In this document: positions 1 through 64,000 of the stretch, one piece after another
How positions within the stretch are numbered: position 1 is the stretch's first letter
How the letters are laid out: each line of letters opens with the position of its first letter
Source of the DNA: Cellulosimicrobium cellulans
GTDB taxonomy: Bacteria; Actinomycetota; Actinomycetes; Actinomycetales; Cellulomonadaceae
Reading direction: 5' to 3'
Assembly (NCBI RefSeq): GCF_016907755.1
Contig: NZ_JAFBCN010000001.1
Location: 1,302,001-1,366,000 of the forward strand
DNA: 64,000 bases
The notes under the pieces: generated by a model
What the model saw: the letters and a program-made list of their open reading frames with translations, nothing else
The model's database searches: none
What the model was told of the DNA's origin: nothing
Made by a program: the position numbers and the translations under genes

Positions 1-2170
1 CGAGCACGCCCGCCGCGAGCGGCACGGCCGCGATGTTGTAGCCCGCGGCCCACCACAGGTTCTGCTGCATCTTGCGGTACGAGGCGTGCGACAGCTCGAT
101 GATCGACAGGACCGCGCGCGGGTCGGAGCTCGCGAGGATGACCCCGGCCGACGCGATCGCGACGTCCGTCCCGGCGCCGATCGCGATGCCGACGTCCGCC
201 TGCGCGAGCGCCGGGGCGTCGTTGACGCCGTCGCCGACCATCGCGACGACGCGGCCGTCGTGCTGGAGCTCCGCGACCTTCGCGTCCTTGTCCTCGGGGC
301 GCACGCCTGCGAACACCTGGTCGATGCCCAGCTCGCGCCCGACCGCCCGAGCCACCGGCTCGGCGTCGCCCGTGATCATGACGACCTTGATGCCGCGCCG
401 GTGCAGGGCGTCGACCGCCTCGCGCGACTTGGGGCGGATCGCGTCGGCGAGGGCGAACGCCCCCACGACCTCGTCCGTCGCGTGCTCGTGACCGTGCTCG
501 TGGCGCGCGTCCGCGTCCGCACCCGCGACGTCGGGAGAGACCACCACGTGCAGGACGGTCGCGCCGTCGTGCGCCCACGCCTCGGCGTCGGGGAGCGGGT
601 CGAGGCCGCGTTCGCGCAGGAGCGCGGGACCGCCGACCGCCACGCGCCGGGCGCCGTCCGGCGTGGGGACCGTCGCCTCGACGCCGACCGCGGTGAGCGA
701 CCGGAAGCCGGTCGCCTGCGGGACGACGAGGCCGCGTCCGCTGCGCTCCTCCGCCGCGCGCACGATCGCCCGCGCCAGCGGGTGCTGGCTGTCGGCCTCG
801 GCCGCGGCGGCGAGCGCGAGGAGCTCGTCCTCGGTCGTGCCGCCCGCGGTGGCGAGGTGCGCGACGACCGGCTCGCCCGCGGTCAGCGTCCCCGTCTTGT
901 CGAACAGGACGGTGTCCACCGTGCGCATGCGCTCCAGCGCGAGGCGGTCCTTCACCAGGACGCCGGCCTTCGCGGCGCGCTCGGTCGAGAGCGACACGAC
1001 GAGCGGGATCGCGAGGCCCAGGGCGTGGGGGCACGCGATGACGAGCACGGTGATCGCGCGGATCAGTGCCTGCTCGGGCGTGCCGAAGACGAGCCACAGG
1101 CCGATCGTCAGGGCGGCCGCGCCGAGCGCGTACCAGAACAGCCAGCCGGCGGCGCGGTCGGCGAGGCGCTGGGTCTTGGTCGAGGACGCCTGGGCGTCGG
1201 CGACGAGCCGTTGGATGCCTGCGAGCGCGGTGTCCTCGCCCACGGCCGTGATCCGCACGCGCAGCGCGTCGTCCGTCGCGACGGTCCCGGCGACGACGGC
1301 GTCCCCGACGGTGCGGCGCACGGGCCGCGACTCCCCGGTGATCATCGACTCGTCGACGTCCGCGGACCCGGACGCGACCTCGCCGTCCGCGGGGACACGC
1401 CCGCCCGGGCGGACGACGACGAGATCGCCCACGCGCAGGTCGGTCGGCGGGACCGTCGTGACAGACCCGTCCTCCGCGACGCGCTCGGCCTCGTCCGGCA
1501 GGAGCGCGGCGAGCGAGTCGAGCGCCGACGCCGTCTGGGCGAGCGAGCGCATCTCGAGCCAGTGGCCGAGCAGCATGATGACGACGAGGAGCGCGAGCTC
1601 CCACCACACGTCCAGCTCGTGCGCGAGCAGCCCGAGGCTCGACCCGAGCGACGACACGAACGCGACCGTGATCGCGAGCGAGATGAGCGTCATCATCCCC
1701 GGCTTGCGGCCGCGGAGCTCGCTCACCGCACCCGTGAGGAACGGCCGTCCGCCCCAGAAGAAGATCACCGTGCCGAGCACGGGCGAGACCCAGGGGAGCC
1801 ACGCCGCGTCGGGCAGGTCGTAGCCGAGGAGCATCGCGAACATCGGGCTCAGCGCGACGGTGGGCACCGCGAGGACGAGCATGACCCAGAACAGACGGCG
1901 GAACTGCCCGACGTGGTCGCCGTGGCCCCCGTGGCCGGACATGTCGTGCCCGGCGTGGTCGCCGTGGCCGGACATGTCGTGCCCGGCGCGCGCCCCGCCG
2001 TCTGACACGTCGTGCCCGGCGTGCGCGGCGTGGTCGTGCTGCGCGTGGTCGTGGGTCGGCGCGTGCGCGGCGGGGGCGTGCCCGCCGTCGTGGGCGTGCG
2101 ACCCCTGGTGCGCGGCGTCGGTGCCCGGACCGGGCCCGTGCCCGTGGTCATGCTCCGTACGGTGGTCCAC
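1..2170 (-). CDS. copB: CopB-type heavy-metal (copper/silver) P-type ATPase, 3' end outside window
   Basis: Membrane ATPase that exports copper or silver ions. The reading frame is open from a GTG at 2170, preceded by GGGAGGAGGAACG, to the window edge, giving 723 codons; the C-terminus is missing. Residues 1-85 are a His-rich, Gly-rich tail with repeated HDMSGH motifs and no Cys-x-x-Cys metal-binding domain. The membrane motif near residue 375 is Cys-Pro-His, then comes the phosphorylation motif DKTGTLT near 423 and GDGVNDAP near 643. A CPH motif with a His-rich N-terminus is typical of the P1B-3 (CopB) branch, whereas CopA carries CPC. CsoR-like palindromes lie in its leader. Family assignment is secure; the metal is inferred from the motifs and operator. 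Confidence 0.93.
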   Translation of the reverse strand, partial: MDHRTEHDHGHGPGPGTDAAHQGSHAHDGGHAPAAHAPTHDHAQHDHAAHAGHDVSDGGARAGHDMSGHGDHAGHDMSGHGGHGDHVGQFRRLFWVMLVLAVPTVALSPMFAMLLGYDLPDAAWLPWVSPVLGTVIFFWGGRPFLTGAVSELRGRKPGMMTLISLAITVAFVSSLGSSLGLLAHELDVWWELALLVVIMLLGHWLEMRSLAQTASALDSLAALLPDEAERVAEDGSVTTVPPTDLRVGDLVVVRPGGRVPADGEVASGSADVDESMITGESRPVRRTVGDAVVAGTVATDDALRVRITAVGEDTALAGIQRLVADAQASSTKTQRLADRAAGWLFWYALGAAALTIGLWLVFGTPEQALIRAITVLVIACPHALGLAIPLVVSLSTERAAKAGVLVKDRLALERMRTVDTVLFDKTGTLTAGEPVVAHLATAGGTTEDELLALAAAAEADSQHPLARAIVRAAEERSGRGLVVPQATGFRSLTAVGVEATVPTPDGARRVAVGGPALLRERGLDPLPDAEAWAHDGATVLHVVVSPDVAGADADARHEHGHEHATDEVVGAFALADAIRPKSREAVDALHRRGIKVVMITGDAEPVARAVGRELGIDQVFAGVRPEDKDAKVAELQHDGRVVAMVGDGVNDAPALAQADVGIAIGAGTDVAIASAGVILASSDPRAVLSIIELSHASYRKMQQNLWWAAGYNIAAVPLAAGVL

Positions 2171-2185
2171 CGTTCCTCCTCCCAG

Positions 2186-2202
2186 ATACCCCTAGGGGGT
2201 AT
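2186..2202 (-). promoter_or_regulatory. CsoR-like copper-responsive operator
   Basis: ATACCCCTAGGGGGTAT is an almost perfect GC-tract palindrome, the form bound by CsoR/RcnR-family repressors. It lies 16 bases upstream of the ATPase start, next to the ribosome binding site. No csoR gene is in the window. A weaker copy lies at 2243-2255. Confidence 0.72.
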
Positions 2203-2242
2203 GCTCTGCTCACGATCATGCACCGTCATGTCCGATTCGTCA

Positions 2243-2255
2243 ACCCCTCGGGGGT
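2243..2255 (-). promoter_or_regulatory. Second, weaker CsoR-like palindrome
   Basis: ACCCCTCGGGGGT repeats the core of the box at 2186-2202, about 55 bases further upstream of the copper ATPase. Two boxes may flank or overlap the promoter. Only sequence similarity supports it. Confidence 0.4.
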
Positions 2256-2276
2256 GTCGTGGGCCGACGCAGCACA

Positions 2277-2320
2277 GCCCGTGCGTCGCTCGGCGGGAGG
2301 GCCGAGCAGCGCACGGGCTG
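2277..2320 (-). terminator. Hairpin terminator of the DUF993 operon
   Basis: Arms of about 19 bases (AGCCCGTGCGTCGCTCGGC and its near-complement) pair across a 6-base loop, 44 bases after the stop of the TIM-barrel gene. There is no T-run, as is usual for actinobacterial terminators. It separates this operon from the copper ATPase leader. Confidence 0.7.
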
Positions 2321-2363
2321 CGGGGTGGTGGACCTGGACGGGCCTGGTCGGGGTGCGTGCCGG

Positions 2364-3284
2364 TCAGGAGCCGGTGAGGTGCGGCAGGACGTGGCGGGCG
2401 TAGCGGTCGGCCACGGTCGCGACGACGCGGCGCGGGTCGTCGTCCCAGATCTCCTGCCGGAAGATCTCGGTCTCGACGTCGCCCGCGTACCCGGTCTCGG
2501 CGACCCAGCGGGTGATCGTCGCGAAGTCGACGTACCCGTCGCCCACGTGGCCGCGCGAGAGCAGCGGGTCGGCCGCGAGCGGGAGGACCCAGTCGCACAC
2601 CTGGTAGCCCGCGATGCGCCCTTCGCTCCCGGCACGCGCGACGCTCGACCGCAGGTCCGGGTCCCACCACACGTGGTACGTGTCCACGACGACGCCGACG
2701 ACCGCCGGGTCGAACGGCGCGGCGAGGTCGAGGGCCTGGCCGAGGGTCGAGAGCACGGCGCGGTCCGCCGCGAAGATCGGGTGCAGCGCCTCGAGCACGA
2801 GCCGCACGCCGTGGTCCGCGGCGAACGGGGCGAGGTCGGCGAGCCGGTCGGCCACCCGGCCGCGCGCGGCGACGAGGTCGCGGTCGGCCGGTCCGGCACC
2901 GGGCCGCGGCCCCTGCCCGGGCGTGCCGTTCGCGGGGAGACCGCCGACGACGAGCACGAGCTCGCGCGTCCCGACCGTGGACGCCTCCTCGATCGCGCGC
3001 CGGTTGTCGTCGAGCGCCGCGGCGACGTCGTCCGCGCCGGTCGCCGTGAGGAACCCGCCCCGGCACAGCGAGGAGACGCGCAGCCCGGCGCCGGCGACGA
3101 CCTGCGCGGCGCGCTCGGCGCCGATCTCCTGGACGCGGTCGCGCCACAGCCCGACGGCGCCGTAGCCCGCCTCGGCGGCGAGACCGACCGCCTCCTCGAG
3201 CGTCGCGCGCTTGACCGTCGCGGTGTTGAGCGAGCAGCGCGAGAGGTCGGGCGCGTTCCGGGCCCCGGACGACGCGCTGGTCAC
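2364..3284 (-). CDS. Sugar phosphate isomerase/epimerase-like TIM barrel
   Basis: A 306-residue cytoplasmic protein of the AP-endonuclease-2/xylose isomerase-like TIM-barrel family, members of which isomerise, epimerise or eliminate on sugars. The GTG start at 3284 shares GTGA with the stop of the upstream DUF993 gene, showing tight coupling. Barrel motifs include LVLEALHP, VVVDTYHVWWDP and ETEIFRQEIW, with acidic and His residues placed as metal ligands. It is last in a LacI-controlled operon with a Gfo/Idh dehydrogenase and a DUF993 protein. Substrate unknown; context suggests an oxidised sugar or cyclitol. Confidence 0.85.
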   Translation of the reverse strand: MTSASSGARNAPDLSRCSLNTATVKRATLEEAVGLAAEAGYGAVGLWRDRVQEIGAERAAQVVAGAGLRVSSLCRGGFLTATGADDVAAALDDNRRAIEEASTVGTRELVLVVGGLPANGTPGQGPRPGAGPADRDLVAARGRVADRLADLAPFAADHGVRLVLEALHPIFAADRAVLSTLGQALDLAAPFDPAVVGVVVDTYHVWWDPDLRSSVARAGSEGRIAGYQVCDWVLPLAADPLLSRGHVGDGYVDFATITRWVAETGYAGDVETEIFRQEIWDDDPRRVVATVADRYARHVLPHLTGS

Positions 3285-4603
3285 GACGCCGCCCCGTTCG
3301 CCTCGAGGAACGCGCGCGTGCGACGCGCGGCGAGGTCCGGGGCGAGCAGGAGCCCGGCGCGGTCCGCGAGCCGGACGAGCGCGACGAGGTGCGCGACCGA
3401 GCGCCCCGACTGCAGGCCGCCGACCATCTGGAACGCGGGCTGCGTGCCGTTGAGCCACGACAGGAACGCGATCCCCGTCTTGTAGTAGTACGTCGGCGCG
3501 GTGAACACGTGGCGCCCCAGCGCCTCGGTCGACGCGAGGATCGCGTGCGCGCGGTCCGGGTGCCCGGCGTCGAGCGCGCCGAGCGCCGTCGATGCGGCCG
3601 GGTAGATCGCCGCGAAGATGCCGAGCAGCGCGTCCGAGTGCGCCCGGCCGTCGCCGACCACGAGCTCCGGGTAGTTGAAGTCGTCGCCCGTGTAGAGACG
3701 GACGGGGCCTGGCGCGGCCGGGCCGGCGCCCGGGTCGAGCACGGCGAGGCGGGCCCGCAGGTCCTTCTCGTGCCCGGCGTCGAGCAGCGACACCTTCACG
3801 CCGTCGACGCGGCCCTGGTGGGCGCGGACCAGGTCGACGAACACGTCGGTGGCCGCGGCGACGTCGTCGCACGTGCCCCAGTAGCCGGCGAGCGCAGGGT
3901 CGAACATCGTGCCGAGCCAGTGCAGGATCACGGGCGCCTCGGCCTCGGCGAGCACGGCGTCGTAGACGCGCGCGTACTCCTCGGGGGAGCGGGCGACGCG
4001 GGCGAGCGCGCGCGACGCCATGACGATCACCTGGGCGCCGGCGTCCTGGACCACGCGCACCTGCTCGCGGTAGGCGTCGGTGACGGCGGCGAGCGCGGCG
4101 GGGTCGCCCGGCTCCCACCCCGCGACGACGGCGGGGTCGAGCTGGTCGGTGCCCGCGCCGCACGCGACCCGACCGCCGACGGTCCGCGCCTCGGCCGCCG
4201 AGCGCCGCACGAGCTCCTGGGTCGCGGCCCAGTCGAGGCCCATGCCGCGCTGGGCGGTGTCCATCGCGTCGGCGACGCCCAGCCCGTGCTCCCAGAGCCG
4301 GTGGCGGTAGGCGAGCGTCGTGTCCCAGTCGACGACGGCGGGCGCGCCGGGCACGTTCTCCGCGCCCACCTGCGGCACGACGTGCGCCGCCGCGAAGGCG
4401 ACGCGCGACGTGAAGGGGGCGGACGGCGTCGTCCACGGACCGGGGACGAGCAGCTCGCGCACCTCGGTCCCAGCGACGCGGCCGTCGTCGGTGAAGCGGG
4501 GCAGGCGCACCACGGCGCCGCTGCCGTCGCGGTCGCGCAGCTCGCGCGCGCCGGGGAGCGGCGAGGTCGTGTGCGTGGAAGCGTGCGCGGTCGGCGCGCT
4601 CAC
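3281..4603 (-). CDS. DUF993 (dihydrodipicolinate synthase-like) protein
   Basis: A 440-residue cytoplasmic protein of the DUF993 family, a divergent relative of the DHDPS/NAL aldolase TIM barrels. The GTG start at 4603 overlaps the stop of the upstream dehydrogenase as GTGA, and its own stop overlaps the next start the same way. Conserved-looking stretches include TGDDFNYPELV, KVSLLDAGHEKDL and YYYKTGIAFLSWLNGTQ. DUF993 proteins occur beside Gfo/Idh dehydrogenases and sugar isomerases in actinobacteria, so a lyase or aldolase step after sugar oxidation is a reasonable inference. The reaction is not established from sequence. Confidence 0.85.
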   Translation of the reverse strand: MSAPTAHASTHTTSPLPGARELRDRDGSGAVVRLPRFTDDGRVAGTEVRELLVPGPWTTPSAPFTSRVAFAAAHVVPQVGAENVPGAPAVVDWDTTLAYRHRLWEHGLGVADAMDTAQRGMGLDWAATQELVRRSAAEARTVGGRVACGAGTDQLDPAVVAGWEPGDPAALAAVTDAYREQVRVVQDAGAQVIVMASRALARVARSPEEYARVYDAVLAEAEAPVILHWLGTMFDPALAGYWGTCDDVAAATDVFVDLVRAHQGRVDGVKVSLLDAGHEKDLRARLAVLDPGAGPAAPGPVRLYTGDDFNYPELVVGDGRAHSDALLGIFAAIYPAASTALGALDAGHPDRAHAILASTEALGRHVFTAPTYYYKTGIAFLSWLNGTQPAFQMVGGLQSGRSVAHLVALVRLADRAGLLLAPDLAARRTRAFLEANGAAS

Positions 4604-5766
4604 AGCACGATCTCCGGCACGTCGAGGCGGCGGCCCTCCGCCGACGAGCGCAGTCCCAGCTCGGCGAGCTGGACGCCGCGCGCCGCGGAGAGCAGGTCGT
4701 AGCGGTGCGGGCGTTCGGCGGCGACGTCGCGCAGGAACTCCTCCCACTGGGCCTTGAAGCCGTTGTCGAGGTCGGCGTTCGCGGGGACGTCGAGCCACTG
4801 GTCGCGGAACGGCTCGGTGACGGGCAGGTCGGGGTTCCAGACGGGCTTGGGCGTGTGGGCGCGCTGCTGCGCGACGCACCGGCGCAGCCCGGCGACCGCC
4901 GAGCCGTGCGTGCCGTCCACCTGGAACTCGACGAGCTCGTCGCGGTAGACGCGGACGGCCCACGACGAGTTGATCTGCGCGACGACCGGGTCGCCGCCCG
5001 GCGTCTCGACCCCGAAGATCCCGTACGCGGCGTCGTCGGCGGTCGCGGCGTACTCCGTGCCCTGCTCGTCCCAGCGCGTGGGGATGTGGGTCGTGGTCTG
5101 GGCGGTGACGGTCCGGACGGACCCGAGGATGCCCTCGAGCACGTAGTTCCAGTGGCAGAACATGTCCGTCGTCATGCCGCCGCCGTCCTCGGCGCGGTAG
5201 TTCCACGACGGGCGCTGCGCGGCCTGGTGGTCGCCCTCGAACACCCAGTAGCCGAACTCGCCGCGCAGGGACAGGATGCGGCCGAAGAAGCCCTCGTCGA
5301 CGAGCCGGCGAAGCTTGACGAGGCCGGGCAGGTAGAGCTTGTCGTGCACGACGCCGGCGGTCACCCCGGTCTCCTCGCGGAGCCGGGCGAGGTCGATCGC
5401 CTCGGCGAGCGTCTCGGCCGTCGGCTTCTCGGTGTAGACGTGCTTGCCGGCCTGCATGGCCTTCGTCAGCGTCTTGGCGCGCAGCGCGGTCATCGAGGCG
5501 TCGAAGACGACGTCCGTCGCCGGGTCGACGATCGCGGCGTCGAGGTCGGTGGTCCAGTGCTCGACGTCGTGCTGCGCGGCGAGCTCGCGGAGCCTGGTCT
5601 CGTTGCGCCCGACGAGCACCGGCTCGACCTGGAGCCGCGTGCCGTCGGGGAGCTCGACGCCGCCCTGCTCGCGGATCGGCAGGATCGAGCGGACGAGGTG
5701 CTGGCGGTACCCCATGCGGCCGGTCACGCCGTTCATCGCGATCCGCAGGGTTCGGGTGGTGGTCAT
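4600..5766 (-). CDS. Gfo/Idh/MocA-family NAD(P)-dependent dehydrogenase
   Basis: A 388-residue cytoplasmic oxidoreductase. The N-terminus (IAMNGVTGRMGYRQHL, residues 9-24) is a nucleotide-binding fold, VYTEKPTAE near 115 is the usual EKP cofactor/substrate motif, and WNYRAEDGGGMTTDMFCHW lies in the C-terminal substrate domain. It is first in a three-gene operon with DUF993 and a TIM barrel, all coupled by GTGA overlaps. Two inverted repeats upstream suit LacI control. Family members oxidise sugars, cyclitols or glycosides, often at C2 or C3; the substrate here is unknown. Confidence 0.88.
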   Translation of the reverse strand: MTTTRTLRIAMNGVTGRMGYRQHLVRSILPIREQGGVELPDGTRLQVEPVLVGRNETRLRELAAQHDVEHWTTDLDAAIVDPATDVVFDASMTALRAKTLTKAMQAGKHVYTEKPTAETLAEAIDLARLREETGVTAGVVHDKLYLPGLVKLRRLVDEGFFGRILSLRGEFGYWVFEGDHQAAQRPSWNYRAEDGGGMTTDMFCHWNYVLEGILGSVRTVTAQTTTHIPTRWDEQGTEYAATADDAAYGIFGVETPGGDPVVAQINSSWAVRVYRDELVEFQVDGTHGSAVAGLRRCVAQQRAHTPKPVWNPDLPVTEPFRDQWLDVPANADLDNGFKAQWEEFLRDVAAERPHRYDLLSAARGVQLAELGLRSSAEGRRLDVPEIVL

Positions 5767-5811
5767 CGAGGACTCCGTCGTCGGTCGGGCGCCCGGCGGG
5801 CTGCCGGACGC

Positions 5812-5825
5812 GGAATGCGCTTTCC
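5812..5825 (-). promoter_or_regulatory. LacI-type operator before the Gfo/Idh-DUF993 operon
   Basis: GGAATGCGCTTTCC is a 14-bp near-palindrome with a central CG (one mismatched pair), the usual shape of LacI-family operators. It lies 46 bases before the dehydrogenase start. GGGAA-N5-TTCCC at 5836-5850 is a probable second site. Confidence 0.55.
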
Positions 5826-5835
5826 GCGAGCGTAG

Positions 5836-5850
5836 GGGAACCGTTTTCCC
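5836..5850 (-). promoter_or_regulatory. Second candidate LacI operator
   Basis: Inverted repeat GGGAA-CCGTT-TTCCC between the LacI gene and the operon it probably represses, about 24 bases from the centre of the 5812-5825 site. Confidence 0.42.
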
Positions 5851-5867
5851 GCGTCAACAGGGAGGCG

Positions 5868-6914
5868 TCAGAGCAAGGGTGTGGACTCCCGGAGCACGAC
5901 CTCGCCCCGGACCACGACCCGCTGCGGCGCGGCCTCGTCGTCGGGCGCCGCGAGCGCGAGCGCCAGGGCCCGCTCCCCGACCTCGGCGAGCGGGATGCGG
6001 ACCGTCGTCAGTCCCGGCGTGACGTCGCGCAGGGTCACGATGTCGTCGAACCCCGCGACGGCGACGTCCTCGGGGACGCGCAGGCCCGCCTCGCGCGCCG
6101 CGGCCATCGCCCCGACGGCCATGACGTCGTTCACCGCGAAGACGGCGACGGGCGGGGTGCCCGTGCCGCGGAGACCCTGCCCCACGCGGTCGAGCAGCTC
6201 GCACATCCCACCGTGGCCGCCGTCGCGCGTGAACGGGCACTCGACGACCGCGTCCGCGGCGACGGGCGAGCCCAGCGCGGACAGCGCCTCGGTGAAGCCG
6301 CGCGCCCGGTCGAGCGCGGTGCGGTGGCCCCCCGGCCCGGCGAGCACCCCGAACGCGCGGTAGCCCAGGCCGTGCAGGGCGCGCGCGAGGTCCGCGGCGC
6401 CCTCGGCGTTGGCGATCTCCACCGCGGGCAGGTCGCCGAGCGGCTGGCCCACGAGGGAGACCCCGCCCCCCGACGCGCGGTAGCGCTCGAGCGCGCCCCG
6501 CAGCGCGCCGTCGGCGTCCTCCGCGAGCCGACCGCCGCCCAGCACGACCGCCCGCGCCCGCTGCCGGTCCATGAGCTCGACGAACGCGCGCTCGCGCTCC
6601 GGCGAGTGGCGTGTGCTCGTCAGGGTGACGATGAGCCCGTCGCGGTCGGCCGCGTCGGCGACCCCCGCCGCGAGGGACGAGAAGTACGGGTCCGCGATGT
6701 CGTGCACTACGAGGCCCACGCTCGTCGTGCGACCGCGCGCCATGGCCTGCGCGCTCGGGTCCGGTGAGTAGCCCAGCCGACGGGCCGACGCGAGCACCCG
6801 CTCCCGGAGGTCGGGGCGCACCGTGCGGTTCGCGCTCCCGTTGATCGCGCGGGAGGCGGTCGCGAGGGAGACGCCGGCGTCGCGCGCGACCTCGCTCAGA
6901 GTGGGTCCGGGCAC
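5868..6914 (-). CDS. LacI-family transcriptional regulator
   Basis: A 348-residue repressor. Residues 5-50 form the helix-turn-helix and hinge (LSEVARDAGVSLATASRAINGS), followed by a periplasmic-binding-protein-like effector domain (SVGLVVHDIADPYFS, AVNDVMAVGAM, VAGFDDI). The GTG at 6914 is the start. It is transcribed in line with and immediately upstream of the Gfo/Idh-DUF993-TIM barrel operon, so it is the probable regulator. The inverted repeats at 5812, 5836 and 6927 are candidate binding sites. Effector unknown. Confidence 0.92.
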   Translation of the reverse strand: MPGPTLSEVARDAGVSLATASRAINGSANRTVRPDLRERVLASARRLGYSPDPSAQAMARGRTTSVGLVVHDIADPYFSSLAAGVADAADRDGLIVTLTSTRHSPERERAFVELMDRQRARAVVLGGGRLAEDADGALRGALERYRASGGGVSLVGQPLGDLPAVEIANAEGAADLARALHGLGYRAFGVLAGPGGHRTALDRARGFTEALSALGSPVAADAVVECPFTRDGGHGGMCELLDRVGQGLRGTGTPPVAVFAVNDVMAVGAMAAAREAGLRVPEDVAVAGFDDIVTLRDVTPGLTTVRIPLAEVGERALALALAAPDDEAAPQRVVVRGEVVLRESTPLL

Positions 6915-6926
6915 GGACCCAGGCTA

Positions 6927-6942
6927 GCGGGACCGCTCCCGC
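6927..6942 (-). promoter_or_regulatory. Candidate autoregulatory LacI operator
   Basis: GCGGGA-CCGC-TCCCGC lies 13 bases before the LacI start. Its core GGGACCGCTCCC differs by one base from the palindrome GGGAGCGCTCCC of actinobacterial LacI regulators. Only sequence shape supports it. Confidence 0.38.
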
Positions 6943-7025
6943 AGCCCGGGTGGGCCGCGCCCGGAGCGGCTACGTTCGACGAGACCGCCACCCCCCGCAC
7001 CACCGACGAGCCGCAGGAGGACCCC

Positions 7026-7526
7026 ATGACGTCTGACGACGCAGCGCCCACGCCCCGCACGACGACGCTCCTCGCCCGGGCGCTCGCGCTCGGCGTGGCC
7101 GCGGGGTCGCGCAGCAGCCTCGGTGTCGCGGCGCCGGTGCTCGGCGGCTGGGTCGGAGGTCGGGCTCGCGGGTCGGGCGACGGCCCGGGTGCTCTCGGCG
7201 TCCTCGTACGCGGTACGGCCGCTGCCGGGGTCGCGGGCGAGCTGGTCGGCGACAAGCTTCCGCAGACGCCGAGCCGCCTCGACCCGCCCGGGCCGGTGTT
7301 CCGCCTCGCGAGCGGGGCGCTGGGCGGAGTCCTGCTGGCCCGGCGCCGCACGGGTCCCGCGGGCGTCGTCGCCGCCGCGGTCGCGGGCGCGGCGGGGGCC
7401 GCCGTCGGGACGTGGGGCGGTGCGGCGTGGCGACGCCTCGCCGTCGGTTCGCGCCCCGACTGGCCGGGCGCCGTCGCGGAGGACGCCGTCGCGCTCACCC
7501 TCGCGGCGCTGGCGGTGCGGCGCTGA
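7026..7526 (+). CDS. DUF4126-like small membrane protein
   Basis: A 166-residue protein of Gly/Ala-rich hydrophobic segments (LALGVAAGSRSSLGVAAPVL near residues 19-38, then TAAAGVAGELVGDKLPQTPSR and a long Gly/Ala stretch at 100-135). The GELVGDKLPQTPSR stretch resembles the conserved segment of DUF4126 membrane proteins. The ATG at 7026 follows GCAGGAGGACCCC, a good ribosome binding site. Function unknown. It converges on the cupin gene, and a 60-bp palindromic element lies between them. Confidence 0.7.
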   Translation: MTSDDAAPTPRTTTLLARALALGVAAGSRSSLGVAAPVLGGWVGGRARGSGDGPGALGVLVRGTAAAGVAGELVGDKLPQTPSRLDPPGPVFRLASGALGGVLLARRRTGPAGVVAAAVAGAAGAAVGTWGGAAWRRLAVGSRPDWPGAVAEDAVALTLAALAVRR

Positions 7527-7532
7527 CGACCC

Positions 7533-7592
7533 GCCGAACCCGGGGTCGCCGGTCACGGTCGAGCCCGGGTGACCCGAGATCCCGGGTTCGGC
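7533..7592. repeat. 60-bp palindromic element, copy A
   Basis: Begins GCCGAACCCGGGG and ends CCCGGGTTCGGC, so its ends are inverted repeats of each other. It lies between the convergent ends of the DUF4126-like and cupin genes. Copies of the same 60-bp length lie at 13096-13155 and 26358-26417. It may act as a bidirectional terminator. Confidence 0.75.
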
Positions 7593-7616
7593 GCGACGGA
7601 GATCGTGCGCCGTCGC

Positions 7617-7949
7617 TCAGGCGTCCGGGATGCTCGTCACCGTCGTGAGCAGGAACGCGGAGTCCTCGATCGCGCCCACGGCGTGCCGCTCGTGCGTGAG
7701 GACGCGCAGCTCGCCGGTGCCCAGCTCGACGTCGCCCTCGCCGAGCGCCGTGACGCGGACGCGACCGCGCAGCACCTGGATCGACGCCGCGGGCGGGGAG
7801 TTGTGCTCCCCGAGCTCGACGCCCGCGCGCAGCGCGAGGATCGTCTGACGCAGGGGACCGTCGTGCAGCACGACCTCGGCGCTGCGCCCGTTCGGGGCGG
7901 TCCGGGCGTGGGTGAGGTGCGCGTCGGTGAGAAGGTCGACGTTCGTCAT
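7617..7949 (-). CDS. Small cupin-fold protein
   Basis: A 110-residue single-domain cupin. ELGEHNSPPAASIQVLRGRVRV matches a small cupin motif 1, with the His of EHN in the usual metal-ligand position; ELRVLTHERHAVGAIEDSAFLL matches motif 2. The ATG at 7949 follows GGAGCCCCG. No operon partner; it converges with the DUF4126-like gene. Such proteins are usually metal-binding and their substrates cannot be told from sequence. Confidence 0.82.
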   Translation of the reverse strand: MTNVDLLTDAHLTHARTAPNGRSAEVVLHDGPLRQTILALRAGVELGEHNSPPAASIQVLRGRVRVTALGEGDVELGTGELRVLTHERHAVGAIEDSAFLLTTVTSIPDA

Positions 7950-8073
7950 CGGGGCTCCGACCTGTCGGGGGAGCTCCATCATGCCGCGCCCGGCGTCGCG
8001 GTGCCCGTCCCGGTGGCGCGGTGCCCGTCCCAGTAGCGCGCCGTGGTGGTGATCCGCGGCGCCGTCGGGAAGA

Positions 8074-10155
8074 GTGACGGTCATGCAGGTCGTCTCCGGA
8101 TTCTTCATCGGGCTCGTCGGCGTCGTCTCCACGGTGGTCATGCTCGTGCTCCTCGCGGCGACGGCACGCCGTGTCATGGGGGCCGCGGTCGGCTGGATCC
8201 GTTCCGCCGTGGTGGCGCTCGCGATGCTCACCGTCACGTCGTGGGTGCTCACCAACGGCCTGCTCGACGTCGGCTGGTCGCGCCCGGACGGGACGCTCAC
8301 CGTCGCGCCCGGCGTCGCGCTCGTGGCGATCGTCCTCGCGTTCGCCTGGGCGTTCGTGCTGGGGCTGTGCGTCCTGCTCGTGCTCGAGCTGCTGATACCG
8401 ACCGGCTCGGTGCCCGGCCCGTGGCGCGCGCTGCGGGGACTGCGCCAGGGGCGTCGCGAGACCCGGCGGTACGCGCAGATCCTCGCGATCGGCGTCCGGC
8501 ACGGCCTCGGCGGGGCGCTCACGCGCGGCGCGCGGCAGCCCGACGGGTCCCGGCTCTCGCGCACCGACCAGCGCCGCCAGGCCGCCGCGCTGCGCGACGC
8601 CCTCAGCGACGCGGGCGTGACGTTCGTGAAGTTCGGCCAGGTCCTGTCGACGCGCCGCGACCTGCTCCCCGCCACGTTCGCCGACGCCCTGGCCACGCTC
8701 CAGAGCGAGGTCCCGCCCGCGCCGTGGCCGCAGGTCGAGGCTGCCGTCGTCGACGCGCTCGGGCAGCCGATCGACGAGGCGTTCGCGGAGTTCTCGCCCG
8801 AGCCGCTCGCGTCGGCGTCGGTCGGGCAGGTGCACGCGGCGCGCCTGCTCGACGGGCGGGACGTCGTGGTCAAGGTCCAGCGCCCCGGGGCGCGGGCACA
8901 GGTCGAGACGGACCTGGCGATCCTCGGTCGGCTCGCGCGCCGCATCGAGCGCGACACCGCGTGGGGGCGCTCGCTCGGCGTCGTCGACCTCGCGGACGGC
9001 TTCGCGGCCTCGCTGCGCGAGGAGCTCGACTACACCGTCGAGCTGGAGAACACGCTCGCGCTGCGCGCCGCGCTCGCGCGGGGTGCTGTGGGGGAACCGC
9101 TGCCGGACGCCGACGGCGCCGAGCCGACCGCAGGGCCGCGCGTCCGCGTCCCCGAGGTCTACCCCGAGCTCTCCGGCACGACGCTGCTCGTCATGGAACG
9201 GCTCGACGGCGTCCCCGTCGGCCGTGCCGCGGACGTCCTCGCGGGCCTGGACGACGCCGTGCGCGCCGACCTCGCGTCCCGGCTCCTCACCGCGACGCTC
9301 GAGCAGGTGCTCGTCGCGGGCACGTTCCACGCCGACCTGCACCCCGGCAACGTGCTCGTCACCGACGACGGTCGCCTCGGCCTGCTCGACATGGGCTCCG
9401 TCGGACGCCTCGGCGAGCCCGAGCGCCTGGCGCTCGCGGCCGTGCTGCTCGCGGTCGACGCCGACGACGCCGTCGCCGCGACCGACGCCCTGCTCGAGCT
9501 GCTCGACGCCCCGGCGGACCTCGACGTACGCCGCCTGGAGCGCGCTGTCGGGCAGGTGATCGTGCGGTTCCGCGGCGCCGGCGCGAGCGGCGCGATGTTC
9601 ACCGCGCTGTTCCGGCTCGTCACCGACGCGGGGCTCGCCGTCCCCTCGCAGGTCGCCGCCGCGTTCCGCACGTTCACGTCGCTCGAGGGGACGCTGCGCC
9701 TCATCGACCCCGGGTTCGACCTCGTCGCCGGGGCCCGTGCGACCGCGCAGCCGCTCGTGCGGCGCGTCGTCACGCCGGAGGGCCTGCGCGAGCGCGCGAC
9801 GAGCCTCTTCCTCGGCCTCGCGCCCGAGCTCGAACGGCTCCCGCGGCGCCTCGCCAAGATCACGAGCGACGTCGAGGCCGGGCGGCTCACCGTCAACGTC
9901 CGGTCGTTCGCCCACCCCGACGACCGCGCGTTCGTCACCGGCCTCGTGCAGCAGGTCGTGTCCACCGTCATCGCCGCCGCAGCCGTCGTGGCGGCCGTCG
10001 TGCTGGTCTCCGCGGACTCCGGACCCGAGCTCGTCGAGGGCCTGCGCCTCTTCGCCGTCCTCGGCGCGGCGCTGGGGTTCGTCGGGACCGTGCTCGCGGT
10101 GCGCGTCCTCGTCTTCGCGTTCCGGGGCGCGGCGACGGGAGGCCGCCGGCCCTGA
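8074..10155 (+). CDS. AarF/UbiB (ABC1) family atypical kinase
   Basis: A 693-residue membrane-anchored protein of the ABC1/UbiB kinase-like family, linked to quinone or isoprenoid lipid metabolism in other organisms. Three hydrophobic segments occur in residues 1-110. The kinase-like core has KFGQVLSTRRDLLP (family KxGQ motif), ASVGQVHAARL and HADLHPGNVLVTDDG. Two more hydrophobic segments close the C-terminus (about 628-690). The start is GTG 8074 or ATG 8083; no strong ribosome binding site decides between them. It ends three bases from the convergent ABC exporter gene. Confidence 0.9.
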   Translation: MTVMQVVSGFFIGLVGVVSTVVMLVLLAATARRVMGAAVGWIRSAVVALAMLTVTSWVLTNGLLDVGWSRPDGTLTVAPGVALVAIVLAFAWAFVLGLCVLLVLELLIPTGSVPGPWRALRGLRQGRRETRRYAQILAIGVRHGLGGALTRGARQPDGSRLSRTDQRRQAAALRDALSDAGVTFVKFGQVLSTRRDLLPATFADALATLQSEVPPAPWPQVEAAVVDALGQPIDEAFAEFSPEPLASASVGQVHAARLLDGRDVVVKVQRPGARAQVETDLAILGRLARRIERDTAWGRSLGVVDLADGFAASLREELDYTVELENTLALRAALARGAVGEPLPDADGAEPTAGPRVRVPEVYPELSGTTLLVMERLDGVPVGRAADVLAGLDDAVRADLASRLLTATLEQVLVAGTFHADLHPGNVLVTDDGRLGLLDMGSVGRLGEPERLALAAVLLAVDADDAVAATDALLELLDAPADLDVRRLERAVGQVIVRFRGAGASGAMFTALFRLVTDAGLAVPSQVAAAFRTFTSLEGTLRLIDPGFDLVAGARATAQPLVRRVVTPEGLRERATSLFLGLAPELERLPRRLAKITSDVEAGRLTVNVRSFAHPDDRAFVTGLVQQVVSTVIAAAAVVAAVVLVSADSGPELVEGLRLFAVLGAALGFVGTVLAVRVLVFAFRGAATGGRRP

Positions 10156-10158
10156 CGC

Positions 10159-11925
10159 TCAGGCCGCGGGCGTGGCGTGCATGCTCGCGTACGTCCCGCC
10201 GGCGGCGACGAGCTCGTCGTGGCTGCCGACCTCGACGACGCGGCCGTGGTCCATGACGACGATGCGGTCGGCGCCGCGGACGGTGGAGAGTCGGTGCGCG
10301 ACGACGAACGTCGTGCGCCCGCGCATGAGCCGCCCGAGCGCCTCCTGCACGAGTCGTTCTGACGTGGTGTCGAGCGCGGACGTCGCCTCGTCGAGGACGA
10401 GCACGCGCGGGTCGCGCACGAGGGCGCGGGCGATGGCGAGGCGCTGGCGCTGTCCGCCGGAGAGGCGCCCGCCGCGCTGGCCGATCACGGCGTCGAGGCC
10501 GCCCATCTCGGTGACGAAGTCCCACGCGTTCGCGTCGCGCAGGGCCCGCTCGACGGCGGCGTCGGTGAGGTCGGGGCTGCCGTAGGTGACGTTGTCGCGG
10601 ACGGACCCCTCGAAGAGGATCGACTCCTGCGGCACGACGGCGAGGAACCGGCGGTAGGAGCGCAGGTCGACCGTCGCGGTGTCGACACCGTCGACCAGGA
10701 CGCGCCCCGACGTCGGCGCGAGGAACCCGATGACCATGTTGAGCACGGTCGACTTGCCCGACCCCGAGGCCCCGACCAGGGCGACGGTCTCGCCGGGCCG
10801 TGCCGTCAGGGAGAGGTGGTCGACCGCGAGGGCGGGCTCCTCGCCCGGGGCGGGGACGTCGTCGTACGCGAACGTGACGTCCTCGAACGCGACGCGGCCC
10901 TCGACGTGGTCGAGGACGCGCTTGCCGGCGTTGCGCTCGACGTCGGGCTCGCCCAGCACCTCGCCCATGGACCGCACGGACTCCAGGCCCTTCGTGATGA
11001 TCGGCGCGAGGCTCAGCAGCCCCGTCACGGACGCGGTGAGCGTGACGAAGTAGCTCGACAGCATGACGACGTCGCCGGGGGACACCGCGAACGTCTGCGT
11101 CCACGCGACCCACGCCGCGCCGACGAGCCCCGCGACGGAGAGCACCTGGAACACGATCCAGGACAGCGCGCCGAACCGGCCGTTGACGACGTCGAGCCGG
11201 ATCCCGGCCTCGCGCACGCGGTGCAGCACCGAGCCCATGCGGTCGAGCTCGCGCTCCTCGAGCGCGTGCGCGCGGGTCACGGGGATGAGGTGCGTCATCT
11301 CGGCGACGCGCGCCGACATGTTCTCCACCTCCGCCCGGAACGCCGCGTTGCGGGTGGTCATGCGGCGGCGCATCGCGACGACGAGCCATGCTGCGGCGGG
11401 CACCGTGAGGGCGAAGACCACGAGGAACTCCGGGACGCGCACGGCCGTGAGCACGACCGCCCCGACGAGCGTCGTGAGCGCGGCCATGCCGGAGTCGAAC
11501 GTGGTGCGCGACGCCTCGACGACGTTCTCGACGTCGCGCACGATCTTGGCCTGGAGCACGCCCGCGCTCACGCGGCGGTGGTAGCCGATCGAGAGCTCCT
11601 GGAGCCGGCGCGAGAGCGCCATGCGCAGCCCGTTCTCGACCGTGCGCACGGCTGTCGAGAGCCACCGCACGTAGAGCGTGTGCAGCGGGAGGTTCTGCGC
11701 GACGACGGCGAGCATGATCGCGCCCGTGATCCACAGCTCCCGCAGCGGCCGGTGCTCGACGACGACGTCGATGACCGTCGCGGTGAGCGCCGGGATCACC
11801 CACACGGGCGAGTGCTTGACGGCGAACGCGAGCGCCGCGGCGGCGAGCCGCCCGCGCTGGGGCGCGAAGAGCCGGGTGACGGTGCGGACGGGTCGGGAGC
11901 CGTCGTAGGTGTCCTCGATCTGCAC
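10159..11925 (-). CDS. ABC exporter, fused permease and ATPase
   Basis: A 588-residue half-transporter. Membrane segments occupy residues 25-310 and the nucleotide-binding domain about 340-585, with Walker A GASGSGKST, signature LSGGQRQRLAIARAL, Walker B VLVLDEATSALD and the switch His in VVAHRLST. Such proteins work as homo- or heterodimers exporting lipids, drugs or peptides; the substrate is unknown. The only usable start is GTG 11925, but the Shine-Dalgarno GGAGG at 11941-11945 is spaced for an ATG at 11934 that is followed in frame by TAG. Confidence 0.9.
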   Translation of the reverse strand: MQIEDTYDGSRPVRTVTRLFAPQRGRLAAAALAFAVKHSPVWVIPALTATVIDVVVEHRPLRELWITGAIMLAVVAQNLPLHTLYVRWLSTAVRTVENGLRMALSRRLQELSIGYHRRVSAGVLQAKIVRDVENVVEASRTTFDSGMAALTTLVGAVVLTAVRVPEFLVVFALTVPAAAWLVVAMRRRMTTRNAAFRAEVENMSARVAEMTHLIPVTRAHALEERELDRMGSVLHRVREAGIRLDVVNGRFGALSWIVFQVLSVAGLVGAAWVAWTQTFAVSPGDVVMLSSYFVTLTASVTGLLSLAPIITKGLESVRSMGEVLGEPDVERNAGKRVLDHVEGRVAFEDVTFAYDDVPAPGEEPALAVDHLSLTARPGETVALVGASGSGKSTVLNMVIGFLAPTSGRVLVDGVDTATVDLRSYRRFLAVVPQESILFEGSVRDNVTYGSPDLTDAAVERALRDANAWDFVTEMGGLDAVIGQRGGRLSGGQRQRLAIARALVRDPRVLVLDEATSALDTTSERLVQEALGRLMRGRTTFVVAHRLSTVRGADRIVVMDHGRVVEVGSHDELVAAGGTYASMHATPAA

Positions 11926-11928
11926 GTG

Positions 11929-11945
11929 CTACATCGTCCACCTCC
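11929..11945 (-). promoter_or_regulatory. In-frame ATG-TAG start-stop before the exporter start
   Basis: On the minus strand GGAGG (11945-11941) is followed after six bases by ATG (11934), TAG (11931), CAC, then the GTG start at 11925, all in one frame. It is either a minimal start-stop open reading frame allowing reinitiation or a nonsense mutation in codon 2 of an older start. Confidence 0.6.
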
Positions 11946-11984
11946 GGGGCGGGCGGCGTCGAATCGTTTCGAGGGGCGAAACCC

Positions 11985-12938
11985 TCAGCCGTCGTGGGTG
12001 CCCGAGGGGTGCGTCGCGTCCGGGGGCCGGACGACCGTGACCGGGCAGTGCGCGTACTCCACTGCGTGCCGGCTCACGGACCCGAGCAGGAGCCGGTCGA
12101 ACCCGCCGACGCCACGGTTGCCGAGCACGAGCCGCTCCGCGTGCGACGACGCCTCGATGATCCCCTTCGCCGCGTGCACGTGCTTCACGCTGCGCACCAC
12201 GCGGTCGTCGGGCAGGTCGACGGCCGCGGCCTCGAGCGTGGCGTCGAGCTTCTGGGAGGCGAACTTCTCGTAGTCGTCGATCGGCGGCGTCCACCCCCAC
12301 GAGTCGGGGAGCGGCGCGAGCGACACGATCTGCCAGTAGAACAGGGCCTCGAGCGTCGCGCCCGTGCGCCGCGCGACGTCCGCGCCGTGCCGCAGCGCCT
12401 GGACCGACGTGGACGACCCGTCGACCCCGACCACGACAGGCCGGGCGTGGTCGTGCCGCACGTCGGGCGTGCCGCGCACCACGGTCACCGGGACCGTCGC
12501 GTGCTGCACGACGGCGGTCGGCACCGACCCGAGGACCATGCGCCCCAGGCGGCCCCGACCGCAGCGCCCGACGACGAGCAGGTCCGCGTCGTCGCCGTCG
12601 CCCGGGTCGGGCCGCACGTCGTCCTGGACGGGCTGGGCGGTCCCGGGCTGGGCGAGGGCGAGCAGGACCGCCGCGGGGCTGCCGCGCTCGGCGAGAGCCG
12701 TGGCCGTCACCGCGTCCGCGGCGAGGCCCGTGCGTGCTCGCGCGGCGTCCAGCCACTCCTGGACCAGCGCCCGCTTCTCGTCGGCCGCCGCGTCGGGGCC
12801 GTCGCTCGGACCCTGCCGCGACTCGAACGCGAGCGCGGCCGTGAGCGGCACGCTCCGGTCCGCCGCCTCGCGCAGCGCCCAGTCGAGCGCGCCGCCGGAC
12901 TCCTCCGACCCGTCCACACCGACGATCACGCCGCGCAT
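11985..12938 (-). CDS. Tandem-domain universal stress protein (UspA family)
   Basis: A 317-residue cytoplasmic protein of two Usp domains. Domain 1 (1-155) starts GVIVGVDGSEESGGALDWAL and ends with the ATP-loop-like VVGRCGRGRLGRMVLGSVPTAVVQHATVPV. Domain 2 (165-310) has VVVGVDGSSTSVQALRHG and LVLGNRGVGGFDRLLLGSVSRHAVEYAHCPV. Both keep the G-2x-G-9x-G-S nucleotide-binding pattern, so ATP binding is likely. The ATG at 12938 follows GGAGGTGGCGGG. It lies just upstream of the ABC exporter in the same direction. In related actinobacteria such proteins respond to hypoxia or stress. Confidence 0.92.
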   Translation of the reverse strand: MRGVIVGVDGSEESGGALDWALREAADRSVPLTAALAFESRQGPSDGPDAAADEKRALVQEWLDAARARTGLAADAVTATALAERGSPAAVLLALAQPGTAQPVQDDVRPDPGDGDDADLLVVGRCGRGRLGRMVLGSVPTAVVQHATVPVTVVRGTPDVRHDHARPVVVGVDGSSTSVQALRHGADVARRTGATLEALFYWQIVSLAPLPDSWGWTPPIDDYEKFASQKLDATLEAAAVDLPDDRVVRSVKHVHAAKGIIEASSHAERLVLGNRGVGGFDRLLLGSVSRHAVEYAHCPVTVVRPPDATHPSGTHDG

Positions 12939-13095
12939 CCCGCCACCTCCGCCCGGTCGGCCGACCGCGTCCGCCGTCGGCGTGCTGTCCCGACGCCGTC
13001 GCCCGGCGCCGGTCGTGACACGACCCTAGGCCGCGAGGCCGCGCTCCGCCCGGGACGGCCGTCCCGGATCGACGGACGAGGGTCCCTGGGCGGTC

Positions 13096-13155
13096 GCCGA
13101 ACCCGGGGTTGGACGTCGCCCCGAGCGCCGGGTGCCGCGCAACCCCGGGTTCGGC
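13096..13155. repeat. 60-bp palindromic element, copy B
   Basis: Same ends and same length as copies at 7533 and 26358 (GCCGAACCCGGGG to CCCCGGGTTCGGC), with a different middle. An extra right half (CAACCCCGGGTTCGGC) follows at 13171-13186. It lies just after the stop of the unknown gene at 13205-13852, again at a gene 3' end. Confidence 0.75.
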
Positions 13156-13204
13156 GGCGTGGACGACTCGCAACCCCGGGTTCGGCGTCGGGCCGATCGG
13201 GGTG

Positions 13205-13852
13205 TCAGAACCGCGGCTCGGGCTCGTCCTGGAGGATGTTGCGCAGCGGGCGGGTCACGACGTCCACCCGCGCGAGCAGGTCGGCCGGACCCGAGACGAC
13301 GAGCGCTCGGTCGTCCAGCGGGACGTACACCGCCGCGTGCTCGCGCACGGTGACGTGCAGGCACGGGCGCGCCTCGCCGTCGACCCCGAACGTGGTGCGC
13401 GTGACCGGCGCGACGTCGACCTCCTCGACGATCGCGCGCATCGCCGCGCGGTACTCCTGGTAGGAGTCGAGGAAGTCGTCGTCGCCCGGGGTGTCGGAGT
13501 GCAGCGGCGCGGCGAGCGCCCCGCTGAGGGCGGTGCGGACGATGTCCTCCGCCTGCTCGTCGTGCGCGGCCAGGACGCGCAGCGTCTCGAGGTCGAGCGT
13601 CTCGCCGGTGAACGACACGTAGGAGCGCAGGAACCGCTCCTCCGCCGGGTCGTGGGCGCCGTGCCCGGCACCGGTCAGCGTCTCCTCGTCGAGGTCGAGG
13701 CCCCACGTCAACGGGTCGTCCACCTCGGCGACGACGCCGGAGAACCGGGCGACGACCTGCTCCCACGTGGCGGGCGCGCTCGCGGACGGCGCGTCGCGCT
13801 CGTCGGCTCCCGGCGCGGCGGGGTCCTCGGGCTGCTGGTCCGGCTGGTGCAT
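13205..13852 (-). CDS. Unrecognised acidic protein
   Basis: I do not recognise this family. It is a 215-residue, soluble, strongly acidic protein with a low-complexity Pro/Asp/Ala N-terminus (residues 1-30), then a folded-looking part with [44 protein letters not shown] and [25 protein letters not shown]. No signal peptide, membrane segment or catalytic motif is visible. The ATG at 13852 is chosen because sequence before it ([13 protein letters not shown]) looks non-coding. It is divergent from clpC, but no functional link is evident. Confidence 0.7.
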
Positions 13853-14004
13853 CGCTCTCGCCACCCTTCTGGCCGTCCGTGCGGGGCGCACTCCCGAGCC
13901 TGCACGGGGTGCGCGCCGCGGTCAACGTGCCGCGCGCGTGTCGGGCCGGGTGATCTGCCCACGACGGCGTCCGGCGGCCCCGCAGGTCACGGCCCGACCC
14001 CTCT

Positions 14005-14023
14005 TTCACGCCCCTGGCGAACA
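14005..14023. promoter_or_regulatory. ClgR-like box upstream of clpC
   Basis: TTCACGCCCCTGGCGAACA contains CGC-N5-GCG flanked by TTCA/GAAC, close to the ClgR activator motif found before clp genes in actinobacteria. It lies about 110 bases before the clpC start. ClgR itself is not in the window; this is a motif match only. Confidence 0.42.
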
Positions 14024-14054
14024 ACGGCATACGGAGGGGGTGCGGCTCGTTCGA

Positions 14055-14075
14055 ACCGCATAGAGTCAATGCGGT
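14055..14075 (+). promoter_or_regulatory. Inverted repeat in the clpC leader
   Basis: ACCGCAT-N7-ATGCGGT lies 56 bases before the clpC ATG. It could be an operator or a small leader hairpin; it does not match the CtsR or HspR consensus. Confidence 0.35.
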
Positions 14076-14131
14076 CAGGCTTGTACCCGTCGTCCGGCGG
14101 GCAGGTGTACGCCGCTCACGAGGAGCAGCAC

Positions 14132-16699
14132 ATGTTCGAGAGATTCACAGACCGAGCCCGTCGGGTCGTCGTCCTTGCCCAAGAAGAGGCACGGATGCTC
14201 AACCACAACTACATCGGCACCGAGCACATCCTCCTCGGCCTCATCCACGAGGGCGAGGGTGTCGCGGCCAAGGCGCTGGAGTCCCTCGGGATCTCCCTCG
14301 ACGGCGTCCGCACCCAGGTGACCGAGATCATCGGCGAGGGCCAGCAGGCCCCGAGCGGGCACATCCCGTTCACGCCGCGCGCCAAGAAGGTGCTCGAGCT
14401 GTCGCTGCGCGAGGCGCTGCAGCTCGGCCACAACTACATCGGCACCGAGCACATCCTGCTCGGCCTCATCCGTGAGGGCGAGGGCGTCGCGGCCCAGGTC
14501 CTGACCAAGATGGGCGCCGACCTCAACAAGGTGCGCCAGCAGGTCATCCAGCTCCTGTCCGGCTACCAGGGCAAGGAGCCCGTCGCCGCGGGCGGCCCCG
14601 CCGAGGGCCAGCCGTCCGGCTCGGCCGTGCTCGACCAGTTCGGGCGCAACCTCACCCAGGCCGCGCGCGAGGGCAAGCTCGACCCGGTCATCGGGCGCAA
14701 CCTCGAGATCGAGCGCGTCATGCAGGTGCTCAGCCGCCGCACCAAGAACAACCCGGTGCTGATCGGTGAGCCGGGCGTCGGCAAGACCGCCGTCGTCGAG
14801 GGTCTGGCGCAGGACATCGTGCGCGGCGACGTGCCCGAGACGCTCAAGGACAAGCAGCTCTACACGCTCGACCTCGGTGCCCTCGTGGCCGGCTCGCGCT
14901 ACCGCGGTGACTTCGAGGAGCGCCTGAAGAAGGTGCTCAAGGAGATCCGCACGCGCGGCGACATCATCCTGTTCATCGACGAGATCCACACCCTCGTCGG
15001 GGCGGGTGCCGCCGAGGGCGCGATCGACGCCGCGAGCATCCTCAAGCCGATGCTCGCGCGCGGCGAGCTGCAGACCATCGGCGCGACCACGCTCGACGAG
15101 TACCGCAAGCACGTCGAGAAGGACCCGGCCCTGGAGCGCCGCTTCCAGCCGATCCAGGTCGCCGAGCCGTCGCTCAACCACGCGATCGAGATCCTCAAGG
15201 GCCTGCGCGACCGCTACGAGGCGCACCACCGCGTGTCCATCACGGACGCCGCGCTCGTCTCCGCGGCCACGCTCGCGGACCGGTACATCAACGACCGGTT
15301 CCTCCCGGACAAGGCGATCGACCTCATCGACGAGGCGGGCGCGCGCCTGCGCATCCGCCGCATGACCGCCCCGCCGGAGCTCAAGGAGCTCGACGAGGAG
15401 ATCGCCGAGGCGCGCCGCGAGAAGGAGTCCGCGATCGACGCGCAGGACTTCGAGAAGGCCGCCGGCCTGCGCGACAAGGAGAAGCAGCTCACCGCGAAGC
15501 GCGCCGACAAGGAGAAGGCGTGGAAGTCCGGTGACCTGGACACCGTCGCCGAGGTGGACGAGGAGCTGATCGCCGAGGTCCTGGCCATGGCCACGGGCAT
15601 CCCGGTCTTCAAGCTCACCGAGGAGGAGTCCAGCCGCCTGCTCAACATGGAGGACGAGCTGCACAAGCGCGTCGTCGGCCAGGAGGCCGCGATCAAGGCG
15701 CTGTCGCAGGCCATCCGCCGTACGCGTGCGGGCCTCAAGGACCCCAAGCGCCCCGGTGGGTCGTTCATCTTCGCCGGCCCCACGGGCGTCGGGAAGACCG
15801 AGCTCGCCAAGGCGCTCGCCGAGTTCCTCTTCGGGGACGAGGACGCGCTCATCCAGCTCGACATGTCGGAGTTCTCGGAGAAGCACACCGTCTCGCGGCT
15901 GTTCGGCTCGCCCCCCGGCTACGTCGGGTACGACGAGGGTGGCCAGCTCACCGAGAAGGTGCGGCGCAAGCCGTTCTCGGTCGTCCTGTTCGACGAGGTC
16001 GAGAAGGCCCACGCGGACATCTTCAACTCGCTCCTGCAGATCCTCGAGGACGGTCGCCTGACCGACTCGCAGGGGCGCGTCGTGGACTTCAAGAACACCG
16101 TCATCATCATGACGACCAACCTCGGCACGCGGGACATCGCCAAGGGCGTCCAGACCGGCTTCAACGCCGGCGGCGACCTGGTCACGTCCTACGAGCGCAT
16201 GAAGGCGAAGGTCAACGACGAGCTCAAGCAGCACTTCCGGCCTGAGTTCCTCAACCGCGTCGACGACGTGGTGGTCTTCCCGCAGCTCTCGCAGACCGAG
16301 ATCATCCAGATCGTCGACCTCATGATCGCCCGTCTCGACACCCGCCTGCGGGACAAGGACATGGGCATCGAGCTCACGCAGCCCGCGAAGAACCTCCTCG
16401 CGGAGAAGGGCTACGACCCGGTCCTGGGTGCCCGTCCGCTGCGCCGCGCGATCCAGCGCGACATCGAGGACGTGCTCTCCGAGAAGATCCTGTTCGGCGA
16501 GCTCAAGGCCGGCGAGATCGTCCTGGTCGACGCCGAGGGCGAGGGCCTGCTCGGGGAGTTCACCTTCCGGGGTGTCTCCAAGGGCGAGCACGACCGCGGC
16601 CCGGTGAGCGTGGGTGCGGCCGCCGCGCTCGACGCCCCCACCGGCGTCTCGGTCCGCGACCTGCCCCCGACGGGCGAGCTGCAGGCCGGCGCGGAGTGA
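14132..16699 (+). CDS. clpC: ClpC ATP-dependent protease unfoldase
   Basis: An 855-residue AAA+ Hsp100 chaperone that unfolds proteins for the ClpP peptidase. Residues 1-145 hold two Clp N repeats (both with [13 protein letters not shown]). The first AAA module has Walker A GEPGVGKT near 211, a UVR domain around 430-465 ([21 protein letters not shown]) marks the ClpC class, and the second module has [14 protein letters not shown] near 548. The ATG at 14132 follows GAGGAG and starts with the canonical [20 protein letters not shown]. Length is normal for ClpC. A strong terminator follows at 16723. Confidence 0.98.
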
Positions 16700-16722
16700 C
16701 GCACTCCTGAAACGCCTGACAC

Positions 16723-16760
16723 ACGGGCCCCGATCCTCCACCCGGAGGGTCGGGGCCCGT
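16723..16760 (+). terminator. clpC terminator
   Basis: ACGGGCCCCGATCCTCC pairs with GGAGGGTCGGGGCCCGT across a very short loop, 24 bases after the clpC stop. GC-rich and without a T-run. Confidence 0.85.
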
Positions 16761-16789
16761 CGTCGTCCCGCCGAGGGAGAGCGGAGGTC

Positions 16790-16863
16790 GCGCGAGATAG
16801 AACCAGCGGTCGCGACGTAGAGCTCCGCGGGTACTACCTCGCGACCGCTGGTTCTCCCTCGCG
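16790..16863. repeat. Long inverted repeat, family 2 copy 1
   Basis: Arms GAACCAGCGGTCGCGA (16800-16815) and TCGCGACCGCTGGTTC (16839-16854) match perfectly and extend imperfectly to about 30 bases each. Its centre (16817-16847) matches 26 of 31 bases of 51979-52009. It lies between the clpC terminator and the sulfonate operon. Confidence 0.7.
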
Positions 16864-16966
16864 GTGAAGGATGCGACGACGTTGCACGGCGTTACGTTCG
16901 TCCTCGTCGTGGGACGGGGTGCGGGTGCTCTTCCTGTGGCGTGCGCACGCTGGCACAGTCGCCCGC

Positions 16967-17101
16967 ATGCAGACGACACCGGGGGGCCTTGTCGCCGTCC
17001 CTACCGCCGACGCCGGGCGCGTGCCCGGCCTCGCGTGTCGTCGCGCGCTCGACGCGCAGGCGTGTCGCCGCGCCGCGTGTCGTCCGACCCCGTGCCGCTG
17101 A
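16967..17101 (+). CDS. Candidate Cys-rich leader peptide of the sulfonate operon
   Basis: A 44-codon reading frame (ATG 16967; an internal GTG at 17021 would give 26 residues) whose last 24 residues hold five Cys and many Arg: ACRRALDAQACRRAACRPTPCR. Short Arg/Cys-ending leader peptides with an RR-x-x-D-x-x pattern precede sulfur-assimilation genes in actinobacteria, where ribosome stalling at Cys codons can control downstream expression. A hairpin at 17119-17144 follows the stop and the sulfonate operon begins at 17212. No good ribosome binding site is visible, so this is a hypothesis. Confidence 0.42.
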   Translation: MQTTPGGLVAVPTADAGRVPGLACRRALDAQACRRAACRPTPCR

Positions 17102-17118
17102 GCACGTCGACGCACTGA

Positions 17119-17144
17119 CCGACGGCCGCCCCGGCCGCCGTCGG
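17119..17144 (+). terminator. Possible attenuator hairpin after the Cys leader
   Basis: CCGACGGC at 17119-17126 pairs with GCCGTCGG at 17137-17144. It lies between the Cys-rich reading frame and the SsuA gene, the position expected for an attenuator. Confidence 0.35.
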
Positions 17145-17211
17145 GCCCACCACCGCACCTCCCGCGCACGGCTTCCGCATGCCCCGTGCGCTCTCCCCGA
17201 GAGGACTCGCC

Positions 17212-18354
17212 ATGCCCGCACACCCGCTCGTCCGTTCCTCCGCACCGCCCGGCCGCCCGTCGGGTCGTCCGTCCGACCGGCGCCGAGCGACCGCCGTCGT
17301 GCTCGGTCTCGTCGCGCTCCTGGCGACGGGTGCGTGCAGCGCCGCGCAGGCGTCCGACGACGGACCGGCTGCGGCCGGCGCGCTCGCCCCGGACGCCGAC
17401 CTGCCCACCGAGGTTCCCGAGGGCACGGTCCTGCGGATCGGCGACCCGACGACGCAGAAGGCGTTCGAGCTGGCCGGCGACGACCTCGACAGCGACTTCT
17501 CGTTCGAGGTCGAGTGGGCCAACATCTCCGGCGGCCCGGCGACGACGGAGGCGTTCCGCGCGGGGTCGCTCGACGTCGGCGCGGTGGCCGAGATCCCGCC
17601 GATCCACGCGACGTGGACGGGCCTTGACGTGCAGATCTACGCGTCGATCTACCGCGAGAACTGGGAGGACGCGCCGATCTACGAGTTCGCGGGCGCGCCG
17701 GGCGTCGAGCTCGACTCGTTGGAGGACTTCCGCGGCCACCGCATCGCGTTCAGCCCGGGCCAGGCGCAGGGCGCGATCGTGCTCAAGGCGCTCCAGGAGG
17801 CCGGTCTCACGCAGGACGACGTCGAGCTCGTCGAGCTGCCGAGCACGGGCGACGTGTACTCGACGGCGCTCGCCGCCGGTGAGGTCGACATCGCCCCGCT
17901 GGGCGGCACGCAGCTCTTCCGCTACCTGGGCACGTACGAGGCCGACGGTGCGACGTCGGTCAAGCACCACCTGCGCGACGACGCCTCGCACCTCTACGGA
18001 CCGACCGAGGTCGTGCGGGACCCGGCCAAGGCCGCGGCCCTGCGCGAGTACGTCGCGGCGTGGGCGGCGGCGAAGATCTGGATCGACGAGCACCCCGAGG
18101 AGTGGAAGCAGGGGTACTACGTCGAGGACCAGGGGCTGAGCGAGGAGGACGCGCAGTACCTCATCGACCACGCGCCCGTCCCGGACATCCCGTCCGACCT
18201 CACCGAGGGCATCGAGCGCACGCAGGCGACGATCGACCTGCTCGCGACCGAGCTCGACCACGAGCCGTTCGACGCCACCGACCTGTTCGACGAGCGCTTC
18301 GGCCCCGTCGCGGGCGAGGCCGCCGCGGCGGCACGCGACGGGGGAGCGCAGTGA
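17212..18354 (+). CDS. ssuA: Aliphatic sulfonate-type ABC substrate-binding lipoprotein
   Basis: A 380-residue lipoprotein that captures an organosulfur compound outside the membrane. The N-terminus has Arg residues, a hydrophobic stretch and the lipobox LLATGAC near residue 43. The body follows the SsuA/TauA pattern (RIGDPTTQKAFELA, GSLDVGAVAEIPPIHA, GHRIAFSPGQAQGAI, ALAAGEVDIAPLGG). The ATG at 17212 is preferred over 17179 because GAGAGGA lies six bases before it. It starts a five-gene coupled operon with permease, ATPase and two flavin monooxygenases. Exact ligand unknown. Confidence 0.88.
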   Translation: MPAHPLVRSSAPPGRPSGRPSDRRRATAVVLGLVALLATGACSAAQASDDGPAAAGALAPDADLPTEVPEGTVLRIGDPTTQKAFELAGDDLDSDFSFEVEWANISGGPATTEAFRAGSLDVGAVAEIPPIHATWTGLDVQIYASIYRENWEDAPIYEFAGAPGVELDSLEDFRGHRIAFSPGQAQGAIVLKALQEAGLTQDDVELVELPSTGDVYSTALAAGEVDIAPLGGTQLFRYLGTYEADGATSVKHHLRDDASHLYGPTEVVRDPAKAAALREYVAAWAAAKIWIDEHPEEWKQGYYVEDQGLSEEDAQYLIDHAPVPDIPSDLTEGIERTQATIDLLATELDHEPFDATDLFDERFGPVAGEAAAAARDGGAQ

Positions 18355-19214
18355 GCGCGGCGGTCGTCGACCGGGTGGACCTCGCGGCCCCGAGGCTCGA
18401 CGCCGCACCCGCGACGACCGCGGACGTGCGCCCTCGCGGCACGCGCCTGGGGCTCGGCCGGCCGATCCCGCTCGCGGCGCTCGTCGGGGTGACGCTCCTC
18501 GTCGGCGTCTGGTCGGTCGGCTCCGCCACGGGGCTCATCGACCCGCGCGTGCTGTCCGCGCCGTGGACGGTCGTCACGACGGGTGCCGAGCTCGTCGCGA
18601 ACGGCAAGCTCGGCGCGCACCTCGGGGTGTCTCTCACGCGTGCGGCGCTCGGGCTCGCGTTCGGCATCGTCGCGGGCGTCGTGCTCGCCCTCGCCGCCGG
18701 GCTGAGCCGGGTCGGCGACGCCGTGCTCGACGGCCCGATCCAGGTCAAGCGCGCCATCCCCAACCTCGCGCTCCTGCCGCTGCTCATCCTGTGGTTCGGG
18801 ATCGGCGAGGAGATGAAGGTCATCACCATCGCGCTCGGGGTGTTCATCCCGATCTACCTGCACACGCACAACGGCCTGCGGGCGATCGACAGCCGCTACG
18901 TCGAGCTCGCCGAGACGGTGCAGCTCTCGCGGTGGCAGTTCGTGCGCCGCGTGATCCTGCCGGGTGCGCTGCCCGGGTTCTTCCTCGGGCTGCGGTTCGC
19001 GGTGACGGGGTCGATGCTCGCGCTCGTCGTCGTCGAGCAGGTCAACGCGACGGCCGGGATCGGCTACATGATGGAGCTCGCGCGGACGTACGGGCAGACG
19101 GAGATCATCCTCGTCGGCCTCGTGGTCTACGGCGTGCTGGGCTACTCCGCGGACCTCGGCGTCCGCCTCCTGCAGAGGAGGGTGCTGTCGTGGCGGCGCA
19201 CGCTGGAGGACTGA
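18351..19214 (+). CDS. ssuC: Sulfonate ABC transporter permease
   Basis: A 287-residue inner-membrane permease. After a 40-residue polar N-terminus there are about six hydrophobic segments, and the coupling loop reads ELAETVQLSRWQFVRRVILPGALPGFFLGLR, the EAA motif of the SsuC/TauC group. The GTG at 18351 shares GTGA with the ssuA stop. It pairs with the ATPase at 19217 and the binding lipoprotein at 17212. Confidence 0.9.
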   Translation: MSAAVVDRVDLAAPRLDAAPATTADVRPRGTRLGLGRPIPLAALVGVTLLVGVWSVGSATGLIDPRVLSAPWTVVTTGAELVANGKLGAHLGVSLTRAALGLAFGIVAGVVLALAAGLSRVGDAVLDGPIQVKRAIPNLALLPLLILWFGIGEEMKVITIALGVFIPIYLHTHNGLRAIDSRYVELAETVQLSRWQFVRRVILPGALPGFFLGLRFAVTGSMLALVVVEQVNATAGIGYMMELARTYGQTEIILVGLVVYGVLGYSADLGVRLLQRRVLSWRRTLED

Positions 19215-19216
19215 CC

Positions 19217-19989
<773 letters not shown>

Positions 19990-19993
<4 letters not shown>

Positions 19994-21393
19994 CCCGCTA
20001 CTCCTCCGCAGACCACCGCCCCGGCCGCCTGCACCTCAACGCGTTCCTCATGAGCACGGGCCACCACGAGGCGTCGTGGCGGCTGCCGGAGAGCGACCCG
20101 TCGTGGACGTCGACGAACATCACCCACCTGCAGCGCCTCGCGCAGATCGCGGAGGCGGGCAAGCTCGACTCGATCTTCTTCGCCGACGGCCCCGGGCTGC
20201 GGTCCGACGTCGGGCGCCGCCCGGCGGGGTCGCTCGACCCGCTCATCGTGCTCACGGCGATCGCGACCGTGACCGAGCGCATCGGCCTGATCGCGACGGC
20301 GTCGACGACGTACAACTCGCCCTACAACCTCGCGCGGCGGTTCGCGTCGATCGACCACGTCTCCGGCGGTCGGGCCGGGTGGAACGTCGTGACGACGGCG
20401 GGGCCGGACATCGCGCGCAACTTCGGCCTCGACGACCAGCCGGCGCACGCCGTGCGGTACGACCGCGCGGCGGAGTTCCTCGACGTCGCGTTCCAGCTCT
20501 GGGACTCGTGGGAGGACGACGCCGTGCTCGCCGACAAGGCCGCGGGCGTGTGGGCGGACGCGGGCAAGATCCACGCTCCCGGCCACGTCGGTCCGCACTT
20601 CTCCGTGCACGGCGCGCTCACCACGCCCCGCTCGCCGCAGGCGCGGCCGCTCATCGTGCAGGCCGGGTCGTCGGAGGACGGCAAGGACCTCGCCGCGCGC
20701 TACGCCGAGGCGGTGTTCACCGCGCACCAGACGCTCGACGACGCCCGCGACTTCTACGCCGACCTCAAGGCCCGCGCGGTCACCGTCGGCCGCGACCCGG
20801 GGACGGTGAGGATCCTGCCCGGCATCGTCCCCGTCATCGGGTCGACCGAGGCGGAGGCGCTCGCCCAGGAGCGTGAGCTCGACGAGCTCATCGTCCCGGA
20901 GTACGCGCGCGCCCAGCTCGCGAAGACGCTGCGTCTCGCGCCCGAGGACCTGCCGCTCGACCGCGAGCTGCCCGACGACCTGCCCACCGAGGACGAGATC
21001 GAGGGCGCCAAGAGCCGGTACACGCTCATCGTCGAGCTCGCGCGGCGCGAGCGGCTCACGGTGCGCCAGCTCATCGGGCGGCTCGGCGGCGGGCGCGGGC
21101 ACCGCACGTTCGCGGGCACGCCCGAGCAGGTCGCCGACGCGATCCAGGACTGGTACGACGCCGAGGCCGCCGACGGGTTCAACATCATGCCCGCGGTCCT
21201 GCCGTCGGGGCTCGAGCGGTTCGTCGAGCACGTGCTGCCGGTGCTGCGCGAGCGCGGCCTGTTCCGCGAGGAGTACGAGGGCCGGACGCTGCGCGAGCAC
21301 TACGGGCTCGAGCGCCCGGCCAACCGGTACGCAGGCGGTGTCGGCGCGACGTCGGACGGCACCGCGCGCGTCCTCGAGGGGGCCCTCGCGTGA
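19990..21393 (+). CDS. FMNH2-dependent monooxygenase, NtaA/SnaA/DszA family
   Basis: A 467-residue cytoplasmic luciferase-like monooxygenase. Family features are LHLNAFLMSTGHHEASWRLP at the N-terminus, the flavin-binding WNVVTTAGPDIARNFGLDD and PLIVQAGSSEDGKDLAARYAEAVFTA. It needs reduced flavin from a separate reductase that is not in this operon. The ATG overlaps the ssuB stop (ATGA) and its stop overlaps the next GTG. Next to an SsuD-like enzyme and a sulfonate transporter, it probably opens a C-S bond in an organosulfur compound; DszA-like sulfone cleavage is one possibility. Confidence 0.88.
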
Positions 21394-22466
21394 GCGCCGA
21401 GCACCTCTGGTACATCCCGAACCAGGTCCGGCCGGGCCACCGCGGGGACGACACGGTCGAGGACCACAACAGCCTCGACACCCTGACGAGCCACGCGCAC
21501 GCCCTGGAGCGTCACGGGTTCGCGGGGGCGCTGCTCGGGACGAGCTGGGGGCGTCCCGACACGTTCACGGTCGCGACGGCGCTCGCGGCCCGCACGACGA
21601 CGTTCGAGCCGCTCGTCGCGATCCGGCCCGGGTTCTGGCGGCCCGCGCACTTCGCGTCCGCCGCCGCGACGCTCGACCACCTCAGCGGCGGGCGGCTGCG
21701 GGTCAACATCGTGTCCGGCACGGACGGGCAGGAGGCGTACGGCGACGGCGAGGCGGACCCTGCCCACCGGTACGCGCGCACGCGCGAGTTCCTGCAGATC
21801 GTGCGGCGCCTGTGGACGCAGGAGGAGGTGACGTACGCCGGGGAGCACTTCTCGGTGACCGGGTCACGGCTCGGGCCGCGTCCCGTGGCGCGCGAGGGCC
21901 GCGCGCACCCGCGGATCTACTTCGGCGGCGCGTCGGAGGCGGCCGAGCGGGTCGCCGCGACCGAGGCTGACGTCCAGCTCTTCTGGGGCGAGCCGCTCGA
22001 CGGGATCGCGGAGCGCATCGACCGGCTGAAGCGGCTGAGCGCCGAGCTGGGGCGCGAGCACGCCCCGCTCGAGTTCGGGCTGCGGATCACGACGTTCGTC
22101 CGCGACACCACCGAGGAGGCGTGGGCCGACGCCGAGGCGAAGGTCGCGGAGCTCGCCGCGCGGTCGCGCGAGGGCGAGGCCTGGACCGCGCGCGACCGGG
22201 GGCGGAAGACCGCCGTCGGGCAGCAGCGCCTGCTCGACCTCGCCGCGCGCGGCGAGGTGCTCGACGACAACCTGTGGACGACGCCCGGCCGGTTCGGCGG
22301 CGGAGGAGCGGGCACGACGTGGCTCGTCGGCTCGGCGGAGGACGTCGCGAAGTCGGTGCGGCGCTACCAGGACCTCGGCGTCACGCACTTCGTCCTCTCC
22401 GACACCCCGTACCTGCGCGAGATCGAGCGCCAGGGCACCCGGCTCCTCCCGCTCCTGCGGGACTGA
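21390..22466 (+). CDS. ssuD: Alkanesulfonate monooxygenase-like flavoenzyme
   Basis: A 358-residue luciferase-like FMNH2-dependent monooxygenase of the SsuD type, which releases sulfite from alkanesulfonates. Motifs include HGFAGALLGTSWGRPDTFTVATALAARTT, RPGFWRPAHFASAAATLDHLSGGRLRVNIVSG and RIYFGGASEAAERVAA. The GTG at 21390 shares GTGA with the stop of the preceding monooxygenase. It is the last gene of the organosulfur operon and a strong hairpin follows. Substrate range is inferred from the family and transporter. Confidence 0.85.
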   Translation: MSAEHLWYIPNQVRPGHRGDDTVEDHNSLDTLTSHAHALERHGFAGALLGTSWGRPDTFTVATALAARTTTFEPLVAIRPGFWRPAHFASAAATLDHLSGGRLRVNIVSGTDGQEAYGDGEADPAHRYARTREFLQIVRRLWTQEEVTYAGEHFSVTGSRLGPRPVAREGRAHPRIYFGGASEAAERVAATEADVQLFWGEPLDGIAERIDRLKRLSAELGREHAPLEFGLRITTFVRDTTEEAWADAEAKVAELAARSREGEAWTARDRGRKTAVGQQRLLDLAARGEVLDDNLWTTPGRFGGGGAGTTWLVGSAEDVAKSVRRYQDLGVTHFVLSDTPYLREIERQGTRLLPLLRD

Positions 22467-22479
22467 CCGGTCACGGTCC

Positions 22480-22543
22480 AGATCGACCCGTGCGTCCCGA
22501 GACCGGCCCCCTCAGGGTCCGGCTCGGACGCGCGGGTCGATCT
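22480..22543 (+). terminator. Terminator of the sulfonate operon
   Basis: A long imperfect hairpin: AGATCGACCCGTGCGTCC (22480-22497) pairs with GGACGCGCGGGTCGATCT (22526-22543) and the stem continues inward to CCGG. It lies 14 bases after the ssuD stop. Confidence 0.82.
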
Positions 22544-22599
22544 CGTTCCGGCGGGCGATCCCCGCGCGGACGCACCCCGGCCCGGAGTACCGTCCGGAC

Positions 22600-23469
22600 G
22601 TGGATCAGAGCCAGCTCGACGACCTCGCCGCCCGCCTGCGCGCCGCGGGGTGCGTCTTCGCGGAGGACGAGGCCGCGCTCCTCGTCGCGCGGGCCGACGA
22701 CGACGCGCACCTCGAGGCGCTCGCCGCACGCCGGGTCGCCGGGGAGCCGCTCGAGCACGTGCTCGGGTACGTCGACTTCCACGGGCTCCGCGTCGCCGTC
22801 GACCCCGGGGTGTTCGTGCCGCGCCAGCGCACCACGCTGCTCGTCGACGAGGCGGTCGCGCTCGGGCGGCAGGTCGCCGGGGCCGCCCCGGGTGACCGCC
22901 CGGTCGCGCTGCCCGACGGCGCACCGGACCGCGCGCACGTCCGGTCGCCCGTCGTCGTGGTCGACCTGTGCTGCGGCGCCGGGGCGCTCGGGCTCGCGAC
23001 GGCGACGGACCTCGGCGCCGTGGCCGACGTCGCGCTGCACGCCACCGACGTGGACCCGGCCGCCGTCGCGTGCGCGGCGCGCAACGTCGCAGCCGTCGGA
23101 GGCACCGCCCACGAGGGCGACCTGTTCGACCCGCTGCCCGCCGGACTCCGGGGACGCGTGGACCTGCTGCTCGCGAACGTGCCGTACGTGCCGACGGCGG
23201 AGATCCCGCTGCTGCCGCGCGAGGCGCGCGACCACGAGGCGCACGTCGCGCTCGACGGCGGCGGCGACGGGCTGGACGTGCTGCGCCGCGTCGCGGCCGA
23301 CGCGCGGGAATGGCTCGCGCCGGGCGGCCACCTGTTCACCGAGTCCGGCGAGCGGCAGGCCGCAGGCGCCGTCGACGTCCTCGAACGAGCGGGGCTGCGG
23401 GCGCGCGTCGTCCGCGACGAGGAGATCGGCGCGACGATCGTCGTCGGGACGCTCCCCGCCGAGACGTGA
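22600..23469 (+). CDS. PrmC/HemK-related methyltransferase (N5-glutamine type, substrate unknown)
   Basis: A 289-residue SAM-dependent methyltransferase. Residues 1-75 form the helical N-terminal domain (RRVAGEPLEHVLGYVDFHGLRVAVDPGVFVPRQRT), then motif I VVDLCCGAGALGLA and the catalytic-loop motif NVPY at residue 193, where true PrmC has NPPY. This matches the actinobacterial PrmC-related group whose substrate is unknown, rather than the release-factor enzyme. The GTG at 22600 is the first start. The stop codon lies inside a perfect 20-bp inverted repeat. Stand-alone gene. Confidence 0.85.
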   Translation: MDQSQLDDLAARLRAAGCVFAEDEAALLVARADDDAHLEALAARRVAGEPLEHVLGYVDFHGLRVAVDPGVFVPRQRTTLLVDEAVALGRQVAGAAPGDRPVALPDGAPDRAHVRSPVVVVDLCCGAGALGLATATDLGAVADVALHATDVDPAAVACAARNVAAVGGTAHEGDLFDPLPAGLRGRVDLLLANVPYVPTAEIPLLPREARDHEAHVALDGGGDGLDVLRRVAADAREWLAPGGHLFTESGERQAAGAVDVLERAGLRARVVRDEEIGATIVVGTLPAET

Positions 23470-23516
23470 GAAGTGGCCCCCGGGACGTGCGGTTCAGGGG
23501 CCACTTCTCACGTCTC
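23461..23516. terminator. Perfect 20-bp inverted repeat overlapping a stop codon
   Basis: Positions 23461-23480 (GAGACGTGAGAAGTGGCCCC) and 23497-23516 are exact reverse complements around a 16-base loop. The left arm includes the last codons and TGA of the methyltransferase gene. Probable terminator; the perfect symmetry also suits a mobile palindromic element. Confidence 0.8.
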
Positions 23517-23623
23517 GTCAGGCTCCGCGGCGGACTCGCAGGTCTCGGTGCAAGGATCCGGACGCACGCGACAGGTCCTGGACGAGGGCATGTCGGACGT
23601 GCCCTCCACTGAGGGGGCCCGCA

Positions 23624-24172
23624 ATGAGCGACCGACGGGGACGACGGCGTGCGCGCGGTCTCGCCGCAGCGCTGCTCGTCGCCGTGCTGCCCGCGTGCGG
23701 TGGCCCGGGAGGCCCGGTCACCGCGTGTCCCGCGGTCGGCTACGTGGCGCGCCTCGAGGTCCGGCTCGACGACTCCTGGCCGGATCGGGACGCCTACGGC
23801 GTCCTCGTGGGCTGCGTCGGGATCAACCCCTGCGGGCTCGTGCGTGACGGGACGGTCTCGCTCGACCCGGAGCCGATCCTGACGACGCTCCCCGACCACC
23901 CGGTCCCGCCGGACCAGCCCGAGGGTGCCGAGACCCCGTCCGAGGCGGCGGCGGAGGACATGCCCGTCGGGCCGTCGCGCGGCGGCTGGACGGGCTCCGC
24001 GATGGACGGCCCGGTCGGGCCGATCGCCGTGCGCGTCGTGGAGCTCGCGTCGGGTGACGTCGTCGTCGAGCATGAGGTCGACCCCGTGTGGGAGACCACG
24101 ACCGGCGACTTCGGGCCGGACTGCGGCGGGCCGTCGGTCGCGACGGTCGACGTCACCGACCCGCGGGCGTGA
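23624..24172 (+). CDS. Unrecognised lipoprotein
   Basis: A 182-residue secreted lipoprotein that I do not recognise. The signal peptide is MSDRRGRRRARGLAAALLVA with lipobox VLPAC, placing the lipidated Cys near residue 25. The mature part has four further Cys (YVGL-like region, VGCVGINPCG, DCGG), a Pro/Glu-rich middle (residues 95-120) and a beta-rich look (RLEVRLDDSW, IAVRVVELASGDVVVEHEVD). The ATG at 23624 follows GAGGGGG. It may be an immunoglobulin-like cell-surface domain. Convergent with the kinase gene at 24176. Confidence 0.75.
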   Translation: MSDRRGRRRARGLAAALLVAVLPACGGPGGPVTACPAVGYVARLEVRLDDSWPDRDAYGVLVGCVGINPCGLVRDGTVSLDPEPILTTLPDHPVPPDQPEGAETPSEAAAEDMPVGPSRGGWTGSAMDGPVGPIAVRVVELASGDVVVEHEVDPVWETTTGDFGPDCGGPSVATVDVTDPRA

Positions 24173-24175
24173 CGC

Positions 24176-24883
24176 CTACGCCGCGCTGGGTCGCAGCAGC
24201 GCGCTGATCTCCTTCTCGGCCTGCGTCGGCGTCAGGGCGCGACACCCGAGCGACTCCCAGTGGCGCACGAGTCCGGGCTCGGCGCGCAGCAGCGCCCAGC
24301 CGCGCCGGAACAGGGTCAGCGGCGGCTTGCGCATCTCCGCGAGGTCGCGCAGCAGCCGGAACCAGAAGGTCACCAGCCGGTTGCGGCGCAGGCAGATCGC
24401 GTCGGCGAGCACGTCCTCGGCGCGCAGCGCGGCGACGATCTCCGCGGCGAAGATCCCCTCCGCCAGCACGACGCGCGAGCCCGTGACGTCGAGGTGCGTC
24501 GTGCCGGTGCGGGTCGACGTCGGGATGTCGTAGACCGGGACGTCGGCGTGGCCGGTCCGCGCGAGGTCGACGAGCGCGGAGATCGCGCCCCGCGCGTCCC
24601 ACGACCGCGGGTCGTCCCAGTCCACGATGCCGAACCGCGTCGGCAGGCCGGGGTGGTCGTGGTCGAGGTAGAAGTCGTCGAGCGCGACGACCGGGAGGCC
24701 GAGGCGCCGCGTGAGCGACGTCTTCCCCGAGCCGGACGCGCCCGTGAGGAGCACGACCCGCGTCGGGACCTCGCGCGAGCCCGGCGGGAGGTCGAACAGC
24801 GCGGGGTCCGTGCCGAGGTCGTCGGTCGCCGGACCCGTGCCGGTCTCGACCGGGTCTCCGTCGTCGTGCTGAGGGTCGCTCAC
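24176..24883 (-). CDS. Uridine kinase-like P-loop NTPase
   Basis: A 235-residue cytoplasmic protein. Walker A GASGSGKTS near residue 48 is followed by LPVVALDDFYLDHDHPGLP, the substrate-binding stretch of uridine kinase/phosphoribulokinase-like enzymes, then VDWDDPRSWD and VLAEGIFAAEIV. Residues 1-38 are an acidic tail. The GTG at 24883 is the start. Divergent from the NUDIX gene with a 60-base gap. Nucleoside phosphorylation is the best guess; the substrate is not proven. Confidence 0.82.
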   Translation of the reverse strand: MSDPQHDDGDPVETGTGPATDDLGTDPALFDLPPGSREVPTRVVLLTGASGSGKTSLTRRLGLPVVALDDFYLDHDHPGLPTRFGIVDWDDPRSWDARGAISALVDLARTGHADVPVYDIPTSTRTGTTHLDVTGSRVVLAEGIFAAEIVAALRAEDVLADAICLRRNRLVTFWFRLLRDLAEMRKPPLTLFRRGWALLRAEPGLVRHWESLGCRALTPTQAEKEISALLRPSAA

Positions 24884-24943
24884 GGGACCCCATTCTCGCA
24901 GCGCCGCACGGGGACGGGCACGCACGCCGCGTAGCCTTCGCCG

Positions 24944-25594
24944 GTGACCACCCTCGATCCTGCCGCCCTGCTCGCCCGCGACGCCCTCGCCCGCCTCGAC
25001 CGCTGGGAGCCGGTCGACGAGCAGCAGGCGGCGCTCGCGGCCGAGTACCGCGCGTTCGTCCGTGGCGACGGCGGCTCCGGTCCGCGCGCTGACGCCGTCC
25101 GGCGCGACGGCGGACCGCAGCACCTCACGGCGAGCTGCTTCGTGCTCAGCCCGGACCTGGACCGCGTCCTGCTCTGCTTCCACCGCAAGGGCCAGTTCTG
25201 GGTCCAGGTGGGCGGGCACACCGAGCCGGACGACACGACGCTCGCGGGCGCCGCCTTCCGTGAGGCGCGCGAGGAGAGCGGCCTCGACGACCTCGTCCCG
25301 TTCGACCCGGACCCGCCCGCCGGGACGGGCACCGACCCGCGCACCGACGCCGCGCCGTCCGCCCCGGTCGACGTGCACCGGCACGACCTCGCCGCCGCGT
25401 TCGGCGCGTGCCGCACGCACTGGGACGTCGGGTTCGTCGCGTTCGCCGACCCGGCCGCGCGGACGGCCGTGAGCGACGAGAGCGAGGACGTCGCGTGGTT
25501 CCCGGTCGACGCCCTGCCGGCCGGGACGCCGGACGACTTCCCGGCCCGCCTGGCGACCGTCCTCGCCGAGGTGCGCCACCGCCGTCGGGCCTGA
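24944..25594 (+). CDS. NUDIX hydrolase
   Basis: A 216-residue cytoplasmic enzyme with an intact NUDIX box (GGHTEPDDTTLAGAAFREAREESGL, near residues 90-114) that binds Mg and cleaves nucleoside diphosphate-linked compounds. Before it are a helical N-terminus and ASCFVLSPDLDRVLLCFHRKGQFWVQV. A Pro/Asp/Thr-rich insert of about 20 residues follows the box and is longer than usual. The GTG at 24944 is the only plausible start. Substrate unknown. Confidence 0.88.
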   Translation: MTTLDPAALLARDALARLDRWEPVDEQQAALAAEYRAFVRGDGGSGPRADAVRRDGGPQHLTASCFVLSPDLDRVLLCFHRKGQFWVQVGGHTEPDDTTLAGAAFREAREESGLDDLVPFDPDPPAGTGTDPRTDAAPSAPVDVHRHDLAAAFGACRTHWDVGFVAFADPAARTAVSDESEDVAWFPVDALPAGTPDDFPARLATVLAEVRHRRRA

Positions 25595-25639
25595 GCGCAG
25601 GGCGGCCGAGGTCGAGCCGTGGTCCGCGAGGCAGCGGCC

Positions 25640-25690
25640 TGGTCGTGACCACGCCTCTACCGCGGCCTACCCGGGCTCTCCCTCGGCGGG
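25640..25690. repeat. Diverged family-2 intergenic repeat between convergent genes
   Basis: Contains the phrases CCTCTACCGCGGCCTACCCG and CTCTCCCTCGGC that resemble parts of the repeats at 16790-16863 and 51963-52050. It lies between the NUDIX and LutC stops. Similarity is partial. Confidence 0.35.
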
Positions 25691-26340
25691 GCGAGGATCA
25701 CGTGGAGGGTGCGCGGGCCGTGCACGCCCTCGACGCGGGAGAGCTCGATGTCGCTCGTCGCGCTGGGGCCGCTGATCCACGTCTGCGGTCGCTCCGCGTG
25801 CGCGGCGAGAAGCCGGACGCCCTCGGGCACGGTCTGCACCACCTGGTCCGTGCGCACGACGCACACGTGCAGGTCGGGGACGAGCGTGATCGCGCGCCGG
25901 CCCTGGTCGGGCTCGCCGTCGAGCACGATCGTCCCGGTGTCGGCGATCGCGACGCGCGCGGCGGTGACGACGGCGTCCGCACGGTCGAGCTCGTCGGGGG
26001 TGCGCGGGTCGTCGCGCGTGTCGGGCACGACGACGGTCCCGTCGCCCAGGGCGCTCAGCCACGCGACGTCGAGCCCTGGCGGCACGACGACGGACGCCGC
26101 GTCCGTGAGCAGGTCGCCGACGATCCTGGCCACCTCGGCCGGGCCGGCGGCGCGGTGAACGTGCGCCCGGTAGTCGACGAGCCGGTCGACGAAGAGGTCC
26201 ACGGCCTCCGGCGAGCCGGGGTCGAGCTCGCCGCGCTCGCGGTACACCCGCGGGACGGAGCCGGACGCCGCCGAGGCGGTCGTCATCGACCCGCCGAGCG
26301 CGCCGCGCACGCGGCCGAGGACGTCGTCGCGCGCGCTCAT
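25657..26340 (-). CDS. lutC: LutC, lactate utilisation subunit
   Basis: A 227-residue protein of the LutC/YkgG (DUF162-type) family, part of the LutABC complex that oxidises L-lactate to pyruvate in the cytoplasm or at the membrane. Motifs include VVPPGLDVAWL, DAVVTAARVAIADTGTIVLDG and the C-terminal SGPSATSDIELSRVEGVHGPRTLHVIL. The ATG at 26340 overlaps the lutB stop as ATGA, and it is last in lutA-lutB-lutC. Confidence 0.92.
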   Translation of the reverse strand: MSARDDVLGRVRGALGGSMTTASAASGSVPRVYRERGELDPGSPEAVDLFVDRLVDYRAHVHRAAGPAEVARIVGDLLTDAASVVVPPGLDVAWLSALGDGTVVVPDTRDDPRTPDELDRADAVVTAARVAIADTGTIVLDGEPDQGRRAITLVPDLHVCVVRTDQVVQTVPEGVRLLAAHAERPQTWISGPSATSDIELSRVEGVHGPRTLHVILAPPRESPGRPR

Positions 26341-28049
26341 CGACCCTCACCCCCCTCGCCGAACCCGGGGTCGTCGGTCACCCGGGCGCCGAACCCACCG
26401 GTATCCCCGGGTTCGGCACCTGGGTTGCCGACGAACCCGGGGTCGGCGGGCGGGGGCGCGGGGGTGGGGCGGTCGCGCCACCAGTCGCGGAAGGTCTGCT
26501 TCGCGGGGGCCGGGAGGTCGCGCGAGCGGGTCCACGCGGACGCGGGGGGCGGGAGGGTCGAGATCCGGCCCTTCGGGCCCGCGACGACGCGGCCCAGCCC
26601 GGCGGCCTTCTCCGCGAGCTCGAACCGCCGCGCGTCGGACATGACGAACGACGCGGCCTTCATCGCGGCGCCCCAGCCGGTGGGGCGGCCGCGGTCGGCG
26701 TCGACCTCGCGCGCCCGGAGCTCGACGAGGATCGACGGGATGTCGATCTTCACGGGGCACACGTCGTAGCACGCGCCGCACAGCGTCGAGGCGTAGGGGA
26801 GCGAGGCGTTGGGGTCGTGGTGGCCGGAGAGGCCGCCGGAGGACTTCGTGAGCTGCGGGGTGAGGATCGCACCGATCGGGCCGGGGTAGACCGACCCGTA
26901 GGCGTGGCCGCCCACCCGCTCGTACACCGGGCACACGTTGAGGCACGCCGAGCAGCGGATGCAGTGCAGCGCGGCCCGCCCGACCTCGTCGGCGAGGACG
27001 TCGGTGCGGCCGTTGTCGAGCAGCACGAGGTGGAACTCCTGCGGCCCGTCGCCCGGCGTGACGCCCGTCCACAGGGACGTGTACGGGTTCATGCGCTCGC
27101 CCGTCGACGAGCGCGGCAGGAGCTGGAGGAACACCTCGAGGTCGGTGTACGTGGGCACGACCTTCTCGATCCCCATGACCGTGATGAGCGTCTCGGGGAG
27201 CGTGAGGCACATGCGGCCGTTGCCCTCGGACTCGACGACGGTGAGCGTCCCCGCGTCCGCGACGCCGAAGTTCGCGCCGCTGATGGCGACCTTGGCCGAG
27301 AGGAACTTGCGGCGCAGGTGCGCGCGCGCGGCCATGGCGAGCTCGCGCGGGACGTCGGAGAGGTCGGGCGGGGCGTCGCCCATGCGCGCGAGGAAGATCT
27401 CGCGGATCTCCGCGCGGTTGCGGTGGATCGCCGGGACGAGGATGTGCGACGGCATGTCGTCGGCGAGCTGCACGATGAGCTCGGCGAGGTCTGTCTCGTA
27501 CGCCGCGATCCCCTCGGCGGCCAGCGCCTCGTTGAGCCCGATCTCCTGCGTCGCCATGGACTTCACCTTGACGACCTCGTCGGCGCCCTTCGCCTTCACG
27601 AGGTCCGCGACGATCCGGTTCGCCTCGTCCGCGTCGCGCGCCCAGTGCACGACGCCGCCGCGCGCCTCGACGTTGCGCTCCAGCTCCTCGAGGAGCTCGG
27701 GCAGGCGCGCCATGACGTCGGTCTTGATCGCCGACCCGGCGTCGCGCAGCGCCTCCCAGTCCGGCACCTCGCCGACGACGGCGGCGCGCTTGGCCCGGAT
27801 CGTCGACGTCGCGTGCGCGAGGTTGCGCCGCAGCTGCGTGTTCTGGAGCGCCTCGCGCGCCGCGTCGGGGAACGATCCGCCCCAGCGCAGCGGCGCGTCC
27901 GGGTGCGGCACGTCGCCGAACGCGTCCGACGCCGCCCCGGCACTCGCCGAGGTACCCGCCGAGGTGCCGTGCCCGCCCGGGCGCGCGACGTCGTCGGGCA
28001 GGGTGCGCGCGCCGCGCCGCACGGGCAGGCCGAGGAACGTGCGGCTCAC
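26337..28049 (-). CDS. lutB: LutB, iron-sulfur lactate utilisation subunit
   Basis: A 570-residue iron-sulfur protein. A DUF162-like domain (about 100-330) precedes two 4Fe-4S clusters, CIRCSACLNVCP and CGACYDVCP, then a C-terminal DUF3390-like part (FRDWWRDRP). The GTG at 28049 shares GTGA with the lutA stop. Odd: the last 27 codons or so are written by a 60-bp palindromic element (26358-26417) and a partial second copy, giving a Gly/Pro/Asp-rich tail with repeated DPGF motifs that is not part of the family core. An extra 45-residue Gly/Ser/Ala stretch also occurs near residues 15-50. Confidence 0.93.
   Translation of the reverse strand: MSRTFLGLPVRRGARTLPDDVARPGGHGTSAGTSASAGAASDAFGDVPHPDAPLRWGGSFPDAAREALQNTQLRRNLAHATSTIRAKRAAVVGEVPDWEALRDAGSAIKTDVMARLPELLEELERNVEARGGVVHWARDADEANRIVADLVKAKGADEVVKVKSMATQEIGLNEALAAEGIAAYETDLAELIVQLADDMPSHILVPAIHRNRAEIREIFLARMGDAPPDLSDVPRELAMAARAHLRRKFLSAKVAISGANFGVADAGTLTVVESEGNGRMCLTLPETLITVMGIEKVVPTYTDLEVFLQLLPRSSTGERMNPYTSLWTGVTPGDGPQEFHLVLLDNGRTDVLADEVGRAALHCIRCSACLNVCPVYERVGGHAYGSVYPGPIGAILTPQLTKSSGGLSGHHDPNASLPYASTLCGACYDVCPVKIDIPSILVELRAREVDADRGRPTGWGAAMKAASFVMSDARRFELAEKAAGLGRVVAGPKGRISTLPPPASAWTRSRDLPAPAKQTFRDWWRDRPTPAPPPADPGFVGNPGAEPGDTGGFGARVTDDPGFGEGGEGR
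26358..26417. repeat. 60-bp palindromic element, copy C, inside the lutB 3' end
   Basis: Same ends and exact length as copies A and B; its first 24 bases differ from copy A at one position. It lies within the lutB frame and is translated as part of the tail. A further GAACCCGGGGTCGGC lies at 26433-26447. Because 60 is divisible by three, its insertion keeps the frame. Confidence 0.75.
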
Positions 28050-28840
28050 CGGGCACCCCCTCGCGTCGACGGACCGACCCCGGCGGGGGTGGGCGTGTCC
28101 TTCGTGGACGCGAGGATCTCCGCGAGGTGCAGCGTGCGGACGCCCGCGCGGATGCGCGACAGGCCGCCGCCGATGTGCATGAGGCACGACGCGTCGCCCG
28201 CGGTGAGGACCTCCGCGCCGGTGGACTTCACGTGCGTCATCTTGTCGGCGAGCATCGCGGTCGAGGTCTCGGCGTTCTTCAGCGCGAACGTGCCGCCGAA
28301 CCCGCAGCACGACTCGGCGGCGGGCAGCTCGACGAGGTCGATGCCCTCGACGGCGCGCAGCAGGCGCAGCGGCTTGTCGCCCACGTGCAGCATGCGCAGC
28401 GAGTGGCACGTGGGGTGGTAGGTGACCCGGTGCGGGAAGTACGCGCCGACGTCGGTCACGCCCAGCACGTCGACGAGCAGCTCGGAGAGCTCGTACGTCT
28501 TCGCGGCGACCGCGTCGGCGGTGCGGGCGAGGTCGTCGAGCCCGGCGCGGCGGCAGACCATGCCCTGCTGGTGCCGGACCGAGCCCGTGCACGACCCGGA
28601 CGGCACGACGATCGCGTCCCACTCGCCGTCGAGCACGGGGGAGAACGCCTCGACGTGGTTGCGCACCACCGGGACCGCCTCGTCCAGGTAGCCGGTGTTG
28701 ACGTGCATCTGACCGCAGCACGCCTGCCGTTCGGGGAAGAACACCTCGTGCCCGAGGCGCTCGAGGAGGAGGGCGGTGGCGCGCGGTGCCTGCGGGAACA
28801 TCACGTCGCCGATGCAGGTCGCGGTGAGGGCTATGCGCAT
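28046..28840 (-). CDS. lutA: LutA, CCG-domain lactate utilisation subunit
   Basis: A 264-residue protein of the LutA/YkgE family with two cysteine-rich CCG domains: ACCGQMH near residue 41 and ESCCGFGGTFALKN near 185, which bind iron-sulfur clusters or serve quinone-linked electron transfer. The ATG at 28840 starts MRIALTATCIGDVMFP, typical of the family. First gene of lutABC, divergent from its GntR regulator across an operator-rich 176-base gap. Confidence 0.93.
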   Translation of the reverse strand: MRIALTATCIGDVMFPQAPRATALLLERLGHEVFFPERQACCGQMHVNTGYLDEAVPVVRNHVEAFSPVLDGEWDAIVVPSGSCTGSVRHQQGMVCRRAGLDDLARTADAVAAKTYELSELLVDVLGVTDVGAYFPHRVTYHPTCHSLRMLHVGDKPLRLLRAVEGIDLVELPAAESCCGFGGTFALKNAETSTAMLADKMTHVKSTGAEVLTAGDASCLMHIGGGLSRIRAGVRTLHLAEILASTKDTPTPAGVGPSTRGGAR

Positions 28841-28928
28841 CGTTGCTCCGGGGGAGGGCGAGTCGGGTCCAGTCTCGCCGGGCCGCGTCGTCGCCGCCTG
28901 CCGGGACCGCCGCGGTGAGGCGCCGCGG

Positions 28929-28945
28929 CTGTGGTCTGACCACAG
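28929..28945. promoter_or_regulatory. LldR/LutR-type operator 1
   Basis: CTGTGGTCTGACCACAG contains the TGGT-N3-ACCA core of FadR-subfamily GntR regulators such as LldR and PdhR. Its core repeats exactly at 28975-28987, 44 bases away, about four helical turns. Confidence 0.72.
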
Positions 28946-28973
28946 GTTCTTCACTGTAGACCACGTTCCCCGC

Positions 28974-28988
28974 TGTGGTCTGACCACG
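28974..28988. promoter_or_regulatory. LldR/LutR-type operator 2
   Basis: TGTGGTCTGACCACG repeats the core of the first site and lies 29 bases before the regulator start. A half-site TGTAGACCACG lies between them at 28954-28964. Probable control of both lutA and the regulator gene. Confidence 0.7.
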
Positions 28989-29016
28989 GCGTGCCCGGGT
29001 CGCCTACCCTGGGCGG

Positions 29017-29775
29017 GTGCGCACCCACGAACGCGTCCTCGCCCGCATCGAGGCGGACCTCGCCGCGGGTCGCTGGGCGCTGGGGGAGCGGCTCCCGGCC
29101 GAGCGTGCGCTCGCGGAGGAGCTGGGCGTGTCGCGCCCCTCCGTGCGCGAGGCGATCCGCGTCCTGGAGGCCATGGGCATCGTGCGCACGGCCGTCGGGT
29201 CGGGGCCCGACGCCGGTGCGACCGTCGTCGACCGGCCCGCCGCGGGCCTCGGTGCGGCCGTGCGGCTCCACGTCGCGTCGGGGACGCTCGCCGTGCGCGA
29301 CGTCGTCGAGACGCGCGTGCTGCTGGAGACGTGGGCGGCGTGCGCGGCGGCCGAGCGGGTCGTCGCCGAGCGGGTCGTCGCCGCGCGGGACACCGGCGAG
29401 CGGGCGTCCGAGCCAGGACCCGGCACCCCGGAGGTCGCCGGGGCGCTCCCCGCGGCGGGCGCGCTGCTCGACCGCATGGACGACCCGGCGCTCGCGGCGG
29501 CCGAGTTCCGCGAGCTCGACGCGTCGTTCCACGTGCTGCTCGTGCGGCTCGCGGGCAACCCGCTCGTCGAGGCGGTGATGACCGGGCTGCGTGGCGCGAT
29601 CGAGTCGTACGTCGCTCAGGGGAGCGCGGCCCTGCCGTCCTGGGACCGGACGGCGACGCGCCTGCGCGCCGAGCACCGCGCCGTCCTGGCTGCTGTGACC
29701 GCGGGCGACGGTGAGCGTGCCGCGCGCGAGGTCCGCGCCCACATCGAGGGCTTCTACGCCGAGACGGGGCTCTGA
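29017..29775 (+). CDS. lutR: GntR-family (FadR subfamily) regulator of lutABC
   Basis: A 252-residue regulator. Winged helix at residues 1-70 (LGERLPAERALAEELGVSRPSVREAIRVLEAMGIV) and a helical FCD effector domain (ELDASFHVLLVRLAGNPLVEAV near 165, LRAEHRAVLAAVTAGD near 210). A Glu/Pro/Ala-rich insert near 120-150 is longer than usual. The GTG at 29017 is the start. It is divergent from lutA with two matching palindromes between them, so it very likely senses lactate and represses lutABC. Confidence 0.88.
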   Translation: MRTHERVLARIEADLAAGRWALGERLPAERALAEELGVSRPSVREAIRVLEAMGIVRTAVGSGPDAGATVVDRPAAGLGAAVRLHVASGTLAVRDVVETRVLLETWAACAAAERVVAERVVAARDTGERASEPGPGTPEVAGALPAAGALLDRMDDPALAAAEFRELDASFHVLLVRLAGNPLVEAVMTGLRGAIESYVAQGSAALPSWDRTATRLRAEHRAVLAAVTAGDGERAAREVRAHIEGFYAETGL

Positions 29776-29860
29776 GCGACCTCCGGTGCGGCGGCGTCGC
29801 GGCCCGGTCACGGTCGGGCCTGGAGCGGCGTGCGACCACGCTGTCCTCCGGGCCTCCGCC

Positions 29861-29891
29861 GGGGTGGCGGGACGGACGGTCCCGCCACCCC
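29861..29891 (-). terminator. Xylanase gene terminator
   Basis: GGGGTGGCGGGAC pairs perfectly with GTCCCGCCACCCC across a 5-base loop, 10 bases after the xylanase stop on the minus strand. It may also end the lutR transcript arriving from the other side. Confidence 0.85.
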
Positions 29892-29900
29892 AGCGCCCCG

Positions 29901-31577
<1,677 letters not shown>

Positions 31578-31604
31578 CTAGTCACACCGAGAGGAGATAG
31601 CAAT

Positions 31605-31618
31605 CGTTATCGATAACG
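31605..31618 (-). promoter_or_regulatory. LacI-type operator before the xylanase gene
   Basis: CGTTATCGATAACG is a perfect 14-bp palindrome with a central CG, 97 bases before the xylanase start, in an unusually AT-rich patch. The adjacent LacI regulator (31679) or another family member may bind it. Confidence 0.6.
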
Positions 31619-31678
31619 TTTTACATCGTGGGACAAACGCGACAGCGGTGACACGGCTGCGCGGGTGAGGGTGGAGCG

Positions 31679-32713
31679 TCAGGTCTGCGGCGGCGCCGTG
31701 CTCTCGCGCACCACGAGCTCGGTCGCGAGGTCGAGGCGCTGGTTCATGGGCCGGCCGCCCCGCGCGAGGTCGAGCAGCATGCGCGTCGCCGTCCCCGCCA
31801 TCTCGTGCAGCGGCTGGTGCACGGTGGTCAGCTCGGGGCCGATCCAGCCCGCGAGCGGGAGGTCGTCGTAGCCGACGACCGACAGGTCCTCGGGGATCCG
31901 TAGGCCGAGCTCGCGCGCGGCCCGCAGGACGCCGAGCGCCTGCATGTCCGACCCGGCGAAGATCGCCGTCGGGCGGTCGGGGAGCGAGAGCAGGGCCTTG
32001 CCGTGCTCGTACCCGCCGTCCACGTAGAAGTCGCCGTAGCGCACGAGCCCGGGGTCGACGGCGACACCCGCCTCGTCGTGCGCGCTGCGGTAGCCGTCGA
32101 TGCGGGCGCGGCTGCACAGCACGTCCGAGGGGCCCGAGATGATGGCGACGCGACGGTGGCCGAGGCCCAGGAGGTGCCGCGTCGCCGAGAGTCCGCCGCT
32201 CCAGTTGTTGGACCCCACCGTCGGGACCCCCGCGGGCTGCTCGCCCTCCGTGTCGACCACGACGAACGGGATGGAGCGTGTCTCGAGCTGGTGCCGCTGG
32301 GACTGGTCGAGGCTCGACAGGACGAGAAGGACCCCGAGCGGGCGGCGCGCGAGGACGGCGTCGAGCCAGTCCTGGGGAGGCCGGTGCTCGCCGCCGAGCT
32401 CGGAGAGCACCACGCCCACCTTGGCGGCGGCGGCCGCCTCCTCGACGCCCCGGATGATCTCGATGGACCACGCGGAGTCGAGCTGGTGGAACACGAGGTC
32501 GATCAGGGGCGTCGGCGTCGCGGGTGCGGACCGGCGGCGCCGGTACTGGTGGCGCTCGAGCGCGGCCTCGACACGCGCCCGGGTGGCCGCCGCGACGTCG
32601 GGCCGGCCGTTGAGCACCTTGGACACCGTGGGCACGGACACCCCGGCCTCCGCGGCGATGGACGCGATCGTCGCGGGGCCGCCCGTGGCGGCACCCCGGT
32701 CCTGCGCTGGCAT
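31679..32713 (-). CDS. LacI-family regulator of the xylan utilisation locus
   Basis: A 344-residue repressor with helix-turn-helix IASIAAEAGVSVPTVSKVLNGRPDV (residues 16-40) and a sugar-binding-type core (LIDLVFHQLDSAWSIEIIRGV, GSNNWSGGLSATRHLL, AIFAGSDMQALGVL, VVGYDDLPLAGWI). The ATG at 32713 follows GAGGAGCGTC; a GTG at 32758 is possible but lacks a ribosome binding site. It lies between the xylanase gene and the divergent GH3/ABC operon, both plausible targets. It resembles xylo-oligosaccharide regulators (BxlR/XylR type); effector inferred. Confidence 0.9.
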   Translation of the reverse strand: MPAQDRGAATGGPATIASIAAEAGVSVPTVSKVLNGRPDVAAATRARVEAALERHQYRRRRSAPATPTPLIDLVFHQLDSAWSIEIIRGVEEAAAAAKVGVVLSELGGEHRPPQDWLDAVLARRPLGVLLVLSSLDQSQRHQLETRSIPFVVVDTEGEQPAGVPTVGSNNWSGGLSATRHLLGLGHRRVAIISGPSDVLCSRARIDGYRSAHDEAGVAVDPGLVRYGDFYVDGGYEHGKALLSLPDRPTAIFAGSDMQALGVLRAARELGLRIPEDLSVVGYDDLPLAGWIGPELTTVHQPLHEMAGTATRMLLDLARGGRPMNQRLDLATELVVRESTAPPQT

Positions 32714-32735
32714 GACGCTCCTCGTGCTGGTCGCA

Positions 32736-32749
32736 ACTTTCGAGTCGAA
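32736..32749. promoter_or_regulatory. Candidate operator before the LacI gene
   Basis: ACTTTCGAGTCGAA shares ACTTTCGA with the site before the GH3 operon (32935-32942). It lies 23 bases before the LacI start, a position suited to autoregulation. Confidence 0.38.
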
Positions 32750-32871
32750 CCGTAGCACTTGTGCGTGGCGCCCGTCCGTTGCTGAGACGGGTGATCGTCG
32801 CTGCTATCGCGGGTGTCCCGGCATCGGAGACGTCGGGTGCCGTCGTCACCGAACTGTGACCCGCGTCTCGC

Positions 32872-32901
32872 TTGACGACGCGTGCGTCACCGGTCTAGCG
32901 T
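32872..32901 (+). promoter_or_regulatory. Promoter of the GH3-ABC-GH39 operon
   Basis: A -35 box TTGACG (32872-32877) and -10 box TAGCGT (32896-32901) are separated by 18 bases. The predicted transcript start lies just before an inverted repeat and a TTTCGAAA palindrome. Confidence 0.45.
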
Positions 32902-32934
32902 CCCGGACCAATGGGTATCGGTGCAGAGGCCGAT

Positions 32935-32946
32935 ACTTTCGAAACC
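32935..32946 (+). promoter_or_regulatory. LacI-type operator before the GH3 operon
   Basis: ACTTTCGAAACC has the 8-bp palindrome TTTCGAAA (32937-32944) just downstream of the predicted promoter. CGAA/TTCG half-sites are the type bound by BxlR-like xylo-oligosaccharide repressors. Confidence 0.5.
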
Positions 32947-33011
32947 ACGACGCCGTGGACGCCCGGGCTACCGGGCGAGGCACGACGACGTGACCGACCC
33001 GAGGACCACGA

Positions 33012-35450
33012 TTGACGACGCAGACGACCCCGGCCGCCGCCGAGCGGCAGGACGGGACGACCACGCCGCCCTGGCGCGACGTGCGGCTCGCCGCGGGCGA
33101 CCGCGCCCGGGCGCTCGCCGCCGCGATGACGCTCGAGGAGAAGCTCGCCCAGCTCGTCGGCGTGTGGGTCGGTGCGGACGCCTCCGGCGGGGGCGTCGCG
33201 CCGCACCAGGCCGACATGACGGGCCACGTCCCCACGTGGGAGTCCGTCATCGAGCACGGGCTCGGTCAGCTCACGCGCCCCTACGGCACCGCGCCCGTCA
33301 GCCCCGAGGCCGGGGCGCGCTCCCTGGAGCGGTCGCAGCGCGACCTCGTCGCCGCGAGCCGCTTCGGCATCCCCGCCCAGGTGCACGAGGAGTGCCTCGC
33401 CGGGTTCGCCGCCTGGCGCGCGACCGCCTACCCGGTCCCGCTGTCCTGGGGCGCGAGCTTCGACCCGGAGCTCGTCGAGGCGATGTCCGCGCGCATCGGC
33501 GCGAGCATGCGGGCCGCGGGGGTGCACCAGGGCCTCGCGCCGGTGCTCGACGTCGCGCGCGACCACCGCTGGGGCCGCACCGAGGAGACCATCGGCGAGG
33601 ACCCCTACCTCGTCGGCACGGTCGGCGCCGCGTACGTCCGCGGGCTCGAGTCGTCCGGCGTCGTCGCGACGCTCAAGCACTTCGCCGGGTACTCCGCGTC
33701 CCGGGCGGGTCGCAACCTCGCGCCCGTCGCGATGGGGCCGCGCGAGTACGCCGACGTCGTCCTGCCGCCGTTCGAGACCGCGGTGCGCCACGGCCGGCCC
33801 CGCTCCGTCATGCACGCCTACACGGACGTCGACGGGATGCCGTCGGCCGCCGACCGGGGGCTCCTCACGGGCCTGCTCCGCGAGACGTGGGGCTTCGACG
33901 GCACGGTCGTCGCCGACTACTTCGGGGTCCGGTTCCTCGAGACCCTGCACAAGGTCGCCGCCGACGGCACGGACGCCGCGCGCCTCGCGCTGCGCGCCGG
34001 CGTCGACGTCGAGCTCCCCACCGTCGACGCGTTCGGTCCGGCGCTCGCCGAGGCCGTGCGCCGCGGCGACGTCGAGGAGTCCCTCGTCGACGAGGCGCTG
34101 CACCGCGTGCTCCGGCAGAAGGTCGAGCTCGGCCTCCTCGACCCCGGCTGGGAGCCCGTGCCCGACGGCGGCGCGGGCCTCGTGCTCGACGACGCGCCGG
34201 GGCGCGACCTCGCCCTGCGCCTCGCGCGCGAGGCGGTCGTGCTGCTCGCGGACGACGGCGGCGCGCTGCCGCTCGCGCCCGGGACGCGCCTCGCCGTCGT
34301 CGGCCCGCTCGCTGACGACCCGATGGCGATGCTCGGCTGCTACTCCTTCCCCGCGCACGTCGGCGCCCAGCACCCCGAGGTCGAGACCGGGATCGACATC
34401 CCGACCGTCCTCGCCGAGCTCGGGTCGCGCTTCGACGTCGTGCACGCCCAGGGTTGCGACGTCACCGGGACGGACACCAGCGGGTTCGCCGCGGCCGTCG
34501 CCGCCGCGCGCGCCGCGGACGTGTGCGTCGTGGCCGTGGGGGACCGCGCTGGACTGTTCGGCCGCGGGACGTCGGGCGAGGGCTGCGACGCGGCCGACCT
34601 GCGGCTCCCCGGGGTCCAGGAGGACCTCGTGCGTGCCGTGCTCGCGACCGGGACCCCCGTCGTCCTGCTGCTCCTCACCGGCCGGCCCTACGCGCTGGGC
34701 GCGCTCCTCGACGAGCCGACGCCGCCCGCCGCCGTCGTGCAGGCGTTCTTCCCCGGACAGCTCGGCGGCCGGGCGGTCGCCGAGGTGCTCGCCGGGGAGG
34801 TGTCGCCGTCGGGCCGCCTGCCCGTGAGCGTCCCGCGCGACCCCGGCGGCCAGCCCGCGACCTACCTGTCCGCGCCGCTCGGCCTGCGCTCCGGCGTCTC
34901 GAGCGTCGACCCGACGCCCGCCTTCCCGTTCGGCCACGGCCTGTCCTACGCGACGTTCGCGTGGGAGGACGTGCAGGTCGTCGGCGCCGCCGCGGGCGGA
35001 CCCGCCGCGTGGCCGGTCGACGGCGAGGCGCGGGTCGAGGTCACCGTGCGCAACACCGGGACCGTCCCCGGGGCCGACGTCGTGCAGCTCTACCTGCACG
35101 ACCCGGTCGCCCAGGTGACGCGCCCCGTCGTGCGCCTCGTCGGGTACGCGCGCGTCGCGCTCGACCCGGGCCAGGCCGCGACCGTGTCGTTCGTCGTGCC
35201 GGCCGACGTCACGTCCTTCACCGGGGCCGACGGGCACCGGGTCGTGGAGCCGGGCGACGTCGAGCTGCGCGTCTCGCGGTCCAGCGCCGACGCCGTCGCG
35301 ACGCTCCCGCTGCGCCTCGTGGGGCCCGAGCGCGTCGTCGACCACACGCGCCGCCTCGTCACCGACGCGCGGGTCTCCGGGCCCGTGACCGTCCCGGCCG
35401 TGCCGGGCACGTACCGCGAGAACGATCACGAGGAGGTGAGCGTGGGATGA
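33012..35450 (+). CDS. GH3 beta-glycosidase (beta-xylosidase/beta-glucosidase)
   Basis: An 812-residue enzyme without a signal peptide, so cytoplasmic, acting on imported oligosaccharides. It has the GH3 N-terminal barrel (WGRTEETIGEDPYLVG, ATLKHFAGYS; nucleophile Asp302 in GTVVADYFGV), the alpha/beta C-domain (ending near 590 with GLSYATFAWEDV) and a fibronectin-III-like end (VEVTVRNTGTVPGADVVQLYLHD). The start is a TTG at 33012, seven bases after GAGG. It heads the operon GH3-permease-permease-binding protein-GH39-DUF624-GH42. Xylosidase activity is favoured by context, not by sequence alone. Confidence 0.9.
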   Translation: MTTQTTPAAAERQDGTTTPPWRDVRLAAGDRARALAAAMTLEEKLAQLVGVWVGADASGGGVAPHQADMTGHVPTWESVIEHGLGQLTRPYGTAPVSPEAGARSLERSQRDLVAASRFGIPAQVHEECLAGFAAWRATAYPVPLSWGASFDPELVEAMSARIGASMRAAGVHQGLAPVLDVARDHRWGRTEETIGEDPYLVGTVGAAYVRGLESSGVVATLKHFAGYSASRAGRNLAPVAMGPREYADVVLPPFETAVRHGRPRSVMHAYTDVDGMPSAADRGLLTGLLRETWGFDGTVVADYFGVRFLETLHKVAADGTDAARLALRAGVDVELPTVDAFGPALAEAVRRGDVEESLVDEALHRVLRQKVELGLLDPGWEPVPDGGAGLVLDDAPGRDLALRLAREAVVLLADDGGALPLAPGTRLAVVGPLADDPMAMLGCYSFPAHVGAQHPEVETGIDIPTVLAELGSRFDVVHAQGCDVTGTDTSGFAAAVAAARAADVCVVAVGDRAGLFGRGTSGEGCDAADLRLPGVQEDLVRAVLATGTPVVLLLLTGRPYALGALLDEPTPPAAVVQAFFPGQLGGRAVAEVLAGEVSPSGRLPVSVPRDPGGQPATYLSAPLGLRSGVSSVDPTPAFPFGHGLSYATFAWEDVQVVGAAAGGPAAWPVDGEARVEVTVRNTGTVPGADVVQLYLHDPVAQVTRPVVRLVGYARVALDPGQAATVSFVVPADVTSFTGADGHRVVEPGDVELRVSRSSADAVATLPLRLVGPERVVDHTRRLVTDARVSGPVTVPAVPGTYRENDHEEVSVG

Positions 35451-36496
35451 CCCTGGATCAGGGCCCCGTCGACGTCGGCGAGGCCACCACCGTCGCGAGC
35501 GCCGTCGCCGCGGCCGAGCACGCACGGCCCGGCGAGCCCGCGGGCGACGACGGCGGCCGCGCGCGCCGGGCCGCCCGGCGCCGCAGGGCCGGCAGCGTCC
35601 CGTGGCGCGTCGCGCTGCGCAAGGACTGGCGCCTGTACACGTTCCTCGTGGTGCCCGTGCTGTTCCTGCTGGTCTTCCGGTATCTCCCGATGCTGGGGAA
35701 CGTCATCGCGTTCCGCCGGTTCCGGCCCGGCGGGAGCGTGTTCGGGGACGAGTGGGTCGGCTTCCGCTACTTCGAGATGTTCATCCAGAACCAGCAGTTC
35801 TGGCAGGTGTTCTGGAACACCGTCATCCTCGGGCTCCTCACGCTGCTGATCTGCTTCCCGCTGCCGATCGTCTTCGCGCTCCTGCTCAACGAGCTGCGGT
35901 CGCGCCGGTTCAAGAAGATCGTGCAGACGGTCTCCTACCTCCCGCACTTCATGTCGATCGTCATCGTGGCGGGCCTCGTGCTGCAGCTCACGTCGGTCAA
36001 CGGGACGGTCAACCAGATCGTCGAGGCGTTCGGCGGAGACCCGGTCGCGTTCATGCAGCAGCCCGAGTGGTTCCGCACCATCTACGTCTCGTCCGAGGTC
36101 TGGCAGACCGTCGGGTGGGGGACGATCCTCTACCTCGCGGCTCTGACGACGATCGACGACCAGCTCTACGAGGCCTCGCGCATCGACGGCGCCAACCGGT
36201 GGCAGCAGACGTGGCACATCACCCTCCCGGGCATCCGCCCCACGATGATGGTGCTCCTCATCCTCAACATCGGCTCCTTCATGGCGGTCGGGTTCGAGAA
36301 GGTCCTGCTGCTGCAGAACCCCCTGGTCTACTCCACGGGCGACGTCATCTCGACATACCTCTACCGCGTCGGCATCCAGTCCGCGCAGTTCTCCTACGGG
36401 ACCGCGATCGGGCTGTTCGAGGCCCTCATCGGGCTCGTGCTCGTCCTCTCCGCGAACGCCGTCTCGCGCCGCCTGACTGGAGCCTCGCTGTGGTGA
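35447..36496 (+). CDS. LplB-type ABC sugar permease
   Basis: A 349-residue inner-membrane permease. A charged, Ala/Arg-rich cytoplasmic tail (1-60) is followed by six hydrophobic segments; the EAA loop is LYEASRIDGANRWQQTWHITLPGIRP. FRYLPMLGNVIAFRRF and SVNGTVNQIVE mark the LplB/YtcP-like group that carries complex oligosaccharides. The ATG at 35447 overlaps the GH3 stop and follows a strong AGGAGGTGA site. Partner of the next permease and the lipoprotein at 37497; no ATPase gene is in this operon, so a shared MsiK-type ATPase is expected. Confidence 0.92.
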   Translation: MTLDQGPVDVGEATTVASAVAAAEHARPGEPAGDDGGRARRAARRRRAGSVPWRVALRKDWRLYTFLVVPVLFLLVFRYLPMLGNVIAFRRFRPGGSVFGDEWVGFRYFEMFIQNQQFWQVFWNTVILGLLTLLICFPLPIVFALLLNELRSRRFKKIVQTVSYLPHFMSIVIVAGLVLQLTSVNGTVNQIVEAFGGDPVAFMQQPEWFRTIYVSSEVWQTVGWGTILYLAALTTIDDQLYEASRIDGANRWQQTWHITLPGIRPTMMVLLILNIGSFMAVGFEKVLLLQNPLVYSTGDVISTYLYRVGIQSAQFSYGTAIGLFEALIGLVLVLSANAVSRRLTGASLW

Positions 36497-37410
36497 CCGA
36501 CCCTCTGTCCGCGACGCCGGACCTCACCGCCGTCCGCCGCGAGGGCGGCACGATCAAGGACACGGGCGGGTACCGCGCGTTCCGCGTGGTCAACGGCCTC
36601 GTCCTCGCGGTCGTGTGCGTCGTGACGCTCTACCCGTTCGTCAACCTCGTCGCGAAGGCGTTCTCGTCGGAGGGTCAGATCGCGGCGGGCAACGTCAACC
36701 TGGTGCCGCGCGGGTTCAACGTCCAGACGCTCCAGTACGTGCTCTCCGACGCGATGTTCTGGACCAACTACAAGAACACGGTCGTCTACACGGTCGTCGG
36801 CACGCTCATCGCGATGGCGCTCACCACGACGTACGCCTATGCGATCAGCCGCCGCCACCTCAAGGGGCGCAACGCGTTCATCGGCATCGCGGTGTTCACG
36901 ATGTTCTTCGGCGGCGGCCTGATCCCGAACTACATCCTCGTCGCGGACGTCCTGGGCATGCGCAACACGATGTGGGCCGTGGTGCTCCCGGGCGCCATCT
37001 CCGTGTTCAACCTGCTCGTCATGAAGTCGTTCTTCGAGAACTTCCCGACCGAGCTCGAGGAGGCGGCCGCGATCGACGGGCTGTCGACGTACGGGATCTT
37101 CGGCCGCATCGTGCTGCCGCTGTCCAAGGCGGTCATCGCGACCATGACGCTCTTCTACGCGGTGGGCATCTGGAACTCGTGGTTCGGGGCGTTCCTGTAC
37201 CTCGACAAGAAGGAGCTCTTCCCCGTCACCGTCTACCTGCGCAACCTCATCGCCGCGGCGACCGGGCCCGGCTCGCAGGAGGCGGTCCAGATCGGCTCGA
37301 ACATCCAGTCCGTGACGATGCTGCTCACCGTCCTCCCCATCGTGTGCCTGTACCCGTTCGTGCAGAAGTACTTCGTCTCCGGCGTGATGCTCGGCTCCGT
37401 CAAGGGCTGA
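36493..37410 (+). CDS. LplC-type ABC sugar permease
   Basis: A 305-residue permease with six hydrophobic segments. Features are YPFVNLVAKAFSSEGQIAAGNVNLVPRGFN near the N-terminus, TMFFGGGLIPNYILV and the EAA loop LEEAAAIDGLSTYGIFGRIVLPLSKA; it ends FVQKYFVSGVMLGSVKG, the classic tail of LplC/YtcP-type permeases. The GTG start lies inside the preceding stop region (GTGA). Forms the heterodimeric channel with the product of 35447-36496. Confidence 0.93.
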   Translation: MTDPLSATPDLTAVRREGGTIKDTGGYRAFRVVNGLVLAVVCVVTLYPFVNLVAKAFSSEGQIAAGNVNLVPRGFNVQTLQYVLSDAMFWTNYKNTVVYTVVGTLIAMALTTTYAYAISRRHLKGRNAFIGIAVFTMFFGGGLIPNYILVADVLGMRNTMWAVVLPGAISVFNLLVMKSFFENFPTELEEAAAIDGLSTYGIFGRIVLPLSKAVIATMTLFYAVGIWNSWFGAFLYLDKKELFPVTVYLRNLIAAATGPGSQEAVQIGSNIQSVTMLLTVLPIVCLYPFVQKYFVSGVMLGSVKG

Positions 37411-37496
37411 GCCGCCACGCGCCACCCGCACCACCCCACCGCACCACCCGCACCTCAGCGACGTCAGAGCGACGAAGCTCGAACCCGAGGAGAGAG

Positions 37497-39158
37497 ATGA
37501 GAACGATCCGGATCCCGGCCGCCACGGTGGCGACCGCGACCACCCTGGCCCTGGTCCTGACCGCGTGCAGCGGCGGAGGCGGAGACACGCCCGAGCCCGA
37601 GGAGGGCGGCGGCGCCGTCACGATCGACGCCGAGCACTCCGCCGGCGCCATGGAGGACTTCGAGGTCGGCACGACCTTCAAGGCTACGGAGCCGGTGGAC
37701 TTCTCGCTGATGTACCGCGACCACCCGAACTACCCGGTGAAGGAGGACTGGTCGATCTTCCAGAACCTGGAGGCCAACCAGAACGTCACCTTCACGCGGA
37801 CCGACGTCCCGCTGGCCGACTGGGACAACAAGAAGGCGCTCCTCATCGGTGCCGGAGACGCCTCCGACCTCATCCCGGTGACGTACCCCGGCCAGGAGGT
37901 CCAGTTCGTCTCGGGCGGGGCGATCCTGCCCGTCTCCGACTACCTCGAGTACCTCCCGAACTTCGCCGACAAGGTGGAGAAGTGGGGCCTCGGCGAGGAG
38001 CTCGACGCCAAGCGCCAGGCGGACGGCAAGTACTACCTCCTCCCGGGCCTGCGCGAGATCCCCGACGTGCAGTACTCGGTCGTCGTCAACGACGACCTGT
38101 TCCAGAAGGCCGGCATCACCGAGGAGCCGGAGACCTGGGACGAGTTCGCGGAGCAGCTCGCCACGGTCAAGGCCGCGAACCCCGAGCTGTCGTACGCGAT
38201 GACCGACCGCTGGACCGACACGCAGCCGCTGGGCGCGATGCTCCAGTACATCGCCCCGAACTACGGGACCGAGGGCGGCTGGGGCTACTCCAACACGTGG
38301 TTCGACGAGGAGTCCGGCGAGTTCCAGCTCACCGGCGCGACCGACGCGTACAAGGACATGATCACGTACGTCGCCGGCCTGACCTCCGACGGCCTGCTCG
38401 ACCCCGAGATCACGCAGAACGACGACCAGGCGATCCAGAAGTTCGTCAACGGCGAGGCCGCCGCGATCTCCGGCAACACGCAGGAGATCACCAACTACCG
38501 CAGCAAGCTCGCCGAGGCGGGCAAGGACGTCACGCTGCGCATGATCGTGCTGCCCGACGGCCCGTTCGGCGGCAAGCTCGCGGGCAGCCGCCTGTCCTCC
38601 GGCCTCATGATCTCCAGCGACGCGGCCGAGAAGCCGTACTTCAAGGCCCTGCTCCAGTTCGTCGACTGGCTGTACTACTCCGACGAGGGCATCGAGTTCG
38701 CCCAGTGGGGCGTCGAGGGCGAGACCTACACGAACGACGGCGGCACCCGCACGCTCCCGGCCGACATCGGCTGGAACGCGCTCAACCCCGACGCGCCGAA
38801 GAAGCTCAACGCCGACTTCGGCTACAGCAACGGCGTCTTCCTGCTCGCCAACGGCTCCTCGAAGGAGCTGCTCCAGTCCGTCATGACCGACGAGACGAAG
38901 GCGTGGACGGACGCCGTCCTCGAGCGCAAGGAGATGCTGCCGGTGAAGCCGGCCGCCAGCCTCGACGAGATCGAGCTCGAGCAGGCATCGCTCCTGGACA
39001 CGCAGATCAAGGACGCCGTGATGGCCGCCACCGCGGCGTTCGTGACCGGGCAGCGCCCGCTGAGCGAGTGGGACGCCTACGTGTCCGAGATCGACGGTCT
39101 CGGCGGCACGCAGCTCATCGACACGTACAACGGGGCGCTCGCCCGCTCCGCGGGCTGA
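37497..39158 (+). CDS. LplA-type oligosaccharide-binding lipoprotein
   Basis: A 553-residue extracellular solute-binding lipoprotein. The signal peptide has lipobox LVLTAC (Cys at residue 22) and is followed by an acidic Gly/Glu linker. The body is the long, roughly 500-residue form used for bulky oligosaccharides (LIPVTYPGQEVQFVSGGAILPVSDYL, WTDTQPLGAMLQYIAPNYG). The ATG at 37497 follows GAGGAGAGAG. Its place after both permeases and before two hairpins (39164-39230) would favour high expression. Ligand probably xylan-derived oligosaccharides, by context. Confidence 0.93.
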   Translation: MRTIRIPAATVATATTLALVLTACSGGGGDTPEPEEGGGAVTIDAEHSAGAMEDFEVGTTFKATEPVDFSLMYRDHPNYPVKEDWSIFQNLEANQNVTFTRTDVPLADWDNKKALLIGAGDASDLIPVTYPGQEVQFVSGGAILPVSDYLEYLPNFADKVEKWGLGEELDAKRQADGKYYLLPGLREIPDVQYSVVVNDDLFQKAGITEEPETWDEFAEQLATVKAANPELSYAMTDRWTDTQPLGAMLQYIAPNYGTEGGWGYSNTWFDEESGEFQLTGATDAYKDMITYVAGLTSDGLLDPEITQNDDQAIQKFVNGEAAAISGNTQEITNYRSKLAEAGKDVTLRMIVLPDGPFGGKLAGSRLSSGLMISSDAAEKPYFKALLQFVDWLYYSDEGIEFAQWGVEGETYTNDGGTRTLPADIGWNALNPDAPKKLNADFGYSNGVFLLANGSSKELLQSVMTDETKAWTDAVLERKEMLPVKPAASLDEIELEQASLLDTQIKDAVMAATAAFVTGQRPLSEWDAYVSEIDGLGGTQLIDTYNGALARSAG

Positions 39159-39163
39159 CGCCC

Positions 39164-39230
39164 GGCGGGTGCCGACGGGCACCCGCCGCCCCGGCCCCGT
39201 CGCCGCCCGGCCGCCCCGCCGGGCGGCGAC
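39164..39230 (+). terminator. Two tandem intra-operon hairpins after the binding-protein gene
   Basis: GGCGGGTGCC/GGCACCCGCC (39164-39187) and GTCGCCGCCCGGC/GCCGGGCGGCGAC (39199-39230) are perfect stems in the 126-base gap before the GH39 gene. They may stop part of the transcription or protect the 3' end, raising the ratio of binding protein to enzymes. Confidence 0.65.
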
Positions 39231-39284
39231 GGTACGCCGTCCGCACCACCCGTCGCACCACCCCTCTCAGCTGGAGCCTGACCC

Positions 39285-40847
39285 GTGACACCCACCGTCG
39301 TCCCGTCCGAGCCCGTCGCCGTCCTGTCCGACGCGTGGCGCACGTGCGTGGGCACGGGCCGGTTCAACCTCGCGCTGCGCCAGGACTACCAGGAGTCGCT
39401 CGCCCTCGCGCAGGCCGAGATCGGGTTCCGGTACATCCGCGGCCACGGCCTGCTGTCCGACGACGTCGGGGTCCACCGCCCGTACGACGTGGCGGGGCCC
39501 ACGACCAGGTACAGCGGGACGCGGTACGCCTTCACCTACGTCGACCAGGTCGTCGACGCCTACCTCGCGCTCGGGGTCAAGCCGTTCCTCGAGCTCGGGT
39601 TCATGCCGTCGGGCCTGGCGTCGGGGGACCAGACGGTGTTCTGGTGGAGGGGGAACGTCACGCCGCCGCGCGACCACCGCGAGTGGGCGGCGCTCGTGGC
39701 CGCGGTGCTGCGCCACCTGGTCGACCGCTACGGGATCGACGAGGTCCGGACGTGGCCGGTCGAGGTCTGGAACGAGCCCAACCTCGTGAACTTCTGGGAG
39801 GGCGCCGACCAGGAGGCCTACCTCCGCCTGTACGAGGCGACCGCGCACGCCGTGAAGGACGTCGACGCCGACCTCCAGGTGGGCGGCCCGGCGATCTCGC
39901 CCGGCGCCGACGACTGGTGGGCGCCGTTCGCCGACGCCGTCGCCGCCCGCGACCTGCCGTGCGACTTCGTGTCCTTCCACGCGTACACGACCGGCCCGGC
40001 GCAGCACGTCCCGTTCGGCGTCTACCAGACGCTGCGCCGCCCGACCGACCTGCTCGACCAGTTCGCGCGCCCCCGCGAGCTCCTCGCCGGGACCCGGCTC
40101 GAGGGGCTGCCCGCGCACGTCACCGAGTTCAACACGAGCTACCGCCCCGACAACCCGGTGCACGACACCGCGTACAACGCGGCCGCCCTCGCGCCCGTGC
40201 TCGCCGCCGGGGGCGACGTGGTGGACTCGTTCTCCTACTGGACGTTCTGCGACGTCTTCGAGGAGGAGAACATCCCCACCGCGTTCTTCCACGGCGGGTT
40301 CGGCATGCTCGCCCACCGCCAGGTGCGCAAGCCCACCTACCACCTCTACACGTTCATGGCGCGCATGGGCCCCGACGTGCTCGCGCGCGGCGCCGACCAC
40401 CTCGTGACGCGCGACGCGACCGGCCGGGTCACCGTGCTCGCGTGGCAGCCCGTCGGCGGGACCGACGACCCGACCGAGCCCGAACGCCACGAGCTGCGGC
40501 TCTCCGTCCCGGTCGGGACACCCGGCGGTCCCGGGACGGCGCCGCGTGCCACCGTGCACCGCAGCGTCGTCAACGAGACCGACGGCAACGCGTTCACCGC
40601 GTGGCAGCACCTCGGCCGCCCCGCGTCTCCGACCGCGCGCCAGCTCGACCTCCTCCACGAGGCCGCCGAGCCCGCCCGCTCGACCACGTCGCTCGCCGTC
40701 GCGGACGGGCGGGTCGACCTCACGCTCACGCTCGCGCGGCACGAGGTCACGCTCGTCGAGATCGACCCCGTCCGCGACGAGACGCCCGCATGGCTCGACG
40801 ACGACCGGATCCTCGGCCGCGTCCTCGGCCCGGGGAGCGCACGGTGA
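39285..40847 (+). CDS. GH39 beta-xylosidase-like enzyme
   Basis: A 520-residue cytoplasmic glycosidase. The (beta/alpha)8 domain has the GH39 acid/base Glu164 in VEVWNEPNLVNFW and nucleophile Glu281 in HVTEFNTSY; DSFSYWTFCDVFEEENIP is also typical of the family. A beta-sandwich C-terminal domain follows residue 380. No signal peptide. The GTG at 39285 lies after the double hairpin, and its stop overlaps the DUF624 start. It probably releases xylose from imported xylo-oligosaccharides. Confidence 0.93.
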   Translation: MTPTVVPSEPVAVLSDAWRTCVGTGRFNLALRQDYQESLALAQAEIGFRYIRGHGLLSDDVGVHRPYDVAGPTTRYSGTRYAFTYVDQVVDAYLALGVKPFLELGFMPSGLASGDQTVFWWRGNVTPPRDHREWAALVAAVLRHLVDRYGIDEVRTWPVEVWNEPNLVNFWEGADQEAYLRLYEATAHAVKDVDADLQVGGPAISPGADDWWAPFADAVAARDLPCDFVSFHAYTTGPAQHVPFGVYQTLRRPTDLLDQFARPRELLAGTRLEGLPAHVTEFNTSYRPDNPVHDTAYNAAALAPVLAAGGDVVDSFSYWTFCDVFEEENIPTAFFHGGFGMLAHRQVRKPTYHLYTFMARMGPDVLARGADHLVTRDATGRVTVLAWQPVGGTDDPTEPERHELRLSVPVGTPGGPGTAPRATVHRSVVNETDGNAFTAWQHLGRPASPTARQLDLLHEAAEPARSTTSLAVADGRVDLTLTLARHEVTLVEIDPVRDETPAWLDDDRILGRVLGPGSAR

Positions 40848-41575
40848 GCGACGTGACCCGGCCCGCGCCGCCGTCGGGCACGGGCAGGAGCACGGGGTCG
40901 CCGCTGCCGGGCGCGCTCGGCCAGGGGACGCTCGGGCGGGCGACCGCGCTCGTCTACTGGTACGTCGTCGTGACGGCCCTGCTCGCGCTCGCCGCGCTGC
41001 CGACGCTCGTCCTGCTTCTGCTGCTCGACCGCGCGGCGTCCAACGTGCCGCTCGCGGCGCTCGCGGCCCTCCCGCTCGGTCCCGCGCTGTCCGCGGCGCT
41101 GTACGCCGTCCGGGCGCGCGAGACCGATGACGAGGTCGCACCCGCCCGCACGTTCGTGCGCGGCTACCGCCGCGGTGCGCTCGACGCGCTGCGCGTGTGG
41201 GCGCCCGCGCTCGGGGTGCTCGCGGTCGTCGGGGTCGTGCTCGCGAACGCCTCGGCCGCCGGCGTCGGCCCGACGTACGCGGCCGTGCTCGTCGTGATCG
41301 CGGCGCTCGCGCTCGTGTGGGGGCTGCACGCCGTCGCGATCGCGACCTTCTTCTCGTTCCGCACGCGTGACGTCGCGCGACTCGCGGCCCACTACCTCGG
41401 CCGGACGCCGCTCGTGAGCCTCGGCGTCGTCTCGCTGCTCGTCGCCGCGGCCGGCGTCGCGTGGTTCGCCACGGACGGCGTCCTCGCGCTCGTCGGCGGG
41501 GTGTGGGTGTGGTGCTGGTACCGCAACGACCGGCGGATGCTCGACGACGTCCGTGCCCGATTCACGACCGACTGA
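40844..41575 (+). CDS. DUF624 (YesL-like) membrane protein
   Basis: A 243-residue integral membrane protein with about five hydrophobic segments after a polar 35-residue N-terminus. YWYVVVTALLALAALPTLVLLL and RARETDDEVAPARTFVRGYRRGALDAL follow the DUF624/YesL pattern found next to LplB/LplC-type transporters in Gram-positive bacteria. The GTG at 40844 shares GTGA with the GH39 stop. Function unknown; a helper of oligosaccharide uptake is commonly suggested by context. Confidence 0.85.
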   Translation: MSDVTRPAPPSGTGRSTGSPLPGALGQGTLGRATALVYWYVVVTALLALAALPTLVLLLLLDRAASNVPLAALAALPLGPALSAALYAVRARETDDEVAPARTFVRGYRRGALDALRVWAPALGVLAVVGVVLANASAAGVGPTYAAVLVVIAALALVWGLHAVAIATFFSFRTRDVARLAAHYLGRTPLVSLGVVSLLVAAAGVAWFATDGVLALVGGVWVWCWYRNDRRMLDDVRARFTTD

Positions 41576-41609
41576 CCCTGACCCGCCCACCCGAGGAGCC
41601 GTCCCCGTC

Positions 41610-43721
41610 ATGACCCCCGCACGTCTGCCCGCGACCGAGAAGATCCTCTACGGGGGCGACTACAACCCCGAGCAGTGGCCGCGCGCCGTGTGGGAGGACG
41701 ACTACGCCGCGTTCGACGAGGCCTCGATCGACACGGTGACGCTCGCCGTCTTCGGGTGGTCGTACCTCCAGCCCGCCGAGGACACCTACGACTTCACGCG
41801 GCTCGACGAGATCGTGGCGCGCGCGGTCGAGGGCGGGCGCCAGATCGTGCTCGCGACCTCGACCGGCGCGCTGCCGCCGTGGCTCGCGCACGCGTACCCC
41901 GAGGTGAACCGCACCGACTTCGAGGGCCGCGCGCACGCGTACGGGCAGCGCCACAACGCGTGCCCGAGCTCGCCCGTCTACCGCCGGCTGTCCACCGAGC
42001 TCGCGGGCCGCATCGCCGAGCGCTACGCCGGCACGCCCGGGCTCGTCGCGTGGCACGTGGGCAACGAGTACGGCGGGTACGACGGCGGCTGCTGGTGCGA
42101 GCGCTGCGCCGTCGCCTTCCGCGGGTGGCTGCGCGAGCGGTACGGCACGATCGAGCGGCTGAACGAGGCCTGGAACGCGACCTTCTGGTCGCACCTGTTC
42201 TCCGACTGGGACCAGGTCGTGCCGCCGAACAAGCTCACCGAGCACTGGCGCGGACCCGACCACACCGCGTTCCAGGGCATCACGCTCGACTACCGCCGCT
42301 TCATGACCGACGCGATGCGGCAGAACTTCCGCGACGAGAAGGCCCGCATCCGCGAGCACGACGCGACGACGCCCGTCACGACGAACTTCATGGGCATGTT
42401 CCGCCCGCTCGACTACCACCGCTGGGCCGACGACCTCGACTTCGCGTCGTGGGACAACTACCCGCCCGGGCAGCGCGAGCACGCGCGCATGGCGCTCGCG
42501 CACGACCTCATGCGGGGACTCAAGGACGGCGCGCCATTCTGGGTCATGGAGCAGACGCCGACCATCACCGCCTCGCGCGACGTCAACCCGGTCAAGCGCC
42601 CGGGCGTGCTGCGCCTGTGGTCGTGGCAGGCCGTCGCGCACGGCGCCGACGCCGTCCTGTACTTCCAGATGCGGCAGTCGAAGGGCGCGTGCGAGAAGTA
42701 CCACGGCGCGGTGCTCGACCACGCGGGCCGCCGAGACACGCGCAGCTTCCGCGAGATCGCGGCGCTGGGCGGCGAGCTGCGTGGCCTCGGCGACGCGGTG
42801 CTCGGCGCGCGCACGCCCGCGCGGGTCGCGCTGCTGTTCGACTGGGACTCCTGGTGGGCCGCCGAGATGACGGACGGCTTCAACCGCCACGCGCGCTACA
42901 TCGACACCGTCCTCGCGTACTACCGCGCGCTCTGGCAGGCGAACGCCGACGTGGACGTCGTGCCCGTGACCGCCGACCTGTCGCGGTACGACGTCGTCGT
43001 GGCGCCCATGCTGCACCTGCTGAAGGGCGACGTCACCGTGCGGCTGGAGGGCGTGGCCGCCCGGGGCGGGACGGTGCTGTCGTCGTTCTGGGCGGGCCGC
43101 GTCGACGAGGACGACAACGCGTTCCTCCTGGACGCGCCCGGGCCGCTCGGCCCGCTGTTCGGGATCCGGGTCGAGGAGACGGACTCGGCCGAGCCGGGCG
43201 TCGTGAACCCCGTCGCGCTGCACGACCCCGACCTCGACGACGTCGCCGGCACCGCCGGGACGCCGGGGAGCGCCGAGGCGCCGCTCGTCGTGGGCGGCGC
43301 GCTGGTGTTCGAGGTCCTGGTGCCGCAGGGTGCCGAGGTCGTGGGGACGTACGGCGCCGAGTTCTACGCGGGAAGCCCCGCGGTCACGCGCCACCGCGTC
43401 GGGGGGACCGACGGCGTTCCCGGTGAGGCCTGGTACGTCGCCACCGCGCTCGACGAGCCGGGCGTCGCGTGGGTCGTGCGCCGCGTGCTCGACCGGCACG
43501 GCCTGGTCGGCCCCTACGCCGACGTCCCCGACCTCGAGCTCGCCCTGCGCGAGCGCGACGGCGAGCGCACCGCGTTCGTCCTCAACCACGCCCAGGAGAC
43601 CGTCGAGGTCGCGGCCCACGCGTCGGGCACCGACCTGCTCACCGGCCGCCGCATCGAGCACGGCGAGATGCTCCGCCTCGACCCGACCGACGTCGTCGTG
43701 CTGCGGGAGGACCGCCCCTGA
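41610..43721 (+). CDS. GH42 beta-galactosidase-like glycosidase
   Basis: A 703-residue cytoplasmic glycosidase with the GH42 layout. The barrel starts ILYGGDYNPEQWPRAVWEDD, acid/base Glu153 lies in HVGNEYGGYDGGC, and nucleophile Glu314 in WVMEQTPTI. A CWCERC cysteine cluster near residue 160 matches the zinc site of this family. Trimerisation and C-terminal beta domains follow. The ATG at 41610 follows GAGGAG at 12 bases. GH42 enzymes cleave beta-galactosides, some alpha-L-arabinopyranosides; in this locus it probably trims side chains. Last gene of the operon. Confidence 0.93.
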   Translation: MTPARLPATEKILYGGDYNPEQWPRAVWEDDYAAFDEASIDTVTLAVFGWSYLQPAEDTYDFTRLDEIVARAVEGGRQIVLATSTGALPPWLAHAYPEVNRTDFEGRAHAYGQRHNACPSSPVYRRLSTELAGRIAERYAGTPGLVAWHVGNEYGGYDGGCWCERCAVAFRGWLRERYGTIERLNEAWNATFWSHLFSDWDQVVPPNKLTEHWRGPDHTAFQGITLDYRRFMTDAMRQNFRDEKARIREHDATTPVTTNFMGMFRPLDYHRWADDLDFASWDNYPPGQREHARMALAHDLMRGLKDGAPFWVMEQTPTITASRDVNPVKRPGVLRLWSWQAVAHGADAVLYFQMRQSKGACEKYHGAVLDHAGRRDTRSFREIAALGGELRGLGDAVLGARTPARVALLFDWDSWWAAEMTDGFNRHARYIDTVLAYYRALWQANADVDVVPVTADLSRYDVVVAPMLHLLKGDVTVRLEGVAARGGTVLSSFWAGRVDEDDNAFLLDAPGPLGPLFGIRVEETDSAEPGVVNPVALHDPDLDDVAGTAGTPGSAEAPLVVGGALVFEVLVPQGAEVVGTYGAEFYAGSPAVTRHRVGGTDGVPGEAWYVATALDEPGVAWVVRRVLDRHGLVGPYADVPDLELALRERDGERTAFVLNHAQETVEVAAHASGTDLLTGRRIEHGEMLRLDPTDVVVLREDRP

Positions 43722-43724
43722 CGC

Positions 43725-45050
43725 TCACGGGGACGAGGCGAGCCCGGCCAGGCGGCGTTGCAGGAGGCGGCGGTCGCCCTCGCGGTCGACGAGCGCGAGG
43801 GCGCGGCGCAGGTCGACGACGGCGTCCATGGGTCGCCCAGCCCGCACGAGCAGCTCGGCGCGCACCGCGGGCAGCAGGTGGTACCCCGCGAGCGCGGGCT
43901 CGGCGGCGACCGCGCCGACCGCGGTGAGCCCGGCGTCCGCGCCGTGCACCTCCGCGACCGCGACCGCGCGGTTGAGCGCCACGACCGGCGAGCCGGTGAG
44001 GTCGAGCAGCACGTCGTACAGGCCGAGGATCTGCGGCCAGTCGGTCGCGTCGGCGTCGGAGGCCTCGTCGTGCAGCGCCGCGACGGCGGCCTGCACCTGG
44101 TACGGCCCGGGTCGCCCGACGGCGAGCGCCGTCTCGAGCTCGGCCACGCCCTCGGCGATCTCGTCGTGCCGCCAGCGCGCGCGGTCCTGCTCCGCGAGGG
44201 TCCGTGTCGCGCCGTCCGTGCCGACGCGCTCGTCGCGGCGCGCGTGCTGGAGCAGCAGGAGGGCGAGCAGCCCGCGGGCCTCCGGCTCGTCGTCGAGCAG
44301 GCGTGCGGCCAGGCGCGCGAGACGGACGGCGACGCCGGCGAGCGCCCGCCGTTCGGCCGATCCCTCGACCACGTCGGCGGGCTCCGCCCAGGCGTCGTAG
44401 CCCTCCGTGAAGAGCACGTACAGGACGGCGAGGACGCCGTCGACACGCTCCGCCCGGAGCTCGGCGGGCGGCACCCGGAACGTGATCCCGGTCGCGCGGA
44501 TGCGGCGCTTGGCCCGGACGAGGCGCTGCGCCATCGTCGCCTCGGGGACGAGGAAGGCCCGCGCCACCTGGGCCGTCGTCATGCCGGTCAGCGACCGCAG
44601 GGTCAGCGCGACCCGGGCCTCGGCGGGCAGCGCCGGGTGGCAGCACGTGAACAGCAGGCGCAGGAGGTCGCCGTCGGGGTCGTCGAGGTTCCACGCGTCG
44701 TCGTCGAGGCCGACGGCGACCTGCTCGACGACGGGGTCGGCGGTGCTGCGGCCGTCCCAGGGTCCTGCGTCGACGCGGTCCCCCAGACGCGCCGCCGCGG
44801 CGACCCGCTCCGACTCGACCCGGCGCCGTCGGAGCACGTCGATCGCGTGCCGGCGTGCCGTCGTCGTGAGCCAGGCGCCGGGCCGATCCGGGACGCCGTC
44901 GCGGCCCCACGTGCGCAGCGCGGTCGCGAACGCCTCCTGCGCCGACTCCTCGGCGAGGTCGAGGTCGCCCGTGCTGCGCGCGACCGCGCCGAGGACGCGT
45001 CCCCACTCGGTGCGGAACGCGTCCTCGACGGCGCGGCTCGTGGCCGTCAC
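43725..45050 (-). CDS. ECF42-type RNA polymerase sigma factor
   Basis: A 441-residue sigma factor. Residues 1-180 contain sigma regions 2 and 4 (DLAEESAQEAFATALRTWGRDGVPDRPGAWL, then MTTAQVARAFLVPEATMAQRLVRAKRRIR), and the long C-terminus (about 200-440) is the helical TPR-like extension typical of ECF42 (LLALLLLQHARRDERV, QILGLYDVLLDLTGSPVVALNRAVA). ECF42 factors usually lack an anti-sigma factor and sit next to DGPF/YCII proteins, as here. The GTG at 45050 is the start, 10 bases after the YCII gene. Convergent with GH42 across three bases. Confidence 0.93.
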   Translation of the reverse strand: MTATSRAVEDAFRTEWGRVLGAVARSTGDLDLAEESAQEAFATALRTWGRDGVPDRPGAWLTTTARRHAIDVLRRRRVESERVAAAARLGDRVDAGPWDGRSTADPVVEQVAVGLDDDAWNLDDPDGDLLRLLFTCCHPALPAEARVALTLRSLTGMTTAQVARAFLVPEATMAQRLVRAKRRIRATGITFRVPPAELRAERVDGVLAVLYVLFTEGYDAWAEPADVVEGSAERRALAGVAVRLARLAARLLDDEPEARGLLALLLLQHARRDERVGTDGATRTLAEQDRARWRHDEIAEGVAELETALAVGRPGPYQVQAAVAALHDEASDADATDWPQILGLYDVLLDLTGSPVVALNRAVAVAEVHGADAGLTAVGAVAAEPALAGYHLLPAVRAELLVRAGRPMDAVVDLRRALALVDREGDRRLLQRRLAGLASSP

Positions 45051-45060
45051 GACCGGCAGG

Positions 45061-45417
45061 TCACGACCCGTCGAGGTCGAGCGGCCAGGCCGGGTGCAGC
45101 TCGATCGCGCCGCCGTACGCCATGGGGTGCTCGGACGCGATGGCGATCGCGGTGTCGAGGTCGGGCGCCTCGAGGACGTCGAACCCGGCGATCGTCTCCT
45201 TGGTCTCGGAGAACGGCCCGTCGGTGACGAGGACCTTGCCGCCGCGCACCCGGACACCGACGGCGTCCTCCGCCGGGCGCAACCGGTCGCCGACCACGGC
45301 GGCCCCGCTGCCGTAGTGGCGGTCGACCCACTGCTCGATCGGGGGCGCGGCCTCGGCCTCCTCGGGGCGCAGGTCGGGGTCGTGCGGCGTGCCGAGCACG
45401 AGCATCAGGTAGCGCAT
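45061..45417 (-). CDS. YCII/DGPF-domain protein
   Basis: A 118-residue protein of the YCII-related (DGPF) family: MRYLMLVLGTP at the start, GKVLVTDGPFSETKETIAGFDVLEA in the centre and HPMAYGGAIELHPAWPL at the end. Such proteins are the usual partners and targets of ECF42 sigma factors. The ATG overlaps the stop of the upstream 55-residue gene (ATGA). Enzymatic role unknown. Confidence 0.93.
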   Translation of the reverse strand: MRYLMLVLGTPHDPDLRPEEAEAAPPIEQWVDRHYGSGAAVVGDRLRPAEDAVGVRVRGGKVLVTDGPFSETKETIAGFDVLEAPDLDTAIAIASEHPMAYGGAIELHPAWPLDLDGS

Positions 45418-45584
45418 CAGAGGTCCTCCGCCCTCGTCGTCGCGGGCCGGCGGAGCGCCGTCGGCCCGTAGAGCAGCACGTCGGCGACGTCGATCCCGTC
45501 GCCGACGCTGCGCCGTCCGTCACGGTAGCGGAGGTCCGGCGGCTGCTCCCGGTTCGCCGCGAGGATCGTCTCCAGAAAGGTCAT
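45417..45584 (-). CDS. 55-residue small protein leading the YCII-ECF42 operon
   Basis: I do not recognise a family. ATG 45584 follows AAGGAGG at four bases, one of the best ribosome binding sites here, and the stop overlaps the YCII start (ATGA), so translation is well supported. The sequence starts TFLETILAANREQPPDLRYRDG, has DGIDVADVLLYGPTALRRP and ends acidic. Soluble, no Cys. Coupling to YCII and ECF42 implies a role in the same response. Confidence 0.7.
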   Translation of the reverse strand: MTFLETILAANREQPPDLRYRDGRRSVGDGIDVADVLLYGPTALRRPATTRAEDL

Positions 45585-45690
45585 GGTGCCTCCTTCGTCG
45601 GTGCGGCCCGTGCGGCCGCTCATCAGGACGACGAAGCCCGGGTGGCGAGATCGACACCTCGCGCGGACGAGTTCTCGGAGCGGTCTCGCG

Positions 45691-47175
45691 TCAGAGGAGC
45701 GTCGCCGCGTGGGCCGCAGGGACGACGAGCGTGGACAGGCTCGGGTGCCACAGCGGCGTCGTGTGCCACGCGAGGGTCAGGCGTTCGCCGGGGCGGCCGG
45801 TCGCGACGAGGCGGTGCGGCGACGTCGGGAGCACCACGTGCGCCTCGACGGTGCCGTCGGGCAGCGCGCGGCCGCGCGCCGAGACGACGAGCACAGGGTC
45901 GACGACCGGGCCTGCGGCGGGCCCGGAGCCCCCGGCGGCGTGGGGCCAGGGCAGGACGCGGGTCGTCCAGCGGTCCTCGGCAACGGGGACCGGCTGCCCG
46001 CCGACGTCGAGGCGCCAGGAGTACGGGGACCCGGCCCGGACGGCGTGGAGCGTCCACGGCACCGGGCTGATCACGTCCTGCGGCGTCGGCTCCGGGTCGA
46101 GCTCCTGGTCGAGGATGCCCGGCCACGCGTCGAGCATCGAGAGCCGGTCGGCGAGGCGGGCGGCGGAGTCCCGGTCGGGCGGCAGCGAGGTTCCGTCCTC
46201 GCCCGTCCGCTCGACGAACGCCCAGATCGCGTCGAGGGTGGGCTGGGCGCTGCGCGTCGCGCCGCGGTAGCCGATCGCGAGCGCGCGCTCGGGGACGGCG
46301 ACCGCGAACTGTCCGTACGCGCCGTCGGCCCGGAACCCGTGCCGGCTCGTCCACACCTGGTAGCCATAGCCGCGCGACCAGTCCGGCGGTTCGCCGCCGG
46401 CCACCCCGGGCGCGCCGCCGTGCTCCGCAGTGTCCGACCAGGGCTCGCGCATCGCGGCCAGCCACGCGGGCGGGATCACGGTGACGCCCGCATACCGGCC
46501 GCCGTCGGCCATCGCGACGGCGAGGCGCGCCATCTCGGCGGTCGTCACGTGCAGCCCCGAGAAGCCCTGGTCGAGTCCGTCGATCCCGACCCACCACGGG
46601 TGCGTGATCCCGAGCGGATCGAGCACGCGCGGGCGCAGGTAGGCGAGCAGCCGCTCACCGGTCACCGCCGTGACGACCGACGACAGCGCGCGCGACGCGG
46701 GCGAGCTGTACGCGAAGTGCGTGCCCGGCGCGTGCTCGGGCGGGGTCGCGAGCAGGCGGGGGAGGTCGAACCCGATCTCGGCGAGCTCGCCGGACGTGTG
46801 ACCGGTGCTCATCGTCAGCAGGTGCCGCACGGTGAGGCCGGTCGGGTCGGGCAGGCCGAGCAACGCCCCGACGAGGTCGTCGACCTGGAGGCGACCCTCC
46901 GCCACGAGGTGCCCGACGGCGAGCGCCGTGAACGTCTTCGAGACGGAGTAGACGAGGCCCGGCAGCGGCGCGTCGTGCGGCGCCCAGGACGCCTCGACGA
47001 CCGGGACGCCGGCGCGCGCGACGACGAGGCCGTGCGGGTCGAGCCCAGCGCCCTCGAGCGCGTCGAGCAGCTCGAGGACCGCGGCGGACGGGATCCCGTG
47101 CGCCTCGGGAGAGGGCGCGGTCGTGCCCGGGTGGGCTACGGCTGCGGTCACCGGCTCGGTCGCTGGCTGAGTCAC
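45691..47175 (-). CDS. Beta-lactamase-family serine hydrolase
   Basis: A 494-residue class-C-like serine hydrolase/esterase. The catalytic SxxK is SVSK in GLVYSVSKTFTALAVGHL (near residue 77), the YxS-type Tyr lies in FAYSSPASRAL (near 155), and RGYGYQVWTSRHGFRADGAYGQ forms the C-terminal part of the site. A beta-rich C-terminal domain follows about residue 355. No signal peptide. The GTG at 47175 starts four bases after the GH67 stop, so it is third in the uxaC-GH67 operon. An esterase acting on decorated xylo-oligosaccharides fits the context; that is inferred. Confidence 0.85.
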   Translation of the reverse strand: MTQPATEPVTAAVAHPGTTAPSPEAHGIPSAAVLELLDALEGAGLDPHGLVVARAGVPVVEASWAPHDAPLPGLVYSVSKTFTALAVGHLVAEGRLQVDDLVGALLGLPDPTGLTVRHLLTMSTGHTSGELAEIGFDLPRLLATPPEHAPGTHFAYSSPASRALSSVVTAVTGERLLAYLRPRVLDPLGITHPWWVGIDGLDQGFSGLHVTTAEMARLAVAMADGGRYAGVTVIPPAWLAAMREPWSDTAEHGGAPGVAGGEPPDWSRGYGYQVWTSRHGFRADGAYGQFAVAVPERALAIGYRGATRSAQPTLDAIWAFVERTGEDGTSLPPDRDSAARLADRLSMLDAWPGILDQELDPEPTPQDVISPVPWTLHAVRAGSPYSWRLDVGGQPVPVAEDRWTTRVLPWPHAAGGSGPAAGPVVDPVLVVSARGRALPDGTVEAHVVLPTSPHRLVATGRPGERLTLAWHTTPLWHPSLSTLVVPAAHAATLL

Positions 47176-47179
47176 GTGC

Positions 47180-49216
47180 TCAGTAGATCGTGCGGCCGTG
47201 CGCGTCGGCCACGCCGGACGCGCGCAGGAAGTAGGTGCACACGTGGTCGCGCCACTCGCGCGCCGAGCGGAGCTGCTCCGCGAGGCGCTCGGTGACGCGC
47301 TCGAACACCGCGTCGTCGACCACGCCGCGCAAGCCCTCCCACGTGCGGACGTACTCCTCGACGCGCTCGACGCCGGCGAAGTGCGTGTCGTACACGTGCT
47401 GGACGACGGTCGTGCCGTCGTGCAGCACGTGCCCGTACGGCACGTGGTGGAAGAACAGCAGCAGCTCGTCCGGGCACGTGTCGAGCGACTCGTAGACGTC
47501 GCGCCACGGCGCGGGGTACTGGCCGGTGTAGCCGGTCCCGGTCGCGCGGGTGCGGTCGACGCCGATGCCGTCGCGGTCGGCGAAGTGGTACGTGCCCCAC
47601 GGCGAGTACTCGTAGCCGTCGACCGACGGCCCGTAGTGGTGCCCCGGGTTCACCATGAAGCCCACGCCGAGGGGGGCGGTGTACGCCTCGTAGGTGCGCC
47701 ACGAGTCGTCGAGGACGGCGTGGAGCGCCGCCCGGACGTCGGGGTCGACGGTGCGGTCGGCGCCGGCGGGCGACGGGGACGCGAACGTCAGGGAGACCCA
47801 CTCGTCGAGGACGCCGGCCGGGTCGAGCGTCGGGTCCCACGCGAGGCGGCCGAACGCGTAGAGGTTCGCCTGCGCGAGCGGGTGCCCGGTCCAGAACGCG
47901 TCGTCGCCGACGTTCGACACCGCCGCGATCCCGCCGCCCCGTGCGGCCACGACCTGGGGCGAGGCGTCCGGCCCGGCGCCCCCGACGACGTCGGACACGG
48001 TGGGGGAGCCGTCGTCCCCCTCGACCGGGCCCCACGGCCGGAACCGCAGGATCTCGCTCCACCACGGGCCCAGGTAGCACGCGTGCCGCTGCTGACCCGT
48101 GTACTCCTGCGTCACCTGGAGCTCGACGGCGAGGCGCGTGCGCGGCATCGCGGCGAGCACGGGCGAGACGGGCTCGCGCGTCTGGAAGTCCAGGGGGCCG
48201 TGCTTGACCTGCACGACCACGTTCTCGTCGAACCGCCCGTCGAGCGGGGCGAAGTGGTCGTACGCGGCGCGCGCCCGATCGGTCGAGCGGTCGCGCCAGT
48301 CCTGGGTGTGGTTGTAGACGAACGCCCGCCAGTGCACCGTCCCGCCGAACGGGGCGAGCGCCCGCGCGAGCAGATTCGCGCCGTCGGCGTGGTCGCGCCC
48401 GTACGCGAACGGTCCCGGCTGGCCCTCGGAGTCCGCCTTGACGACGAACCCGCCGAAGTCGGGGATCGCCCCGTACACGCGAGCGACGGCGTCCGCCCAC
48501 CACGCCCGGACCTCCGGGTCGAGCGGGTCCGACGTCGTGAGCCCGCCGAGGACGATCGGCGAGGCGAAGCTCACCGACAGGTGTACCCGGATGCCCCACG
48601 GCCGGAACGCCGCGGCGACGCGCGCGACGTCGGGCAGGCCGTCGGTGAGGAGCCGCGCCTCGCGCGCGTGCACGTTGACGTTGTTGATCGCGACCCGGTT
48701 CACGCCCGTCGCCGCGAGCAGGCGCGCGTACTGCTCGACGCGCGAGAGGTCCTCGCGCACCTGCCCGTCCGCGTAGAAGATCGAGCCGCCCGCGTACCCG
48801 CGCTCGACCTGGCCCATGACCGGGTGCACGTCGACGTTGTCCCAATGGTCGAGCATGCGCAGCGCGTGCGCGGGCTCGTGGTGGCCTGCGGTGTGGCCGG
48901 CCGGGTCCGTCGTCCCGGTGCGCACCACGTGGAACCACGCATGGAGGACGGCGGCGTCGTCGTCCGCCGCGACCTCCACGCGGCCGTCACGGTGCGCGAC
49001 GACGAAACCCTCGCCGCCGGGGACGGCGCCGGTGTCGCGCAGGACGAGGTCGGCGTCGCCGTCGACGAGGGTCGCGCCTGCACGGCGGGCCTCGCCGCGG
49101 ACGGTCTCGGCGAGCGGGCCGTCGCCCGCGACGAGCACGGTGCGCCCGCGCAGGAACGACGTCGCGGCGTCGGGCAGCCAGGCGGGGTGCACGGACGGGT
49201 GGTCCGGGGTGGTCAC
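47180..49216 (-). CDS. aguA: GH67 alpha-glucuronidase
   Basis: A 678-residue intracellular enzyme that removes (4-O-methyl)glucuronic acid from the non-reducing end of xylo-oligosaccharides. GH67 features include RMLDHWDNVDVHPVMGQVERGYAGGSIF, DFGGFVVKADSEGQPGPFAYGRDHADGANLLA, WRAFVYNH, KHGPLDFQTREPVSP and GYTGQYPAPWRDVYESLDTCPDELLLFFHHVPY. Catalytic carboxylates lie in the KADSEGQPGP and KHGPLDFQ regions. The GTG at 49216 follows AGGAGAGACCCC. It sits in an operon after uxaC, so the released glucuronate goes directly to isomerisation. Confidence 0.96.
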   Translation of the reverse strand: MTTPDHPSVHPAWLPDAATSFLRGRTVLVAGDGPLAETVRGEARRAGATLVDGDADLVLRDTGAVPGGEGFVVAHRDGRVEVAADDDAAVLHAWFHVVRTGTTDPAGHTAGHHEPAHALRMLDHWDNVDVHPVMGQVERGYAGGSIFYADGQVREDLSRVEQYARLLAATGVNRVAINNVNVHAREARLLTDGLPDVARVAAAFRPWGIRVHLSVSFASPIVLGGLTTSDPLDPEVRAWWADAVARVYGAIPDFGGFVVKADSEGQPGPFAYGRDHADGANLLARALAPFGGTVHWRAFVYNHTQDWRDRSTDRARAAYDHFAPLDGRFDENVVVQVKHGPLDFQTREPVSPVLAAMPRTRLAVELQVTQEYTGQQRHACYLGPWWSEILRFRPWGPVEGDDGSPTVSDVVGGAGPDASPQVVAARGGGIAAVSNVGDDAFWTGHPLAQANLYAFGRLAWDPTLDPAGVLDEWVSLTFASPSPAGADRTVDPDVRAALHAVLDDSWRTYEAYTAPLGVGFMVNPGHHYGPSVDGYEYSPWGTYHFADRDGIGVDRTRATGTGYTGQYPAPWRDVYESLDTCPDELLLFFHHVPYGHVLHDGTTVVQHVYDTHFAGVERVEEYVRTWEGLRGVVDDAVFERVTERLAEQLRSAREWRDHVCTYFLRASGVADAHGRTIY

Positions 49217-49292
49217 GGGGTCTCTCCTGGGGGAACGGTCTGAGCGGGCGTGCGTGAGATGGTCGCGAGACCGGGCCGCCGCGGCGACCACG

Positions 49293-50792
49293 TCATGCAT
49301 TCAACGGCGGGTAGGACGCCTTCGGCAGGTGGTAGGCGAGGTCGACGGCGGTCTCCAGCGCCTCGTCGAGGTCGAGGCGGTGCTCGGCGACGAGGCGGGC
49401 GAGGTGGCCGGCGTCGATCCGGCGCGCGAGGTCGTGGCGGGCCGGGACGGAGCAGAAGGCGCGCGTGTCGTCGACGAAGCCGCTCGTGTTGTAGAAGCCC
49501 GCGGAGTCGGTCGCGGCCTCGCGGAAGCGGCGCATGCCGTCGGGGGTGTCGAGGAACCACCACGGCGCGCCGAGCCGCAGCGCCGGGTAGACGCCCGCGA
49601 GCGGGGCGAGCTCGCGCGAGAACGTGTCCTCGTCGACGGTGAACGCGATCATCCGGAAGCCCGGGTGGTGGCCGAACGCCTCCAGGACCGGGCGCAGCGC
49701 GCGGACGTACTCGGTGCGCTCGGGGATGTCGTAGCCCTTGTCGGGGCCGTACGCCTGCACGACGCCGGAGCAGTGGTCGCGCAGGACGCCCGGGTGGAGC
49801 TGCATGACGAGCCCGTCCTCGGCCGACATCGCGGCCATCTGGAAGAGCATGTGGGCGGAGAAGGCCCGGGCGTCCGCCGCGGTGGCCTCGCCGCGCAGCG
49901 CGCGGTCGAGGATGCGGGCGGCGTCGACGTCGTCGAGGGGCGTGGTGTCGGCGGTCAGGTGGCCGTGGTCCGTCGCGCGGGCGCCGGCGGCGACGAACGC
50001 GGCGCGGCGCGACCGGAGCGCATCGAGGTAGGACCGGTAGTCGACGACGTCGGTCCCCGCCGCCGCGCCGAGCTCGGCCACCTGGGTGGCCCAGTCCGCA
50101 CGGTCGACGTGCAGGAGCGGGTCGGGGCGGAACGTCGGCACGACCCGCTCGCCCCAGCCGTCGGCCGCGAGGCGCGCGTGGTCGGCGAGCGGGGACTGCG
50201 CGGGGTCGGTCGTCGCGAGGAGCTCGAGGCCGAACTGCTCGAACAGCGCACGCGGCCGGAACTCGGGGCGCGCGAGGCGGTCGATCAGGTGGTCGTACAG
50301 CACGTCGGCGGTCTGCGCCGACGGCTTCACCGTTGCGCCGAACACCTCGACGAGCGCGTGCTCGGTCCAGTAGCGCGTCGGGGTGCCCCGGAACAGGTGC
50401 CAGCCCGCGCAGAACCGGCGCCAGATCTCGCGCGGGTCCGTCTCGGCGGGCGGGGTGCCGTCGGGCGCGCCGGGCACGGGCGCGACGCCGAGGTCCTGGA
50501 CGCCGCGCACGCCCGGTGCGCCGTGCGGCGACGTGCTCTGCGCGACGAGCATGCGCACGAGGTAGTGGTCCGGCGTCACGAACAGCGCGGCGGGGTCGCC
50601 GAACGGGGCGTCGTCGGCGAGCAGCGCGGCGTCGACGTGCCCGTGCATGGAGACGATCGGCAGGTCGCGCGTCGCGGCGTAGACCTCGCGGGCGAGCGGT
50701 CGGAGCACGGGGTCGGCGGGGAGCGCGCGGTCGGGGTGCAGGGACCACGGCGCCATCGCGGTGGTCGGGTCCAGGTGGGCCGTGCTCGTCAC
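49293..50792 (-). CDS. uxaC: Glucuronate isomerase
   Basis: A 499-residue cytoplasmic isomerase that converts D-glucuronate to D-fructuronate (and galacturonate to tagaturonate). Family motifs are IVSMHGHVDAALLADDAPF with metal-binding HGH, FRGTPTRYWTEHAL, MQLHPGVLRDHCSG, DIPERTEYVRALRPVLEAFG and GFVDDTRAFCSVPARHDLARR. GTG 50792 after GGAGGAACCC is chosen over ATG 50828, because that ATG lies on a LacI operator. First gene of uxaC-aguA-serine hydrolase, divergent from the LacI gene. Confidence 0.95.
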   Translation of the reverse strand: MTSTAHLDPTTAMAPWSLHPDRALPADPVLRPLAREVYAATRDLPIVSMHGHVDAALLADDAPFGDPAALFVTPDHYLVRMLVAQSTSPHGAPGVRGVQDLGVAPVPGAPDGTPPAETDPREIWRRFCAGWHLFRGTPTRYWTEHALVEVFGATVKPSAQTADVLYDHLIDRLARPEFRPRALFEQFGLELLATTDPAQSPLADHARLAADGWGERVVPTFRPDPLLHVDRADWATQVAELGAAAGTDVVDYRSYLDALRSRRAAFVAAGARATDHGHLTADTTPLDDVDAARILDRALRGEATAADARAFSAHMLFQMAAMSAEDGLVMQLHPGVLRDHCSGVVQAYGPDKGYDIPERTEYVRALRPVLEAFGHHPGFRMIAFTVDEDTFSRELAPLAGVYPALRLGAPWWFLDTPDGMRRFREAATDSAGFYNTSGFVDDTRAFCSVPARHDLARRIDAGHLARLVAEHRLDLDEALETAVDLAYHLPKASYPPLNA

Positions 50793-50813
50793 GGGTTCCT
50801 CCAGTGGCGTCGT

Positions 50814-50827
50814 TGCGAACGTTTGCA
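50814..50827. promoter_or_regulatory. Uronate-regulon LacI operator 1 (uxaC side)
   Basis: TGCGAACGTTTGCA, a 14-bp near-palindrome 22 bases before uxaC. The identical sequence occurs at 62568-62581 before the fructuronate reductase-like gene. Confidence 0.82.
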
Positions 50828-50870
50828 TCCTACGTCATCGGTGTTCTGATGTGCCACGACCCCCGAGCGC

Positions 50871-50884
50871 TACAATCGTTCGCA
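50871..50884. promoter_or_regulatory. Uronate-regulon LacI operator 2 (regulator side)
   Basis: TACAATCGTTCGCA; its reverse complement follows the same TGCGAACG-W-TTGYA motif. It begins 57 bases after operator 1 and its TACAAT could serve as a -10 box for the LacI gene. The identical sequence lies at 62625-62638. Confidence 0.8.
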
Positions 50885-50927
50885 GCCCCCGTCTCCCCAC
50901 GGGGTCCCCAGCCCCGAGGAGGCAGCC

Positions 50928-51962
50928 GTGGTCACCGTCCGTGACGTCGCCCGCGAGAGCGGGGTGTCGATCTCCACGGTCTCCCGCGCGCTCGCCGAGC
51001 CTGAGCGCGTCGCCCCGGAGACGCGCGACCGCGTCGTCGCCGTCGCCAACCGCCTCGGGTACCGGCCCAACCGCGCCGCGAGCGGGCTGCGCGCCGGCCG
51101 CACCGGAGCGCTGGGGCTCGTGGTGCCCGACCTGGAGAACCCCTACTTCGCGTCCGTGACCAAGGGCGTGCAGGCGCGGGCGCGCCAGACCGGCCACGCC
51201 GTCTTCGTCGTCGACGCGGGGGAGGACCCCGCGCTCGAGACCGAGCTCGTGACCGGTCTGCGGTCCCAGACGGACGGGCTCGTGCTGTGCTCCCCGCGCG
51301 CCGCCGAGGCGGACCTCGACGCCGCGCGCGACGCCCCCGTCGTCCTCGTCAACCTCCGGCACGACGGCGTCCCCTCCGTCTCCTCCGACGACGCGCACGG
51401 CGTCGTCCTCGCCGTCGAGCACCTGCGCGCGCTCGGCCACCGCCGCGTCGCGTACGTCGGCGGGCCCGACCGGTCGTGGTCGGACGCGCGGCGCCGCGCC
51501 GGCCTCGACGCCGTCCGCGAGCGCTACCCGGACGTCGAGACCGTGACCGTCGGGTCGTTCCGCCCCCGCGTCGAGGGCGGTCGTGCGGCGGCCGACCTCG
51601 TCGTCGCGTCCGGCGCGACGGCGGTGCTCGCCTACAACGACCTCGTCGCCCTCGGCCTCGTGGCCCGCCTGCGCGAACGGGGCGTCGACGTCCCGCGCGA
51701 CCTCAGCGTCGTCGGGTTCGACGACACGTTCGTCGCGACCCTCGCCTCCCCGCCGCTGACCACGGTCCGCACGGACCTCGCGCAGCTCGGCGCCCGCGCC
51801 GTCGACCGGCTGGTCGCGGCGCTCGGCACGCGCCGCCCCGACGTCGCCGCCACCGTCGGGACACCCCCCGAGGAGTCGGCGGACGACGTCCTCCCGGTCG
51901 AGCTCGTCGTCCGCGACTCCACGACCCTCGCCCCCACCGGCCAGCCGGTCCCGCCGAGATAG
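50928..51962 (+). CDS. LacI-family regulator of glucuronate utilisation
   Basis: A 344-residue repressor with helix-turn-helix VRDVARESGVSISTVSRALAEPERV (residues 4-28) and a sugar-binding-like core (LGLVVPDLENPYFASVTKGV, VLAYNDLVALGLV, VVGFDDTFVATLASPPLTTV). The GTG at 50928 follows GAGGAGG. It is divergent from uxaC-aguA. Two operators lie between them, and the same pair at the same offset lies before the uxuB-like gene at 62712, so the three units probably form one regulon. Effector presumably a uronate or its product. Confidence 0.93.
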   Translation: MVTVRDVARESGVSISTVSRALAEPERVAPETRDRVVAVANRLGYRPNRAASGLRAGRTGALGLVVPDLENPYFASVTKGVQARARQTGHAVFVVDAGEDPALETELVTGLRSQTDGLVLCSPRAAEADLDAARDAPVVLVNLRHDGVPSVSSDDAHGVVLAVEHLRALGHRRVAYVGGPDRSWSDARRRAGLDAVRERYPDVETVTVGSFRPRVEGGRAAADLVVASGATAVLAYNDLVALGLVARLRERGVDVPRDLSVVGFDDTFVATLASPPLTTVRTDLAQLGARAVDRLVAALGTRRPDVAATVGTPPEESADDVLPVELVVRDSTTLAPTGQPVPPR

Positions 51963-52050
51963 GGCCTCCCGTCTCCGGGTAGAGCTCGCGGGGCTCTACC
52001 TCGCGACCGAAACCTCTACCTCGCGCTGCCCGGGTTCTTCCTCGGCAGAC
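51963..52050. repeat. Family-2 intergenic repeat, copy 2
   Basis: Its core 51979-52009 matches 26 of 31 bases of 16817-16847, starting GTAGAGCTC and ending CTCGCGACCG in both. GGTAGAG and CTCTACC can pair within it. CCTCTACCTCGCG recurs at 52012-52024. It lies after the LacI gene stop. Confidence 0.65.
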
Positions 52051-52052
52051 GA

Positions 52053-52107
52053 CGGACCCGGGGCTGCCTCGTGCGCCGGGGTGGCGCACGAGACAGCCCC
52101 GGGTCCG
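52053..52107. terminator. Bidirectional terminator hairpin
   Basis: CGGACCCGGGGCTG...CTCGTGCGCC pairs with GGCGCACGAG...CAGCCCCGGGTCCG with one mismatch and a loop of a few bases. It lies between the convergent LacI gene and the DUF1080 gene. Confidence 0.85.
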
Positions 52108-52119
52108 GGACCGGGTCGG

Positions 52120-55100
52120 TCAGCCGCAGGACGGCTGGCCGTGCTCCGGCGTCGCGACGGTCTCCCGCTCGTCAGAGGTGTCGGACGGACGGGCGGTGAC
52201 GGTCACGGATCCGGCCGCCGGGTCCTCGACGCCCCGGACGGCGAACGACTGGTAGGCGTTCTTGCCGGGGGCGACGTCGGTGAACGTCTTGGACCCGTAC
52301 GGCGTGTCGAGGACGACGTCCAGCGGGACGGTGTCCTCGTTGAGCGCGCGGACGGCGACGTACGGCGTGCCCGCGAGGCACCGGACCTCGGCGGTCGCGG
52401 TGATCGCGACCTCCTCCTGGCCGGGCTCCTCCACGCTGGGGAGGCGCTCGATCCAGATGTTGCGGAACCGGGGGTTGAGGCCGGGGTCGCCGTGGTCCTG
52501 GAGCTTGATGTACCCCGACGTGGGTCCCTCTGCCCGGCCGTTTCCGGTCTTGCCGGTGACCGCGACGTCGTCGTGCACGACCTGCCCGTTCCACACGAGG
52601 GTGATGCGGGCGTCCTCGGTCTTCTTGCCGTCGGGACCGAACCGCGCCGCCCGGAACTCGAGGTCGTACGTCTGCCACGTGCCCATCGGGGTCGCGGCGT
52701 TCACGTCCGGGGCCTTCTGGAGGTAGATCGACCCGGCGTCGTTGTTCTTCGGCGGGTCGATGCCGAAGGACTCGAGCACCTGCACCTCGTACCGCTCCTG
52801 GATGTAGACGCCGCTGTTGCCGCGGGCCTGGCCCGTGACGTCGGGCGCGTGCTCGGGCTGGTACCACTCGACGTGCATCCGGAAGTCGTCGAACTTCTCC
52901 TTGGTGCGGATGTCGCCGCCGAACGACTCGACGGAGCCGTCGGCGATCGGCCAGGTCGCGGGCCCGCCGCCGTTGACGGCCGCCCACTGGTCGAGGTCGT
53001 CGCCGTCGAACAGCGCGATGCGCTCGGTCGGGGTGACCGTGAGGCTGTCGAGGTTGACGTGCCCGATGTCGTCGTCGTCGTGCCGGATCGTGATGGTGTT
53101 GGCGCCCTCGCGCAGCGGCACGGTCTCGACCTGGGTGGCCCAGGTGGACCAGGCCACCGTGCTGTCGAACCAGACCTGCTTGATCTTCTCGCCGTTGACG
53201 TAGAGGCTCAGGTTCCTCGGCAGCGGCGCGGGGTCGCTGTTCTGGCCGTTGGCGTAGCGGATCGCGAGGTCGTGCAGGCCGGCCTCCTCGGTGCGGACGG
53301 CGAACGTCGTCTGCGCACCCGGCTCCCAGTTGCGGTCCACGAACCCGGACCCCGAGTAGCCGGCGTGGTTGCTGTTCCACCCGGCCCCGCCCTCGATGTT
53401 CGCTGCCTCGGCCTCGTAGACCGGCGGCGCGACGGACCCGTCGGGCAGGCGCGTGAGGGTGTACCAGGCCTCGGTGCTCCACAGCTCCTGGCCGCTCTCC
53501 GACGCGAACGGGCGCGGGGAGTGGACGTTCACGACGCGGCCGGGCTTCAGCCCGTCGATCTGGAGCGTGACGGTCTTGCGGTCCTCCGAGACGGTCGCGG
53601 CCGCGACGTCGAGGTCTTCCTCGTCGACCTTCGGGCCCCCGTACTGCGGGGTCGCGACGTAGCGCCACTGCGCGGCGGTGTACTTCGACGCGAGGTCCTG
53701 TGCCGTCTCCTCGGACAGCGGCTGCGTGTACTCGATCTCGAAGCCGCCCTCGACGGCCCGCATCGCGAGCATGTCGAACGCGTTGTTGTCGTCGTACGTG
53801 AGCTTCTGCAGGCCGTAGGAGAGCTTGCCCGCCTGGCCCCAGTTGCCGGACCAGCCGATGCCACCGACGTAGATCGCACCGTCGGGGCCGACGCTCGTCC
53901 GGCTGACGCCGGACTCCAGGCCCTGCGTCATGCGGAAGACGGCACCCTGCTCCTGGCCCGCGACGTCCTCGAGGTAGGCGCGCTGCAGGCCGCCGTACGT
54001 GACGTCGCCGATCGCGAGCTGACCGGCGAACACGCCCTCGGTGAGCACGACCGGGTTGCTGGGCGAGTTCGAGATCTCGCTGTGCGGCATCCACAGGACC
54101 GGCTCGGTGACGGGCTGGTCGTCGTAGGGGCCGTCGGGGTTGGTGAAGTGGTTGTAGAACGCGCCTTCCTCGACGCGCACGAGCTTGGACGTCGGGATGC
54201 GGACGCCCTGGTTGTCGGCGACGTACATGGCGCCGTCGGCGCCCCAGCCGAGCCCGTTCGGGGTGCGCAGGCCGCCCGCGACGTACTCGACCTCGCCGGT
54301 CTCCTTGCTGATCTTCATGACCGAGCCGCGGTTCTCCGCGAGCTGTGGGTCGAGCGAGTTGCCGCCCGGCACCATCGCGATGCCGGTCGTGATGTAGAAG
54401 TAGCCGTCCTCGTACAGGAGGCCGAACGCGAACTCGTGGTAGTTGCCGCCGAACGGCCAGGTCGCGATCGTGTCGTACTCGTCGGCGACCTCGTCGCCGT
54501 CGGTGTCGACGAGCGCGGTGAGGCCGTCCTTCTCGGACACGTAGATCGTGCCGTCGACGTACTTGAGGCCCATCGGCTCCGTCAGGCCCTCCGCGACCTG
54601 GGTGTACGTCACCTCGTCCGCGCCGGTGTCCCCCTGGACGTGGTCGACCAGGTACACCGCGCCGAGCTGCGTGAGCCGGTCGCCGCCCCACGTGGAGATG
54701 GCCAGACGGCCGTCGGGCAGCCAGTCCATGCCGGTCACCTGGGGCTGGAAGCCCTCGGGGCGCAGGTCGGTGAGCGTGTAGTCGGGGTGCACCTCGGTGA
54801 GGGGCAGGCCGTCGCCGGGGGCCTCGGTGACGCCCTCGCACTGCTTGCGGCCGGGCGAGGTGACGCGCGTGACGTCGGCGTCGGTGCTCAGCACGGAGTT
54901 CGGCACGACGACGTAGCCCGACGCGCCCGGCGGGCGCCACTCGAGCTTGAGCCGCTGGTCGAACTCGCCGTCGAAGTGGTCGATGCGCAGCGCGCGGTAC
55001 CCCGCCTCGAGCGCGATCGACCCCTCCTTGGGCGTCGCGCCGTGGCGTCCCGGGTGGTCGACGACGAGCTCGTCGTCGAGCAGCAGCCGCGCGCCGTCGT

Positions 55101-55509
55101 CGTTCGTGATCCGGAAGTCGTACGTCCCGGCCTCGGGGACGTTCAGGTACCCCGTCACCTCGGTGACGAACTTGTCCGTGAGCCCGAAGTCGGCCGCCGT
55201 GGTCCAGTCGATGGTCGGCATGATCTTGTCGACGTTGGGCGTCTGCCCCGGCTTGAGCGTGCAGTAGTCGTCGAGGATGACCTGGACGTCGAAGACGCGC
55301 AGCGTCACGCCGGGCTCCTGCGGGCGGATGTCCGCCTGCGTCGCGGCAGGTGCCACGGCGGGCGCGGCGGTCGGCACCGCGGCCTGGGCCGTGAGGACGC
55401 CGGACGGCACGGCCAGGGCGGCGAGCGCCGCCACGACGGCGCGCCGTCTTCTGCGTCGGTGCCCGGGCGTGGCGTGCGGGGGTGGTGCGTCGGTCGAGGG
55501 GTGTTCCAT
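52120..55509 (-). CDS. Secreted PA14-propeller-CBM6-DUF1080 protein (putative 3-keto-glycoside processing)
   Basis: A 1129-residue exported multidomain protein. The signal region has an Arg run (RRRRRR near 18-23) and a hydrophobic core ending near QAAVPTAAP. Then come a PA14-like domain (about 73-193; TYDFRITNDDGARLLLDDELVVDH), a glucose/sorbosone dehydrogenase-like beta-propeller (about 256-573; GMDWLPDGRLAISTW, TPNGLGWGADGAMYVADNQG), a linker domain, a CBM6-like domain (about 693-825; YEAEAANIEGGAGWNSNHAGYSG), a DUF1080/3-keto-disaccharide hydrolase domain (about 830-1021; LFDGDDLDQWAAVNGGG, RGNSGVYIQ) and a beta-rich end. The ATG at 55509 follows GGAGAGGCAGG. Controlled by its own LacI, judging by the operator at 55604. 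Domain calls are good; activity is inferred. Confidence 0.88.
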   Translation of the reverse strand: MEHPSTDAPPPHATPGHRRRRRRAVVAALAALAVPSGVLTAQAAVPTAAPAVAPAATQADIRPQEPGVTLRVFDVQVILDDYCTLKPGQTPNVDKIMPTIDWTTAADFGLTDKFVTEVTGYLNVPEAGTYDFRITNDDGARLLLDDELVVDHPGRHGATPKEGSIALEAGYRALRIDHFDGEFDQRLKLEWRPPGASGYVVVPNSVLSTDADVTRVTSPGRKQCEGVTEAPGDGLPLTEVHPDYTLTDLRPEGFQPQVTGMDWLPDGRLAISTWGGDRLTQLGAVYLVDHVQGDTGADEVTYTQVAEGLTEPMGLKYVDGTIYVSEKDGLTALVDTDGDEVADEYDTIATWPFGGNYHEFAFGLLYEDGYFYITTGIAMVPGGNSLDPQLAENRGSVMKISKETGEVEYVAGGLRTPNGLGWGADGAMYVADNQGVRIPTSKLVRVEEGAFYNHFTNPDGPYDDQPVTEPVLWMPHSEISNSPSNPVVLTEGVFAGQLAIGDVTYGGLQRAYLEDVAGQEQGAVFRMTQGLESGVSRTSVGPDGAIYVGGIGWSGNWGQAGKLSYGLQKLTYDDNNAFDMLAMRAVEGGFEIEYTQPLSEETAQDLASKYTAAQWRYVATPQYGGPKVDEEDLDVAAATVSEDRKTVTLQIDGLKPGRVVNVHSPRPFASESGQELWSTEAWYTLTRLPDGSVAPPVYEAEAANIEGGAGWNSNHAGYSGSGFVDRNWEPGAQTTFAVRTEEAGLHDLAIRYANGQNSDPAPLPRNLSLYVNGEKIKQVWFDSTVAWSTWATQVETVPLREGANTITIRHDDDDIGHVNLDSLTVTPTERIALFDGDDLDQWAAVNGGGPATWPIADGSVESFGGDIRTKEKFDDFRMHVEWYQPEHAPDVTGQARGNSGVYIQERYEVQVLESFGIDPPKNNDAGSIYLQKAPDVNAATPMGTWQTYDLEFRAARFGPDGKKTEDARITLVWNGQVVHDDVAVTGKTGNGRAEGPTSGYIKLQDHGDPGLNPRFRNIWIERLPSVEEPGQEEVAITATAEVRCLAGTPYVAVRALNEDTVPLDVVLDTPYGSKTFTDVAPGKNAYQSFAVRGVEDPAAGSVTVTARPSDTSDERETVATPEHGQPSCG

Positions 55510-55603
55510 CAGCCTGCCTCTCCGTCGAGGACCGTGCGTCGGACTGCGCACAGGGCGCGCATCGGTGCGCTGTGCCGTCACTATCCGGGGCGCGCGCGGT
55601 CCG

Positions 55604-55617
55604 GGCAACGAGTTGCC
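55604..55617. promoter_or_regulatory. CAACnnGTTG operator before the DUF1080 gene
   Basis: GGCAACGAGTTGCC, a palindrome with CAAC/GTTG arms, 94 bases before the ATG. GTTGCCCC at 55622 adds a further half-site. Same motif at 56705 and 57492. Confidence 0.72.
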
Positions 55618-55664
55618 ACTTGTTGCCCCCTGTCCCGCCGACGGCGGCGCCCGCGGGGACGGGG

Positions 55665-56669
55665 TCAGGCCGGGCGGCCCGTCGAGCCGCGCTCGACGAG
55701 CTTGGCCGGGAGCAGCGTCGGCCCGGCGGCGGGCGCGGGCGACGGGCGGAGCTGTGCCAGGAGCCGCTGGACCGCGAACGACCCGAAGTGGCGCAGCGGC
55801 GCGGCGACGGTCGTGAGCGGCGGGGTGCAGAAGTCCGAGCCGAAGATGTTGTCGAACCCGACGATGCTCAGGTCGCGCGGGACCTCGACCCCGAGCCGGC
55901 GCAGGCCGCGCATCGCGCCGATCGCGATGAGGTCGTTGTACGCGACGGCCGCCGTGGCGGGGTGCTTGACGAGCGACTTGGCCGCGGAGAGCCCGCCGGC
56001 GAGCGTCGGCGGGAACGGGCCGATCCGCCGTGCCTGGACGTCGGTCTCGCGCGTCGCCTCGCGGAACGCGCGCCAGCGCATCCCGTCGGCCCACGACGCC
56101 TCGGGCCCCGCGACGTAGGCGAGGCTCGTGTGCCCGAGGTCGGCCAGGTGCTCGACGGCGCTGCGCATGCCCTGCGCGTTGTCCGTCAGGACGCTCGGGA
56201 CGTCCGTCATGTGCCGGTTCATGACGACGGTGGGACGCTGCTTCGCCGCGACCCGGATCGAGGAGTCCGAGAGCCGTGAGGTCGCGAGGACCAGGCCCTC
56301 GACGAGGGGCAGGGTCCGGTCCAGCGCGCGGCGCTCCGCCTCGTCGGACTCGTGGGCGTCGACCATGAGCAGCGTGTACCCGGCGTCGCGGGCCGTCTTC
56401 TCCGCGCCGCGGATGATCTCGAAGAAGAAGGGGTTGGTCACGTCGGCCACGACGATCGCGAGGAGCGAGGTCCGGCCCGTCGGCAGGCCGCGGGCCAGCG
56501 GGTTCGTCCGGTAGCCGAGCTCGCTCGCGACCTGGCGGATGCGCTCCGCGGTCTGCGCGTTGACGCGGCCGGGACGCGAGAACGTCCGTGACACGGTCGA
56601 GGGGGCGACGCCGGCCGCCTGGGCGACGTCGTAGATCGTCGGGCTGGCACCATTGCCGGCTGAGGTCAT
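55665..56669 (-). CDS. LacI-family regulator of the DUF1080/ABC system
   Basis: A 334-residue repressor. Helix-turn-helix YDVAQAAGVAPSTVSRTFSRPGRV (residues 13-36), then LAIVVADVTNPFFFEIIRGAEKTARDAGYTLLMVDA, VAYNDLIAIGAMRGL and IVGFDNIFGSDFCTPPLTTV. The ATG at 56669 is the only start fitting the domain. It is transcribed toward the DUF1080 gene, 155 bases away. CAAC-NN-GTTG palindromes precede this gene, the DUF1080 gene and the TIM-barrel/ABC operon, defining its likely regulon. Confidence 0.93.
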   Translation of the reverse strand: MTSAGNGASPTIYDVAQAAGVAPSTVSRTFSRPGRVNAQTAERIRQVASELGYRTNPLARGLPTGRTSLLAIVVADVTNPFFFEIIRGAEKTARDAGYTLLMVDAHESDEAERRALDRTLPLVEGLVLATSRLSDSSIRVAAKQRPTVVMNRHMTDVPSVLTDNAQGMRSAVEHLADLGHTSLAYVAGPEASWADGMRWRAFREATRETDVQARRIGPFPPTLAGGLSAAKSLVKHPATAAVAYNDLIAIGAMRGLRRLGVEVPRDLSIVGFDNIFGSDFCTPPLTTVAAPLRHFGSFAVQRLLAQLRPSPAPAAGPTLLPAKLVERGSTGRPA

Positions 56670-56704
56670 GCGGTCGGACTGTAACGGCCTTGACAGCGGT
56701 GGAC

Positions 56705-56718
56705 AACAACCGGTTGTC
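56705..56718. promoter_or_regulatory. CAACnnGTTG operator before the LacI gene
   Basis: AACAACCGGTTGTC contains the perfect palindrome ACAACCGGTTGT (56706-56717), 36 bases before the LacI start. Probable autoregulation. Confidence 0.7.
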
Positions 56719-56805
56719 ATCCTCGTGTCGCGGTCGTGCCGCGTGACCAGCAGGTACGCACCCGTGGCTCGTACCGTGCGACGACCCGCACGCGGCGCGT
56801 CCCGT

Positions 56806-56831
56806 GGCAACCCACGGCAACCGACGGCAAC
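56806..56831. promoter_or_regulatory. Three GGCAAC half-sites at exactly 10-bp steps
   Basis: GGCAAC begins at 56806, 56816 and 56826, one helical turn apart. The same hexamer forms the operators at 55604 and 57492. A second pair lies at 57373 and 57383. Possible cooperative binding array for the LacI regulator. Confidence 0.5.
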
Positions 56832-56967
56832 TCCTTGACGGGCCCCGACGGGCATCCTCCAATGGCTCCGTGATCTCGCGTGCGAACGCGTCCCTGCGCC
56901 CGACGACGGCACGTCGGCGGCCTGGACCTCGACCCTCCGGTGCCGCCACGGTCGTGCCCGGCGGGCG

Positions 56968-57261
56968 GTGCCGATGAGCCGCACGGACCAGGCGCCGTCG
57001 GTCGACCTCGCCGTCGACCGCGCCCGCGACGGTGAGGCCGCCGTCCAGGTCGAGGCGGCCGAGAGCGAGCTGCGCCGGCTCGGCCTGGAGGACCTGCGGG
57101 TCCACCACCACGGCGACCTCGCCCGGATCGAGGCCCCCCACACGGAGCTGCCCGTCGTGGCGAGCGAGCCGTTGCGCGGCGAGGTGCTGCGGGCCGTCCG
57201 GTCGGCGGGCTTCCGGCTCGTCGCCCTGGACCTCGGCACCCCGCCGGACCCCGGCGCCTGA
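56968..57261 (+). pseudogene. larE: C-terminal remnant of a LarE-type sulfur transferase
   Basis: A 97-codon frame whose QVEAAESELRRLGLEDLR, VHHHGDLARIEAPHTELP and VLRAVRSAGFRLVALDL match the end of LarE, the enzyme that makes the lactate-racemase nickel-pincer cofactor. LarE is normally about 270 residues; the ATP-binding and sulfur-donating N-terminal two thirds are absent here, and the sequence upstream holds only half-sites and the divergent LacI gene. No larB or larC is in the window. Most likely a decayed fragment left by a rearrangement. Confidence 0.75.
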
Positions 57262-57728
57262 CGCCCGGCGCGCCCTCCGCGCACCCGGCGCCCCGCCCTG
57301 ACGCGGCCCGGCCAGCCGCCGACGGTCCGTCACCGAACCGTCGCAGGGCGTCGTCCAGCGGCGCCGACCGGTGGCAACCGACGGCAACCACGCCTTTCCG
57401 CGCGTGTCGTCCTGACGTCACGGTCCGGCACCCGCGCCCCGGCGCGCCTCGCGCCCCGACCGCTCGTCCAGCGCTGTCAGGTGCAACAAATGGCAACTCG
57501 TTGTCCCGGCGATGGCCCGCACCTACTGTCCATGCCAGGCGCACGGAGAACGAGCTCCGTGCGCAGGACCTCGACCACCGTCCCGTACGACCCCGCGTCC
57601 TCGCCTCATCGGCCCCGCGCCGCCCCTCCGCACGAGCCCCTCCCCGGGCCGGAGGCTGCGGCCCGCGGGCTCACGGTGCCGGGCCGCGGCGTCGCCACGG
57701 GAGCCACCAGCAGAAGGGAGGGCGCTCG
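57262..57728 (+). promoter_or_regulatory. Non-coding control region of the TIM-barrel/ABC operon
   Basis: About 470 bases without a convincing gene. It holds GGCAAC half-sites at 57373 and 57383, the operator at 57492-57505 and a ribosome binding site GGGAGGG just before 57729. I see no clear -35/-10 pair and nothing else. Confidence 0.55.
57492..57505 (+). promoter_or_regulatory. CAACnnGTTG operator before the TIM-barrel/ABC operon
   Basis: GGCAACTCGTTGTC, one arm base different from the site at 55604. It lies 224 bases before the first gene, implying a long leader. Confidence 0.68.
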
Positions 57729-58556
57729 ATGTGGACGCTCTCGGGCTTCGCCGACGAGATCTCCCCTGACGTCGAGACGCAGTGCGTCGTCGCCTCCGAG
57801 CTCGGGCTGGGGTTCGTCGAGCTCCGCAGCGCGTGGGGCACCAACGTGCTCGACCTCGACGACGACCAGCGCGAGCGGGTCGCGGGCCTGCTGCACCGGC
57901 ACGACCTCCGCGTCTCCAGCATCGGGTCGCCCGTCGGCAAGATCTTCGTCGACGAGGACTTCGACCCCCACCTCGACCGGATGCGTCACGCCGCGCGCGT
58001 CGCCCGGCAGCTCGGGGCCCCGTACGTGCGGGTGTTCTCGTTCTTCGTGCGCCCGGGGACCGACCCGGCGTCGTGGCGCGACGTCGTCCTGAGCCGGATG
58101 GCGGCGCTCGCCGACGTGGCGCGCGCGGCGGGCGTCGTGCTGGTCCACGAGAACGAGAAGGACGTCTACGGCGACGTCCCGGAGCGGTGCCTGGACGTGG
58201 TCGAGTCCGTCGGCTCGCCGCACCTGGCCCTCGCGTGGGACTCGGCCAACTTCGTCCAGGTGGGCGTGCGCCCCTTCACCGACGGCTACGCGCTGCTGCG
58301 CCCGTACCTGGAGTACGTCCAGGTGAAGGACGCGCTCGCGGCGACGGGCGCCGTCGTGCCCGCCGGGCGCGGGGACGGCGAGGTGCCCGAGACCGTGCGT
58401 GCGCTGCGCGACGACGGCTTCGACGGGTTCTTCTCGCTCGAGCCGCACCTGAGCGAGGCGCACAGCCTCGGCGGGTTCTCCGGGCCGGAGCTGTTCACCG
58501 AGGCCTGGGAGGCCTTCACCACGATCCTCGACGCCGAGGCGGTGCCGTTCCGATGA
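57729..58556 (+). CDS. Sugar phosphate isomerase/epimerase-like TIM barrel
   Basis: A 275-residue cytoplasmic TIM-barrel enzyme (xylose isomerase-like/AP-endonuclease-2 fold). LSGFADEISPDVETQC opens the barrel; VHENEKDVYGDVPERC and LAWDSANFVQVG carry the usual metal-binding Glu and Asp, YVQVKDALAATGAVVPAGRGDGEV the His-free loop and DGFFSLEPHL the last Glu. The ATG at 57729 follows GGGAGGG. First gene of an operon with a NitT/TauT-type transporter and a Gfo/Idh dehydrogenase. Such pairs isomerise or eliminate on keto sugars; the substrate is unknown. Confidence 0.85.
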   Translation: MWTLSGFADEISPDVETQCVVASELGLGFVELRSAWGTNVLDLDDDQRERVAGLLHRHDLRVSSIGSPVGKIFVDEDFDPHLDRMRHAARVARQLGAPYVRVFSFFVRPGTDPASWRDVVLSRMAALADVARAAGVVLVHENEKDVYGDVPERCLDVVESVGSPHLALAWDSANFVQVGVRPFTDGYALLRPYLEYVQVKDALAATGAVVPAGRGDGEVPETVRALRDDGFDGFFSLEPHLSEAHSLGGFSGPELFTEAWEAFTTILDAEAVPFR

Positions 58557-59512
58557 CCGACGCGCCCAGCCCGGACGTCCCGCCGACGACCAGGACCACG
58601 ACCATGGAGGACCGCACGATGACGACTGCCCAGGAAGTGCGACCGGCCCGCCAGGCGGCGCGACCGCCCGCCGGGGCGGCCCGGCGCCCCGGCCCGCGCC
58701 CGCGCGGCACGACGTCGGTCGGCAGCCGGGTGGCGGCGGTCGCCTCGGCAGCCTGGCGCCCCGCGCTGGTGCTGCTCGCGCTGTTCGCCGTGTGGTGGTT
58801 CGTCGCGTGGCGCGAGCTCGTGCCGGCGTACCTGGTCCCGTCGCCGGGGGCCGTCTGGGACACGATGGTCGAGGACTGGGCGATGCTCGCCGAGCACACC
58901 TGGGTGACCACGATGGAGACGGTCGTCGGGTTCGTGCTCGCGTCCGTGATCGGCGTCGCGACGGCCGTGCTCCTCGTCTACTCGCCGACGGCCGAGAAGT
59001 CGCTCTACCCGCTCATCCTCTTCGCCCAGGTGATCCCCAAGATCGCGATCGCCCCGATCCTCGTGGTCTGGTTCGGGTTCGGCGCGGCGCCCAAGATCAT
59101 CCTCGCGGTGCTCATCGCGTTCTTCCCGGTCGTGGTCTCGGCCGTCGCGGGGCTGCGGTCGATCGACCCCGAGCTGCTGGAGATGTCGGCGACCATGGGC
59201 GCGTCGCGCTGGAAGACGTTCCGCAAGATCCGCTTCCCGGGGTCGCTGCCGCAGCTCATGTCCGGCCTCAAGGTCGCGGTCACGCTCGCGGTGGTGGGGG
59301 CGGTCGTCGGCGAGTTCGTCGGCGCCGACCGCGGCCTCGGGTACGTGCTGCTCCTCGCGAGCGGCAACCTCGACGCGCCGCTCCTGTTCGCCGACCTCAT
59401 CCTCATGTCGCTCATCGGCGTCGTGCTGTTCCTCCTCGTCGAGCTGCTGGAGCGTCTCCTCATCCCGTGGCACGCGTCGCGGCGCGGGAACCTCGTCCTC
59501 GCGTCCTCCTGA
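58553..59512 (+). CDS. NitT/TauT-type ABC permease
   Basis: A 319-residue inner-membrane permease with about six hydrophobic segments and the EAA loop ELLEMSATMGASRWKTFRKIRFPGSLPQLMSGL. The ATG at 58553 overlaps the preceding stop (ATGA); an ATG at 58619 has a better ribosome binding site (GGAGG, 8 bases) and may be the main start, losing only a disordered, Pro/Arg-rich tail. It works with the lipoprotein at 59582 and the ATPase at 60601. This transporter class usually carries nitrate, sulfonates, thiamine precursors or riboflavin, so its place among sugar enzymes is unusual. Confidence 0.88.
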   Translation: MTDAPSPDVPPTTRTTTMEDRTMTTAQEVRPARQAARPPAGAARRPGPRPRGTTSVGSRVAAVASAAWRPALVLLALFAVWWFVAWRELVPAYLVPSPGAVWDTMVEDWAMLAEHTWVTTMETVVGFVLASVIGVATAVLLVYSPTAEKSLYPLILFAQVIPKIAIAPILVVWFGFGAAPKIILAVLIAFFPVVVSAVAGLRSIDPELLEMSATMGASRWKTFRKIRFPGSLPQLMSGLKVAVTLAVVGAVVGEFVGADRGLGYVLLLASGNLDAPLLFADLILMSLIGVVLFLLVELLERLLIPWHASRRGNLVLASS

Positions 59513-59581
59513 ACCACCCCTGACCCACCCCAGAGTTCGCCGCCCCGACGACGAGGCGGCGCGAGCAGAAGGAGTCTTCCC

Positions 59582-60604
59582 ATGCGTGGTGCACGTCTGA
59601 CAGTCTCGCTGGCCGTGGCCGGCGTCGTGGTGGCGGGGACGGCGGCCTGCGGGCAGTCGGCCGACCCGTCCGGCCCCGCGGAGGGCGAGGGCGGCCTCAC
59701 CGAGGTCACCGTCACGCTCAACTGGGTGCCCTACGGCGAGCACGCGCCGTTCTACTACGGCGTCGAGCAGGGGATCTTCGAGGAGGAGGGGATCGACCTC
59801 ACGATCCAGCCGGGCAACGGCTCGGGGAACACGGTCCAGCAGGTCGCGCAGCGCAACACCGACTTCGGCTGGGCGGACACCCCGCCGCTCGCGAACGCGA
59901 TCAGCTCCGGCATGCCGGTGCGCAGCGTCGGCGTGTTCCTCCAGACCGGGCCCAGCTCGGTGGAGTTCTTCGCCGACCAGGGCATCAGCGAGCCCGCCGA
60001 CCTCGTGGGCAAGACGGTCGGCGGCACGCCGGGCGACGCGATGTACGGCACGTTCCCGGCCTGGCTGGAGCTCAACGGCGTCGATCCGGCGGACGTGACC
60101 GTGGTCAACGTGGACGCGGCGGGCAAGATCGCCGCGCTCATCGAGGGCAAGGTCGACGCGATCCAGGGCTTCCACCACGACCAGGCGCCGACGATCGAGA
60201 ACCAGACCGGTGAGGAGGTCGACGCGCTGCCCTTCGCGGACTTCGGCATGAACCTGCTCGGCACCGGGCTGGTGGCCAACGAGAAGCTCATCGCGGACGA
60301 CCCGGAGCTCGTCGAGGCGATGGTGCGCGCGACGTCGCGCTCGTTCCTCGCGGCGTCCGAGGACCCGGACGCCGCCGTCGCGGCGATGGCCGCGGGTGCC
60401 GAGCAGGCGCCCGACGAGGCGGTCCTGGCGGCGCAGCTCGCCGCGACGATCGAGCTGCTCAACCTCGCGGACGCGCCCGCCCCCGGCGTGAACACCGAGG
60501 AGCAGTGGACGGACACCCTGACGTTCCTGTCCGAGAACACGGACTTCGACGGCGGCACGACCCCCGCCGACTTCTGGGACGGCGCGTTCGGGGCGGACCT
60601 GTGA
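59582..60604 (+). CDS. NMT1/THI5-like ABC substrate-binding lipoprotein
   Basis: A 340-residue lipoprotein with lipobox AGTAAC (Cys near residue 23). The fold is the NMT1/THI5 type: VTLNWVPYGEHAPFYYGVEQGIFEEEGIDLTIQPGNGSGNTVQQVAQRNTDFGWADTPPLA runs through the N-lobe, and VGKTVGGTPGDAMYGTFPAWL and VDAIQGFHHDQAP form the ligand cleft. The ATG at 59582 follows AGAAGGAGTC. It binds the solute imported by the adjacent permease and ATPase. Relatives bind pyrimidine or riboflavin-like molecules; here a glycoside or its aglycone is possible. Confidence 0.88.
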   Translation: MRGARLTVSLAVAGVVVAGTAACGQSADPSGPAEGEGGLTEVTVTLNWVPYGEHAPFYYGVEQGIFEEEGIDLTIQPGNGSGNTVQQVAQRNTDFGWADTPPLANAISSGMPVRSVGVFLQTGPSSVEFFADQGISEPADLVGKTVGGTPGDAMYGTFPAWLELNGVDPADVTVVNVDAAGKIAALIEGKVDAIQGFHHDQAPTIENQTGEEVDALPFADFGMNLLGTGLVANEKLIADDPELVEAMVRATSRSFLAASEDPDAAVAAMAAGAEQAPDEAVLAAQLAATIELLNLADAPAPGVNTEEQWTDTLTFLSENTDFDGGTTPADFWDGAFGADL

Positions 60605-61416
60605 CCGCGACGGAGCTCGCGGTCCCCGCCGACGCGGTCGGCACGGACCCCATCATCGAGGTCCGCGACCTCACGATGCGCTTCACGTCGAAGCGGTCGG
60701 AGACCGTGGCGCTCGACGACGTCTCCCTGAGCGTCCAGCCGGGCGAGTTCGTCACGATCGTCGGGCCGTCCGGCTGCGGCAAGTCGACGCTGCTGAAGAT
60801 CGTCGCGGGCCTCACCGCGTACACCGAGGGCGAGGTGCGCCTGTACGGGCAGCCCGTCACGCGGCCGCAGCGCGACATCGGGTTCGCGTTCCAGCGCTCG
60901 GCGCTGCTGGAGTGGCGCGGGGTGCGCAAGAACATCCTGCTCCAGGCGGAGATGCGGGGCATGGACAAGCGCCGGGCGCAGGAGCGCGCGGACGCGCTCA
61001 TCGCGCTGACCGGGCTCACCGGCTTCGAGAAGGCCCTGCCGCACGAGCTGTCCGGCGGCATGCAGCAGCGCGTCGCGCTGTGCCGGGCCCTGCTGCACGA
61101 GCCGCGCGTCCTGCTCATGGACGAGCCGTTCGGAGCGCTCGACGCGCTCACGCGCGAGCAGATGAACATCGAGATGAACCGCATCTGGCGCGAGACCGGC
61201 ACGACGATCGTGCTCGTCACGCACTCCGTGCCCGAGGCGGTGTTCCTGGGGAGCCGGATCGTCGTCATGAGCCCGCGCCCCGGACGGATCGTCGAGACCC
61301 TCGAGCCCGGGCTGCCCGACGAGCGCGACTACGGCACGACGCTCGTCGACCCCCGGTTCACGGGGGCCGCCGAGCGGCTGCGCGACCTGCTCGGCGCCAG
61401 CCACGTCGCCGAGTGA
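60601..61416 (+). CDS. NitT/TauT-type ABC ATP-binding protein
   Basis: A 271-residue ATPase with Walker A GPSGCGKST, Q-loop IGFAFQRSALLEWRGVRKNI, signature LSGGMQQRVALCRAL and Walker B VLLMDEPFGALDALTREQMN, the SsuB/TauB/ThiZ-like subtype. The GTG at 60601 shares GTGA with the lipoprotein stop, and its own stop overlaps the Gfo/Idh start. Completes the three-part transporter. Confidence 0.93.
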   Translation: MTATELAVPADAVGTDPIIEVRDLTMRFTSKRSETVALDDVSLSVQPGEFVTIVGPSGCGKSTLLKIVAGLTAYTEGEVRLYGQPVTRPQRDIGFAFQRSALLEWRGVRKNILLQAEMRGMDKRRAQERADALIALTGLTGFEKALPHELSGGMQQRVALCRALLHEPRVLLMDEPFGALDALTREQMNIEMNRIWRETGTTIVLVTHSVPEAVFLGSRIVVMSPRPGRIVETLEPGLPDERDYGTTLVDPRFTGAAERLRDLLGASHVAE

Positions 61417-62531
61417 GCGCGTCCGTGCGGTCGGCGCCGGGGGGCGGCGGTCCCGGCGTCGGCGTCGGGATCGTCGGGATGGGCAGCATCGGCGTGCTGC
61501 ACGCGCGGGCGCTGCGCGACCTGGCGCCGCGGGCGCGGCTCGTCGCGTACAGCGGGGGCGCGGGCCTCGACGACGACGTGACGCCGTCGGGACCCGCGGC
61601 GCACCTGGCGCCGGACGAGGTGGTGCGCCACGAGGACGTCGACGTCGTGGCGGTCTGCACGCCGAGCGGGAGCCACGCGCGCCTCGCGCTCGCGGCGCTC
61701 GCGGCGGGCAAGCACGTCGTCGTGGAGAAGCCGCTCGCGGTGACGGTCGAGGACGCGCTCCTCGTCGAGCGCGTGGCGCGCGAGCGGGGCCGGGTCGTCT
61801 CGATGGTCTCGCAGCGCCGCTTCGAGCCCCAGCACCAGGCGCTCCGGCGCGCGCTCGACGACGGCGCGCTCGGCGAGCTGCGCCTCGTCGCGACGCACGT
61901 CCCCTGGTATCGCGACGACGACTACTACGCGGCCGCGCGCTGGCGGTCGTCCACGGCGGAGGGGGGCGGGTCGCTCATGAACCAGGGCGTGCACAACGTC
62001 GACCTCCTGCGCTGGCTGTGCGGGCCGGTCGAGTCGGTCACCGCCCAGGCGGGGACGCTCGCGCGCGCGTCGCGCGCGGCGGACCCCGTGCCGGGCGCCG
62101 ACGACGACACCGCCGAGGACACCACGGTCGCGACGCTGCGCCTCGCGTCGGGCGCGCTCGGCGTCGTCACGACGACGACGGCCACGCCCCCGGGGTTCCC
62201 CGCCACCCTCGCGCTCCACGGGTCGCGCGGGTCGGTGGAGCTCGCGCAGGACGAGGTGCTCCGCTGGGACGTGCCGGGCGTCCCGGCGCCCACGTCGGGG
62301 ACCTCGACGGGCGGCGCGGCCGACCCGCTCGCGATCGGTCACGCCGGTCACCGCGTGCAGTGGGAGCAGGTGCTCGCGGCCCTGGACGGCACGGCACCGC
62401 CCCCGGTCGACGCCGCCGACGCGGTGGAGACGGTCCGGCTCCTGTGCGCGATCCGCGAGGCCGCCGCGACCGGCCGGGCCGTCCGCCCGGGCGACCTCGC
62501 GGTGCGAGGGGCGGCGACACCGGCGCGGTGA
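61413..62531 (+). CDS. Gfo/Idh/MocA-family dehydrogenase
   Basis: A 372-residue NAD(P)-dependent oxidoreductase. The nucleotide-binding motif VGIVGMGSIGVLHARAL is at residues 18-34, KHVVVEKPLAVTVEDA near 100, and the substrate domain has RWRSSTAEGGGSLMNQGVHNVDLLRWL with the conserved His of the family. The GTG at 61413 shares GTGA with the ATPase gene, making it last in the TIM-barrel/NitT operon. Likely oxidises or reduces a sugar or keto-sugar handled by the TIM-barrel enzyme. Confidence 0.9.
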   Translation: MSASVRSAPGGGGPGVGVGIVGMGSIGVLHARALRDLAPRARLVAYSGGAGLDDDVTPSGPAAHLAPDEVVRHEDVDVVAVCTPSGSHARLALAALAAGKHVVVEKPLAVTVEDALLVERVARERGRVVSMVSQRRFEPQHQALRRALDDGALGELRLVATHVPWYRDDDYYAAARWRSSTAEGGGSLMNQGVHNVDLLRWLCGPVESVTAQAGTLARASRAADPVPGADDDTAEDTTVATLRLASGALGVVTTTTATPPGFPATLALHGSRGSVELAQDEVLRWDVPGVPAPTSGTSTGGAADPLAIGHAGHRVQWEQVLAALDGTAPPPVDAADAVETVRLLCAIREAAATGRAVRPGDLAVRGAATPAR

Positions 62532-62567
62532 CGCCGTCCGCACGCCCACGATCGCCGCACTCGGGTC

Positions 62568-62581
62568 TGCGAACGTTTGCA
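62568..62581 (+). promoter_or_regulatory. Uronate-regulon LacI operator 3
   Basis: TGCGAACGTTTGCA, identical to 50814-50827 before uxaC. It lies 131 bases before the uxuB-like gene. Confidence 0.82.
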
Positions 62582-62624
62582 CTCCCCACCCTCCGTGACT
62601 CATAGACACCAGTGATCCTATGGA

Positions 62625-62638
62625 TACAATCGTTCGCA
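62625..62638 (+). promoter_or_regulatory. Uronate-regulon LacI operator 4 overlapping a -10 box
   Basis: TACAATCGTTCGCA, identical to 50871-50884 and again 57 bases after its partner. Its TACAAT can be the -10 box, with TAGACA at 62603-62608 as -35 and a 16-base spacer. Confidence 0.8.
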
Positions 62639-62711
62639 CAACCGTTTCGGGGCCCAGCCCCCAGAGAACCGCCGGCGACCCCGTCGCCGACCGACACCCG
62701 CAGGAGGTCGC

Positions 62712-64000
62712 GTGACCGCCCCGACCGACGTCCCGAGCCGACCCGGCCCGACGTCATCCCCCGCGACGCCGGCCGACGCCGCACGGTCGGCGCGACCGCG
62801 CCTGCGCCGCGACGCCCACCCCGCGTTCCCGCCGGCGCCCGTCCGCCCGACGCAGGTCGGGATCGTCCACCTCGGGATCGGCGCGTTCCACCGTGCGCAC
62901 CAGGCTGTCGTCACCGAGGACGCCGCGCGCGCCACGGGCGAGACGCGCTGGGGCATCCTCGGCGTGACGCAGCGCTCCGCGTCGGTGCGCGACCAGCTCC
63001 GTCCGCAGGGCGGGGTCTACACCGTGCTGACGGTCGGGCCCGACGGGGCGTCCCCGCGCGTCGTGGGGTCGGTGACCGACGTCGCGTGGCCGGCCGAGGA
63101 GACGGCGCGCGTCCTCGCGGCGCTCGCCGCGCCGACGACGCACGTCGTGACGCTCACCGTCACCGAGAAGGGGTACGCGCGTCGCGCCGACGGGCACCTC
63201 GACGTCGACGCCGTCGCGGGCGACCTCGACCTGCTGCGCCGCGAGGAGGCGGCCACGGGCTCTCCGGGCGCGGACGCGCCGGCCGCGGGCCTCCCGGCCG
63301 GCGCGGAGGACGTCGCCGACGCCGACGCGGCGACCAGCGCCGTCGGGCTCCTCGTGCGCGGCCTCGCGGCACGCCGTCGGGCCGGGGGAGCGCCCCTGAC
63401 CGTGCTGAGCTGCGACAACCTCGCCGACAACGGGCACGTGCTCGCGCGGCTCGTGAGCGAGGCGGTCGACGCCGCGCTCCCGGGCGCCGAGGGTGACGCG
63501 CTGCGCGCCTGGCTCGCCGCGTCGGTGACCTTCCCGTGCAGCATGGTCGACCGCATCGTGCCCGCGACCACGCCCGCGCAGCGCGACGAGGTCGAGACGC
63601 TGCTCGGCGCGCGCGACGAGGGCCTGGTGGTGGCGGAGCCGTTCCTGCAGTGGGTGATCGAGGACCGCTTCGCCGGGCCGCGCCCTGCGTGGGAGCGGGG
63701 CGGGGCGACCCTCACGAGCGACGTCGCGCCGTACGAGCGCGCGAAGCTGCGCCTGCTCAACGGCGCGCACTCCTATCTCGCCTATGCGGGCTCGCTCGCC
63801 GGGCACGCGACGATCGCCGCGGCCGTCGCCGACCCGGCGCTCGCCGCAGGTGCGCGGGCCCTGCAGGCCGACGCGCTCGCGACGCTGGACGCGCCCGACG
63901 GCGTCGACCTCGCCGCGTACGCCGAGACGCTGATCGCGCGGTTCGCCAACCCCGCGACCGGGCACACGACGCGCCAGGTCGCGATGGACGGGACGCAGAA
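62712..64000 (+). CDS. uxuB: Mannitol dehydrogenase-family oxidoreductase, probable fructuronate reductase, 3' end outside window
   Basis: The frame is open for 429 complete codons from GTG 62712 (after AGGAGG) to the right edge, roughly the family's usual length minus its last part. N-terminal VGIVHLGIGAFHRAHQAVVTED is the NAD-binding motif of long-chain mannitol dehydrogenases; SCDNLADNGH, SVTFPCSMVDRIVPATT and YERAKLRLLNGAHSYLAY carry the catalytic Lys and Asn-Gly-Ala-His. The family includes mannitol, fructuronate and tagaturonate enzymes. Operators shared with uxaC favour D-fructuronate reduction to mannonate. A Gly/Ala/Asp-rich insert near residues 180-205 is unusual. Confidence 0.88.
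   Translation, partial: MTAPTDVPSRPGPTSSPATPADAARSARPRLRRDAHPAFPPAPVRPTQVGIVHLGIGAFHRAHQAVVTEDAARATGETRWGILGVTQRSASVRDQLRPQGGVYTVLTVGPDGASPRVVGSVTDVAWPAEETARVLAALAAPTTHVVTLTVTEKGYARRADGHLDVDAVAGDLDLLRREEAATGSPGADAPAAGLPAGAEDVADADAATSAVGLLVRGLAARRRAGGAPLTVLSCDNLADNGHVLARLVSEAVDAALPGAEGDALRAWLAASVTFPCSMVDRIVPATTPAQRDEVETLLGARDEGLVVAEPFLQWVIEDRFAGPRPAWERGGATLTSDVAPYERAKLRLLNGAHSYLAYAGSLAGHATIAAAVADPALAAGARALQADALATLDAPDGVDLAAYAETLIARFANPATGHTTRQVAMDGTQ

Follow-up and report, generated by a model that had tools for sequence, protein, structure and literature searches.

Cleavage of glycosides by way of 3-keto intermediates is recognized in a few bacteria, and in Bacteroides thetaiotaomicron the 3-keto-glycoside pathway involves TIM-barrel and Gfo/Idh partners. 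The route has been described as an alternative to the glycoside hydrolases (PMC9007349). In Caulobacter crescentus, where LacABC and CCNA_01705 have been described, extracytoplasmic oxidation precedes a proposed hydrolysis by DUF1080, and a transporter, epimerases and a reductase are found nearby (PMC9007349). The locus described here lies in a 64,000-nucleotide window of the single 4.79-Mb contig of Cellulosimicrobium cellulans, a soil bacterium, and is best read as a variant on the known 3-keto-glycoside pathway that is new in form. It shares with the Bacteroides system (BT2157, PMC9007349) a DUF1080 domain alongside TIM-barrel and Gfo/Idh partners, but the host is Gram-positive, the DUF1080 shares its chain with a propeller and a CBM35, the importer is of the NMT1 type, and the presumed oxidase is the propeller rather than the Gfo/Idh protein. 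From the Caulobacter system it differs in that oxidation there is carried out by the membrane-bound LacABC complex and the polypeptides are separate (PMC9007349). The propeller resembles the PQQ-dependent soluble aldose sugar dehydrogenases and AA12 enzymes (3a9g, 2ism, 3das, 6h7t) in having six blades and a catalytic-type His/Arg pair at matching motif positions, but it falls outside Pfam GSDH, differs at the PQQ-anchoring positions and is fused to other domains.

Using computed domains, predicted fold, conservation, synteny, operator sites and fusion frequency, we tentatively favor, at a little short of even confidence, the reading that the target is a secreted oxidise-then-split enzyme belonging to a LacI regulon that also provides import and cytosolic finishing. 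The open reading frame is preceded by a purine-rich stretch 5' of its ATG, and the protein is probably secreted, judging by a signal-like N-terminus recognized by eye (Table 1). The original prediction of PA14, propeller, CBM6 and DUF1080 in one chain was borne out by Pfam for the first two and the last of these; the CBM6 label was abandoned in favor of CBM35, because the CBM_6 profile reached only 22.1 bits (cut-off 28.9) and CBM_35 exceeded its own cut-off, and a C-terminal module at about residues 1030-1129 had been missed. The latter is Ig-like and has 58 matches in the source genome at E <= 0.001. A Pfam scan of residues 574-695, spanning the beta-rich domain, gave no match.

Table 1. Features of the target gene and its surroundings (window coordinates)
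Feature	Position	Strand	Remarks
Target CDS (PA14, propeller, beta domain, CBM35, DUF1080, C-terminal module)	52120..55509	-	ATG at 55509, stop at 52120; 1129 aa
Signal-like N-terminus	55381..55509	-	Arg-rich run, hydrophobic stretch, AQA-A; by eye
PA14 domain	54904..55317	-	residues 65-202; Pfam, E 1.2e-18
Six-bladed propeller (DUF7133)	53785..54789	-	about residues 241-575; invariant His358, Arg415
Beta-rich domain 3' of propeller	53440..53784	-	residues 576-690
CBM35	53029..53421	-	residues 697-827; Pfam CBM_35, 38.7 bits (cut-off 28)
DUF1080 (PF06439)	52447..53019	-	residues 831-1021; invariant Glu908, Gln910, Gln1004, His1006, Arg1016
C-terminal Ig-like module	52123..52422	-	residues 1030-1129
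Operator copy 1, upstream of target	55603..55626	-	exact
LacI-family regulator (LacI_2)	55665..56753	-	start approximate
Operator copy 2, upstream of divergent TIM-barrel/NMT1-type ABC importer/Gfo-Idh operon	57483..57506	+	exact
AP_endonuc_2 TIM barrel, sugar isomerase/epimerase type	57729..58556	+	signal sequence none seen
ABC permease, taurine/nitrate type	58625..59512	+	start approximate
NMT1/THI5-type solute-binding protein	59582..60604	+	lipobox-like N-terminus by eye
ABC ATPase	60601..61416	+	start approximate
Gfo/Idh/MocA oxidoreductase	61401..62531	+	start approximate; signal sequence none seen
Glucuronate isomerase UxaC	49293..50828	-
UxuB-type fructuronate reductase	62712..64000	+	NCBIfam match below cut-off; cut by window end

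A genome scan confirmed at least 590 stretches encoding relatives of the target, and the 80 of these that were retained all span at least residues 64 to 1021, so that the layout is more than a chance arrangement and uniqueness of the target is rejected. Full-layout relatives occur in Streptomyces, Amycolatopsis, Micromonospora and others, the nearest named ones (95-96% identical) being from Cellulosimicrobium funkei and C. cellulans; judged by sequence, the PA14-propeller-CBM35-DUF1080 layout is widespread in Actinobacteria. The statement that no characterized enzyme of this full layout was known was a fair one, as none was found in the open-access library searched, which is no proof of absence; the layout itself is common.

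The DUF1080 assignment is strong (PF06439, 138.5 bits against a cut-off of 26.8, E 3.5e-40), and the closest solved relative of the domain is 4qhz (E 3.9e-41). Its QDHG...FRNI block (general form QxHG..FRNI) aligns with 4qhz and 8v31, and the polar core of Glu908, Gln910, Gln1004, His1006 and Arg1016, shared with solved members, is invariant in 94 of 94 family sequences, a count that omits L048 and L057 (wrong frame or fragment) and in which some genomes are present twice. In the five paralogues compared with the target, the propeller region is better kept (53-61% identity) than DUF1080 (25-30%). The finding named beforehand as one that would speak against the prediction, that both domains had lost their catalytic residues, was not seen as far as conservation tells; in the propeller His358 and Arg415, a catalytic-type His and an Arg from the neighboring blade, are likewise kept in all 94 sequences; 27 of the 40 propeller positions inspected are invariant.

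Sequence profiles and predicted structure describe the propeller differently. DUF7133 (PF23500) covers residues 259-435 of the target (34.1 bits, cut-off 27) and is matched by 36 of 37 relatives at E up to 10, whereas Pfam GSDH (PF07995) fails to match the target even when E up to 1 is allowed and is matched by only 3 of the 37 relatives (best E 0.028), so that sequence alone gives little backing to the name sugar dehydrogenase that had been proposed. The AlphaFold2 model of residues 205-695 (pLDDT 84, pTM 0.87) does lend that name support: it is predicted to form a six-bladed propeller of the GSDH type, and its best PDB matches are PQQ sugar dehydrogenases, in lists from which a missing family does not count as absent. 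End-to-end profile alignment of the propeller with GSDH (hhalign and our own profile alignment) was rejected as a basis for residue mapping, having yielded only blade-sized matches in partly shifted register; in our own alignment the top local match was in the wrong register (34.6), slightly above the block containing Arg415 (32.2). Residues were therefore mapped by motif spacing and the end-to-end ranges of the structural alignment. His358 and His135 of 2ism (with entry numbering read as chain index) each stand 115 residues beyond the point at which the structural alignment begins, a correspondence drawn from motif mapping rather than superposed coordinates.

Structure prediction, which had been suggested as a check on active sites and cofactor, thus returned a fold like that of PQQ dehydrogenases, but motif alignment did not return the canonical PQQ anchors. 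The Lys/Arg/Arg positions that anchor PQQ in the Acinetobacter enzyme align by motif with Tyr/Glu520, Gly534 and Asn/Ser536 in the target family, and the canonical way of binding PQQ is accordingly not kept, although this mapping may be off by one residue, which would bring in Arg537. The anchoring residues are mostly lost as well in the nine multidomain GSDH proteins of the source genome. A search for pqqC in the source genome found none, with the 14 controls also silent; across a phylum sample, pqqC exceeded its cut-off in 6 of 198 genomes, the source genome not among them. No CxxCH haem motif is present in the target. If the favored reading is true, the question arises of which cofactor such propellers use. 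Alternatively, the propeller may not oxidise at all and may serve as a binding or structural platform or perform another reaction, such as lactone hydrolysis, leaving DUF1080 as the only catalytic domain, acting on 3-keto-glycosides made by another enzyme (such as the second GSDH protein of the regulon described below). We regard this alternative as unlikely, though it deserves serious attention.

The main argument for linking oxidation with 3-keto processing comes from the company that such propellers keep. In a 60-genome sample of the class, DUF1080 was matched in 16 genomes, and strong matches (E below 1e-20) were confined to 9 genomes, where they fell on 31 distinct frames. Of these frames, 22 also encode a propeller, GSDH or DUF7133, always N-terminal to DUF1080 (19 of 27 frames with the source genome set aside), a count that leaves out the 14 weaker of 47 DUF1080 rows (E above 1e-20), and for a further three a propeller is encoded in the adjoining frame. 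Twelve dehydrogenase-type propellers (10 GSDH and 2 DUF7133) were found in the source genome: three are fused to DUF1080, and one of these to ThuA as well; two are on one chain with AP_endonuc_2 TIM barrels; four are joined to ThuA; and three have none of DUF1080, TIM or ThuA as far as scanned (the standalone GSDH L133 lay outside the scan). A connection between ThuAB and 3-keto derivatives of trehalose has been described (PMC7404187, PMC4765114, citing Ampomah et al. 2013), and the nearest solved relatives of the fused TIM barrel are 8bvk, 8tcs, 8tcd and 8tct. Like the target, the ThuA-GSDH-PKD-CBM6 and GSDH-PKD-CBM6-TIM fusions of this genome combine a dehydrogenase-type propeller, a CBM and a domain linked to 3-keto chemistry, but the target has other partner domains and DUF7133 instead of GSDH proper. 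That the same kinds of partner are found fused, adjacent or under one operator argues for a coupling of oxidation to 3-keto processing.

The operator is a 24-bp palindrome, GCAACAARTGGCAACTCGTTGYCC, with two exact copies in the window, and its occurrence in common before the target and the divergent importer operon is newly described here. All 11 further genomes have the operator before the target, with 0-2 mismatches, and all 10 that hold the importer side have it before that operon, with 0-1 mismatches. In 78 control loci none was found at up to five mismatches (the one other match, L083, belongs to the genome of L023), and none occurred in 10 shuffles of the window. Searching the entire source genome with the 21-bp core at up to three mismatches returned only three sites, all exact, and the reversed pattern returned no site. 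The third site stands roughly 100 bp upstream of an operon encoding a TIM barrel with a signal-like N-terminus (389 aa) and a GSDH protein (917 aa) with PKD and CBM6 domains; this secreted-type TIM barrel shares 36% identity with the fused ones but does not significantly match the TIM barrel encoded in the window. The same operon and operator site are found in G011, so that the third site stands at that operon in 2 of the 16 genomes with any site (the two sites of G021 lay outside inspection). At up to two mismatches the operator was found in 16 of 59 searched genomes, including all 14 with a target orthologue; the other two are G021 and the incomplete G001, whose contig ends just past the target-side site. 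Four genomes with only a paralogue of about 50% identity (G002, G009, G010 and G015) had no site at this threshold. LacI_2, which lies beside the target in 12 of 12 genomes, is likely the protein that binds the operator.

The genome neighbourhood survey that had been advised confirmed this arrangement close to home, but not beyond it. In every one of the 11 genomes with sufficient flanking sequence, the window's own among them, the genes for permease, binding protein, ATPase and Gfo/Idh protein diverge from LacI_2 and the target, and 9 of the 11 have the TIM barrel there too, whereas outside Promicromonosporaceae no conserved neighbors were found, the best cluster reaching 7 of 74 loci with simple GC3-filter gene calling. 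The nearest solved relatives of the Gfo/Idh protein are 3q2i/3q2k and then inositol dehydrogenases, with DgpA, a glucuronide-3-dehydrogenase and sugar 3-ketoreductases further down the list. Glucuronoxylan-type genes also lie near the target.

These last genes, together with the CBM35, would suit a multidomain CAZyme of the conventional kind, acting on the side chains of xylan, in which DUF1080 is an ordinary glycosidase or a carbohydrate-binding domain acting on intact polysaccharide. Plain glycosidase action is possible, given that THTE_1561, a DUF1080 protein of a single domain that has been characterized, is described as an endo-xanthanase/lichenase (PMC9007349) and that a role in xanthan-backbone hydrolysis, as a glycosidase, has been proposed for DUF1080 (PMC5673643); moreover, five of nine Thermogutta DUF1080 proteins have an overlapping CBM66 annotation (PMC5673643). 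However, the operator common to the target and the Gfo/Idh and TIM genes, the frequent fusion of DUF1080 to dehydrogenase-type propellers, and the Caulobacter mutant fitness that ties DUF1080 to lactose use, beside lactose 3-dehydrogenase (PMC9007349), all count against it, and we consider this explanation quite improbable. Weaker still, and very unlikely, is a regulon devoted to cytosolic Gfo/Idh metabolism of a small molecule taken up from outside, either inositol or a heterocycle, that the secreted proteins only release with no 3-keto chemistry outside, as suggested by the best NCBIfam match of the Gfo/Idh protein (inositol 2-dehydrogenase, below cut-off) and by the nearest relative of the solute-binding protein, a pyrimidine-precursor binding protein, since it leaves unexplained the conserved propeller-DUF1080 fusion as well as the secreted-type TIM barrel and second propeller under the same operator.

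In the oxidise-then-split reading that we favor, CBM35 and PA14 would hold the enzyme on its substrate while the propeller oxidises the glycoside, most likely at C3, and DUF1080 would then cleave the 3-keto-glycoside so formed, either hydrolysing it or splitting it by beta-elimination. The NMT1-type ABC transporter may carry the small product into the cytosol, where the TIM barrel, of a hydratase/isomerase type, and the Gfo/Idh protein, of a 3-keto reductase type, would complete its processing, an order of steps that we infer, and LacI_2 would control, through one operator, this set together with the second secreted-type propeller and the secreted-type TIM barrel. The joining of propeller to DUF1080, and the operator common to importer and sugar-handling genes, suggest an oxidative route for dismantling sugars outside the cell. 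The prediction of extracellular oxidation followed by cleavage thus agrees with the predicted fold, the invariant active-site-type residues of both domains, the fusions and the shared operator, but is not proven, given the altered PQQ anchors and the failure to find pqqC. Also counting against the favored reading are the lack of conserved neighbors outside Promicromonosporaceae, the higher rank of inositol dehydrogenases than of 3-keto-type enzymes among relatives of the Gfo/Idh protein, and the small number of genomes with the third operator site. A broader proposal, that Actinobacteria run a whole 3-keto-glycoside pathway outside the cell through secreted propeller-DUF1080 and propeller-TIM fusions with a non-canonical PQQ site, NMT1-type import and one LacI operator, appears doubtful to us at present; there the fusions would oxidise, eliminate and hydrate glycosides on the polymer, with a small keto product being imported. 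Were the fused enzymes to perform extracellular 3-keto cleavage in many Actinobacteria, many secreted 'DUF' proteins of biomass degraders would gain a role open to testing, and the defined operator of this gene set offers a direct genetic test.

CBM35 modules are known to bind uronic acids. With UxaC next door and a UxuB-type gene near, this makes a glucuronoside a possible substrate in Cellulosimicrobium. The idea that the oxidative route is separate from the classical hydrolases nearby is doubtful: UxaC is found on the other side of the target in 8 of 10 genomes, directly or across one LacI gene, and the oxidative and hydrolase routes may converge on glucuronate.

The secreted PA14-propeller-CBM35-DUF1080 protein of C. 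cellulans (1129 aa) ends in a module of ~90-100 residues that usually carries two cysteines and is predicted to adopt an Ig-like fold, and for which the Pfam search returned no family over the cut-off. Modules of this type occur at 58 places in the same genome, occupying the extreme C-terminus of mostly long host frames in all 30 copies inspected. Of 149 genomes from the order, 22 contain the module at E <= 1e-5, scoring having been limited to 33 candidates in each genome. A paralogue (L027:7817-11422) has a linker rich in Pro, Asp and Thr, and its hydrophobic tail, which ends in Arg, resembles a cell-wall sorting signal.

Features and their coordinates
Feature	Location	Strand	Remark
C-terminal module of the protein, ~90-100 residues	window 52123-52422	-	Ig-like by prediction
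Adjoining region, glucuronoxylan-type	window 29901-50828		GH10, GH3, GH39, GH42, GH67, UxaC
GSDH-PKD-CBM6 protein, AP_endonuc_2 TIM barrel at end, one chain	L149:12924-17498		two TIM stretches matched
GSDH-PKD-CBM6 protein, AP_endonuc_2 TIM barrel at end, one chain	L150:4533-9278		two TIM stretches matched

Within the adjoining region, the names GH10, GH3, GH39 and GH42 come from sequence reading, and GH67 and UxaC (glucuronate isomerase) from Pfam.

Elsewhere in the genome, four loci (L031, L146, L147 and L151) encode ThuA fused to a sugar-dehydrogenase-type propeller (GSDH, PF07995) with PKD domains and mostly also CBM6, in open frames of 1326-2065 aa. Of the nine multidomain GSDH propellers of this genome, five carry Cys-Cys-His at the position of the catalytic-type histidine, three of them with ThuA and two with TIM barrels. 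In another genome (G011, locus L187), the regulon's second GSDH gene was matched over two different frames, possibly reflecting a disruption or a sequencing error.
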